A stretch of DNA of 36,940 nucleotides from Anaerostipes hominis (ex Lee et al. 2021) (GTDB lineage Bacteria > Bacillota > Clostridia > Lachnospirales > Lachnospiraceae): the NCBI RefSeq assembly GCF_002270485.1, contig NZ_NQOG01000024.1, positions 1 through 36,940 of the forward strand. Reading direction: 5' to 3'. The notes beneath the pieces are model-generated. The model did not search any database. It was not told the DNA's origin and saw only the letters and a list, made by a program, of their open reading frames with translations. This document shows, in pieces, positions 1-36,940 of this stretch; position 1 is the stretch's first letter; every line of letters begins with the position of its first letter. A program made the position numbers and the translations under genes.

Positions 1-47
<47 letters not shown>

Positions 48-233
48 AATCTTGGATCTAAAAAGCGCTAGCTTTTTTATCCTTGTTTTACTGTGTCCTT
101 TTATAAAGAACGTTCGTGTATCTTTTTCAAAAGATACTGAAAATCTCTTAGAATTTTCAAGGTTGTCTTATTGTTCAATTATCAAAGATCTGCTGTCGTT
201 TTTTGTCTTGCTCTTACGAGCGACAGCTTTATT
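48..233 (-). other. 16S rRNA transcribed leader
   Basis: There is no gene here. This is the stretch between the last rRNA promoter and the mature 16S 5' end. It contains short A/T-rich hairpins, including a GTATCTTTT/AAAAAGATAC pair on the minus strand near 119-142, and a GATCTTTGATAATTGAACA segment (about 165-190) resembling the boxA-type antitermination region of Firmicute rRNA operons. The leader is about 180 nt. Apparent ORFs in it are by-products of rRNA-leader sequence. Confidence 0.7.
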
Positions 234-262
234 ATATTATCATTCTTCATTCTGTCTGTCAA
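234..262 (-). promoter_or_regulatory. rRNA promoter, proximal (sigma-A)
   Basis: On the minus strand TTGACA (262-257) is separated by 17 nt from TAATAT (239-234). This is the closest of three such promoters upstream of the 16S gene and has a perfect -35. Confidence 0.88.
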
Positions 263-340
263 GCACTTTTTTCATTTTTTTGAAGTTTCATGAATGACTG
301 ACATTTCTAGTGCTGTCCGATCACCGTCAGCAACTTTTAT

Positions 341-369
341 ATCATATCATGGCATGCTTTCCAAGTCAA
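341..369 (-). promoter_or_regulatory. rRNA promoter, middle (sigma-A)
   Basis: On the minus strand TTGACT (369-364), a 17-nt spacer and TATGAT (346-341). It lies 107 bp upstream of the proximal promoter. Confidence 0.85.
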
Positions 370-449
370 GGACTTTTTTCAAAAAATTTGAAGAGCCAAG
401 AAGTCAGATAAAGTTTTGAAGAGCTGCTGTTTTGTCAGCAACGTTGATA

Positions 450-478
450 ATCTTATCATCGCTCCAGGCAAATGTCAA
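450..478 (-). promoter_or_regulatory. rRNA promoter, distal (sigma-A)
   Basis: On the minus strand TTGACA (478-473), a 17-nt spacer and TAAGAT (455-450). It lies 109 bp upstream of the middle promoter and about 65 bp beyond the terminator of the cvpA operon. Confidence 0.83.
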
Positions 479-539
479 CAGGTTTTTTTACTTTTTTCTC
501 ACATTATTTTACGAAGGAACACTCAAGTAAAAAATCCAA

Positions 540-590
540 AGGAAAAAGCCCTTGGAAAATGCCCTGTTATCAAGGCTTCCCAAAGGCTTT
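540..590 (-). terminator. Terminator after cvpA
   Basis: On the minus strand AAAGCCTTTGG (590-580) pairs with CCAAGGGCTTT (555-545), 11 pairs with one G-U, enclosing a smaller hairpin and followed by TTTCC. It separates the cvpA operon from the rRNA promoters. Confidence 0.7.
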
Positions 591-599
591 CTTTAAAAA

Positions 600-1112
600 T
601 TAAAAAGGCATCGCACCCTTTAACATTGTAATCACCGGATTGTTTTCTGCCATAAACTGAAGCAAAGAACTGGTCTGCATGATTTCATTATATTCCTGTT
701 TGAAGCCAATGTACTGACAAAGGTAAATGGCAAACAGTAAAAAGGATATCACAATAATTCCTTTCACAAATCCCAGAACCCCTCCAAAGAAATGATTGAA
801 CCATCCAATCACAGGGAGGTCTCCGAACTTGCTGATTATGCCGACCAGTATTGAAAATACGGCCTTCAATACAAGCACGATCAAAGCAAACGCAATAAAA
901 TATGCCAGCTGATCTGTGAGTATATTCTGCTCTGATTTTATAAACACCTGTATCACATACTGCTTTACAGTGTCCGCCGTCGAGTAGGCAATGGCAAAGG
1001 TCAAAAGCCATGTTGCCAAAAGGAGGAGCGATTTCAGAAACCCTCTCTTGAATCCTCTGATCGTATCAAATATAAGGATCAGCAGCAATACAATTAAAAT
1101 AATTTGTCCCAT
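600..1112 (-). CDS. cvpA: CvpA family membrane protein
   Basis: The 170-residue protein has the size and shape of the CvpA family (colicin V production protein family; a membrane protein affecting envelope homeostasis in several bacteria). It shows about four hydrophobic segments: residues 2-16, 28-48, 66-95 and 107-135. The family-like DxxxGFxRGF pattern follows the first helix (DTIRGFKRGF) and a GGxxGFxKG motif lies near residue 110. It starts 11 bp after the stop of the DUF5711 gene and is the last gene of a three-gene minus-strand operon that ends at the 540-590 terminator. The start ATG has a GGTGAT ribosome site. The family assignment rests on topology and these motifs; the molecular function is unknown. 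Confidence 0.82.
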   Translation of the reverse strand: MGQIILIVLLLILIFDTIRGFKRGFLKSLLLLATWLLTFAIAYSTADTVKQYVIQVFIKSEQNILTDQLAYFIAFALIVLVLKAVFSILVGIISKFGDLPVIGWFNHFFGGVLGFVKGIIVISFLLFAIYLCQYIGFKQEYNEIMQTSSLLQFMAENNPVITMLKGAMPF

Positions 1113-1123
1113 AATATCACCAT

Positions 1124-2317
1124 CTAACGTAATCTAACCAACTGTGTTTTATCTTCAAATGTAATCAAGTACCGTTCCGCCTTCCCAGTGGGTGCCATGG
1201 CCTGAATCCTTTTCTTAAAAATCTGCTGGTACATCTCATGGCCTGCATAATTTATCATAGAGCAATGATAATTTCCCACAAACAGTACTCCGTCCGGGCC
1301 AAGGTACACATCCGAGAATTCTGTCTTGATCTCTCTTTCCATAACCTTTCTTCCGGAACGGTTATAGGCCTGTACCAGATACTGCTCTTTGGAAGACTTC
1401 TTTTTATTCTCAAGGATCAGGACAAAATGCGAATCATCTGCAGCAATACTTTTGATCCTGGAATTTATTTTAATCTCTTTTTGTTTCGAAGGTGTGTCTT
1501 TTGTGTTAAAAATAATTGTTTTATTATCTCCAAACGCACAAACCGTATTTTTCCCCATAAATTGAATCTTGGGGATCACGGTATCCTTAACGTCAAATCC
1601 CGCCAGCAGCCGGTCTTCTTTTTCCTGCCCTTTTTCTCCGAAATCATAAAATGCTATCCGGTTCTTCGTCTGCAGTCCGTCCACCACCAGATAGCTGACA
1701 GCCAGCATGGTGCCGTCTTCGGACAGGTCAATATCCAGCGGATATCCATTTTCATCGATCGTCGTCTTGATCGTTACCAGCTTCTTTTGAGAAGCATCAT
1801 AAAGCTCTATATAATTTTCATTATCTCCCTGCAAAATTGCGGCGATCACTCCCTGTTCCGCAACTTCCACATCACTGACCGCATGTGAGGCGGAAAATCT
1901 TTTTACTTTTCCGGTGCTGTCATATAGAAGGATCTCATTGCCGTTCTTATATGCAACTGCGATATAATCTCCGCAGTATGTAACAATGGGATTCTTGATA
2001 GAATAAGCCTTCTCCCACTCTACTTTTCCGTCACCGTCAATAAATGAAATCCCATCTTCGTTATAACTTATGGAGCCGTTTTTATATGCAAAGGACTTTG
2101 TGCCGGAATTCACATGTTCTGCCACTGTCCGTTCTGTCTTGAGCGTATGATAGGTCCGATATCTATATGCCAGAAAGATTGCAAGCAGTACCGCACAAAA
2201 AACCCCCCCAAGAATGATCCTCTGTTTTTTCCGGATCTGTTTTTTCAAAAAAGAATTCTGCATTGCTTCCCTGCTGTTTGTATAGAGGGAAAACCCTGAT
2301 TTCATCCTATGGTCCAT
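1124..2317 (-). CDS. DUF5711 family membrane-anchored beta-propeller-like protein
   Basis: The 397-residue protein has a short cytoplasmic N-terminus rich in Lys/Arg, one membrane helix at about residues 34-52 and a long extracellular part. That part is made of repeated beta-strand units of the type 'NGNEILLYDSTGKV' and 'NYIELYDASQKK', as expected for a WD40/quinoprotein-like propeller. This fits DUF5711, found mostly in Clostridia. A PQQ- or WD-like fold is my inference from the repeats. A ribosome site AGGGG lies 7 nt before the ATG. It sits between the LysM protein gene (60 bp upstream) and cvpA (11 bp downstream), and the three are very likely co-transcribed. No catalytic motif is visible. 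A role in envelope or cell-surface sensing is only suggested by topology and by the LysM neighbour. Confidence 0.72.
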   Translation of the reverse strand: MDHRMKSGFSLYTNSREAMQNSFLKKQIRKKQRIILGGVFCAVLLAIFLAYRYRTYHTLKTERTVAEHVNSGTKSFAYKNGSISYNEDGISFIDGDGKVEWEKAYSIKNPIVTYCGDYIAVAYKNGNEILLYDSTGKVKRFSASHAVSDVEVAEQGVIAAILQGDNENYIELYDASQKKLVTIKTTIDENGYPLDIDLSEDGTMLAVSYLVVDGLQTKNRIAFYDFGEKGQEKEDRLLAGFDVKDTVIPKIQFMGKNTVCAFGDNKTIIFNTKDTPSKQKEIKINSRIKSIAADDSHFVLILENKKKSSKEQYLVQAYNRSGRKVMEREIKTEFSDVYLGPDGVLFVGNYHCSMINYAGHEMYQQIFKKRIQAMAPTGKAERYLITFEDKTQLVRLR

Positions 2318-2376
2318 AGTAAAACCCCTGTATTTTTATTTAACATTATTAATATCACGCTTTATTATACATGATT

Positions 2377-3528
2377 TTACTTTGTTATACTAGGAATAAT
2401 TAGTTTCTGTCCAGGATAGATATGCTCTTTAGGCCCGATCTTGTTTGCATCCAGTATTTTATACATATATTTTCTGCTTCCATACATTCTGCGGGAAATG
2501 GATACCAGACTGTCCCCCTTTTTGACGACATAAGTTCGGCTGCGTGCCATGGACTGTGCAGATTTCTGCGTTGACGCAGTGGCTGCGGTTGTGCCGGTTT
2601 CCGTTTTTTTCTTATCTGCCGTAGTGCCCGCCTCTGTCCCGTCTGCTTTTTCGGTGCTGGTCGGAAGCTGTTTCGTGGTTGTGCCTGACTCCTTGTTTTC
2701 TTCCTCCATTGAAACATTGTCCTTCACGCCTTTTCCCATGGTCTCCACCGCCCCATGAATCGCGTCGCCAAAGGATGAACTGTTATCCAATCTGGAATAA
2801 TAAAACATTCCCCCGGCTAAGATCAGGACGAGGAGCATTGCCGCGCTGGAAGAAAGCCGCTTCATCATGACCTTTGTCCTGCTGCTTTTCTGTTTCTCCT
2901 GGACGATTGTCCGAAACTGCCGCACGATCTTTTCATCTCTCTTGGCTTCCAGCATGGTTTCATAAGATACAGCTTCTTTTAATTTTTGATTTCGCTCGAT
3001 GAGGTATTCCTGCATCATCGGATTTTTTTCATAATATATGTAATAACCGCTCTGTCTCACCAGGTCTTGTCCGCGGTATACGTAAAATGCATCTTCCCCT
3101 TCCAGGTGATCTGTCATATACAGCACTTTCCCGTCGCCCGGAAAATTTTCAAAATGAGTCTTTTTTATCTTATCGTTAAGCCGCACTGAGAATCCCATTC
3201 TGGAAAGCGCCCATCCGATCACCTCCAGATCCGGAAAGAAACGTTCTTTCTTCTGATAAATTTCCCGCCAAACCTTATCGTCAAATACGGTCTCGTCCAA
3301 ATCCAGCTCTATATTCTGCCCTTCCACAGCTCCTCTGATAAATATCACAGTCTCGTTATCAATACTCTTTTTTTCTCCAAATAATATGGCCCCTCTTACA
3401 AAAGTGTTCTTGTCCGTCGTCAATGCTTTTAAAAATGTCACTACAAAATCTTCGATATAAACTTTTGTGGTTCCCACAGGCCCGCCGATCTGTCTGATGT
3501 TCTTCGGCAACTGATTTTCTGCTCTCAC
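2377..3528 (-). CDS. LysM protein with N-terminal MPN/JAB-like domain
   Basis: The 383-residue protein starts with GTG behind a strong AAAGGGAGG site. Residues 20-152 look like an MPN/JAB fold: a glutamate-containing strand, a VRGAILFGE strand, then EVIGW at 102-106, which corresponds to the 'vvGWyHtHP' segment of JAMM proteases. The metal-binding HxH is replaced by ALSRMG, so protease activity is not expected. A charged helical stretch (170-225), one membrane helix (227-245), a Thr/Ser/Glu-rich linker (250-330) and a LysM domain (331-379, 'YVVKKGDSLVSISRRMYGS') follow. The topology is therefore cytoplasmic MPN-like domain and extracellular peptidoglycan-binding LysM. It is the first gene of the operon with DUF5711 and cvpA. 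LysM is certain; the MPN assignment is inference. Confidence 0.8.
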   Translation of the reverse strand: MRAENQLPKNIRQIGGPVGTTKVYIEDFVVTFLKALTTDKNTFVRGAILFGEKKSIDNETVIFIRGAVEGQNIELDLDETVFDDKVWREIYQKKERFFPDLEVIGWALSRMGFSVRLNDKIKKTHFENFPGDGKVLYMTDHLEGEDAFYVYRGQDLVRQSGYYIYYEKNPMMQEYLIERNQKLKEAVSYETMLEAKRDEKIVRQFRTIVQEKQKSSRTKVMMKRLSSSAAMLLVLILAGGMFYYSRLDNSSSFGDAIHGAVETMGKGVKDNVSMEEENKESGTTTKQLPTSTEKADGTEAGTTADKKKTETGTTAATASTQKSAQSMARSRTYVVKKGDSLVSISRRMYGSRKYMYKILDANKIGPKEHIYPGQKLIIPSITK

Positions 3529-3733
3529 GAAAAAGCCTCCCTTTCCTCTTTAATACCAAAGACTTTACCACAGTATTTTCAATTTTTTTATCAAAGGGCG
3601 TCGACTGAAGAAAATAATTTTGCCCAAGTGGGAAGTACGTATTGGGACGGTATACTTTTTTATTTTATGTATAAACTATATGGAGCGTCTTATACGGCGA
3701 AAAATGATATTTAAGAAATGATTGGAGAACGCA

Positions 3734-4300
3734 ATGCGCATTTCAGACCGAATATCCTATTTTAATCCCAAAGACAGGGAAGCGGGAGCCTTGCTGCAGG
3801 CAGATTTGATCCGCCGCATTCAAATGCAGAAAAAAGACAGCCAGCAGGTAGTCGTCCTGTGTGTGGGCACAGACCGCGCTACCGGTGACTGTCTTGGGCC
3901 TTTGGTAGGCCATCAGTTAATGACATCTTCTTATTATAAAGTTTTCGGGACTCTATCACAGCCGGTGCATGCCGGAAATCTTACGCAGACAATGACCGAA
4001 ATTTACCGCTCGTTCAGGGAGCCTTTTGTCATCGCCATTGATGCGTGTCTGGGTTCTGCGGATCATGTTGGCTATGTGACCGTGTCTTCCATGCCGCTGT
4101 TTCCTGGACAGGGTGTAGACAAAGAACTGCCGCCTGTAGGAGATATCTCTATCACCGGCATCGTGAATTTCACATCAGAGGCCAACTTCAACACCATACA
4201 AACCACAAGGCTTCACACGGTCATGGAACTGTCCTCTTATATTGCATGCGGGGTAGAGGATTCTGTCCGGTATTTTGCGAAACATGCCGCTACGACTTAA
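3734..4300 (+). CDS. yyaC: Spore protease YyaC
   Basis: The 188-residue protein matches the YyaC family (related to the germination protease GPR fold; spore-associated). Visible family segments are 'VVLCVGTDRATGDCLGP' near residues 40-56, 'VHAGNL', 'VIAIDACLGS' and 'GVDKELPPVGDISITG'. I chose the ATG at 3734 because a GGAG lies 6 nt before it; a TTG at 3722 is in frame but has no ribosome site. Upstream (3529-3733) lies a 205-bp divergent spacer with the LysM operon. No clear sigma-A promoter is seen there, which is compatible with a sporulation sigma factor, but I could not identify one. The gene is convergent with the EIIC-like gene, whose stop is 6 bp away. Confidence 0.88.
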   Translation: MRISDRISYFNPKDREAGALLQADLIRRIQMQKKDSQQVVVLCVGTDRATGDCLGPLVGHQLMTSSYYKVFGTLSQPVHAGNLTQTMTEIYRSFREPFVIAIDACLGSADHVGYVTVSSMPLFPGQGVDKELPPVGDISITGIVNFTSEANFNTIQTTRLHTVMELSSYIACGVEDSVRYFAKHAATT

Positions 4301-4305
4301 AGCTG

Positions 4306-5361
4306 TCACATATTCAGTTTCATGTCCCCCTGTTTTATGATGCCCATCCGGCGCATACCTTCTGATATAAAATAGGTCAGCAATGCCGGGGCAATGATAT
4401 GCATTCCAATAATCATGACTGCGGTCGCAGCCGGAGAACCCCCGCCGGCCACCATAGTCTTATATCCCATGATCTGCCCCACTAATCCGGCTGTCCCCAT
4501 TCCGGAACCGATGGCATTATTGGTCATCTTGAATACTATAGTAGAAACAGGTCCCAACACGGCACTGGTAAGGATCGGCGGAATCCAGATCAGCGGTTTT
4601 CTGACGATGTTTGGAACCTGAAGCATAGATGTGCCGATTCCCTGGGCGATCAAGCCTCCTATTCTGTTCTCTCTGAAACTCGCCACAGCAAATCCTATCA
4701 TCTGAGCGCTGCATCCAACTGCAGCAGCTCCTGCGGCAATCCCTGAGAGATTTAATATCACTCCGAGCGCGGCCGAACTGATCGGCAGAGTGAGTGCCAT
4801 CCCCATCAGAACTGATACTACAATTCCCATCAAAAACGGCTGCTGCTCCGTACCCCACCGGATAAGGTCACCCAGCCGTGCCATCAGCTGACTGATCCAT
4901 GGACCGAGAAACAGACCTACGGCACCTCCGGATAAAATGGTCATAAGCGGTGTAAGCAGGATATCCAGCTGTGTCCTTCCTGAGATCAGGCGTCCCAGTT
5001 CAATTCCTACATACGCAGCCAAGAAAGCCCCCAGAGGTTCCCCGGGTCCGGATAGGACGACAGCCCCTTTGACAATCAGGGTTCCCGCCATGATTTTTGA
5101 TGCGTAAGCTCCGATCATTCCTGCACATGCCGATGAAACGGTTACCAGAACCGATTCCTGAAAACGTGAGGCAACTCCCACACCAATCCCGGCCCCGGTC
5201 ATCACTTTCGCCGCTGCCGCACCAACCGCCAGGACTTGTCCGATATTTCCGCCTATCAGCAGTCCAACTTGTTCCAGAATCGTCCCGATGATCAGGGTAG
5301 CAAACAACCCCTGTGCCATCCCGGACAATCCGTCAATAAAGAACCTTTTTAAAATCTTCAT
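4306..5361 (-). CDS. PTS EIIC-like membrane protein (PTS_EIIC_2 type)
   Basis: The 351-residue protein is Gly/Ala-rich with about nine membrane segments and begins 'MKILKRFFIDGLSGMAQGLF'. It resembles the PTS_EIIC_2 family of Firmicutes, which occurs as a lone EIIC-like permease without IIA or IIB partners. No PTS partner gene is nearby (the PTS operon at 32-34 kb is a different, galactitol-type system), so the substrate and even a transport role are unknown. GAGGAGAAG precedes the ATG. Its own sigma-A promoter lies at 5395-5423, back to back with the promoter of the next gene. Confidence 0.72.
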   Translation of the reverse strand: MKILKRFFIDGLSGMAQGLFATLIIGTILEQVGLLIGGNIGQVLAVGAAAAKVMTGAGIGVGVASRFQESVLVTVSSACAGMIGAYASKIMAGTLIVKGAVVLSGPGEPLGAFLAAYVGIELGRLISGRTQLDILLTPLMTILSGGAVGLFLGPWISQLMARLGDLIRWGTEQQPFLMGIVVSVLMGMALTLPISSAALGVILNLSGIAAGAAAVGCSAQMIGFAVASFRENRIGGLIAQGIGTSMLQVPNIVRKPLIWIPPILTSAVLGPVSTIVFKMTNNAIGSGMGTAGLVGQIMGYKTMVAGGGSPAATAVMIIGMHIIAPALLTYFISEGMRRMGIIKQGDMKLNM

Positions 5362-5394
5362 TCGATCTTCTCCTCAATATTCTTCTTTAACGTC

Positions 5395-5423
5395 ATTTTA
5401 AATCATTTTCTCTCTCACTACAA
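5395..5423 (-). promoter_or_regulatory. Promoter of the EIIC-like gene
   Basis: On the minus strand TTGTAG (5423-5418), a 17-nt spacer and TAAAAT (5400-5395), about 30 bp before the ribosome site of the EIIC-like gene. It is divergent from the promoter at 5426-5454, the two -35 boxes being 2 bp apart. Confidence 0.65.
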
Positions 5424-5425
5424 TA

Positions 5426-5454
5426 TTGACTGTTTTATATTTATCTTCTATTAT
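5426..5454 (+). promoter_or_regulatory. Promoter of the small conserved gene at 5491
   Basis: TTGACT, a 17-nt spacer and TATTAT. The start codon at 5491 is about 36 bp downstream. Confidence 0.75.
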
Positions 5455-5490
5455 ACTTAATATATTTCAAATAGAAAGCAGGTAAAACCA

Positions 5491-5769
5491 ATGTTCCGTA
5501 TGTGGGGAAAACTAATGAAAAGCAACCGGCTGCTGAAAGACACTGTAATCAGCGTGGAAAATGCCGGTCTGAACCGTACCCGAAAGGTATATAAGGCTCT
5601 TGAAGACATTTGTTATGAGTTTGATCTGCCGAAACCTCTCTGGCTGGAGGCCAATAAAAAAGAATTTATGACCCACGATAAAACAAGATTTTATCACGAC
5701 AGTTTTATTGAAGATATCGACTTTGATTTCTTGGAGGTCCAGGTTATCGAAGAAGACCAAAGCCTTTAG
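5491..5769 (+). CDS. Conserved 92-residue protein of unknown function
   Basis: This small soluble protein begins 'MFRMWGKLMKSNRLLKDTV' and ends in an acidic tail. I recognise the pattern as a hypothetical protein common in Lachnospiraceae ('WGKxMK...NRTRKVYKALEDIC', 'KEFMTHDKTRFY', 'DFDFLEVQVIEED') but know no function. It has no membrane segment and no metal-binding cluster. It has its own promoter (5426-5454), a weak AAGCAGGT ribosome site and a terminator overlapping its stop codon, so it is monocistronic. Confidence 0.75.
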   Translation: MFRMWGKLMKSNRLLKDTVISVENAGLNRTRKVYKALEDICYEFDLPKPLWLEANKKEFMTHDKTRFYHDSFIEDIDFDFLEVQVIEEDQSL

Positions 5770-5791
5770 AATATTTCTATAGGCTTTTTTT
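5759..5791 (+). terminator. Terminator overlapping the stop of the 5491 gene
   Basis: AAAGCCT/AGGCTTT and TAGAA/TTCTA form a stem with one T-T mismatch and a 3-nt loop, followed by a T run. The TAG stop codon (5767-5769) lies in the 5' arm. Confidence 0.85.
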
Positions 5792-5799
5792 GTACAAGC

Positions 5800-5828
5800 T
5801 TTACAACACCGCAAAGTCTATCTATAAT
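5800..5828 (+). promoter_or_regulatory. Promoter of the sigma/anti-sigma cassette
   Basis: TTTACA (5800-5805), a 17-nt spacer and a perfect TATAAT (5823-5828). The ATG at 5827 overlaps this -10 box and so cannot be a translated start from this promoter. Confidence 0.8.
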
Positions 5829-5877
5829 GAGAGATATAGAGAGAAACCATAAACGGGGGAAAAGGGAGAGAATGAAA

Positions 5878-6441
5878 ATGATACGGCGGAAGAATAAACC
5901 TCCTACCAAGAGCGCTGTTGATTATATTGAACTGCTCTACAACAAGTATGCGCCTAAGCTGAAATATGTAGCAAAGCAATATATTCATAATGATACGTTG
6001 GCTGAAGATGTACTTCAAAATGTTTTCGAGAAAGCGTTGCTGTACTCTGAAAAGATTTTAGAATTGCCCGATGATAAGGCCTTTACGTTTTTATATGTCA
6101 TAGTACGTAACACAGCGTATGACATGATCAAGGTTGAGAGCAGAAATAATCACGAAGAACTGACTTACGAGGACGGCGAAGATTCAGAATTCCTGATTGA
6201 TCCAAATGATTATTACATGGAATATATTGACTTAAATGTAATGGTAGATAAGATTGGCAAGCTGCCTACGAATCAGCAGACAGTTCTTGTCCTGTACTAT
6301 TACTATGGATTCAGCTTTCTGGAAATAGCGACGCTATTACAAATTTCGGAACTGACTGCAAAGAAACGTTGCAGTCTAGCCCGCAGTTCCTTACGTGCTC
6401 TGTTTGAGAAGGAGGGATTGAGTTATGAGTACAAACGATAA
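5878..6441 (+). CDS. ECF-like RNA polymerase sigma factor
   Basis: The protein has sigma region 2 ('YNKYAPKLKYVAKQYIHND', 'AEDVLQNVFEKAL') and sigma region 4 ('LPTNQQTVLVLYYYYGFSFLEIATLLQIS...AKKRCSLARSSLRAL'), the two-domain layout of small ECF/SigI-like factors. I place the start at the ATG at 5878 (187 residues), 9 nt after AGGGAG; the ATG at 5872 is also possible, while a farther ATG at 5827 overlaps the promoter -10. The anti-sigma gene overlaps the 3' end by 17 bp, which implies translational coupling. The target regulon is unknown; a secreted protein gene follows the anti-sigma gene and could be a target. Confidence 0.87.
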   Translation: MIRRKNKPPTKSAVDYIELLYNKYAPKLKYVAKQYIHNDTLAEDVLQNVFEKALLYSEKILELPDDKAFTFLYVIVRNTAYDMIKVESRNNHEELTYEDGEDSEFLIDPNDYYMEYIDLNVMVDKIGKLPTNQQTVLVLYYYYGFSFLEIATLLQISELTAKKRCSLARSSLRALFEKEGLSYEYKR

Positions 6442-7120
6442 AAAAGACAAAAATGAAGAATTGTTTGACCATATCATCGAGTATGGTGCAAGCAGCTGGA
6501 CCGACGAAATCTCCCCTGATAATATCCCGGAAGAGGAACTATCGGATCAATTAAATCAAAAAATTGACAACATGTTTTCCTCGGCAAGGAAAAGGGCAAA
6601 CAGAAAACGCAGGTTTATCACTGCCCAACGGATTGCTGCTGTATTTGTGATGCTGCTTACTATGGCTTCTGTAACTTTGATGAGTGTTGAGGCTTTTAGG
6701 GAGCCAGTTATTAATTTTATTTTTAAGACACAAAATAAGAAAGACAAAACTGAACTTAAAATAACTGAAGCACCTAGTAACACCCAAGAAGTAGACTTTG
6801 TATTTAACTATATGCCTGATGGATACGTTTTAGAAAAAAAAGTTGTTGATCAATCAACTACGAATCTCTCTTATCAATACAAAAACGGTGATGATTCAAT
6901 ATTAATTGATATAATTATTGATCCTTCAATCAATGTTTATAAATATATAGAAGACCAAAACTATAAAACAATAAAGACAACTGACACCAAGTATTTTTAT
7001 ATAGAAAGTGAGTATAATCAACTTGTATGGTCAAGGGGCAAGGTTATTTATACAATTTTCTCCACTCTAGACAACGAGAAAATGATAAAAATCGGAGAAA
7101 ACATCAAAAGAATTAAATGA
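6425..7120 (+). CDS. Anti-sigma factor, DUF4367-type sensor domain
   Basis: The 231-residue protein has an acidic cytoplasmic N-terminus (about residues 1-50, containing 'ISPDNIPEEELSDQLNQKID'), a basic stretch, a membrane helix at about 65-85 and an extracellular domain with 'FNYMPDGYVLEKKVVDQST', typical of DUF4367 ('yxPeGyxl'). It overlaps the sigma gene and has a GGAGG ribosome site inside it, so it very likely restrains that sigma factor. Base composition changes inside the gene: the first 230 bp resemble the sigma gene, whereas the part from about 6690 on is much richer in A/T. This suggests the sensor domain was exchanged. A terminator follows at 7141. Confidence 0.8.
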   Translation: MSTNDKKDKNEELFDHIIEYGASSWTDEISPDNIPEEELSDQLNQKIDNMFSSARKRANRKRRFITAQRIAAVFVMLLTMASVTLMSVEAFREPVINFIFKTQNKKDKTELKITEAPSNTQEVDFVFNYMPDGYVLEKKVVDQSTTNLSYQYKNGDDSILIDIIIDPSINVYKYIEDQNYKTIKTTDTKYFYIESEYNQLVWSRGKVIYTIFSTLDNEKMIKIGENIKRIK

Positions 7121-7140
7121 TCCAATACTATTATAATGTA

Positions 7141-7173
7141 AAACTGCGCACAAATTGTGTGCAGTTTTTATTT
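7141..7173 (+). terminator. Terminator of the sigma/anti-sigma operon
   Basis: AAACTGCGCAC pairs with GTGTGCAGTTT (11 pairs, one G-U, 5-nt loop) followed by a T-rich run. After it, 7174-7399 is very A/T-rich DNA in which I see no gene. Confidence 0.85.
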
Positions 7174-7399
7174 TTGTCTATTTTATATGTCCGCCAACAC
7201 CTCTATAAAAGCTTTTTTAATAGGAAAAATTCCCTTATCAAGCTTTTTGTAATACTTTACAAAAAAAAGAAATTCAAAAATTTTTTCTTTATTCTAATTA
7301 TCTTATTTCATATATATAAAACATTTAATATTTAAAATCATTAATCACCTTTTTATTTTTCTTACTGTTTTTTAAGTAGTAAGGATAAAAGGAGGATTT

Positions 7400-7882
7400 A
7401 TGAAATTATTAAAAAACATTATTTTAATTTTTGCAATGATCTTATTAATTGGTGTTACACCAATATCTGCATCAATGAAACCTACATCTCTCACTTCTAG
7501 TCCAGATACAGTAAATAATACAATAGGCTCATTTATACCATTAAATTCATTTACACAAAATAAAGTTAGTATATTGCTGCAAGTAAATTCAGGCTTAAAA
7601 TTTAATTCTCTTGGCTTTGCACAAATGAATACAAGAGTTCTTATTTCTAATGATTCTAATTATGTAAAAATAAAAATGCAACTTCAGCGGTTCAAAAACA
7701 ATAAATGGAGTACTATTACTACAGGTACACATACTGGCAAAGGTTTAACTGGTTATTCTTGGAAATATTATGTTTCAAAAGGTTATAAATACCGCGTAAA
7801 AAATAATATTTATTTATATAAATCTAAAAACGGAAAACTTTTAGATCAAGACACATGCTACAGTAATGTAAAAAAACGCTAA
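7400..7882 (+). CDS. Small secreted protein, possibly DUF6147-like
   Basis: The 160-residue protein has a clear signal peptide (MKLLKN, hydrophobic core 7-20, cleavage near ISA-S at 22-25). The mature part contains 'VKIKMQLQRFKNNKWSTI' and 'SKGYKYRVKNNIYLY', reminiscent of small secreted Firmicute proteins such as DUF6147; that assignment is tentative. A strong AAAGGAGG site precedes the ATG. The gene is far richer in A/T than its neighbours (mostly AAA, AAT and TTA codons) and ends about 50 bp before the IS element, which suggests acquisition by transfer. It lies downstream of the sigma/anti-sigma pair but is separated from it by a terminator and 227 bp. No promoter could be chosen with confidence in the A/T-rich upstream DNA. 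Confidence 0.65.
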   Translation: MKLLKNIILIFAMILLIGVTPISASMKPTSLTSSPDTVNNTIGSFIPLNSFTQNKVSILLQVNSGLKFNSLGFAQMNTRVLISNDSNYVKIKMQLQRFKNNKWSTITTGTHTGKGLTGYSWKYYVSKGYKYRVKNNIYLYKSKNGKLLDQDTCYSNVKKR

Positions 7883-7930
7883 CAATAATAAATAATAAAA
7901 ATCCTTACTATTATTATAGATAAATTATTT

Positions 7931-7944
7931 TCAGACTGTAGACA
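7931..7944 (+). repeat. IS left terminal inverted repeat
   Basis: TCAGACTGTAGACA, the exact complement of bases 9499-9512. The transposase stop codon (minus-strand TGA at 7933-7931) lies in the repeat. Confidence 0.9.
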
Positions 7945-9369
7945 GAACGGTTCGCGATGTCATGTTTGCGAACCGTTTTTTAATCCATTTCCACTTTTCA
8001 AATTCTGATTTTGCACTGGAAAAGGAAAATTGTAATGAAGAAGAGCGGTATTTTGCTCCCCATTTGATCCGCCATTTCCAGATTGCCAGTTTCTTTAGAT
8101 TCATGCAGCCAAACAAGAGGTTCAGCTCCATCTTGATTTTAGCCAGACCTCTGTACTGGGTATATCTCATCCCATGTTTTTCCTTTGCATCTGCAAAGAC
8201 TCGCTCTATGGTTTCTTTTCGCTGTTTATATCTTTCTTTCATCCCGGTTGTATGACGGATATCTTCGACCTGCTCCATGTAGTTTTCTCACACATGACGC
8301 GTAATTACCTTTACGTCATCCTTACTGTTTGTGCAGCGGCCCCGGTATGGACAGTTTTGGCAAACAAGCCAGTCACTTTTATACTCTCGATAGCCTTCAC
8401 GGTTTGTTGTGGTGTAATGAAGCACTCGGTGATTCGGACACAAATAACAGTCAAAGAATTCATCATATACATAATCATATTTCTTGAAATAACCGGCTTT
8501 GCTCATAGGTCTTTTGTATGGCATGACTGGAATTTTTCCGTCTTTTATCAACTGCCGGGCGATCGCTGGTATCTTATATCCCGCATCCATCACGTAATAC
8601 ACGCCATATTTCCAGTTCTGCTTTAAACGTCTGTATAAAGGCCAGAATGATACACTGTCATGCACATTCCCTGCTGTTACTTCAAAATCCAAAACATAAT
8701 GATTCCTGTCACAACAGGTATTGGCAGCATAAGCAAAGACCTGCTTATGCTCCCCTTTATGGAACCAGCCGCTGTCAGGATCGGTGGTACTGACCTTCTG
8801 CGTCATCATTTCCGGTTCTTTTTCCTTTTTTTCAGCGGCTTCTTTCCGTGTTCCTGACGATCCCTTTCGATCTCTTCCTGTAGTTCTTTTTCATAGCTGC
8901 GTGCTTCTTTACGGATGACCTCGTTTCGATATTTATGCGGGTTCGCGCTGGCTTTGATGTGAGTGCCGTCAATGAAGAGGCTTTCTGTGTCCAGAAAACC
9001 ATTGGCGGCAACTTCGGAAAGTATCTTGGCAAAGATTTTTTCAAACAGATCGGTATCTTTGAAACACCTGGAATAGTTTTTACCAAAGGTAGAGAAATGA
9101 GGAATCTCCTCATGCATTCCATAGCCCAGATACCACCTGTAAGCGAAATTCACTTCGATCTCACGGATTGTTTTACGCATGGAGGGAATTCCGAAAATAT
9201 ATTGGATCATGGCGATCTTGATCAATACCACTGGATCGATGCTCTCCCGTCCAAAATCGCTGTATAAATCTTTGACTTCCTCATAAATGAAACTCATATC
9301 GATTGCTTCGTCCAGCTTCCGCACCAGATGGTTTCTGGGTACGAGATCTTCCAGACTTGCTATTTCCAT
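7931..9369 (-). pseudogene. IS1182-family transposase, frameshifted and interrupted
   Basis: Three consecutive pieces make up one DDE transposase. Piece 1 (9369-8806) carries 'DLVPRNHLVRKLDEAID' and 'FIDGTHIKASANPHK'; piece 2 (8809-8288) carries 'VSTTDPDSGWFHKGEHKQVFAY' segments and 'YVMDAGYKIP'; piece 3 (8278-7931) carries 'ERVFADAKEKHGMRYTQYRGL'. Pieces 1 and 2 are in different frames, the shift lying in the A-rich tract around 8816-8838. Reading back from piece 2 in its own frame gives KEPEMMTQ, as expected for a continuous protein. Pieces 2 and 3 are in one frame, separated by a TGA at 8290-8288 where TGG is expected. Two independent lesions make it non-functional unless -1 frameshifting and read-through both occur. 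Confidence 0.88.
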
Positions 9370-9498
9370 TTGTGTTCTTTCTGCGTTATCTTTTTCCCCA
9401 TCATAAAGAAAACCTGCCTTTCCTGATGATTCTATTATACCATCTGGAAAGCACAGGTAAAACTAAAAATAGACAACCGCCTCCAAAAGGAGGTCGAT

Positions 9499-9512
9499 TG
9501 TCTACAGTCTGA
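9499..9512 (-). repeat. IS right terminal inverted repeat
   Basis: TGTCTACAGTCTGA, the exact complement of bases 7931-7944. Confidence 0.9.
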
Positions 9513-9761
9513 AATTATTATATCTCTTATTTCAAAAAAATATTCACCTTTTTGCTCTAAAAACAGTTTCTATAGTAGAGGGGTTTTTTTCAATCATTAT
9601 TCCTAAAAACATATTAACTATTATAATATTAAAGAAAGGAAAACCATCCAAATCACAAACCATTCTAAAAATTGGTTAAGCGGGTACGGAAACCTGCTTT
9701 AATGGTTGAATTTACCCCTCTTGTTGACAGCTTAGGTTTACAAGTATCTGAGTTTCAGCAA

Positions 9762-9810
9762 GCAGAGAGACCAATGAATTCATGATATCATTGGTCTTTC
9801 TGCACTTTTT
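9762..9810 (+). terminator. Strong stem-loop with T run, no obvious upstream gene
   Basis: GCAGAGAGACCAATGA (9762-9777) pairs with TCATTGGTCTTTCTGC (9788-9803): 16 pairs with one G-U and a 10-nt loop, followed by ACTTTTT. It has the form of an intrinsic terminator on the plus strand, but no plus-strand gene precedes it within the region to the right of the IS. Confidence 0.7.
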
Positions 9811-9859
9811 AACGAAACTTGAGAATATATTTCACTATTTCCATATTATTTCAGTTGCT

Positions 9860-9969
9860 GTAATAGAGGGCATTAACAACAGATTGTGATTAATTCGCTG
9901 GACCTCATTCTCTCTCTCATAAAAAATGGCCGGCGAAGTTTTTACAATCTGTTGTTAATGCTCTTTTAC
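9860..9969. repeat. 110-bp imperfect palindrome (MITE-like or structured RNA)
   Basis: GCATTAACAACAGATTGT (9870-9887) is exactly complementary to bases 9944-9961. Outward the arms continue (GTAATAGAG against CTCTTTTAC) with one mismatch and one bulged G. Inward TTCGCTGG (9894-9901) pairs with CCGGCGAA (9930-9937) with one G-U. The central loop is a CT-rich segment. No target duplication is evident at its ends. Confidence 0.75.
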
Positions 9970-9979
9970 CGCGATAAAA

Positions 9980-10013
9980 CAAAAAAACAGGACAAAGCCA
10001 AAGTGCTTTGTCC
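9980..10013 (-). terminator. Terminator of the second anti-sigma operon
   Basis: On the minus strand GGACAAAGC (10013-10005) pairs with GCTTTGTCC (9998-9990), 9 perfect pairs with a 6-nt loop, followed by TGTTTTTTT, just past the stop codon at 10019. Confidence 0.9.
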
Positions 10014-10018
10014 CATTT

Positions 10019-10870
10019 CTATTTTATATATTTAGCAATTTTCTCAGCTTCATATATACTGACCATTCCTTCAATATTCATTTCAAATTGATTCACATGT
10101 CCCAGTACTGATAAAGTTCTTTCTCCCTTATAAAAACTGAATTCACCTCCAGCAACTTTAAGTACTTTCACTTTTGTTTTTTCCTCTCCAAAAAGAATCT
10201 TTTCAGAACCGTCTGTTGTTCCGCTGTGATCATAATAAGAGTAATACAGTACGGCCTCTCCTCTGCTGTAAGACGCTATAATACCTATGACTTTCTTGTC
10301 AAGAACATTAACAAGGATATTTTGCAGCCTCCATCCGCGAGGTATATATCTTGGATACATTACATCCCGCTTATAATTATTCTTTACTTCTTCCCAGGTA
10401 GATACCCGAAAATTAGTTCCTGATTTTGCTCCATTATCTTTAGTTATATTTCGTGCAACAAAGCCTTTTATCGTCTCTATCAACCATTCAACAGGCGATT
10501 CTCCTGAAGGATCATTTATTTCAATCTGTACTTCTGTTGTCTTTTCATTTTTTTGATCAATATAACGAAAAATAGACTTCCCTATTATCGCATAACATAT
10601 GACCTGTGCTGAAAGCATAAATACAAGAAGAAATACCGCTGCCTTTGCTGCAATCGAGCAGTACCTCTTCCTTCTTCTGATTTTTAATAAGTTTCTTCTT
10701 TCTATATATCCGCAGTAGAATACTTCCTTATCAAGCTTACCTTCATCTTTTAAGGGCTCCATACATTCTAATATATGTTCTATATGCCGTAATTTCTCTT
10801 GATCCGATTCGGATTTAAAAAATTCTGTAATCCATTCAAAAGCCCATCTCTTGATTATAAAATCTCTCAT
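10019..10870 (-). CDS. Anti-sigma factor-like membrane protein with DUF4367 domain
   Basis: The 283-residue protein has a charged cytoplasmic N-terminus (1-70) with no recognisable zinc-binding motif, a membrane helix at about 73-96 and an extracellular part containing 'YPRYIPRGWRLQNI' and 'GEAVLYYSYYDHSG', the DUF4367 signature. It lies downstream of a second ECF-like sigma gene and of a 51-residue ORF, all on the minus strand, and ends at the 9980-10013 terminator. By context it is the sensor/anti-sigma of that cassette. Its N-terminus is unlike that of the anti-sigma at 6425; the 51-residue ORF upstream carries the similar N-terminal sequence instead, so the sigma-binding role may be split between the two. 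Confidence 0.72.
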   Translation of the reverse strand: MRDFIIKRWAFEWITEFFKSESDQEKLRHIEHILECMEPLKDEGKLDKEVFYCGYIERRNLLKIRRRKRYCSIAAKAAVFLLVFMLSAQVICYAIIGKSIFRYIDQKNEKTTEVQIEINDPSGESPVEWLIETIKGFVARNITKDNGAKSGTNFRVSTWEEVKNNYKRDVMYPRYIPRGWRLQNILVNVLDKKVIGIIASYSRGEAVLYYSYYDHSGTTDGSEKILFGEEKTKVKVLKVAGGEFSFYKGERTLSVLGHVNQFEMNIEGMVSIYEAEKIAKYIK

Positions 10871-10967
10871 CCTTTGTACCTGTTCTATATGTTTTGAATT
10901 TTGTATTCATTGTAACAGATAATTATATATATGTAAATCATAACCAAGATCCGACGATTTTTACGGA

Positions 10968-11123
10968 TTATTTATGCGTCTTATTAACATCTGTAATTTT
11001 TGTCCTTATTTTTTCTTTTACATCCTCCGATAATTTTTCCTCTTCTATATCTTCCGGGTGGATTTCCTCTACAAATTTCCCAACCGCTTTCTCTAGTAAC
11101 TGTTCAAATGCCTTCCTTCTCAT
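10968..11123 (-). CDS. 51-residue ORF resembling an isolated anti-sigma N-terminus
   Basis: An ATG at 11123 follows AAAGGAG with good spacing and opens a 51-codon frame ending at TAA (10970-10968). The product has no membrane segment. Residues 6-45 ('FEQLLEKAVGKFV', 'EEIHPEDIEEEKLSEDVKEKI') align well with residues 14-51 of the anti-sigma at 6425 ('ISPDNIPEEELSDQLNQKID'), which is the cytoplasmic, presumably sigma-binding part. It stops where that homologue continues into its basic stretch and membrane helix. It lies between the sigma gene (84 bp downstream of its stop) and the DUF4367 gene (98 bp upstream of its start). It is either a truncated remnant or a free-standing soluble anti-sigma domain. 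Confidence 0.62.
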   Translation of the reverse strand: MRRKAFEQLLEKAVGKFVEEIHPEDIEEEKLSEDVKEKIRTKITDVNKTHK

Positions 11124-11206
11124 TTCGGCTCCTTTCACATGAATTTTAAGGTTACATATCTATATCCCCAAAAACCACGCGAAGGTGTCGTTTAAGTTGA
11201 CTTCAT

Positions 11207-11713
11207 TCAGCCAAACATAATAAGCATAAACAGCTGTTTCCTTACTTTTTTTCGTATTCTTGCAAGTTTTGATTTCACCGCCTGATCTGTACTGTCCCTG
11301 AATCTCGCAAGCTCATTGATAGTAAATCCTTTCATGTAGAAATCATAAAAAAGACGAAATTCGTCTTCTGAGAGTACGTTTTTAATATCCGTTTCCAGCA
11401 GGCCGCTATAATCGTCCTCGAACTTTTGGTTTAATGACATTATATTTTCGTCTGTCAGTATCTCTCCTATTCTATTTTTCTTCTCAAACACATGATATAT
11501 TTTGTATTTTGCTGTCTGTTTCAGCCATCCAACAGGATTTTCATGTTCTGAAAGACTGTCTATTTTTTCATATGCCGTCAGATATACTTCCTGAAGGACA
11601 TCATAGGCCTCCTCCCAGTCCCAATAAAAAAACCCCTTCATAAATTTGAGCATCTCTTCATAACTTTCTTCATATAACTTTTTAAATGCATTTTCCCTTG
11701 ATGTATGATCCAT
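11207..11713 (-). CDS. ECF-like RNA polymerase sigma factor
   Basis: The protein has sigma region 2 ('FKKLYEESYEEMLKFMKGF', 'AYDVLQEVYLTAYEKID') and region 4 ('LSEDEFRLFYDFYMKGFTINELARFRDSTDQAVKSKLARIRKKVRKQL' as a helix-turn-helix). I take the ATG at 11713 (168 residues) because the frame farther upstream runs through the spoVG terminator. The ribosome site is weak. A possible promoter TTGCCT-16-TATGCT lies at 11767-11740. It is the second sigma factor in 6 kb, oriented opposite to the first, and is followed by the 51-residue ORF and the DUF4367 protein. Confidence 0.82.
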   Translation of the reverse strand: MDHTSRENAFKKLYEESYEEMLKFMKGFFYWDWEEAYDVLQEVYLTAYEKIDSLSEHENPVGWLKQTAKYKIYHVFEKKNRIGEILTDENIMSLNQKFEDDYSGLLETDIKNVLSEDEFRLFYDFYMKGFTINELARFRDSTDQAVKSKLARIRKKVRKQLFMLIMFG

Positions 11714-11762
11714 AATTAACCCGCTTCTGATTTTTTTACAGCATATCAGAAAATCATCTGAA

Positions 11763-11813
11763 AGGCAAAAAGACAGCATATGGCATGACTCCGAAAGTCA
11801 TGTTATATGCTGT
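11763..11813 (-). terminator. spoVG terminator
   Basis: On the minus strand GACAGCATAT (11813-11804) pairs with ATATGCTGTC (11780-11771), with an inner CATGACT/AGTCATG stem and a TTCGG loop, followed by TTTTTGCC. Its T run overlaps the possible -35 of the sigma gene downstream. Confidence 0.92.
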
Positions 11814-11891
11814 CTTAATCTACTGATCAGCGAACGGCGGATCTCCCGTTCCTGTTACTTATGGACAATCATAGTATTTAGAATTAAGTGT

Positions 11892-12188
11892 TTACTCTGC
11901 TCCTTCTTCCGGCTGACTTGCATCTATGTCTCCAAGTCTCATGGCCTCATACTGTTCCAGGATCATGGTCTGGATAGTGTTTCTCGTTGCCGAATTGATC
12001 GGATGGGCAATGTCACGGTATTCCCCATCGGCAGCTTTGCGGCTTGGCATTGCAATGAACAGGCCTTTTTCTCCTTCGATGACTTTGATATCATGTACTA
12101 CAAATTCATTATCGATCGTAATAGAAACGACTGCTTTCATTTTCCCTTCTTTTGCTACTTGTCTGATACGTACATCTGTAATTTGCAT
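11892..12188 (-). CDS. spoVG: Septation regulator / RNA-binding protein SpoVG
   Basis: The 98-residue protein begins '[19 protein letters not shown]' and contains '[19 protein letters not shown]', '[23 protein letters not shown]' and a C-terminal '[10 protein letters not shown]'. It matches SpoVG along its full length, including the acidic tail. SpoVG is a conserved nucleic-acid-binding protein affecting division septation and sporulation in Firmicutes. A strong TAGGAGGAAG site precedes the ATG. A sigma-A promoter at 12439-12467 gives a leader of about 240 nt, and a strong terminator follows. It is divergent from murC. Confidence 0.97.
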
Positions 12189-12438
12189 GTTGTCTTCCTC
12201 CTAGTTTTCAAAACTTTAGCTAATGATCTGTTGTGCGGCCGTTTATGCTCTATCACCTTCCCTTTTCAACGCCGCAAAATATCCCCACTCTCAACACATT
12301 TTGCTCATACTATGACTCCCACTGTATACATCTATACTCTAAAACAAAGCACCTGCCGCCTTCCAAAATTCAAATCGGAAGCCAGTCCTGATGCTTGTGC
12401 AGGGATCAACATCGTACATACTATCTTAGATAATGTTT
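12189..12438 (-). other. Long 5' leader of spoVG
   Basis: About 240 nt lie between the predicted transcription start (near 12432) and the spoVG ATG. No gene with a ribosome site is seen. Short complementary pieces occur (CTTCC/GGAAG and AAGCAT/GTGCTT around 12345-12400), so a structured leader is possible, but I recognise no known riboswitch. Confidence 0.45.
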
Positions 12439-12467
12439 ATTATAGCACCTCCTTCGTAAAATGTGAA
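12439..12467 (-). promoter_or_regulatory. spoVG promoter
   Basis: On the minus strand TTCACA (12467-12462), a 17-nt spacer and TATAAT (12444-12439). Confidence 0.78.
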
Positions 12468-12592
12468 CAAATATTATTATATATTTTCGCTGATATTATT
12501 GTATTTTACTATTTAGCAGTACAAAATCCGACAATATTTCCATCATTCTGTACACCTTTTTTACCGAAAACCCCTGTTTCTCATTTCCTTCC

Positions 12593-12621
12593 TTGCAACT
12601 TATTTTTTTGTGCACTATAAT
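12593..12621 (+). promoter_or_regulatory. murC promoter
   Basis: TTGCAA (12593-12598), a 17-nt spacer and TATAAT (12616-12621). A GTG at 12610 lies in this promoter, so the murC start must be farther downstream. Confidence 0.82.
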
Positions 12622-12666
12622 AGAAAAAACACTTTATTTAAAATCAGAGAAAGGTTAGGAATTCCT

Positions 12667-14049
12667 ATGTATCAGATAGATTTCAAGAAACCAATTCACA
12701 TTCATTTTATGGGGATCGGCGGTATCAGTATGAGCGGTCTTGCCGAGATCCTTCTCAAAGAAGGATTTACTGTTTCCGGCTCTGACATCCGTTCCTCCGA
12801 TATAACCGAAAAATTGAGTTCTTTAGGCGCCAAGGTCTTTTTAGGACAAGTCGCGGAAAATATCACGGATGATATTGATCTGGTCGTATATACTGCGGCC
12901 ATCCATCCGGAAAATGAAGAATACAAAGCCGCACTGCAAAAAGGCATCCCCCTTATGAAGCGTGCGACTCTGCTCGGACAAATGATGCACAATTATAAAA
13001 ATGCAGTGGCAGTATCCGGAACCCACGGCAAAACAACCACGACTTCTATGCTCTCACACATCCTGCTGGCCGGAGAGACAGATCCAACCATCACTGTGGG
13101 GGGTATTCTGGACATTATTGACGGCAACATCCGTGTCGGCCATTCCAATGTCTTCGTGACAGAGGCCTGTGAGTATACAAACAGCTTTCTCGAATTTTTC
13201 CCGAAGATCAGCATTATTCTAAATATAGAAGAAGACCATATGGACTTTTTCCATGATATTGATGAGATCCGCGACTCCTTCAAAAAGTTTGCTCACAAGC
13301 TTCCGGAAGACGGCCTGCTCGTCCTGAATGGGGAGATTGATGACATTTCCTATATCGTAGAAGGACTCAAAGCCAAGTATGTAACCTACGGCATTGATAA
13401 CGATGACTTTACTTATACGGCTAAAAATATTTCCTATGACTCTATGGGCCATGGACATTTTGACCTGTACAAAGAAGGAACTTTTGTAGATTCCTTGTCA
13501 TTAAACGTAAACGGCCTGCATAATATTAATAATGCGCTGTCTGCTGCAGCCGTTGCTGATTTCCTCGGGCTCTCCATAGATACTGTAAAAGCCGGACTCC
13601 TGACCTTCTCCGGCGCCAAGCGGAGATTTGAATATAAGGGGACCTGCCAGGGCTTTACGGTCATTGATGACTATGCCCACCACCCTACGGAGATCAAAGC
13701 AACATTGAATGCCTGCAAAAATTATCCCCACAAAGATCTGTGGTGCGTCTTCCAGCCGCATACCTATACGAGGACAAATGCCTTTTTAGATGAGTTCGCC
13801 GAGGCTCTCAGCCAATGCGATCATGTGATCATCACTGATATCTATGCTGCCCGGGAAAAAGACACCGGCATGGTCCACGCCAGAGATTTAGCAGATAAAA
13901 TCGAAAAAACCGGTACTGATGTTCGATATATCAAGGATTTTGATGAGATAGAAGAATTTATTTTAAAAAAATGCAAAAAAAATGATTTGTTGATAACTAT
14001 GGGGGCCGGAAATGTTGATTCTATCGGCAATGAGTTAGTTAAGAAATAG
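12667..14049 (+). CDS. murC: UDP-N-acetylmuramate--L-alanine ligase MurC
   Basis: The 460-residue cytoplasmic ligase adds L-Ala to UDP-MurNAc, the first peptide step of peptidoglycan synthesis. Visible motifs are the N-terminal Rossmann segment 'HFMGIGGISMSGLAEILL', the ATP-binding 'VSGTHGKTTTTSML', 'ACEYTNSFLEF', 'NIEEDHMDFF' and the C-terminal 'DDYAHHPTEIKATL' and 'FQPHTYTRT'. The start is placed at 12667, 7-8 nt after AGGA; the frame upstream runs into the promoter. The length is normal for MurC. It is followed by a terminator built into a DnaA-box cluster, then by dnaD. Confidence 0.97.
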   Translation: MYQIDFKKPIHIHFMGIGGISMSGLAEILLKEGFTVSGSDIRSSDITEKLSSLGAKVFLGQVAENITDDIDLVVYTAAIHPENEEYKAALQKGIPLMKRATLLGQMMHNYKNAVAVSGTHGKTTTTSMLSHILLAGETDPTITVGGILDIIDGNIRVGHSNVFVTEACEYTNSFLEFFPKISIILNIEEDHMDFFHDIDEIRDSFKKFAHKLPEDGLLVLNGEIDDISYIVEGLKAKYVTYGIDNDDFTYTAKNISYDSMGHGHFDLYKEGTFVDSLSLNVNGLHNINNALSAAAVADFLGLSIDTVKAGLLTFSGAKRRFEYKGTCQGFTVIDDYAHHPTEIKATLNACKNYPHKDLWCVFQPHTYTRTNAFLDEFAEALSQCDHVIITDIYAAREKDTGMVHARDLADKIEKTGTDVRYIKDFDEIEEFILKKCKKNDLLITMGAGNVDSIGNELVKK

Positions 14050-14213
14050 TTATCCACGTTATCCACAGGGTTATACACAATTGTGTATAACTTTCCCTGT
14101 GGATTTTTCTTTATTTTTTCCACATCAAAATTTTTTGAGTGAGGCTTGTCTTTCTGCGGATTCCGTTTACTTATCCACGTTATCCACAGTTTCCACAATT
14201 GTTCTGTGGATTA
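14050..14213. promoter_or_regulatory. DnaA-box cluster upstream of dnaD-dnaC
   Basis: Exact matches to TTATnCACA occur at 14059-14067, 14071-14079, 14082-14090 (reverse) and 14180-14188. One-mismatch sites occur at 14050-14058, 14116-14124, 14171-14179 and 14205-14213 (reverse). Two weaker ones are at 14098-14106 (reverse) and 14189-14197. The 19-mer TTATCCACGTTATCCACAG occurs twice (14050-14068 and 14171-14189), each followed by an inverted CTGTGGAT, so the cluster is a duplicated module. An A/T-rich stretch lies between the two halves (14104-14140). Confidence 0.8.
14061..14118 (+). terminator. murC terminator overlapping DnaA boxes
   Basis: ATCCACAGGG (14061-14070) pairs with CCCTGTGGAT (14095-14104) around the 20-bp perfect palindrome TTATACACAATTGTGTATAA (14071-14090). 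TTTTCTTTATTTTTT follows. Confidence 0.7.
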
Positions 14214-14233
14214 TTCTGTGAAAAGAGCTGCTA

Positions 14234-14262
14234 TTTACAATTTATTCGGTCTGCGTTATAGT
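14234..14262 (+). promoter_or_regulatory. dnaD promoter
   Basis: TTTACA (14234-14239), a 17-nt spacer and TATAGT (14257-14262). The -35 is about 21 bp downstream of the last DnaA box, a position where bound DnaA could affect transcription. Confidence 0.75.
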
Positions 14263-14314
14263 TCTTTTAGATTAAAGAAAGAGACGTATTGACTAAAGTT
14301 AGGGAGATGGATTT

Positions 14315-15400
14315 ATGAGCAGTATTAACGTAACGACAACATACCCGACCGGGGGAACTTTATTACCGAATGCCTTCGTAGACTACTACATGATTAAAGC
14401 CAACGGAGAATATGTGAAGGTTTATATTTACCTTCTGCGCATGGTTTCTAACGGCCAGAAGTTCAATATACCTTACCTGGCAGATTTGCTGGAACTTACG
14501 GAGCGTGATATCTGCCGCGCCCTGAAGTACTGGAAAAAGGAAAATCTCCTGGACCTGGTCATGGATGGAGGAGAGATCCGTTCCATCAAACTGCTCCCCG
14601 TTTCCACGGCCCTGACGATCGATGCGGATGATCTCATGGAGCCTGAAAAAGAGGAACCAGCGAAAATACCAGCAAAGGAAACCACGACCGGGACTCCGGC
14701 TGCGAAAGCTAAGGCGGTTCCGGCCCTGAGGACGCTGACTCCGTCCCAGCTGGCCCAGAAAAATAAGGATGATAAGTTCTCTTATCTGATCTATATCGCA
14801 GAAATGTACATAGGACGTCCGCTCACCGCCAATGATCTGAATACTCTCTCTTATTTCTACGATGACCTTGCAATGTCACCGGAGCTGATCGAACACTTGG
14901 TAGATTACTGTGTATCCAACGGCAAGAAAAACTTCCGCTATATGCAGTCCGTAGCGATTGCCTGGTATCAGGAGGGCATCCGAACAGCAGACGAGGCCAA
15001 GCTTCACTGCCAGAACTACCAGAAAGAGTATTACCAGATCATGCATGCCTTTGGACTGAATAACCAGCCCGCACCGGCACAGATCGAATACATGAAGCGC
15101 TGGCTCAAGACCGACGGCTTTGACTTAAGCATCGTCATAGAAGCATGCAACCGCACGATCCGCTCCATCGGCCAGCCAAAATTCCAGTATACGGACAGTA
15201 TTTTGAAAAAGTGGAAGGACAACCATGTAGTTTCACTGGATGATGTAAAGAAACTGGAAAGCCGCCCGGGGACTGTATCCAAATCCGCAGCCCCACAGCC
15301 GAACAACCAGTTCCACAATTTTGAAGAACGTGACTATGACTATGACGAGCTGGAAAAACAGCTTTTTGAAAAGCAGATACACCCTGTAAAGGAGGACTGA
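14315..15400 (+). CDS. dnaD: DnaD-family replication initiation protein
   Basis: The 361-residue protein has the DnaD winged-helix N-terminus (about 15-85, 'YVKVYIYLLRMV', 'IPYLADLLELTERDICRALKYW'), a Pro/Ala/Lys linker (105-150) and two DnaB_2-like helical modules. The first is about 160-230 ('SYLIYIAEMYIGRPLT', ending 'AWYQEGIRTADEA'), the second about 240-310 ('MHAFGLNNQPAPAQIEYMKRW', ending 'ILKKWKDNHVVS'). DnaD and DnaB_2 modules recruit the helicase loader to DNA at oriC and restart sites in Firmicutes. It is 1 bp from dnaC and surely co-transcribed. AGGGAGATGG precedes the ATG. The product is longer than B. subtilis DnaD because of the second module. Confidence 0.92.
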   Translation: MSSINVTTTYPTGGTLLPNAFVDYYMIKANGEYVKVYIYLLRMVSNGQKFNIPYLADLLELTERDICRALKYWKKENLLDLVMDGGEIRSIKLLPVSTALTIDADDLMEPEKEEPAKIPAKETTTGTPAAKAKAVPALRTLTPSQLAQKNKDDKFSYLIYIAEMYIGRPLTANDLNTLSYFYDDLAMSPELIEHLVDYCVSNGKKNFRYMQSVAIAWYQEGIRTADEAKLHCQNYQKEYYQIMHAFGLNNQPAPAQIEYMKRWLKTDGFDLSIVIEACNRTIRSIGQPKFQYTDSILKKWKDNHVVSLDDVKKLESRPGTVSKSAAPQPNNQFHNFEERDYDYDELEKQLFEKQIHPVKED

Positions 15401-15401
15401 G

Positions 15402-16391
15402 ATGTCCCTGACCAATGAACAATATCAGGAAATCATGAGGATGTACGAGGCGAACCGGCTCAGCAGCTACAATCTCTCCAGAGAGCGCAGGCGTCAGGTC
15501 TATGCACAGATTCCTCAGATGAGGGAGCTGGACCGGGAGATGGCCCACAACGCTGTTCTCCTGGGAAAACAGCTGATCGCATCTGAAGATCATAACTCTA
15601 TGGACATTTGCAGGCAAAAGAATCAGAAGCTGGCTGAACAAAAGCGCCGGCTTCTTTTAGATCATGGATATCCTGAGGATTATCTGGACCCTGTTTATAC
15701 TTGTCCCGACTGTAAAGATACCGGATATATCGGTACCGAAAAGTGCCATTGTTTCCATCAGGCTGTGATCCGCCTGATTTATTCTGATTCCAATATGCAG
15801 CATATCCTTGAAAAAGAGAATTTTCTCCGTTTCAATGATCAATATTATTCTGATAAACTACTGGAGGACGGACGGCCTTCTCCGAGACAGAATATCCATG
15901 CCGTGCTGAAAAAATGCCGTGATTTTATCGGTCATTTTCCTTCCAGGGAAAACCTGCTGCTGCACGGTTCCACAGGCACCGGGAAGACATTTTTAAGCCA
16001 TTGTATTGCTAAAGAGATCATGGATAAGGGATATACCTGTGTCTATGTAACCGCTTTTCAGCTTTTTGATATTCTGACTTCCCAGGCATATCAAAAGCAC
16101 AAGGATAATCTCCCTATGTCCTACCAGCTTATTTTTCACTGTGACCTGCTGGTCATTGATGATCTGGGGACAGAGCTTAACAATGCCTTCATTACTTCCC
16201 AGCTGTTCCACTGCCTGAATGAACGGCAGCTCAGCGGTAAATCAACACTTATTTCGACAAATTTATCAATGCGTAATTTGAAAGACCGCTATACGGAACG
16301 GATTTTTTCCAGAATTATTGAGAACTATACCATCTGCCAGTTATACGGCGAGGATATCCGTTTAAAGAAATCTTTTTCCCGCAAGTCTTGA
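15402..16391 (+). CDS. dnaC: Helicase loader DnaC/DnaI-type AAA+ ATPase
   Basis: The 329-residue protein has a helical N-terminus, a zinc-binding cluster at about 101-117 ('CPDCKDTGYIGTEKCHC', Cys 101, 104, 115, 117) and a AAA+ domain with Walker A 'GSTGTGKTFLSH' (189-200) and Walker B 'LLVIDDLGTE' (about 247-256). An arginine-finger region lies near 'YTERIFSRI'. This is the DnaI/DnaC layout, with a helicase-binding zinc domain followed by ATPase. It loads the replicative helicase onto DNA together with DnaD. It starts 1 bp after the dnaD stop with the ribosome site AAGGAGGA inside dnaD. Confidence 0.94.
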   Translation: MSLTNEQYQEIMRMYEANRLSSYNLSRERRRQVYAQIPQMRELDREMAHNAVLLGKQLIASEDHNSMDICRQKNQKLAEQKRRLLLDHGYPEDYLDPVYTCPDCKDTGYIGTEKCHCFHQAVIRLIYSDSNMQHILEKENFLRFNDQYYSDKLLEDGRPSPRQNIHAVLKKCRDFIGHFPSRENLLLHGSTGTGKTFLSHCIAKEIMDKGYTCVYVTAFQLFDILTSQAYQKHKDNLPMSYQLIFHCDLLVIDDLGTELNNAFITSQLFHCLNERQLSGKSTLISTNLSMRNLKDRYTERIFSRIIENYTICQLYGEDIRLKKSFSRKS

Positions 16392-16448
16392 CGGAATCGC
16401 TTCGGGAGTGATATAAAAAGAGTGAACAAACTACAAAGGAGATTTATA

Positions 16449-17618
16449 ATGAGACGATCTGACCGAAACTTTAAAACCCTTCCCGACGGCAATCTTGGCA
16501 TCATCGCTATGGAGAGCTGCAAAAGCCTTGGCAATCTGATTGATAAGTATATTACAGGCTGGCGCGGAGATGAAGCCCCCCGCTATCAGAATATGCCCGG
16601 ATATGATGAGTATTACAAGGCAAGCTATCTGCTGGATGCCGGCTGTCCCCGCTTCGGGTCCGGAGAAGCAAAAGGGATCATCCGTGAATCTGTCCGCGGA
16701 ACCGATTTGTACATTCTCGTTGACGTGCTGAATTACAGCATCAAGTATTCTCTGTGCGGTCATCAGAACTCTATGTCCCCGGATGATCATTTTCAGGACT
16801 TAAAAAGGCTCATTGCAGCCAGCGGCAGCAAAGCCAAGAGAATCAGTGTCATCATGCCTTTCCTGTATGAAAGCCGTCAGCACAAAAGAAGCACCAGAGA
16901 GTCTCTGGACTGTGCCATGATGCTTCAGGAGCTGATTCATTTAGGAGTACAGAATATCATTACATTTGACGCCCATGACCCTCGTGTACAGAACGCCATT
17001 CCAAACAGCGGCTTTGATACGGTACAGCCCACTTACCAGTTTGTAAAGTCTCTGGTTGAGCAGTGCGACGGAGTCAATTTTGACAGTGATCATCTGATGG
17101 TCATCAGCCCGGACGAAGGTGCTATGCAGCGTTCCATCTATATGGCCAATGTCCTCGGTGTTGATGTGGGTATGTTCTATAAGCGCAGAGATTATTCTAC
17201 TATCGTAGACGGCCGCAACCCTATTGTGGCCCATGAATTTTTGGGAGATTCTCTGGAAGGCAAGGACGTTCTGATCTTGGACGATATGATATCTTCCGGA
17301 GAGAGTATGATCGATGTAGCCAAAGAACTGAAAGCAAGAAAAGCGAGACGTGTATTTTGTCTTTCTACCTTCGGTCTGTTCACAAACGGACTTGATGTCT
17401 TTGACAAGGCTGTGGAAGAAGGTATCATCGAAAAGGTTATCACAACCAATCTTACTTACCAGACACCGGAACTGTTGGAGCGTGATTGGTATGTATCATC
17501 AGATGTGAGCAAATATGTAGCTCTGCTGATCGATACGCTGAATCACAACGGGTCCATCAGCGAACTTCTGGACCCAACGGAGCGCATCAAAGAATATTTG
17601 GAAAAGAATCATTTATAA
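16449..17618 (+). CDS. prs: Ribose-phosphate pyrophosphokinase
   Basis: The protein makes PRPP from ribose 5-phosphate and ATP for nucleotide, His and Trp synthesis. It has 389 residues, about 70 more than classical Prs, which is the form common in Lachnospiraceae. Visible are 'ISVIMPFLYESRQHKR' with the flexible-loop residues, 'FDAHDPRVQNAIP' and the PRPP loop 'VLILDDMISSGESM' (classical VDDxxxTGGT, here with SSGES). The N-terminal 'GNLGIIAMESCKSLGNLIDKY' replaces the usual 'GNANxxLAxxIA'. I take the ATG at 16449 after AAAGGAG; an in-frame GTG at 16422 lacks a ribosome site. It is 57 bp after dnaC, so read-through is likely, and it ends at a bidirectional terminator. Confidence 0.9.
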   Translation: MRRSDRNFKTLPDGNLGIIAMESCKSLGNLIDKYITGWRGDEAPRYQNMPGYDEYYKASYLLDAGCPRFGSGEAKGIIRESVRGTDLYILVDVLNYSIKYSLCGHQNSMSPDDHFQDLKRLIAASGSKAKRISVIMPFLYESRQHKRSTRESLDCAMMLQELIHLGVQNIITFDAHDPRVQNAIPNSGFDTVQPTYQFVKSLVEQCDGVNFDSDHLMVISPDEGAMQRSIYMANVLGVDVGMFYKRRDYSTIVDGRNPIVAHEFLGDSLEGKDVLILDDMISSGESMIDVAKELKARKARRVFCLSTFGLFTNGLDVFDKAVEEGIIEKVITTNLTYQTPELLERDWYVSSDVSKYVALLIDTLNHNGSISELLDPTERIKEYLEKNHL

Positions 17619-17640
17619 ATTTATCAGCAGTATAGGAAAA

Positions 17641-17675
17641 GGCAGCAGACTATTTATTAAAGTCTGCTGCCTTTA
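17641..17675. terminator. Bidirectional terminator between prs and PBP
   Basis: GGCAGCAGACT (17641-17651) pairs perfectly with AGTCTGCTGCC (17661-17671), with a 9-nt loop and T-rich sequence on both strands (TTTATC and TTTTCC). It serves the convergent prs and PBP genes. Confidence 0.92.
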
Positions 17676-17683
17676 TCTATTTA

Positions 17684-19918
17684 TCAATCGTCATTTCCGG
17701 CGCCGCGTCGATCATCACCGTTCTGCTGCTGTGTAGCCGCTGTTGTGGCCTGTGTCGTTGCCTGAGTGGTCGCCTGGGTTGTGGCCTGTGTTGTAGCGTG
17801 AGTCGTTGTCTGGGTTGTACCTTTGGTACTTCCCTTTTCTGTCGTGCCTGCTGTTGTCTGGCCTGTGGACGGCATGTTTGTTCCGCCTCCGCCTTCATAG
17901 GAATTAAGCTTTTTGCCTCCTGAATACTCTTTGTGGAGAGCATTCATAAAATTGCTCCAAATTGTCTTAGGATAACCGGAACCGCTCAGGTTGGCCATTA
18001 CCCTGCTGTCATCCCTTCCTACCCACACTGCAGTTGTATAGTACGGTGTATATCCGCAGAACCATCCGTCCTTATTGTCCGTTGTAGTACCTGTTTTTCC
18101 CGCGGTATCTACATTAGGAACCTTTGCCCCCCGGCCTGTACCGTTGGTGATAACACTCTTTAAAACGCTGCTCATCATAGAAGCCGTATTGGCTGAGTAA
18201 ACCGTTCTTTTCTTGGATGGATTGGAGACCACAGTCTCACCGTCCGAATCCTCGATCTTCACAATACAGGTTGGGTCTCTGAACACGCCCTGATTGGCAA
18301 GTGCAGCATATCCGCTGGCCATCTCCTCAGCCGTAGTTCCATAGGTGAAGCCGCCGAGGCAGGTTGTATAATACTTATAGTCATTTTCGTCGAGGCTCTT
18401 AAAGTTCATCTTTTCCAAATACCGGAGAGCGGATTTCGGCCCGATCTCCTCGTAAAGCCTCATAGTAGCCACGTTGCTTGATTTCTCCAACGCCCGCCTC
18501 AGTGTAATACTTCCTGAATAGGAACCGCCGGAGTTTCTGACCCTGTGTTTGTCTTTGGGACTCATCGGGTTGTCATTCACGATAGAACCCGGTCCATATC
18601 CTCTCTCCATAGCAGGAGCATAGACAAGGATAGGCTTAATGGCACTTCCCGGCTGTCTCGGACTCTGATAAGCACGGTTCAGCCCTAATCCTGCATTTTT
18701 CTGATATCTTCCTCCTACGATGGCTGCTACCTTGCCTGTCTCATTGTCAATACAGACGCCTGCGCCCTGGACTTTGTAAACCTTGTTCTTGTCCTTCTCC
18801 GTATAACCGCTCAGAGCATTGTCGATACTGCTTTGAAGTTCCTTCTGAGCATCCAGGTCAATAGATGTATGAATCTGGTATCCTGCACTGTATAAAGTCC
18901 TCTTACACTCAGCATAAGACTTGTTATATTTCTCATCGTAATCCTGTTTGTCTTCGTCAGAGTCAAACACATAGCGGAACTCAAAGCCCTGCTTCTTCAT
19001 CAGTGCTTTCGTAGCACTGTGAATTACATAGGTTTCAATATAATTTCTCTTCTGCTCAGTTTTTTTCTTTTTCAGTGTGATCTTTTCTCTCAGAGCTTCA
19101 TCTCTCTGGGATTTAGTAATCAGATTCTGCTTATACATATCCTTGAGGATCTTGTCGCGCCTTGTCATTGTCTTTTCCTTATGATGATAGGGCTCATACA
19201 TGTTTGGCGCATTAGGGACCGCACACAAGAATGCGGCTTCTGACATGGTCAGATCCTTGGCATCCTTATCAAAATAACCTTTGCTGGCAGCCTGAATTCC
19301 GTAATAGCCATTTGCAAAATAAACGTTGTTCAGGTAAAACTCCATGATCTGATCCTTGGAGTACTCCTTCTCCAGACCCCATGCCACAAACATTTCTTTG
19401 ACCTTACGCTGCCAGGAAATCTCCCGTGTCAGGAAAACAGTCCTTGCCAGCTGCTGAGTGATCGTACTTCCTCCCTGAGTAACTTCTCCCTTATTTGTAA
19501 CAAAAGATACTGCTGCTCTGGCGATACCCCTGAAGTCTACCCCATTATGTTTGTAAAAATTATTGTCCTCCACGGAAATCATCGCCGCCACCGCATACAC
19601 CGGCAGATCTTTATACTTCAGATAATAGACATCCTTCTCGCCTTTCAGCTTGGTGATAACCTTCCCATTCGTATCATAGACGACACTCGTCTGTGTTGCC
19701 TTAAATGTCTGCTCTGAAGTGTTGGCTACCAGATCCTTAGCCTCTGCCCTCAGCTTCATGACTTTCATTCCGATGGTGAACCAGCCGATAACCACCAGAA
19801 AAAGAAAAACAATCGAGATCTTGACAAGGATCTTTCTTTTCTTTTTCTTCTTTTTTGGTTTTTTCTCTTTGGAAATGACTTTCTTTGTCTCTTTTGTTTC
19901 TTCAGCCATATTCTCCAC
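17684..19918 (-). CDS. Class A penicillin-binding protein (PBP1A type)
   Basis: This 744-residue bifunctional peptidoglycan synthase has a Lys-rich cytoplasmic tail (18-30) and a membrane helix (31-51). A GT51 transglycosylase domain (about 80-270) shows 'SVEDNNFYKHNGVDFRGI', 'GGSTITQQLARTVFL' and 'KEMFVAWGLEKEYSKDQIMEFYLN'. The transpeptidase has SxxK in 'RQPGSAIKPILVY', SxN in 'EKSSNVATM' and KTG in 'DTAGKTGTTTDNKDGWF'. The last 70 residues are a Thr/Gln/Gly-rich tail with repeated ATTQ units encoded by a 12-bp repeat (about 17733-17818), probably an extracellular linker. It is the last gene of the operon, 6 bp after the SbcD-like gene. Confidence 0.94.
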   Translation of the reverse strand: MENMAEETKETKKVISKEKKPKKKKKKRKILVKISIVFLFLVVIGWFTIGMKVMKLRAEAKDLVANTSEQTFKATQTSVVYDTNGKVITKLKGEKDVYYLKYKDLPVYAVAAMISVEDNNFYKHNGVDFRGIARAAVSFVTNKGEVTQGGSTITQQLARTVFLTREISWQRKVKEMFVAWGLEKEYSKDQIMEFYLNNVYFANGYYGIQAASKGYFDKDAKDLTMSEAAFLCAVPNAPNMYEPYHHKEKTMTRRDKILKDMYKQNLITKSQRDEALREKITLKKKKTEQKRNYIETYVIHSATKALMKKQGFEFRYVFDSDEDKQDYDEKYNKSYAECKRTLYSAGYQIHTSIDLDAQKELQSSIDNALSGYTEKDKNKVYKVQGAGVCIDNETGKVAAIVGGRYQKNAGLGLNRAYQSPRQPGSAIKPILVYAPAMERGYGPGSIVNDNPMSPKDKHRVRNSGGSYSGSITLRRALEKSSNVATMRLYEEIGPKSALRYLEKMNFKSLDENDYKYYTTCLGGFTYGTTAEEMASGYAALANQGVFRDPTCIVKIEDSDGETVVSNPSKKRTVYSANTASMMSSVLKSVITNGTGRGAKVPNVDTAGKTGTTTDNKDGWFCGYTPYYTTAVWVGRDDSRVMANLSGSGYPKTIWSNFMNALHKEYSGGKKLNSYEGGGGTNMPSTGQTTAGTTEKGSTKGTTQTTTHATTQATTQATTQATTQATTAATQQQNGDDRRGAGNDD
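17733..17818 (-). repeat. 12-bp coding repeat (ATTQ units) in the PBP C-terminus
   Basis: Imperfect tandem copies of a 12-bp unit encode Ala-Thr-Thr-Gln about five times in a row, next to further Thr-rich sequence. Such a tract can vary in copy number by slippage. Confidence 0.75.
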
Positions 19919-19924
19919 CTTTCA

Positions 19925-22306
19925 TTATTCTCTGGTTTCCTCTAGGGAAATCCAGTGGATTTTCTGATTCTTCCGGTCCAGCTGATGAAAAAGCTCTTTC
20001 TTACACGTAAATAAGATCAGCTGCCTGCCGGAATACCTGCTCAAATAATCAAGCGCCCTCCGGGTCCTTTCATCATCAAAATTGCCGAAAATATCATCCA
20101 TCAGAACCGGGACTGGTTCCTTCGGATATAGAATCTCTCCCGCGGCAAGCCTCACAGCCAGGTAAATCTGCTCTACGGTTCCCGCGCTTAAATACTTCAG
20201 ATCAATAAACCTGTTTTTATATTCTACCATAAAAGACAGTGATTCATCAATTTTTACTTTTTCGTACTCTCCTCCCGTAAGATAACTGACGATCTCACTG
20301 ACCTTTTCGTTAAACTGTTCCCCGAGATTTTCCCGGAATTCCCTGGCGGCATCTAAAACAGCCTGAATGGCCGCATCTGCCTGATTTATATTATATTCTG
20401 TACGGTCTGTTTGTTCTTTAAAAATTTGATAGTCTCTTCTTAATTCTTCCTTAAAGTCCTCCTGCTCTGTCATTTCCTTCTTTTCTGACTTAATCGAAAG
20501 AACCGATAACACCAGAAATACAGCACAGCCTGCGAAGAACCCCTGATGAACAAAGCCAGCCGCCGCAAACACAGCTGCTGCCGTCAAAAAAAACAAAATA
20601 CTCCTCGGCTTTCCGCTCTGTCCGTCAGACTCGGGAGCCTTCAGATAACGCTCCCTCTTCTCAGACAGGACGATCGATTCCTCTCTGCTTTTTCTTCTCA
20701 GCATGTTCTTTTTTTCTTTCAGCGCCTTCAGAGCCAGATCGATCTTTATATCTGCTGTATTGCTGCCTGTCAGATTGGATGTATAGTTGGTAAGTTCCAT
20801 AGAGAGATTTCCTGACGGAGGAATGTCCCCTTCCTGAATACAGAAAGTATCTGTGTATGCACCGAGGCTCAGAGTATACAGCTTTGAGAGATCACCTTTT
20901 TCACCTGATTCTTTATCATACACATTAAAAGACTTCTCTCCCGTGCGAAAGCTTCTCTCAAGCAGCCAGGCATGTCCGTCCGATATGATCTCCATGCCTC
21001 CTCCGTAATTTCCTCCATAAACCGGCGTATATATAGTATATGCATCAGATCTCGCTGCAATGCCTCTGGATTTTTCCAGACCGAACAGCATATGCACGAT
21101 AAACTCTTTTATTGTAGTCTTCCCGCTCTCGTTTGGTCCATATACAATATTTAATCCAGGCTCAAAGGATAATTCTTTTCCGCAGAATTTCCCGAAACCG
21201 TCGATATAAATATTCCGGATATAAAAAGCAGATCTTTTCTCCCGTTTCTCTGACCGGCGCCTCTGATATAATCCCCTGGATGCCTGCTCAAATGCATCCC
21301 CGGCAAAACGTGACGCTTCCGGCATTCCCTCAAGGCGGCGCAGTACGGCACCGATGATATTATCTTTGTTGGATTCCAACAGCGAATCTTCCGTACGGCT
21401 CCCCCTCGTCTCGTCAACAATATCCACGATCCTGTATTTTGCTCCGAGCAGATCAAAATCAGGACGAATCCTTGCTCTTTTAGAGCCCTGAAGGAACAGC
21501 GTAAACATCTGGTTTTCCCCCAGCAGCTTCATCTCTTCTTCCGCAGCAAAGAGAATTTCTTGATCATCCATATCTTTTGTCAGGTTCACCCGTACTTCCA
21601 CATAACTTTTTTGATTGACCGGCAGGAAACGGACGACTTTCTTTTCGTCTGTGATCTCTCCCAAAAAGAATCCGCGGCGCCCTGTCTCCGTCCTGTTTAA
21701 AGGTTCCAGGCTGCCGCCGTAGGCGATCAGATCCTCTGATATCATCTCAGGACTGTGAATATGGCCTAACGCGGCATAGTCAAATCCCGACCATTTTAGT
21801 TTGTGAAAATCAATGGGACTATGTGTGCCGTCCCCTCCGTGCCCTAAAAGAATATGAATACCTTCTTCTGTCCCTGGCCTTGCCTCATCATATAAAGGCT
21901 CCGTAATTTCCCTGCTGTGATAGCTGAGACCGTAGATATAGGTATTCTGTGCCTCTTGGTATACTCTCGTAAGTTCTTTTTCAGTGAACAGATGCACATC
22001 AGCAGAAAAACGATATCGCAGATATGCCGATCCTTCGTCAATAAAATCATGATTTCCCGCGATCATAAAAACCTTGGTACATACCAGCTGGGACAAAAAA
22101 GAATCCAGCCTGTTTAAATCCCTTAATGATGGTTTTTTGTGAAAGATATCTCCGCACAGAAATAAGAAGTCTGCCTGTTCTTCATTGGCCAGTGCAATGA
22201 CTTCACTGAGGCTCTGCTCAATATCCTTTTTCCGCTCTTCCCCCCATCCCCTCTCTGTTTCCGGACAAGCTCCGAGATGGAGGTCTCCAATGTGTATAAA
22301 CTTCAT
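19925..22306 (-). CDS. Fused SbcD/SbcC-like (YhaO/YhaN) DNA repair protein
   Basis: The 793-residue protein joins two proteins that are usually separate. Residues 1-270 are a calcineurin-like nuclease of the SbcD/Mre11/YhaO group: GDLH (7-10), GDIFH (52-56), GNHD (84-87), GHGG (155-158) and GHIH (181-184). Residues 360-793 are an SbcC/Rad50/YhaN-type ATPase: Walker A GPNESGKTT (390-398), signature LSAGTVEQ (706-713) and Walker B VLMDDIFGNFDD (734-745). The coiled coil is very short (about 525-560 and 610-665), and in place of a zinc hook there is a hydrophobic hairpin at 569-604, probably two membrane helices. This suggests a membrane-tethered DNA end-processing complex. It is co-transcribed with the 833-residue protein (12 bp upstream) and the PBP (6 bp downstream). 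Confidence 0.88.
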   Translation of the reverse strand: MKFIHIGDLHLGACPETERGWGEERKKDIEQSLSEVIALANEEQADFLFLCGDIFHKKPSLRDLNRLDSFLSQLVCTKVFMIAGNHDFIDEGSAYLRYRFSADVHLFTEKELTRVYQEAQNTYIYGLSYHSREITEPLYDEARPGTEEGIHILLGHGGDGTHSPIDFHKLKWSGFDYAALGHIHSPEMISEDLIAYGGSLEPLNRTETGRRGFFLGEITDEKKVVRFLPVNQKSYVEVRVNLTKDMDDQEILFAAEEEMKLLGENQMFTLFLQGSKRARIRPDFDLLGAKYRIVDIVDETRGSRTEDSLLESNKDNIIGAVLRRLEGMPEASRFAGDAFEQASRGLYQRRRSEKREKRSAFYIRNIYIDGFGKFCGKELSFEPGLNIVYGPNESGKTTIKEFIVHMLFGLEKSRGIAARSDAYTIYTPVYGGNYGGGMEIISDGHAWLLERSFRTGEKSFNVYDKESGEKGDLSKLYTLSLGAYTDTFCIQEGDIPPSGNLSMELTNYTSNLTGSNTADIKIDLALKALKEKKNMLRRKSREESIVLSEKRERYLKAPESDGQSGKPRSILFFLTAAAVFAAAGFVHQGFFAGCAVFLVLSVLSIKSEKKEMTEQEDFKEELRRDYQIFKEQTDRTEYNINQADAAIQAVLDAAREFRENLGEQFNEKVSEIVSYLTGGEYEKVKIDESLSFMVEYKNRFIDLKYLSAGTVEQIYLAVRLAAGEILYPKEPVPVLMDDIFGNFDDERTRRALDYLSRYSGRQLILFTCKKELFHQLDRKNQKIHWISLEETRE

Positions 22307-22318
22307 GTCTCACCTTCT

Positions 22319-24820
22319 CTATTTCGCATAGCTGTAAAATACATTGCCTGCCTTTTTAAATTCTCTCTCCATTGAAGACCGTTCCGCCTGAACAGATTCT
22401 TCCTTCAGAGGATCAAAATATCTGATCTTTGTATTGTTATAACTCATGACCAGAATAAATGTGCCGTTGGCCCTTTTTGCAATGACCGGCCTTCCTTTGC
22501 TGATGCAGTAGAGAACGTCTTCAAATTTACATCCGGTGTAATCTGCTGCCATTTTGTCCATAGAATCATACAGCATGCCGTAAACATCTTTTTTGCTCCG
22601 CTTCAGCTGTCCGTAGGTGACATCCTTTCCCTCGGAATCCGTAATCATTTTTACACAGGCAATTCCGGTCTCGTCTTTGGACTCTGCTTTCACCATCGGA
22701 ATATTTGCCACTTTCCCGTAGCTCTTCATAACTCCTTTTTCCCACAGGTACAGCTGGCTTGAATTAACTACCACACCTGCGTTTTTCTGAGCTTCTTTAA
22801 TAGCTTTTGCCATATCCGTATAAGTTCCCTTCAGTGAACCGCCGGCATAAATATAGACATTTTTATACCGCTGTTCATTGTTCGCAAAGGATACGCTGCA
22901 CTCTTTCCCGGTCTGGCTGAGCGCAGAAGATAAATACTTCGGAACTGTCTGTACATATACATAATCAGGGAATGATAGATATACCTGGTTCAGACGGTCG
23001 CTTGTATATCCGTATTCCAGTGAAGCTTTATCCTCCGTCTTATCCTTGTAGCGAATATAATCCTCTTTCATGCTCTTGTACCCTGTTCCTGAGCGTCTGG
23101 CCGGACTGAGTACGACAACAGTTCCGTCTACCCTGGCGTCCGTAACATAGATTCCGCTCTTTTCAAACTTGGCCTGTTCCTGATTTTTGTCATCGACAAT
23201 TGCAACTTTTTTCATTGGAAACTGGACGGAACCGTCTTTTCTTGTCTTCACATCCCCTGCATCTGCAATACCGTACACAAGGTCTTCTTTCACAAAACCG
23301 ATCGGTTTGATCCGTTCTCCTTTATCACAGCGGAGCTTATGCTCTTTGTTATTTTCCAGATCTATGATCCGTATGTCCGTTTCATTTTCCGTTATGGCAA
23401 GCATTCCGGTTCCGGAGACTGCGACCATGCCGCTGCTGATATTTTTTGCAATGGTTTTTGACTCCCGGCTGTCCAGATCGACCTGGTAGTAAGCCCCGTC
23501 CAGCTCAAAATAGAACATTCCGCTGTCACTCAGGTATGCTCCTTTTTCAATCTCATCTTTTAAATTTTCATACTGGATCTTCACCGGTATAAAAGCTTTC
23601 TCGTCTGCTTTTCCGCTCTCCGCTTCATATTCATAGACACCGATTCCATTCTTGCCTTCGTGTTCTCCCCGATTCATGTATCCATATACAATAAATTTAA
23701 TGTTTCCACTTTTATCCATCTCCATCACATGGATACCGTGCTGCGGATAATTGTTTCGGGAGTCTCTGTAGTCTTCTCCCACAAAAGAAAACACTCTTGT
23801 CATAGAAGCATTTTTATAATCGTAATACCACAGCTCATTTTCCTGAACAAATGCCGCTTTCCGCCCGCTGTTCCTGCTGATCAGTTCTTCGGGATTCATC
23901 TGCGTGATCCCCATCAGTATTCTGTTGTTTGCCCGGTCCAGTGCGTCATAGCGGAAAAACGCATTCTGAGTCCGCTCGTAATTGAGCAGATACATCCGGT
24001 CTTTGGAATATCTGATACGGAAGTATTCTGTCACCTGATAGTACTGCTTGATCCCTTTGCTGTTTTCTGCAGACAAAATAAATCTGTACTCCACCGATGT
24101 CACATTAGAGCTGGCCTCTTTGATGACCGGCGCGTACATGCGCTCAGTTTTTGGTTTCAGTGATGCATAGCAGACTGCCTCCTGATTGGAAGAAATATCA
24201 ACGAAAGAAAGATCATTTGTCATAGTTCCGTCCTTTACTTCCAAATATTTTTTTACATATTCTGAACTTCCCTCTGTCAAAGTGGCATCGTGAAATTCCT
24301 TTGCAAACTTCAGACACTCGGCAAAATGCAGATCGGTACCGTAAATAATGCGGGTATAATATGTGATTTTTTGTCCCTCATCTTCTATAGACAGAGCCAA
24401 AAGATATGTTTTCCCCGACTCCAGACGGCTCTTGACTTTTAAGTCCGCTGCCGCACCGCTTTTTTTCTGCTGAAAAGCTACTACTCCTTTTTCCAGAGCA
24501 GAGCGGTTATTCTCTTTATATATTTTATAATCCAGCGCTTCGATGGAGCTGTTTCCGTGTTTCATAAAAACCTGGAATTTATCCTCCTTTATCGGCGTGA
24601 TGGAATCTCTCATCAAAGATGCGTCCACGGACTCTGTGTATCCATGGAGTTCATTGATCTCTTCTCCTCCGGTGTTTATGGTCAGCACAGGCAGGGATGC
24701 CTGACTTGTCTCACTGACACCCTGATTATTTTTTCCTATCAAAATATAATTCCATATTCCAAGAGCAAGAATAAAAATCAGTCCAAAGACTGCTGCTAGT
24801 ATGGCTTTTTCCCGCTTCAT
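22319..24820 (-). CDS. Membrane-anchored 833-residue protein with C39-like C-terminus
   Basis: I do not recognise a named family. The N-terminus has one membrane helix (7-28). Residues 40-260 are beta-rich, and 290-590 contain strand repeats such as 'NELWYYDYKNASMTRVF' and 'GTGMLAITENETDIRIIDLENNK', like a WD/PQQ propeller. The end (about 690-833) looks like a C39-type papain fold: Cys722 in 'ETGIACVKMITD', 'FEDVLYCISKGRPVIAK', a strand pair 'FILVMSYNNTKIRYFDP' and a C-terminal 'REFKKAGNVFYSY'. The His that normally begins the 'HYVVVxGYD' strand is Thr787 here, so peptidase activity is doubtful. It is the first gene of an operon with the SbcCD-like protein and the PBP, with a promoter at 24857-24885. 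Confidence 0.7.
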   Translation of the reverse strand: MKREKAILAAVFGLIFILALGIWNYILIGKNNQGVSETSQASLPVLTINTGGEEINELHGYTESVDASLMRDSITPIKEDKFQVFMKHGNSSIEALDYKIYKENNRSALEKGVVAFQQKKSGAAADLKVKSRLESGKTYLLALSIEDEGQKITYYTRIIYGTDLHFAECLKFAKEFHDATLTEGSSEYVKKYLEVKDGTMTNDLSFVDISSNQEAVCYASLKPKTERMYAPVIKEASSNVTSVEYRFILSAENSKGIKQYYQVTEYFRIRYSKDRMYLLNYERTQNAFFRYDALDRANNRILMGITQMNPEELISRNSGRKAAFVQENELWYYDYKNASMTRVFSFVGEDYRDSRNNYPQHGIHVMEMDKSGNIKFIVYGYMNRGEHEGKNGIGVYEYEAESGKADEKAFIPVKIQYENLKDEIEKGAYLSDSGMFYFELDGAYYQVDLDSRESKTIAKNISSGMVAVSGTGMLAITENETDIRIIDLENNKEHKLRCDKGERIKPIGFVKEDLVYGIADAGDVKTRKDGSVQFPMKKVAIVDDKNQEQAKFEKSGIYVTDARVDGTVVVLSPARRSGTGYKSMKEDYIRYKDKTEDKASLEYGYTSDRLNQVYLSFPDYVYVQTVPKYLSSALSQTGKECSVSFANNEQRYKNVYIYAGGSLKGTYTDMAKAIKEAQKNAGVVVNSSQLYLWEKGVMKSYGKVANIPMVKAESKDETGIACVKMITDSEGKDVTYGQLKRSKKDVYGMLYDSMDKMAADYTGCKFEDVLYCISKGRPVIAKRANGTFILVMSYNNTKIRYFDPLKEESVQAERSSMEREFKKAGNVFYSYAK

Positions 24821-24856
24821 AAGATCCTCCTGACATTCTCTCTGTCCTATCTGTAT

Positions 24857-24885
24857 ATTTTATCCGTTTTCCTGAGGAAACACAA
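24857..24885 (-). promoter_or_regulatory. Promoter of the 833-residue protein/SbcCD/PBP operon
   Basis: On the minus strand TTGTGT (24885-24880), a 17-nt spacer and TAAAAT (24862-24857). GTCAGGAGGATC precedes the ATG at 24820. Confidence 0.65.
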
Positions 24886-25007
24886 CAAATTTAAGGAAAG
24901 TTTAAGAGCAGCAGACTGCTTGACAGCGATAGTAAAAAATTACAAAGACCAAATTATGAATTCAGACTCGGCGCTGGTAATCTAAGACTATTATTTTTTG
25001 CAAAAAA

Positions 25008-25016
25008 TGATATAAT
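25008..25016 (+). promoter_or_regulatory. Extended -10 promoter of the leader/CD3324-type gene
   Basis: TGATATAAT is a perfect extended -10 (TGnTATAAT). No good -35 is visible at 16-18 bp, as is common for extended -10 promoters. The expected start is near 25023, so the transcript begins just before the leader ribosome site. Confidence 0.7.
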
Positions 25017-25046
25017 AACTAGTAATAAAAGAGGAGGTAAATTCAT

Positions 25047-25076
25047 ATGCTTGATCCCATTGTTTTTGCTGCATAG
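25047..25076 (+). CDS. 9-residue leader peptide MLDPIVFAA
   Basis: An ATG 8 nt after the strong site GAGGAGGT (25031-25038) opens a 9-codon ORF (MLDPIVFAA) ending at TAG (25074-25076). It is the first thing translated on this transcript, 109 bp before the CD3324-type gene, and its stop codon touches the 5' arm of a long stem. Such position, size and ribosome site are typical of leader peptides of ribosome-mediated attenuators. The inducing signal cannot be read from the sequence. Confidence 0.68.
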   Translation: MLDPIVFAA

Positions 25077-25152
25077 CAGGGAGCTATTTGCAGCCATGCT
25101 GAATAACAGCATGATTTATAACGTTAAAATCTCAACAAATAGCCCTTGCTGT
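25073..25152 (+). promoter_or_regulatory. Structured attenuator-like leader RNA
   Basis: GCAGGGAGCTATTTG (25076-25090) pairs with CAAATAGCCCTTGC (25136-25149), 14 pairs with one bulged A and one G-U, extendable by three pairs into the leader stop codon. Inside it CATGCTG (25095-25101) pairs perfectly with CAGCATG (25107-25113). A weaker CTGTTCT/AGAGCAG pair (25149-25155 with 25178-25184) could cover the ribosome site of the next gene. A T-rich run follows at 25161-25174. Confidence 0.68.
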
Positions 25153-25185
25153 TCTGAATTAATTTTTTTATTTTAGGAGAGCAGT

Positions 25186-25467
25186 ATGAGCTATAAGAAA
25201 GCGAAACATATACTTCCCCTTGAACTTCTTGAAGAAATCCAAAAATATGTAGAAGGGGAGAGCATTTATATACCAAGAAGATCGGACAGAAAAAAGCCCC
25301 GTGGGAGTTCTGTTGCATCTTTAAAGTATTTTCAAAAACGCAATGCACAAATATTCAGTGAGTATCTTGCGGGAGAGCGCCAGGATTTATTGTCTGAAAA
25401 ATATTTTCTGTCTCTGAAAAGCATCCAAAGAATCATCCGGCAGGAGAAAATGATACATAACATGTAA
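25186..25467 (+). CDS. CD3324-family small helix-turn-helix protein
   Basis: The 93-residue protein begins 'MSYKKAKHILPLELLEEIQKYVEGESIYIP', the recognisable start of the CD3324 family named from Clostridioides difficile. It is followed by a basic stretch and a helix-turn-helix-like end ('DLLSEKYFLSLKSIQRIIRQEK', about 66-87). It is probably a DNA- or RNA-binding regulator; its target is unknown. AGGAGAG precedes the ATG. It is preceded by a leader peptide ORF and a structured leader and followed at once by a terminator, so it forms a separate attenuated unit. Confidence 0.8.
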   Translation: MSYKKAKHILPLELLEEIQKYVEGESIYIPRRSDRKKPRGSSVASLKYFQKRNAQIFSEYLAGERQDLLSEKYFLSLKSIQRIIRQEKMIHNM

Positions 25468-25470
25468 AGG

Positions 25471-25513
25471 TGAGCCGATACGGATATGAAAACCGTATTG
25501 GCTCATCTTTTTT
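25471..25513 (+). terminator. Terminator of the CD3324-type gene
   Basis: TGAGCCGATACGG (25471-25483) pairs with CCGTATTGGCTCA (25493-25505), 13 pairs with one G-U and a 9-nt loop, followed by TCTTTTTTT. Confidence 0.92.
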
Positions 25514-25593
25514 TCATAAAAAAGGATGAGGTTTGTGCTGACGGAAATGAATGATAGAATTTTTTCAGAATAAAAAATTCAGGAGGTGACATT

Positions 25594-25641
25594 GTGAAGC
25601 GAATTTTAGAAAATCCGCCTTTTTTCTCTTTCCTATTCTAA
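25594..25641 (+). CDS. 15-residue leader peptide of the DUF1062 gene
   Basis: A GTG, 6 nt after a near-perfect AGGAGGT (25581-25587), opens a 15-codon ORF (MKRILENPPFFSFLF) ending at TAA (25639-25641), 21 nt before the DUF1062 start codon. The last codons are Pro-Pro-Phe-Phe-Ser-Phe-Leu-Phe. Its last five codons form the 5' arm of a hairpin covering the ribosome site of DUF1062. A perfect GAATTTTTT/AAAAAATTC hairpin (25557-25580) lies just upstream. Ribosome-site quality and the exact overlap with the hairpin argue that it is translated. Confidence 0.75.
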   Translation: MKRILENPPFFSFLF

Positions 25642-25657
25642 TTAGAACAGGAAGGAG
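25626..25657 (+). promoter_or_regulatory. Hairpin sequestering the DUF1062 ribosome site
   Basis: CTCTTTCCTATTCT (25626-25639) pairs with AGAACAGGAAGGAG (25644-25657): 13 of 14 positions pair (one G-U, one A-C mismatch) around an AATT loop. The 3' arm contains the whole Shine-Dalgarno GGAAGGAG of the DUF1062 gene. The leader stop TAA begins at the end of the 5' arm. A ribosome held near the end of the leader would open the stem and free the ribosome site. Confidence 0.82.
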
Positions 25658-25662
25658 ATTTT

Positions 25663-26226
25663 ATGAAAAATAAATTTCTCAGAACGGTTGTCTGGGAGGT
25701 ACAGTACCAAACTCCGCCTCCTGCCGTGCGTTACTGTAAAAAATGCAGCAGTCAAAAAGAGTTTGTCAGTTCCGGACAGTTTAGGGTTAATGCACAGAGA
25801 AAATACCTGGACGTCTGGCTTATTTATAAATGTTCCGGCTGTGAAGCCACATGGAATCTGACTGTCTTATCCAGAATCCATCCAAAAGCAGTGAGCAGAG
25901 AACTTCTGGATAAATTCCACGGCAATGATCAAATACTTGCCCATAAATATGCTATGAATACAGATTTGTTGAAACGAAATGGCTGCAAAATCGGTCCATA
26001 TGATTACAAGATAACCGGATGTGCTGCATTTGACGGACCTGTTAGGCTGCATATCAGAAGTAATGATGCATCAGATGTAAAAGTATCGGCAATACTGCGT
26101 GAAAAACTGCAGTTATCCAGAAAAGAATTTGAAGACATGCTTTCAGACGGCAGAATACAAAGCGAGTCAGAAAATGATTTAACAAAGTGCAGGCTAGGGA
26201 AGGAGATCCTTTTAGTTATCTCATAA
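25663..26226 (+). CDS. DUF1062 zinc-ribbon protein, leader-controlled
   Basis: The 187-residue protein is of the DUF1062 family. A zinc ribbon is formed by 'YCKKCSS' (Cys25, Cys28) and 'YKCSGCEATW' (Cys57, Cys60). The C-terminus (about 138-187, 'VSAILREKLQLSRKEFEDML', 'KCRLGKEILLVI') resembles an S4-type RNA-binding fold, which is my inference. Zinc ribbon plus S4-like domain would suit a ribosome- or RNA-associated protein. The start ATG is 5 nt after GAAGGAG, all of which is buried in the leader hairpin. It is preceded by a leader peptide and followed by the separate promoter of the Rpn gene. A possible promoter TTGTGC-16-TAGAAT lies at 25533-25560. Confidence 0.83.
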   Translation: MKNKFLRTVVWEVQYQTPPPAVRYCKKCSSQKEFVSSGQFRVNAQRKYLDVWLIYKCSGCEATWNLTVLSRIHPKAVSRELLDKFHGNDQILAHKYAMNTDLLKRNGCKIGPYDYKITGCAAFDGPVRLHIRSNDASDVKVSAILREKLQLSRKEFEDMLSDGRIQSESENDLTKCRLGKEILLVIS

Positions 26227-26258
26227 AAATACTCTCTGGATCTCCAAAAATACATAAT

Positions 26259-26287
26259 TTGACATTTTAGTGATTATATTGTAAAAT
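26259..26287 (+). promoter_or_regulatory. Promoter of the Rpn-family gene
   Basis: TTGACA (26259-26264), a 17-nt spacer and TAAAAT (26282-26287), about 58 bp before the ATG. Confidence 0.82.
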
Positions 26288-26344
26288 ACTAGGTGATATT
26301 GAAAAAACTTTCCATATATGATAAACTAAAGGAGATAACAAAAG

Positions 26345-27244
26345 ATGAAAAAGTCTAACAATATATCACTTAAAAATGACTATGCTTTCACACAGATCAT
26401 GAAGCAGCCTAAGATACTCCGGGGATTTTTAAGCAGTATCCTGCATATTCCTCCTGAAAAGATCGGGACCATTCATATAAAAGACCGCCACCTTTCCAAA
26501 GATCTTCTGGAAGGAAAGCTTTCCATACTTGATTTGTATACCGTAGTGGAAGGGACCGGAAAAATCAACATAGAGATGCAGGTACTGCCCTACGCACACT
26601 GGGACAGAAGATCTCTGTCTTATTTAGCAAAGGTATACACTCAGGATTTAAAATCAGGAGAAGCTTATGCCAATTGTGTTAAGGCCATTCATATCAGTAT
26701 TCTTGGTTTCAATCAGCTGACTGACACCGATTACTTTTACTCCTCTTTTCATATGAGAGAGGACAGCAGACACAGCCTATACAGCGATCAGTGGGAAGTT
26801 CATGTGATTGAGCTGCCAAAACTGAACTCTTCAAAAGTAAAAGAAGAGCATAAAAAGTTATATCAATGGGCATGTTTTATTTGCGCAGAGGGAGAGGAGG
26901 AACGTGCCATGATAGAAAAAGATCCTTATATTGAAGAAGCCATCAGAGAACTTGAATTGCTGGAACGCGATCCTGAACGTATGGACGAATATTTGTTCCG
27001 CCAAAAAAATCTTTCAGATTACGTCACCCAAATGGAGTACAGCAGAAAAGAAGGAGAATATACCAAAGTAATTGATCTGGTTCAAAAAAAGATGCAGCGA
27101 GGAAAAACTGAGGCAGAGATAGCCGATGCCTTAGAGGAAGATCCTCAGACTATCGCCTCCATTTGCCGTATGATCAGACTCTATCCTTCTTCCTCAAAGG
27201 AAGAAATTTATAAAGCATGGCAGAACAAACCCGGCACCGACTGA
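26345..27244 (+). CDS. Rpn-family PD-(D/E)XK nuclease / transposase-like protein
   Basis: The 299-residue protein begins 'SLKNDYAFTQIMKQPKILRGFLS', the typical Rpn/PDDEXK_2 start, and has the nuclease residues in 'LSILDLYTVVEGTGKINIEMQV' segments: Asp63, then Glu77-x-Gln79. The Rpn family (E. coli RpnA-E) are DNA endonucleases promoting RecA-independent recombination, often in variable copy number. The C-terminus (about 225-290) is helical with 'KMQRGKTEAEIADALEEDPQTIASICRMI', a possible helix-turn-helix. AAAGGAG precedes the ATG. It has its own promoter, and its downstream hairpin is shared with the convergent gene. Confidence 0.88.
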   Translation: MKKSNNISLKNDYAFTQIMKQPKILRGFLSSILHIPPEKIGTIHIKDRHLSKDLLEGKLSILDLYTVVEGTGKINIEMQVLPYAHWDRRSLSYLAKVYTQDLKSGEAYANCVKAIHISILGFNQLTDTDYFYSSFHMREDSRHSLYSDQWEVHVIELPKLNSSKVKEEHKKLYQWACFICAEGEEERAMIEKDPYIEEAIRELELLERDPERMDEYLFRQKNLSDYVTQMEYSRKEGEYTKVIDLVQKKMQRGKTEAEIADALEEDPQTIASICRMIRLYPSSSKEEIYKAWQNKPGTD

Positions 27245-27291
27245 CAAAAGATGCCGCAAAACAACTGTACTCCAGCTGTTTTGCGGCATCT
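27245..27291 (-). terminator. Terminator between the Rpn gene and the 130-residue protein
   Basis: AGATGCCGCAAAACA (27249-27263) pairs perfectly with bases 27277-27291. The T run (TTTTGT) is on the minus strand, so it serves the minus gene mainly; it may also stop the Rpn transcript. Confidence 0.82.
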
Positions 27292-27312
27292 CTGTCTTCA
27301 TACATATGTTTT

Positions 27313-27705
27313 TTAATCAGAAAACATTCTGCATTTTCTCCTGTAACGGCATCTGCGGTGATAGAGTTCTCCTCCCAGCAGTGTGCATACCATCTGATAA
27401 AGAAGGCGGTCTTTTTTAATACAGTCTTCTTTTTCCATTTCCTTGATCTTGTCATAGATATGATCGGCAAGTACAAGAACCCCTGTACGGTCCAGATACT
27501 CGTCAAACATCATACTTCCCTTGTACTCCAACTGGTCGCATGCATCCTCAATGTACTCAAGTACTTTTCCTGCAACCGGTCCATACATCCTCGTAATGTA
27601 CTGATAATCGTCCTCATCCTGCTCATCCATCATCACCATCGGCTTTCTGGAAAGAGACTCCATATCAAATGTAGGCAGATCACCCAAACCTTCACGATCC
27701 ATCAT
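27313..27705 (-). CDS. Conserved 130-residue protein of unknown function
   Basis: The protein begins 'MMDREGLGDLPTFDMESL' and is mostly helical and charged, with 'QYITRMYGPVAGKVLEYIEDACDQLEYKGSMM' segments in the middle and a very basic end ('YHRRCRYRRKCRMF'). I recognise the type as a hypothetical protein of Lachnospiraceae without known function. AAAGGAG precedes the ATG. It lies 71 bp downstream of the alarmone synthetase gene in the same direction and may be co-transcribed with it. A terminator follows. Confidence 0.7.
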   Translation of the reverse strand: MMDREGLGDLPTFDMESLSRKPMVMMDEQDEDDYQYITRMYGPVAGKVLEYIEDACDQLEYKGSMMFDEYLDRTGVLVLADHIYDKIKEMEKEDCIKKDRLLYQMVCTLLGGELYHRRCRYRRKCRMFSD

Positions 27706-27776
27706 TTTCGCTGCTCCTTTTCTCTACTGATAATATACTATGAGAAAGGAGAGAAAAAAGGTACAAAATTTTTAAG

Positions 27777-28430
27777 TTATCTGCGCATATCCTCCTGTTT
27801 AAGGCTGTGAATCTCTTCATTGATGGCCAGCATCTTGCTGTCCAGATAACTGATCATCTCTGCACATTCCCGAAGTTCTGACCGGATATATTCCGGAGCA
27901 TGTCCGTCATACTTGTAATAAATCTTGTGTTCCAGAGACGCCCAAAAGTCCATGGCAACCGTGCGGATCTGTATCTCTACTCTTGTTGGTACGACTGTAT
28001 CCGAGAGAAAGATCGGAACTTTCACGATCATATGGTAACTCCTGTACCCGCTGGGTTTTGGGTTGACCATATAATCTTTGATTTTTACTACTTCAATATC
28101 GTCCTGATTGGAAATCATGTCTACGATGCGGTAAATATCCGGGGTGAAGGAGCAGATAACTCTGATCCCTGCCACGTCGTCAATATATCTCTCAATGTTT
28201 TCTACCGTAATATCCTGCCCCTTTTTCATGAGCTTCCGGACAATACTCTCTTCACTTTTCATCCGGGATTCGATATGTTCGATTGGATTATATTTGTGCA
28301 CAAATTTAAATTCGTCATTTAATATCTCAAGCTTTGTTCCGATCTCTTTAAGCGCTGACTGATATAACAGCTGCATTTTCCGGTATTCTAAAAAAATATC
28401 CTTTACATCAGGTAATTCAATCTTTGCCAT
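27777..28430 (-). CDS. Small alarmone synthetase (GTP pyrophosphokinase, RelQ-like)
   Basis: The 217-residue protein has a single RelA/SpoT synthetase domain with no hydrolase, TGS or ACT part, as in RelQ/YjbM. It makes (p)ppGpp from ATP and GDP or GTP. Visible motifs are 'RMKSEESIVRKLMKKGQ', 'DDVAGIRVICSF', 'NPKPSGYRSYHMIVKVP' and 'VEIQIRTVAMDFWASLEHKIYYK'. I place the start at the ATG at 28430, 8 nt after AGAGGTG; a GTG three codons upstream overlaps this site. The promoter is at 28497-28525. Confidence 0.92.
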   Translation of the reverse strand: MAKIELPDVKDIFLEYRKMQLLYQSALKEIGTKLEILNDEFKFVHKYNPIEHIESRMKSEESIVRKLMKKGQDITVENIERYIDDVAGIRVICSFTPDIYRIVDMISNQDDIEVVKIKDYMVNPKPSGYRSYHMIVKVPIFLSDTVVPTRVEIQIRTVAMDFWASLEHKIYYKYDGHAPEYIRSELRECAEMISYLDSKMLAINEEIHSLKQEDMRR

Positions 28431-28496
28431 AGAATTCACACCTCTTTCTGAATTGTATCATGACTGGCTCTCCTATGCCTGCCAGTTCTAAAGAAT

Positions 28497-28525
28497 ATTT
28501 TATCATGAGTACAGAGAGCTTTCAA
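28497..28525 (-). promoter_or_regulatory. Promoter of the alarmone synthetase gene
   Basis: On the minus strand TTGAAA (28525-28520), a 17-nt spacer and TAAAAT (28502-28497). Confidence 0.75.
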
Positions 28526-28554
28526 ACTTATCAATGTGAAATCTTTATGACATT

Positions 28555-29322
28555 TCAGCACATCAGCATTCCGCCTGTGGCATCAAAAGTAATTCCGGTA
28601 AAATAGGAAGCCCTCTCTGACACAAGGAAGACAGCCGCATTTGCCACTTCCCCTGGATCTGCAATTCTTCCTATGGGTATCTTTTTGTTCTGTTCTTCTT
28701 CGTCTTTTTTATCCTTAAAAGATTTCATGAGCATGTCTGTCTTCATGTATCCCGGAGCAATGGCATTTACAGTAATTCCGTATTCTGCAGTTTCCCTGGC
28801 AAGAGATTTGGTAAGCCCGATCAGACCGGCTTTCGATGATGCATAATGGGAATGATTTCTTTTTGATCCCATGATGCCCGCTTTGGAAACCACATTTAAA
28901 ATACTTCCCTTTTTTCCTGCCTCCGTGAGATGGCAAATCAGCTTTTGAGAAAGCAGAAACGGCACTGTCAGATTCATCTCCAGAACTCTGCGGAAGTCTT
29001 CTTCCGGCATTTTGGCAGCCATGGAAGTTGTCCAGGCGGCCGCATTATTCACGAGGATATCTGCGCCTCCAAACTGTTCACAAGCAGCCAAAAACAGTCC
29101 GTTCCTGTCGGATTCCTCCATCATATCTCCCTGAAACCCAAAGACCTTTCCGGAACACTCCCGGTTCATTTGGCGGATCAGTGCCTCCGCCTCGTCCTTT
29201 CTTGATCGGTAATTCATGACCACATTGGCGCCTTCCTCAGCCAGCACCCGGCAGACCGCCCGTCCAAAGCCTTTTGCTCCCCCTGTAACAACTGCCGTCT
29301 TTCCCGATAACCCTAACTCCAT
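28555..29322 (-). CDS. SDR-family NAD(P)-dependent oxidoreductase
   Basis: The 255-residue classical short-chain dehydrogenase has cofactor motif TGGAKGFG (about 13-20), NNAA, catalytic Ser in 'LNVVSKAGIMG' and YxxxK in 'YASSKAGLIGLTKSLA'. Gly/Ala-rich segments 'VNAIAPGYMKTDML' and 'GRIADPGEVANAAVFLVS' resemble FabG-type reductases. As the last gene of the polyol PTS operon it more likely acts on a sugar or polyol intermediate than in fatty acid synthesis, but the substrate cannot be read from the sequence. GGGAGG precedes the ATG. No clear terminator is seen after it. Confidence 0.88.
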   Translation of the reverse strand: MELGLSGKTAVVTGGAKGFGRAVCRVLAEEGANVVMNYRSRKDEAEALIRQMNRECSGKVFGFQGDMMEESDRNGLFLAACEQFGGADILVNNAAAWTTSMAAKMPEEDFRRVLEMNLTVPFLLSQKLICHLTEAGKKGSILNVVSKAGIMGSKRNHSHYASSKAGLIGLTKSLARETAEYGITVNAIAPGYMKTDMLMKSFKDKKDEEEQNKKIPIGRIADPGEVANAAVFLVSERASYFTGITFDATGGMLMC

Positions 29323-29346
29323 GTGTACCTCCCTTATAACTGCCGA

Positions 29347-29381
29347 TATCTCCGGAACGCTTTCATGCCGTCCCGGAGATA
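29347..29381 (-). repeat. Intercistronic hairpin in the polyol operon
   Basis: TATCTCCGGAACG (29347-29359) is complementary to bases 29369-29381 with one G-U, giving a 13-bp stem with a 9-nt loop and no T run. It fills the gap between the GPDH-like gene and the SDR gene and may protect or process the mRNA. Confidence 0.72.
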
Positions 29382-29400
29382 TAGAATCTGAACTTATTTC

Positions 29401-30429
29401 TTATTCATTTACTCTGAACTTCTTCCAAGGTATATCGAGCATTGATCCGTGCTGCAAAACATCATCAATATGTAAAATCAGAGGGAAATCTTCTTTTTTC
29501 ATCTGATTTTTCTCAGAAAGAATTCTAACAGCTTTCGCCGCCCGTCGGGCGATGACCACTGATTCTAAAGTCACACCTTTGAGTTCTTCCATAGCCTGTT
29601 CATATGGCATACCTGCCCCTAGCCTTTTTCCGATTTCCTTTGAACGGCCGCCCATGACAGTCACATACAAGTCGCCGATTCCGTGAATGGAGTTTTCAAC
29701 ATTTCCTCCCATGTACTGGACAAATTTCATGATCTCATAAGAGCTCTGTCCAAACAGTGCAGACTGAGTGTTGCACATATATTTCTGCTGTTTTTCTTCC
29801 AGACCGATGCCAAGACTGACTCCAAGAGCATATGCATTTTTAAGGGCAACCGCAATTTCCAGCCCAGCTGCATCCTGTGTCAGATCAATGTGATAATACG
29901 GCCTCTCTAAAAGCCTCTTAAAGAACTCAAGGACTTCCATGTTCTTTCCACAGAATGCGACTCTTGTATCGTCATGGTCTGCCAGCTCATAGCACCTGCA
30001 GGGCCCTCCGATGGCACAGAATTCATGGCTTTTTCCATTCTCTGCTTTTGATTCAAACAGTTCGGGAAATGTCTGGATCGTCCCGTCGTCATATACCTTA
30101 ACACCCTTGGTCACTGCGATCACCGGTATTTTATCCGGTATCTTTGCCAGGGCATTTTCAATAAACCAATCCACCCCAAAGCTGCTGACTCCCAGTATCA
30201 CTGCATCACAGCCAGAAAGCGCAGCATCCAGTTCTTCAATCTGAAATGCCTTTACGCCCTCGGGCAGCGTTCTTTTGAGTGTGGGATGGTAACGGTTTTC
30301 CTTTACCGAATCAATAATCTCCCTGTCCAGCGGCGTGCCTGTAAGACGCATCTCATTTCCATTTTCCACAGCAGGAAAGGAAAGGCTTGACGCCATCACT
30401 CCTGCTCCAATCACCGTAATCGTACTCAT
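29401..30429 (-). CDS. Glycerol-3-phosphate dehydrogenase-like protein
   Basis: The 342-residue protein has the GpsA fold: N-terminal Rossmann motif 'ITVIGAGVMASSLS', 'VIAVTKGVK' with a catalytic-region Lys, 'CAIGGPCRCYELADHD' where GpsA has 'LSGPSFAxEV', and 'EIAVALKNAYALGVSLGIGLE' and 'SIHGIGDLYVTVMGGRSKEIGKRLG'. The changes around the GGPC segment and its place among polyol genes suggest a different substrate than glycerol phosphate, which is inference. I take the ATG at 30429, right after GGAGGGTCTT; an upstream in-frame ATG at 30453 has no site. It is the sixth gene of the operon, 147 bp after the dehydrogenase gene, with the REP-like pair in the gap. Confidence 0.85.
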   Translation of the reverse strand: MSTITVIGAGVMASSLSFPAVENGNEMRLTGTPLDREIIDSVKENRYHPTLKRTLPEGVKAFQIEELDAALSGCDAVILGVSSFGVDWFIENALAKIPDKIPVIAVTKGVKVYDDGTIQTFPELFESKAENGKSHEFCAIGGPCRCYELADHDDTRVAFCGKNMEVLEFFKRLLERPYYHIDLTQDAAGLEIAVALKNAYALGVSLGIGLEEKQQKYMCNTQSALFGQSSYEIMKFVQYMGGNVENSIHGIGDLYVTVMGGRSKEIGKRLGAGMPYEQAMEELKGVTLESVVIARRAAKAVRILSEKNQMKKEDFPLILHIDDVLQHGSMLDIPWKKFRVNE

Positions 30430-30470
30430 AAGACCCTCCATTTCAAACAACATTCATACAATAACTATTG

Positions 30471-30568
30471 TACCTTATCGCGCAAAGCGCGCCAAGCCCG
30501 AAGGGCATAAATTACGGTGTGCCCTGTGGGTATACCTTATCGCGCAAAGCGCGCCAAGCCTGAAGGAC
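30471..30568 (-). repeat. Two direct copies of a 36-bp palindromic (REP-like) unit
   Basis: TACCTTATCGCGCAAAGCGC opens both copies, 30471-30506 and 30533-30568; they differ at only two of 36 positions. On the minus strand each copy has a GCCCTTCGGGC-type hairpin followed by CGCGCTTTGCGCG. The period is 62 bp. They lie between two cistrons of the polyol operon and resemble dispersed REP-type repeats. Confidence 0.82.
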
Positions 30569-30575
30569 GTTTATT

Positions 30576-31610
30576 TTAAGGGATAATTGCGTATTTGATG
30601 CCTTCCTGCCTGCCGATGCTCTCCAGTGCATCAATTGCTTTTTCTAAAGGATAATGCCCTGTGATGAACAGACTGCCGTCGATCTGTCCGTTGGACAGCA
30701 GTTTCAGAGCCAGCTGTACATGGTACGGCGTGTGATGATAAACGGCCTTCAGTGTGATCTCCTCATAGTGGAACTTCTGGCAGTCCAGGGTAATGCTTGT
30801 GCCTGCTTTGGTGCCCCCGAATGCAAGAACCGTTCCTCCCGGCCTCACCATATTTACGGCATTTTCCCAGACTTCCGGGAATCCTGTTGCTTCTACGACC
30901 ACATCGGCCCCTTTTCCGCCGCACAAATCTCTCACTTGTTTTATATGTTCTTCCCCGGAGGCATTGACAGTTTTCCATACCTCGAATTTCTCAGACTGCT
31001 CCAGGCGGTAATCCGACAAATCTACGGCTATGACTCTGCATCCTTTCAGGCTTAACAGCTTCATAAACATGAGTCCGATGGGTCCTGCCCCGATGACTGC
31101 GACGGTGTCTCCCACCTTGGCCGGTATCCGATCGCTTCCGTGGACCGCACATGCCAGAGGTTCCAGAAGTGCCGCCTGTTCAAACGGCAGATGTTCAGGC
31201 ACATGATAAAAATTATATTTCAGAATGTGAGACGGCACGGCTACATACTCAGAATACGCGCCGTTCAGATACTGCAGATTTTCACAAAGGCTGTATCTCT
31301 TATTTTTACAATGCTCACACTCGAAGCACGGGGCGGTATTGGCTCCCACGATTCGGTCCCCTACCTTAAATTTTGTAACGTCCTTTCCTGCCTCCACAAC
31401 TACTCCGGAAAACTCATGGCCGAATGTGGAAGGTACAGAAGTGATAATGGTCGGATGTCCTCTCCTGTATGTTTTCAGGTCTGTGCCGCAGGTCAATGCT
31501 GCTTTTACCTGAACCAATACCTCATCGTCTTTAATCTGTGGAATATCCGTCTCCTCAAACCTTACATCTCCCGGTGCATAAAACATCTGTGCTTTCATTT
31601 TCCCCTGCAT
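30576..31610 (-). CDS. Zinc-dependent medium-chain alcohol/polyol dehydrogenase
   Basis: The 344-residue protein is of the sorbitol/galactitol-phosphate dehydrogenase group. It has catalytic zinc ligands in 'LTCGTDLKTY' and 'FGHEFSGVV', four structural-zinc cysteines in 'CFECEHCKNKRYSLC' and the Rossmann motif 'VAVIGAGPIGLMFMKLL'. It probably oxidises the phosphorylated polyol delivered by the PTS, as GatD does for galactitol 1-phosphate; the exact substrate is not determined. TAGGAGG lies 8 nt before the ATG at 31610. A second ATG four codons later (MKAQMF) is also possible. It follows the aldolase gene by 19 bp. Confidence 0.9.
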   Translation of the reverse strand: MQGKMKAQMFYAPGDVRFEETDIPQIKDDEVLVQVKAALTCGTDLKTYRRGHPTIITSVPSTFGHEFSGVVVEAGKDVTKFKVGDRIVGANTAPCFECEHCKNKRYSLCENLQYLNGAYSEYVAVPSHILKYNFYHVPEHLPFEQAALLEPLACAVHGSDRIPAKVGDTVAVIGAGPIGLMFMKLLSLKGCRVIAVDLSDYRLEQSEKFEVWKTVNASGEEHIKQVRDLCGGKGADVVVEATGFPEVWENAVNMVRPGGTVLAFGGTKAGTSITLDCQKFHYEEITLKAVYHHTPYHVQLALKLLSNGQIDGSLFITGHYPLEKAIDALESIGRQEGIKYAIIP

Positions 31611-31629
31611 GTTTCCATCCTCCTAATTC

Positions 31630-32277
31630 TTATTTCTGTCCATAGTTTTGATCTGTGTCTTCTTTTAGAAATTTACACATCTGGTCTTCCAGCGTATTTA
31701 CATTCCCCATCTGATAAGCCAGATACGCCACCTTTGCACTTTCCTCAAGTACAATTGCATCATTATATGCCTTGTCAATTGTCTCGTCGATACAAATTGC
31801 TCCGTGATTTCCCATCAGCACTGCTTTGTCATCCCCAATCGCCTCTGAAGTCACTTCTGCCAATTCGTCGCTTCCAGGCGGTACAAAAGCGGCACAGCGG
31901 ATATTTCCGCCTACCAGACCTGCTGCTTCCGAGGTGATGCACGGCATCCCTCCGTCTACACAGGCCCATGCCGTACAGTAGGTGGAATGGGTGTGGACGA
32001 CGCCGAACACATCCGGCCGCCTCCGGTACATGGCTGTGTGAAGCGGCATTTCAATTGACGGCCGGCGTTCCCCGTCTACGATCTGGTTATCGGCAGTCAC
32101 AACCACAATATCTGAAGGATGAAGAGTCTCATAGGGCATTCCGCTTGGCGTAATGCACACATATCCTGTCTCCGGATCTCTCAGGCTGAAATTACCGAAT
32201 GTGAGAGGAATCAGCTTCTCCTGTTGTATTTTCAATGCAATTTCGATAACCTTGGTTCTTTCTTTTTCTAATAGCAT
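31630..32277 (-). CDS. Class II (zinc) aldolase, FucA/AraD family
   Basis: The 215-residue protein matches the class II aldolase/epimerase family (L-fuculose-phosphate aldolase, L-ribulose-5-phosphate epimerase). Motifs are 'TFGNFSLRD', 'ITPSGMPYETL', the catalytic Glu in 'PSIEMPLHTAMY', the zinc ligands in 'VVHTHSTYC' and the third His in 'GNHGAICID'. It probably cleaves or rearranges a ketose phosphate produced by the operon's dehydrogenases. AAGGAGG precedes the ATG. It is 22 bp downstream of the EIIC gene. Confidence 0.9.
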   Translation of the reverse strand: MLLEKERTKVIEIALKIQQEKLIPLTFGNFSLRDPETGYVCITPSGMPYETLHPSDIVVVTADNQIVDGERRPSIEMPLHTAMYRRRPDVFGVVHTHSTYCTAWACVDGGMPCITSEAAGLVGGNIRCAAFVPPGSDELAEVTSEAIGDDKAVLMGNHGAICIDETIDKAYNDAIVLEESAKVAYLAYQMGNVNTLEDQMCKFLKEDTDQNYGQK

Positions 32278-32299
32278 ATAGCCTCCTTATGTGAAAATT

Positions 32300-33559
32300 T
32301 TAAAACAGCATCTGAAAAAATTCTGCAATCTTATATATGATGTACGGTACTAAATGGGCTCCTGTATCCAGGGAAGAAATCGCCTTTGCCCCTGCCGGAA
32401 ACGTAAAGTCTGTTGACTGTGCGATCAACGTGGCTGTTCCCGCTAAGTTGGTAGCAATATATAAAATTGCAATCATCATCAGTGTTCCTGTGATCAGTGA
32501 GCGGAACAGGTTTCCTTTGGACGCCACGACCGGCCAGATCATAAAGAATGGCAGTGTCGCAAGATCCACCAGCGGCAGCACTCTGTTTCCCGGAAGGATT
32601 ACTGCCAGCAAAAGAGTGACCGGAATCATGATCAGTGCAGCCGAGATAACCATAGGAGATCCTGTTGCGATGGCTGCATCCATTCCGATGTTGACTTCCT
32701 TTCCCGGAAACTTCTTTGCCAGGAATTTCTTCGCGTCTTCACTCAGCGGCATAAGCCCTTCCATGAGAATCCTTACCATTCTCGGCAGAATGAACATAAC
32801 CGCAGCCATATTGACTCCGAGGGTAACGATCTTGTTAGGCTCGTATCCCGCCAAAGCTCCAAGGCCTGCTCCAAGGATCAGTCCTAAAACCATCGGCTCG
32901 CCGATGATTCCAAATCTCTTCTGGATCGTTTCCCCATCGAAGTGAATCTTATTGATCCCTGGTATTTTGTCATAAACCTTATCCATTAAAATGCATATAG
33001 GCGCCCAGCTCACGGTCTCTGTGTGGGGCAGAGAAACTCCTGGAAGGCCGAAATATTCCTGCACCCTTGGTGCTGAGTAATCTGCCAGCTTCATAATGAT
33101 GATAAAGGTGATGCCTGATGCTATAACTCCCGCAATCATACTTCCTGTCAAAAACTGTACCAGCGCCCCGGTTAAAATGAAGTGCCAGTAATTCCAAATA
33201 TCAATGTTCAGTGTCTTTGTGGTGTTGGCAGCAAGCATAATAATATTTAAGACAAAACAGACGAGGAACACAAATGGAACGATCTGTGTGCCGAAGGCGA
33301 TGGACGCGCTGACCGGCCATCCTACGTCAATAACCGATAAATTCATTCCAAACCTCTGTGTCATTGCCTGCGCGGCAGGGCTTACGAAGTCTCCCATCAG
33401 TCCAATCACGAGATTAATTCCGATAAATCCGATGCCTATGGTCATACCTGACCGGAATGCCTTGGAAAATTTCTGACCCAGGACCAGTCCGAGAATGGTT
33501 ATGATCAGCGGCATGACCACAGATGAACCTAAATCCAAGATGTACTGTAAAACACTCAT
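32300..33559 (-). CDS. PTS galactitol-family transporter subunit IIC
   Basis: This 419-residue membrane protein is of the GatC family, with about ten hydrophobic segments. It has 'GSSVVMPLIITILGLVLG', 'FRSGMTIGIGFIGINLVIGLM', 'FGLPGVSLPHTETVSWAP' and 'GMDAAIATGSPMVISAALIMIP'. It forms the membrane channel of a three-protein PTS with the IIA and IIB genes just upstream. The substrate class is polyol or related; galactitol itself is not proved. AGGGAGG precedes the ATG. Confidence 0.92.
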   Translation of the reverse strand: MSVLQYILDLGSSVVMPLIITILGLVLGQKFSKAFRSGMTIGIGFIGINLVIGLMGDFVSPAAQAMTQRFGMNLSVIDVGWPVSASIAFGTQIVPFVFLVCFVLNIIMLAANTTKTLNIDIWNYWHFILTGALVQFLTGSMIAGVIASGITFIIIMKLADYSAPRVQEYFGLPGVSLPHTETVSWAPICILMDKVYDKIPGINKIHFDGETIQKRFGIIGEPMVLGLILGAGLGALAGYEPNKIVTLGVNMAAVMFILPRMVRILMEGLMPLSEDAKKFLAKKFPGKEVNIGMDAAIATGSPMVISAALIMIPVTLLLAVILPGNRVLPLVDLATLPFFMIWPVVASKGNLFRSLITGTLMMIAILYIATNLAGTATLIAQSTDFTFPAGAKAISSLDTGAHLVPYIIYKIAEFFQMLF

Positions 33560-33583
33560 AGCTTTCCTCCCTTTCTTTTTCCT

Positions 33584-33889
33584 TTACTCCAATGATTTCA
33601 AATAGTCTGCTATTTCATCAGCTTTCTCTTCTGCTCCAAACCCGGTGATAAATTCCAGCGTTCGGTAGGTTTTATACTCTTTTAACTCAGTTACCGGTAT
33701 CTCCGCAGTGTGGATGATCACATCCGGATTAAAAATCTCAGCTCTCCCGACTACTTCCAGCGCTTTACATTCCGAGATCTCCACTGAGGGAATCCCCCTT
33801 TCTGCCAGCAGCCGTTTGCACGTCTCAGATGCCACCGTTGATGTTGCGATTCCCGTCCCGCATGCTGATAAAATTCTGTAAGTCCTCAT
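33584..33889 (-). CDS. PTS galactitol-family subunit IIB
   Basis: The 101-residue cytoplasmic phosphocarrier has its phosphorylated Cys10 in 'ILSACGTGIATSTV', the standard GatB loop. It takes phosphate from IIA and gives it to the sugar at IIC. Its ATG overlaps the stop of the IIA gene (ATGA), and the ribosome site AAGGAGG lies in the IIA coding sequence. A 24-bp gap separates it from the IIC gene. Confidence 0.93.
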   Translation of the reverse strand: MRTYRILSACGTGIATSTVASETCKRLLAERGIPSVEISECKALEVVGRAEIFNPDVIIHTAEIPVTELKEYKTYRTLEFITGFGAEEKADEIADYLKSLE

Positions 33890-34359
33890 AATGAATCCTC
33901 CTTATTTTTGATGATTTGAATGATTTCCTCCGGATTCCCGGCGTTTACAAGCGTTCTCAAAATCTCTGCATCCTGTATTAAAAGAATGGCTCTCTGAAGC
34001 ACTTCCAAATGCTGTTTTCCCGCGATTGCCAGCATCATGACAAACTTCACCGGGACTTTCACATTTTCTTTCGGATTGGTTCCCATGTGAAAAAATGATA
34101 CCGGCTCTTTCAGCACCCCAATGGCGATTCCAGTTGTTTCTACATAACACGGATCTGTGTGCGGAATTGCCACACCGATATTTCCTGCTAAGACTCCCGT
34201 AGGATAAACCTTTTCCCTCTCGCTTAACGCCTTCACATAGCTTTCTTTACAGTAGCCCTCTGAAACTAACACACCTCCTAACTGTTCAAATATCTCCTGT
34301 TCATTTTCTGCCCTCAAATCTGTCTGTACCAATGTGTCTTTTAAGTTTTCCCAGATCAT
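33886..34359 (-). CDS. PTS subunit IIA (fructose/mannitol/galactitol type)
   Basis: The 157-residue PTS_EIIA_2 protein has its phosphorylated His67 in 'NIGVAIPHTDP', followed by 'GVLKEPVSFFHMG' and 'VKFVMMLAIAGKQHLEVLQRAI'. It is the first gene of the polyol operon and passes phosphate from HPr to IIB. I take the ATG at 34359, 4-5 nt after CGGAGGG; a TTG six codons upstream overlaps that site. A promoter-like TTTATA-17-TATAAT lies 48 bp upstream with a poor -35, as expected for an activated promoter. Confidence 0.92.
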   Translation of the reverse strand: MIWENLKDTLVQTDLRAENEQEIFEQLGGVLVSEGYCKESYVKALSEREKVYPTGVLAGNIGVAIPHTDPCYVETTGIAIGVLKEPVSFFHMGTNPKENVKVPVKFVMMLAIAGKQHLEVLQRAILLIQDAEILRTLVNAGNPEEIIQIIKNKEDSL

Positions 34360-34406
34360 GGTTCCCTCCGATCTCAAGTGTATTTGTCTGTATTTTTGTT
34401 AAGTTC

Positions 34407-34435
34407 ATTATAGGCCTCAGAAGATACCCTATAAA
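34407..34435 (-). promoter_or_regulatory. Promoter of the polyol PTS operon
   Basis: On the minus strand TTTATA (34435-34430), a 17-nt spacer and TATAAT (34412-34407). The perfect -10 and poor -35 suggest dependence on the PRD activator encoded upstream. Confidence 0.6.
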
Positions 34436-34511
34436 GGACAAGAGAAGTCATTGAAACGAGCACTAAATTGTACTAATAAAGATATATAAGCTTGGCATAT
34501 GTTTGTTTATT

Positions 34512-34545
34512 GGCAAAAAAAGAACAGAACCATCAAAAGGTTCTG
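34512..34545 (-). terminator. Terminator after the PRD regulator gene
   Basis: On the minus strand CAGAACC (34545-34539) pairs with GGTTCTG (34531-34525), 7-nt loop, followed by TTCTTTTTTTG. The regulator is therefore transcribed separately from the PTS operon. Confidence 0.85.
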
Positions 34546-34554
34546 CTCCTTACC

Positions 34555-36594
34555 TTATCTGCAGTATTCATCTTCCAGCCTCCGGATTGTCTCAAGCATG
34601 CCCTCCGGAGATTCCTGAGCCTCAATCCGGCTTTTTGTCTCTTCCTGGGAAAACAGACGCACCAGGTTATAAATAGCACAGTTAATGCTGTTGGAGTTTA
34701 AGATACTCAAGCCTACAATATAACTGACCGGATCATTTTCACTGTTCCCAAATATCACGGGTTCTTTAAGGCTCACCAGACTGGCTGCCTCTCTGACCGC
34801 CCCTTTTTCCTGCTCTGCGTGAGGGGCTGCGATGCCGGAATAAATCACCACATAGGAACCGTTTACCTTAATATTTTCGACCATAGCTTCTATATACTCA
34901 TAGGTGACGGCCCCGGATTCATAGAGAAGCCTGCCTGCTTCTCTGACCCCTTCCTCCCAGCTTTGCGCTTCCTGCTTCAGTGCGATCCTGTCTGCCGAGA
35001 GCATAGCTCCAAGAGAATTCCTCTCGGTCTTTTCTTCTATTTTGAGAAATTTTCCTGTCTCTGCCGTCTGGTCTCCGGACCAGTTCTCCCTTAACTTTGT
35101 TGCCTTTCTCCGAATTCTGTAAATATCTTCCTGTTCCAGCAGAGGACTGACCATGAGGATGTTTTGTATCTCCCCTTCGGGAAATGTGACTGTGGAGATC
35201 ACCAGCTGATCGTTTATGTTTCCCATATCTTTCAGTTCATGTGAGGATCTCACCTCCGTGATCTCAAGTACATCCTCCAGCTGTTTTAGTTTTGCGAGCA
35301 TGAGCTGGACGGTTCCCCTTCCCATCGCGCATACGAGGACTGCGGGCACTTTCTGTTCCCTCATCCGCTCCAGTTTGTCCCGCTCCAGCATAGATGCAAA
35401 ATACATGACGAGAAAGGAAACTTCATCTCTGGGAACTTTCACCCCAAGATAATCCTCCAATGGTTTCAGACATTCTTCCACCGTACAGAACACTTCGGGA
35501 TATCCCTTTTCGATTTCTCCCCGAAACGGATTTTCCAGGACCTCTCCCGAAGACATCCGATAGATAGAAGATTTCATATGATCCACCAGCAGATCGTAAA
35601 GTGCAAAATCCAGATAAAAATTAATCCGAAACCTGCTGATAATACGGTAAATGACCTCCCCGATCAGCACAGGGATCACCAGCTGTTCTACATTGTTCGT
35701 TCCGCTTTTCAGATAGCTTTTTCTTCTGAGGCAGAATACAAAATTTTCTGCTTCCGCTGCCGGTATATCCAGTGAAAATTCTTCTCCCAGCCGGTCCAGT
35801 ACAGTCCTGCTCAGCGGATATTTTGAGCTCTGGGATGCATTTCCCCAGTCCGGCTGTCTTTCCTTTTCTATTGTTTTTCCTTTTTTTACCCTTTCAACCA
35901 GGATCAGCAGTTCATAGACTGCCACCGAAAAAGAGAAGTCGGAAAGAAAGCAGTCATACCTCAATTCTTCTTCCCTTAAAACCTTTTGTATGGTTTCATA
36001 CCGTCCCTGATATTGAATTTCTTTCAGGAGAAGATGTCCGAACACGTGGAAAGCACCCATTGCACCATATTTTTCTTCATCCAGATTCAGCTCAAGGAGC
36101 TTCAGCATACCGGAACGTATGTCTCCTTCCGAAGCTTCTACAATATACCCTTTTTGTACCTGGGAAACAAGTTTCATATTATTTTTCAAAAACCAGTCCT
36201 TCAGATCATTCAGGTCACTGATCACTGTGTTTCTGCTCGTACTGATGTACTCTGAAATCCAGGCTGCCGTCACATACTTCTCATGATTCAAAAGAAGCAT
36301 AGCAAGTATTGTCTTTCGTTCATTTTTGGACAGGCGATATGTATAAAAATCATTTTTCGTAATAAACTTTTGGATCTGTTCCAAAAGTCCTTCTTCCCTG
36401 CCCTCAAACCTTAAAATTCCCTCTCCGTTTATACTTACCGGAGGCAGTCCGTTTTCATTTAATTCGTCATTCAGCTCTCTGATCTTTTTGCGCACAATCC
36501 GTTCAGAAATCTGATACTTTTCCGAAATTTCCGTCAGCTGCAGTCTGCCCCCTGCCAAAAGTTGATTTAATATTTGATTGCTTCTTTTGTCCAA
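34555..36594 (-). CDS. BglG/MtlR-type PTS-controlled transcription activator
   Basis: The 679-residue regulator has an HTH_11 domain (1-60, 'LQLTEISEKYQISERIVRKKIREL'), a second Mga-like HTH (95-150), two PRD domains (about 165-290 and 300-410), an EIIB-Gat-like domain with Cys422 in 'VLVCAMGRGTVQLML' and an EIIA domain with His592 in 'GIAAPHAEQ'. It should sense the phosphorylation state of the adjacent PTS and activate the operon. PRD2 keeps His339 ('VDHMKSSIYRM'), but Tyr398 stands where the second His ('xLHFAAxLER') is usual, and PRD1 has Glu at the corresponding first position. The start is a TTG, 7-8 nt after AAGAGGG; no ATG with a site is available. It has its own terminator. Confidence 0.88.
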   Translation of the reverse strand: MDKRSNQILNQLLAGGRLQLTEISEKYQISERIVRKKIRELNDELNENGLPPVSINGEGILRFEGREEGLLEQIQKFITKNDFYTYRLSKNERKTILAMLLLNHEKYVTAAWISEYISTSRNTVISDLNDLKDWFLKNNMKLVSQVQKGYIVEASEGDIRSGMLKLLELNLDEEKYGAMGAFHVFGHLLLKEIQYQGRYETIQKVLREEELRYDCFLSDFSFSVAVYELLILVERVKKGKTIEKERQPDWGNASQSSKYPLSRTVLDRLGEEFSLDIPAAEAENFVFCLRRKSYLKSGTNNVEQLVIPVLIGEVIYRIISRFRINFYLDFALYDLLVDHMKSSIYRMSSGEVLENPFRGEIEKGYPEVFCTVEECLKPLEDYLGVKVPRDEVSFLVMYFASMLERDKLERMREQKVPAVLVCAMGRGTVQLMLAKLKQLEDVLEITEVRSSHELKDMGNINDQLVISTVTFPEGEIQNILMVSPLLEQEDIYRIRRKATKLRENWSGDQTAETGKFLKIEEKTERNSLGAMLSADRIALKQEAQSWEEGVREAGRLLYESGAVTYEYIEAMVENIKVNGSYVVIYSGIAAPHAEQEKGAVREAASLVSLKEPVIFGNSENDPVSYIVGLSILNSNSINCAIYNLVRLFSQEETKSRIEAQESPEGMLETIRRLEDEYCR

Positions 36595-36600
36595 ATGGAT

Positions 36601-36940
36601 TCCCTCTTTTCAATCTAAATATTTGATGAACCTTTATCTTATCATATATATTATAGGAAATCGAAGTCTATGCATATAGCACAAATACTGGAAGATTTAC
36701 CTGCTGCCGATTGTTCTATGCATAACGGGGCATTTCTAAAAAAAGTGGATTCCCTAACACAACCCGCGGAGCGTTTTTATTTCATAGGGAAGGTCGTAGA
36801 ACTTTCCTATGAAGATTAGGGTGTCAAAAGACACATTAATAAATATCTGATTTTGTTTGTACCTTGAAAATTTAACACGAATTGGTTTGAGAATATTAAA
36901 TTTAGAACAATCAACAGAAGGTGAGCTTGATGTTTTGAGT
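36601..36940. other. Intergenic edge region without a recognised gene
   Basis: No gene is seen in this 340-bp stretch. It holds a 12-bp hairpin TTCATAGGGAAG/CTTTCCTATGAA (36781-36813, one G-U) and a small GTGTC/GACAC hairpin (36831-36844). Its last 80 bp (TACCTTGAAAATTTAACACG and on) are A/T-rich and cut by the window edge, so what they belong to cannot be decided. Confidence 0.5.

Follow-up and report, generated by a model that had tools for sequence, protein, structure and literature searches.

What does a short open reading frame do ahead of the gene for DUF1062, an uncharacterised zinc-ribbon protein, in Anaerostipes hominis? A preliminary description of this locus, made on the 36,940-nucleotide stretch of DNA analysed here (the window; contig NZ_NQOG01000024.1), proposed translational attenuation. 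Genes behind leader-peptide attenuators respond to stalled ribosomes, and many of the known attenuators sit before antibiotic-resistance genes. Translational attenuation is itself already known; DUF1062 as a target and a two-stage layout appear to be new, as far as the open full-text literature shows. We know of no relay with separate stall sensors on the activator and on its target, and a search of the open full-text literature found none. The same literature (subscription papers and preprints lie outside it) holds no attenuator of DUF1062, in line with the earlier statement that no described one was known; the protein appears there only in single lines of expression tables, also under the names COG4332, PF06353, STM4502 and IPR009412.

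Here, we compare the locus with its relatives, model the effect of a halted ribosome on its folds, and conclude that it is probably a two-stage relay induced by stalled ribosomes. The gene and the elements directly before it are as follows.

25581..25588, + strand: Shine-Dalgarno (SD) sequence of leader A, AGGAGGTG, read in the sequence.
25594..25641, + strand: leader A, 15 codons, VKRILENPPFFSFLF and stop.
25615..25620, + strand: Pro8-Pro9 codons of leader A, CCG CCT, the predicted stall site.
25625..25658, + strand: hairpin A, 14 pairs, predicted by folding and shuffles to hide the DUF1062 ribosome-binding site.
25650..25657, + strand: SD region of DUF1062, GGAAGGAG, wholly within the 3' arm of hairpin A, accessibility 0.0.
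25663..26226, + strand: DUF1062 gene (PF06353), 187 aa, with an N-terminal zinc ribbon and a C-terminal S4-like RNA-binding region.

Leader A runs from a GTG at 25594 to a TAA at 25639-25641 and is, as the preliminary description stated, a 15-codon frame with a good SD whose stop codon lies at the hairpin loop, 21 nt from the DUF1062 ATG (25663). The hairpin described there is also present and does hold the whole DUF1062 SD in its 3' arm, with one correction: it has 14 pairs instead of 13. A run of 10 pairs and one of 4 are separated by a 1x1 A-C mismatch, and the arms lie at 25625-25639 and 25644-25658. Folding 25557-25700 (144 nt), the check suggested at the time, gave z = -3.75 against dinucleotide shuffles, with 1 of 200 shuffles as good. 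The leader's own SD, AGGAGGTG, is predicted to pair with its Pro codons, CGCCTTTT, in a second hairpin (25581-25622), and similar pairing is seen in group A3 of the related leaders; it might dampen leader A translation, or simply follow from the likeness of CCNCC codons to an anti-SD.

To place leader A among its relatives we collected DUF1062 loci, 33 from named genome contigs and the rest from further genomes of the family, the class and two other orders. Among those further genomes DUF1062 was found in 53 of 397 for the family (50 fetched; G231, G302 and G191 left out), 16 of 391 for the class, and 17 of 148 and 4 of 67 for the two orders, counts that take in weak S4-only matches and repeats of the same genomes. 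Start codons were set by script in 111 of 113 loci; L037 and L092, which have no start, stand outside all counts. For leader A we kept 98 of the 111, excluding nine short-form genes and four duplicates (L001, L006, L041, L093).

In 25 of these 98 loci DUF1062 is preceded by a short ORF that has an SD of its own and Pro-Pro within codons 6-17, against 0.65 expected from dinucleotide shuffles of the same 130 nt. Such type A leaders, the window's included, read MKKLFENPPFSFSYSN, MKKVCDNPPVIFPIN, MKRICDNPPY (with a stop at once), MKKCCDNPPFSF, MKRNCEIPPHSLMN, MKKMLDYIPPFHDFLF and MKRFLGHSPPFSAFL... Codon 2 is Lys or Arg in all 25 and codon 3 in 24; Pro-Pro starts at codon 8 (n = 14), 9 (n = 10) or 15 (n = 1), is in frame in every case and is written with four different codon pairs. 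It is followed by F in 17 leaders, Y in three, V and H in two each and D in one, and the tail beyond is free. The stalling tail first proposed, Pro-Pro-Phe-Phe-Ser-Phe-Leu-Phe, is thus kept in its Pro-Pro and not conserved in its Phe-Ser-Phe-Leu-Phe end. In the closest relative (L003, protein 98% identical) a 2-nt length difference directly after Pro-Pro-Phe-Phe alters the tail, and Pro-Pro and stem are kept despite this. Within the sampled genus the DUF1062 gene occurs in 3 of 11 genomes, all three with a leader containing in-frame ENPPF.

In a maximum-likelihood tree of 96 DUF1062 rows (15 of the 111 left out as duplicates, fragments or short forms, or as L076), all 25 type A leaders belong to a single clade of 37 rows (support 100/99), and the remaining 12 rows of the clade lack a type A leader. 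The homologue comparison proposed with the first description finds both the short ORF and the stem conserved: the leader stands in 25 of 37 clade rows, each time ahead of a stem in which the DUF1062 SD region takes part. In the same clade, L010 has before position 5001 a leader, MKNKFFTQQICAFTQI and stop, with a good SD, no Pro-Pro and no clear masking stem. As a general regulon signal the NPP leader was rejected: the pattern RTGAARMRNNNNNNNGANAAYCCNCC gave seven matches in 299 family genomes and four with a reversed control, so there is no sign of other targets; four of the seven lie before DUF1062 and three elsewhere, one of those three with an in-frame stop.

The stem itself varies in sequence and placement. 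In most type A groups it starts 6 to 14 nt past the first base of the Pro-Pro codons, and in two groups, L049/L051/L052 and L073/L074, it is the Pro codons that pair with the SD region. The expected compensatory changes were found in four Oscillospiraceae sequences, where double changes affect 4 of 13 stem pairs (3 of 500 shuffles as high); they were not found on two other type A alignments: RNAalifold on a MAFFT alignment of nine type A sequences (A2) gave no clean common hairpin, and the seven sequences of group A3 show no covariation because their stem is invariant. In the four Oscillospiraceae the leader extends beyond the start of DUF1062 in a different frame, and a ribosome translating it freely would therefore pass over the start site.

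Masking of the SD was measured by shuffling the leader region. It is significant singly (<=0.05) in only 6 of 25 type A loci, and four of the 25 (L121, L123, L124, L127) are less masked than their shuffle mean; over eight hand-chosen representatives from seven groups the combined p is 9e-5. As a background we took 140 genes from 400 kb of the window's genome, each with a free stretch before it. An SD-led short ORF (SD match at least 5) precedes 18 of them and a masked SD (accessibility <0.15) six, the two together occur in none of the 140, and neither does a leader with PP[FYH]. By comparison, 26 of 94 DUF1062 loci have an SD accessibility below 0.15 (Fisher 4e-7, a value that ignores kinship). 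The SD is also masked (accessibility <=0.03) at L005, L042, L022, L030, L032 and L036, which carry neither a type A leader nor a leader of the second type described below.

We then modelled a ribosome on the leaders by blocking its footprint, which spans -14 to +15 around the P-site codon, and computing the energy needed to open the initiation region; shuffle controls covered 25 of 25 type A loci and 15 of 33 loci of the second type, with 12 shuffles per type A locus and 60 for leader A of the window. Averaged over the 25 type A loci, opening costs 10.4 kcal/mol on free RNA, 9.9 when a ribosome sits on codons 2-5, 5.5 when it is on the first Pro and 4.2 on the second. A ribosome at the second Pro eases opening by at least 1 kcal/mol in 23 of 25 loci, with a mean drop of 6.2 kcal/mol against 1.4 when the leader is shuffled. 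At most one in ten shuffles reaches the drop in 21 of 25 loci, and more do so in L049, L052, L126 and L136; for the window's leader A the drop is 10.8, reached by none of 60 shuffles. A drop at the Pro codons that beats shuffles suggests, within the limits of the model, that Pro-Pro is positioned where a halted ribosome would open the site. Together with the conservation of leader and stem, this opening in silico supports the erm/cat-type geometry originally claimed.

The preliminary description covered half of the system. A second attenuator lies at 25029-25188, about 0.6 kb upstream of leader A, in front of a helix-turn-helix gene.

25011..25016, + strand: TATAAT, position read from the sequence, probably the -10 element of a transcript carrying attenuator B and the Mor-like gene.
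25029..25188, + strand: attenuator B (model R1, 35.1 bits, E 9.3e-4).
25030..25038, + strand: SD sequence of leader B, AGAGGAGGT, read in the sequence.
25047..25076, + strand: leader B, 9 codons, MLDPIVFAA and stop, proline at codon 4; similar leaders precede relatives' Mor-like genes.
25186..25467, + strand: Mor-like (CD3324 family) helix-turn-helix gene, a likely activator (PF08765 E 4.4e-6; NF040785 E 6.1e-29).
25470..25515, + strand: probable intrinsic terminator of the Mor-like gene, a stem-loop and T run read from the sequence.
25529..25560, + strand: probable DUF1062 promoter, an AGGT box, 22 nt and TAGAAT (26-nt spacing).

In attenuator B the leader end (25067-25072) pairs with the Mor-like start region (25181-25186), and 25073-25090 pair with 25136-25152; the fold has z = -2.77. 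Leader B bears a likeness to the macrolide-arrest motifs of ErmCL and ErmAL1, but the letters of these motifs did not turn up in the papers searched, and we do not use the likeness as evidence. The same type B design precedes DUF1062 directly in 33 loci of a second clade. Thirty of these leaders are 8 codons long and the others 9; they read MTTPVYFA and stop or variants of it (28 different strings among the 33), and their last codons can pair with the gene start region around an inner helix. By script, 39 of the 96 tree rows have neither leader type; R1 afterwards matched one of them, L078.

R1 is a covariance model built from 26 type B sequences upstream of DUF1062 genes. In this training alignment double changes occur in 4 of 17 pairs, which 151 of 500 shuffles reach, and the covariation score lies above all 500. 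Attenuator B is its only match at E<=0.1 in the window's genome (58 of 2342 first-look candidates scored); a weak match on the minus strand of the window at 36271-36381 (19.8 bits, E 0.28) is most likely chance. In 60 family genomes R1 gave 24 matches at E<=0.1, of which 19 lie before Mor-like (14) or DUF1062 (5) genes and the other five do not. All 16 matches at E<=3.6e-4 precede one of these two gene families, four of them having been used to build the model; the training set contained four of the five DUF1062 matches and none of the 14 before Mor-like genes. Among 26 Mor-upstream elements outside the training set, double changes occur in 13 of 17 pairs and are sharply lost when the partner is slid, on an alignment that was fitted to R1, leans towards the model and includes some close relatives. 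These elements come from 28 sources, of which L007 and L094 gave no match at E<=0.01.

Modelled ribosomes also ease opening at attenuator B. The window's element costs 11.64 kcal/mol to open when free, 5.57 when codon 4 (Pro) is in the P site, 6.5 for codon 5 and again 11 to 12 for codons 6-9; none of 40 shuffles gives as large a drop at codon 4. The 33 type B sites before DUF1062 likewise have their lowest cost at codon 4 (5.2 vs 8.9 free), and 13 Mor-upstream elements of relatives show a weaker effect (7.2 at codon 4 vs 9.0 free, easier by at least 1 kcal/mol in seven of the 13). The type B effect is confined to the initiation region as a whole: the accessibility of the SD alone does not rise under the modelled ribosome (0.39 on free RNA, 0.37-0.43 when it is present). 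Of the 15 type B loci given a shuffle control, five fail to beat it at 0.1.

In 62 of 111 loci a Mor-like gene precedes DUF1062 and reads in the same direction, among them 21 of the 25 type A and 14 of the 33 type B loci; in three loci it lies downstream. These numbers hold within the flanks fetched and include a few duplicates. In the window the probable DUF1062 promoter lies between the two genes. Its spacing of exactly 26 nt from AGGT box to -10 hexamer (start to start) recurs in 45 of 101 loci, and each of the other 25 spacings tried occurs in 0 to 7. The Mor protein of phage Mu replaces the -35 region, and by analogy the Mor-like protein is likely the activator of the DUF1062 AGGT promoter. 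Elsewhere in the genus the promoter pattern is about as frequent as a control: 11 genomes gave nine matches, two of them DUF1062 promoters, and eight control matches.

Related arrangements occur at other loci. At L152, L164 and L168 a type B attenuator stands before Mor-like genes that are followed by genes for RNHCP (PF12647) zinc proteins, which the open full-text literature mentions only in chemistry papers; L164 has a further short ORF, MKNNYNKESAR and stop, before the RNHCP gene. Another attenuated Mor-like gene is followed by a hydrolase gene, and the AGGT promoter recurs there. L077 and L079-L086 encode short DUF1062 forms (about 100 aa) consisting of the zinc-ribbon half without the S4 part; they follow or overlap the end of a Mor-like gene, which in L080 and L166 has a type B match. 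In the window, a PD-(D/E)XK (PDDEXK_2) transposase-like gene directly follows DUF1062 (26345-27244).

The window's DUF1062 protein matches PF06353 with E 7.6e-39 (134 bits, cut-off 23), the sole match in its genome. Its zinc ribbon is a CxxC...CxxC arrangement around an invariant DVWLIYKC. At E<=1 six of 29 family members match the Pfam S4 profile, the best with E 1.1e-5, and the window protein itself does not; in a profile search against solved structures the best hit was an RNA polymerase zinc ribbon (E 0.007), with ribosomal protein S4 at E 0.44. From these matches we infer that DUF1062 may bind RNA or the ribosome. In collections of mobile DNA, none of nine candidates from viral contigs is a relative, phages gave three Salmonella records only, and 57 plasmid records are all below 60% identity. 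PADLOC matched neither DUF1062 nor the Mor-like protein, NCBIfam gave no DUF1062 match at E<=0.1, and Rfam 15 gave none above gathering score in the window and 14 loci. The attenuator elements are spread across Lachnospiraceae and other Clostridia.

Leader conservation, folds, covariation and promoter spacing come from the comparison of loci; for stalling, the activator role and the signal we infer the following course. In unstressed cells the ribosome-binding sites of the Mor-like and DUF1062 genes would be hidden by folds that involve the ends of the leader coding sequences. A ribosome stalled early in leader B (codons 4-5) would allow the Mor-like protein to be made, which would switch on the AGGT promoter of DUF1062, and a second stall at the Pro-Pro of leader A would open the DUF1062 site. 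The protein, with its zinc ribbon and S4-like region, might then act on stalled or drug-bound ribosomes. The most likely signal would be a ribosome inhibited by drugs of the peptidyl-transferase or exit-tunnel kind. We give ribosome-targeting drugs an even chance of being the signal, by analogy, and favour them because of the leader format, the three-codon leaders of Bacilli and a Salmonella DUF1062 gene beside a topAI homologue, both described below. The remaining probability is shared equally by proline-specific stress and other causes.

A different signal could act through the same leaders. Pro-Pro is a known stall element (excerpt of PMC13410324), and the leaders may sense slow translation specific to proline, arising from prolyl-tRNA shortage or EF-P insufficiency, with Pro-Pro (A) and Pro4 (B) as sensors. 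Pro-Pro is present in all 25 type A leaders, a set selected for Pro-Pro; proline occupies codon 4 of the window's leader B and of 24 of the 33 type B leaders that precede DUF1062, and opening is easiest with the modelled ribosome on the Pro codons; yet 7 of these 33 type B leaders, 13 of 27 leaders before Mor-like genes and the Bacilli three-codon leaders contain no proline at all. We regard a proline-specific signal as possible and rather doubtful.

The S4-like RNA-binding region raises the thought that the stems are autoregulation operators, bound by the protein on its own leader, and that the short ORFs are incidental. Yet it is the in-frame Pro-Pro, the SDs and the start codons that are kept as stem sequences and loops vary between groups; different clades place different stems before DUF1062, and type B elements also precede Mor-like genes, all of which makes autoregulation unlikely. 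Still less probable is transcription attenuation with the hairpin before DUF1062 as a terminator, a reading that we examined and rejected. A four-T run between stem and start codon occurs in the window, L003, L128 and L129, but by eye no such run is present in the remaining 21 of the 25 type A sequences (the T run after the stem is never longer than four), and the ribosome-binding site forms the 3' arm. A chance origin, with random short ORFs and unremarkable folding of A+T-rich leaders, gains some credit from shuffles that also mask the SD because pyrimidine-rich leaders pair easily with SDs; it is hardly credible against 25 type A leaders where 0.65 are expected, 16 strongest type B matches that all lie before two gene families, and the covariation. 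The stall-induced relay remains our preferred reading.

Under the relay, the stall-controlled leaders at the DUF1062 locus suggest that translation stress or antibiotics set off a response not recognised so far. Attenuators of several unrelated designs stand before DUF1062, which indicates a job in translation stress, and this role becomes directly testable. More broadly, DUF1062 and the RNHCP zinc proteins beside attenuated Mor-like genes could be effectors of a widespread, unrecognised ribosome-antibiotic response, acting as new ribosome-protection or rescue factors and reached through an attenuated activator and three or more unrelated leader designs (leaders with Pro-Pro, leaders of 8-9 codons with a four-part fold, and three-codon MIR leaders); we put this somewhat short of an even chance.

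How closely does the locus resemble known attenuators? In the erm-type scheme, as an excerpt of PMC5118997 describes it, a short SD-led leader has alternative pairings at its end and the ribosome-binding site of the main gene is masked. The macrolide-resistance attenuators of ermC and ermB share these three features with the window. Leaders A and B each have their own good SD and a main site predicted to be sequestered with leader codons taking part; in silico, a ribosome halted at a conserved codon opens the site, except by the SD-only measure for type B; and leader and stem are conserved with compensatory changes, though not on alignments A2 and A3 alone. The difference lies in the main gene, which is a methyltransferase in ermC and ermB and here an uncharacterised zinc-ribbon/S4-like protein or a likely activator, and in the use of Pro-Pro by leader A.

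A third design has leaders of three codons. In L014-L018, five close Bacilli relatives considered without a chance control (three other Bacilli loci lie outside this look), a three-codon leader, MIR or MIK and stop, stands about 55 nt before the DUF1062 start behind the SD GGGGTGAG, and a following stem, CACTTTCAC/GGTGAAAGTG, hides the DUF1062 SD. The antibiotic-resistance ABC-F genes cplR and vmlR have leaders MR[I/M] and MIN, and cplR has an anti-SD element (excerpt of PMC10201436); both leaders sense lincomycin and retapamulin (excerpt of PMC12121999). They share the three-codon format, there as in the Bacilli DUF1062 genes, where it stands before an SD-masking stem. They differ in that leaders A and B of the window are longer, and in that cplR transcripts stop early at the start codon without inducer, according to the excerpted text of PMC10201436, whereas no terminator was seen here.

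The toiL uORF, which controls topAI in E. coli, senses several classes of ribosome drug and, through its own sequence, masks the ribosome-binding site of the gene that follows (excerpt of PMC12121999). The masking is as in the window; toiL-topAI differs in being a toxin-antitoxin operon with one uORF and Rho-dependent termination. In one Salmonella record (L170, 3272-4618), DUF1062 (STM4502) and a YjhX/TopAI toxin gene lie side by side and are read in divergent directions, next to yjhP. WhiB7 is a transcription activator. Its leader in actinobacteria carries a uORF before the regulator gene that responds to several drug classes, as part of PMC12121999 reports. Leader B likewise lies upstream of a regulator gene, and here, unlike at whiB7, the regulator adjoins a likely target that carries an attenuator of its own.
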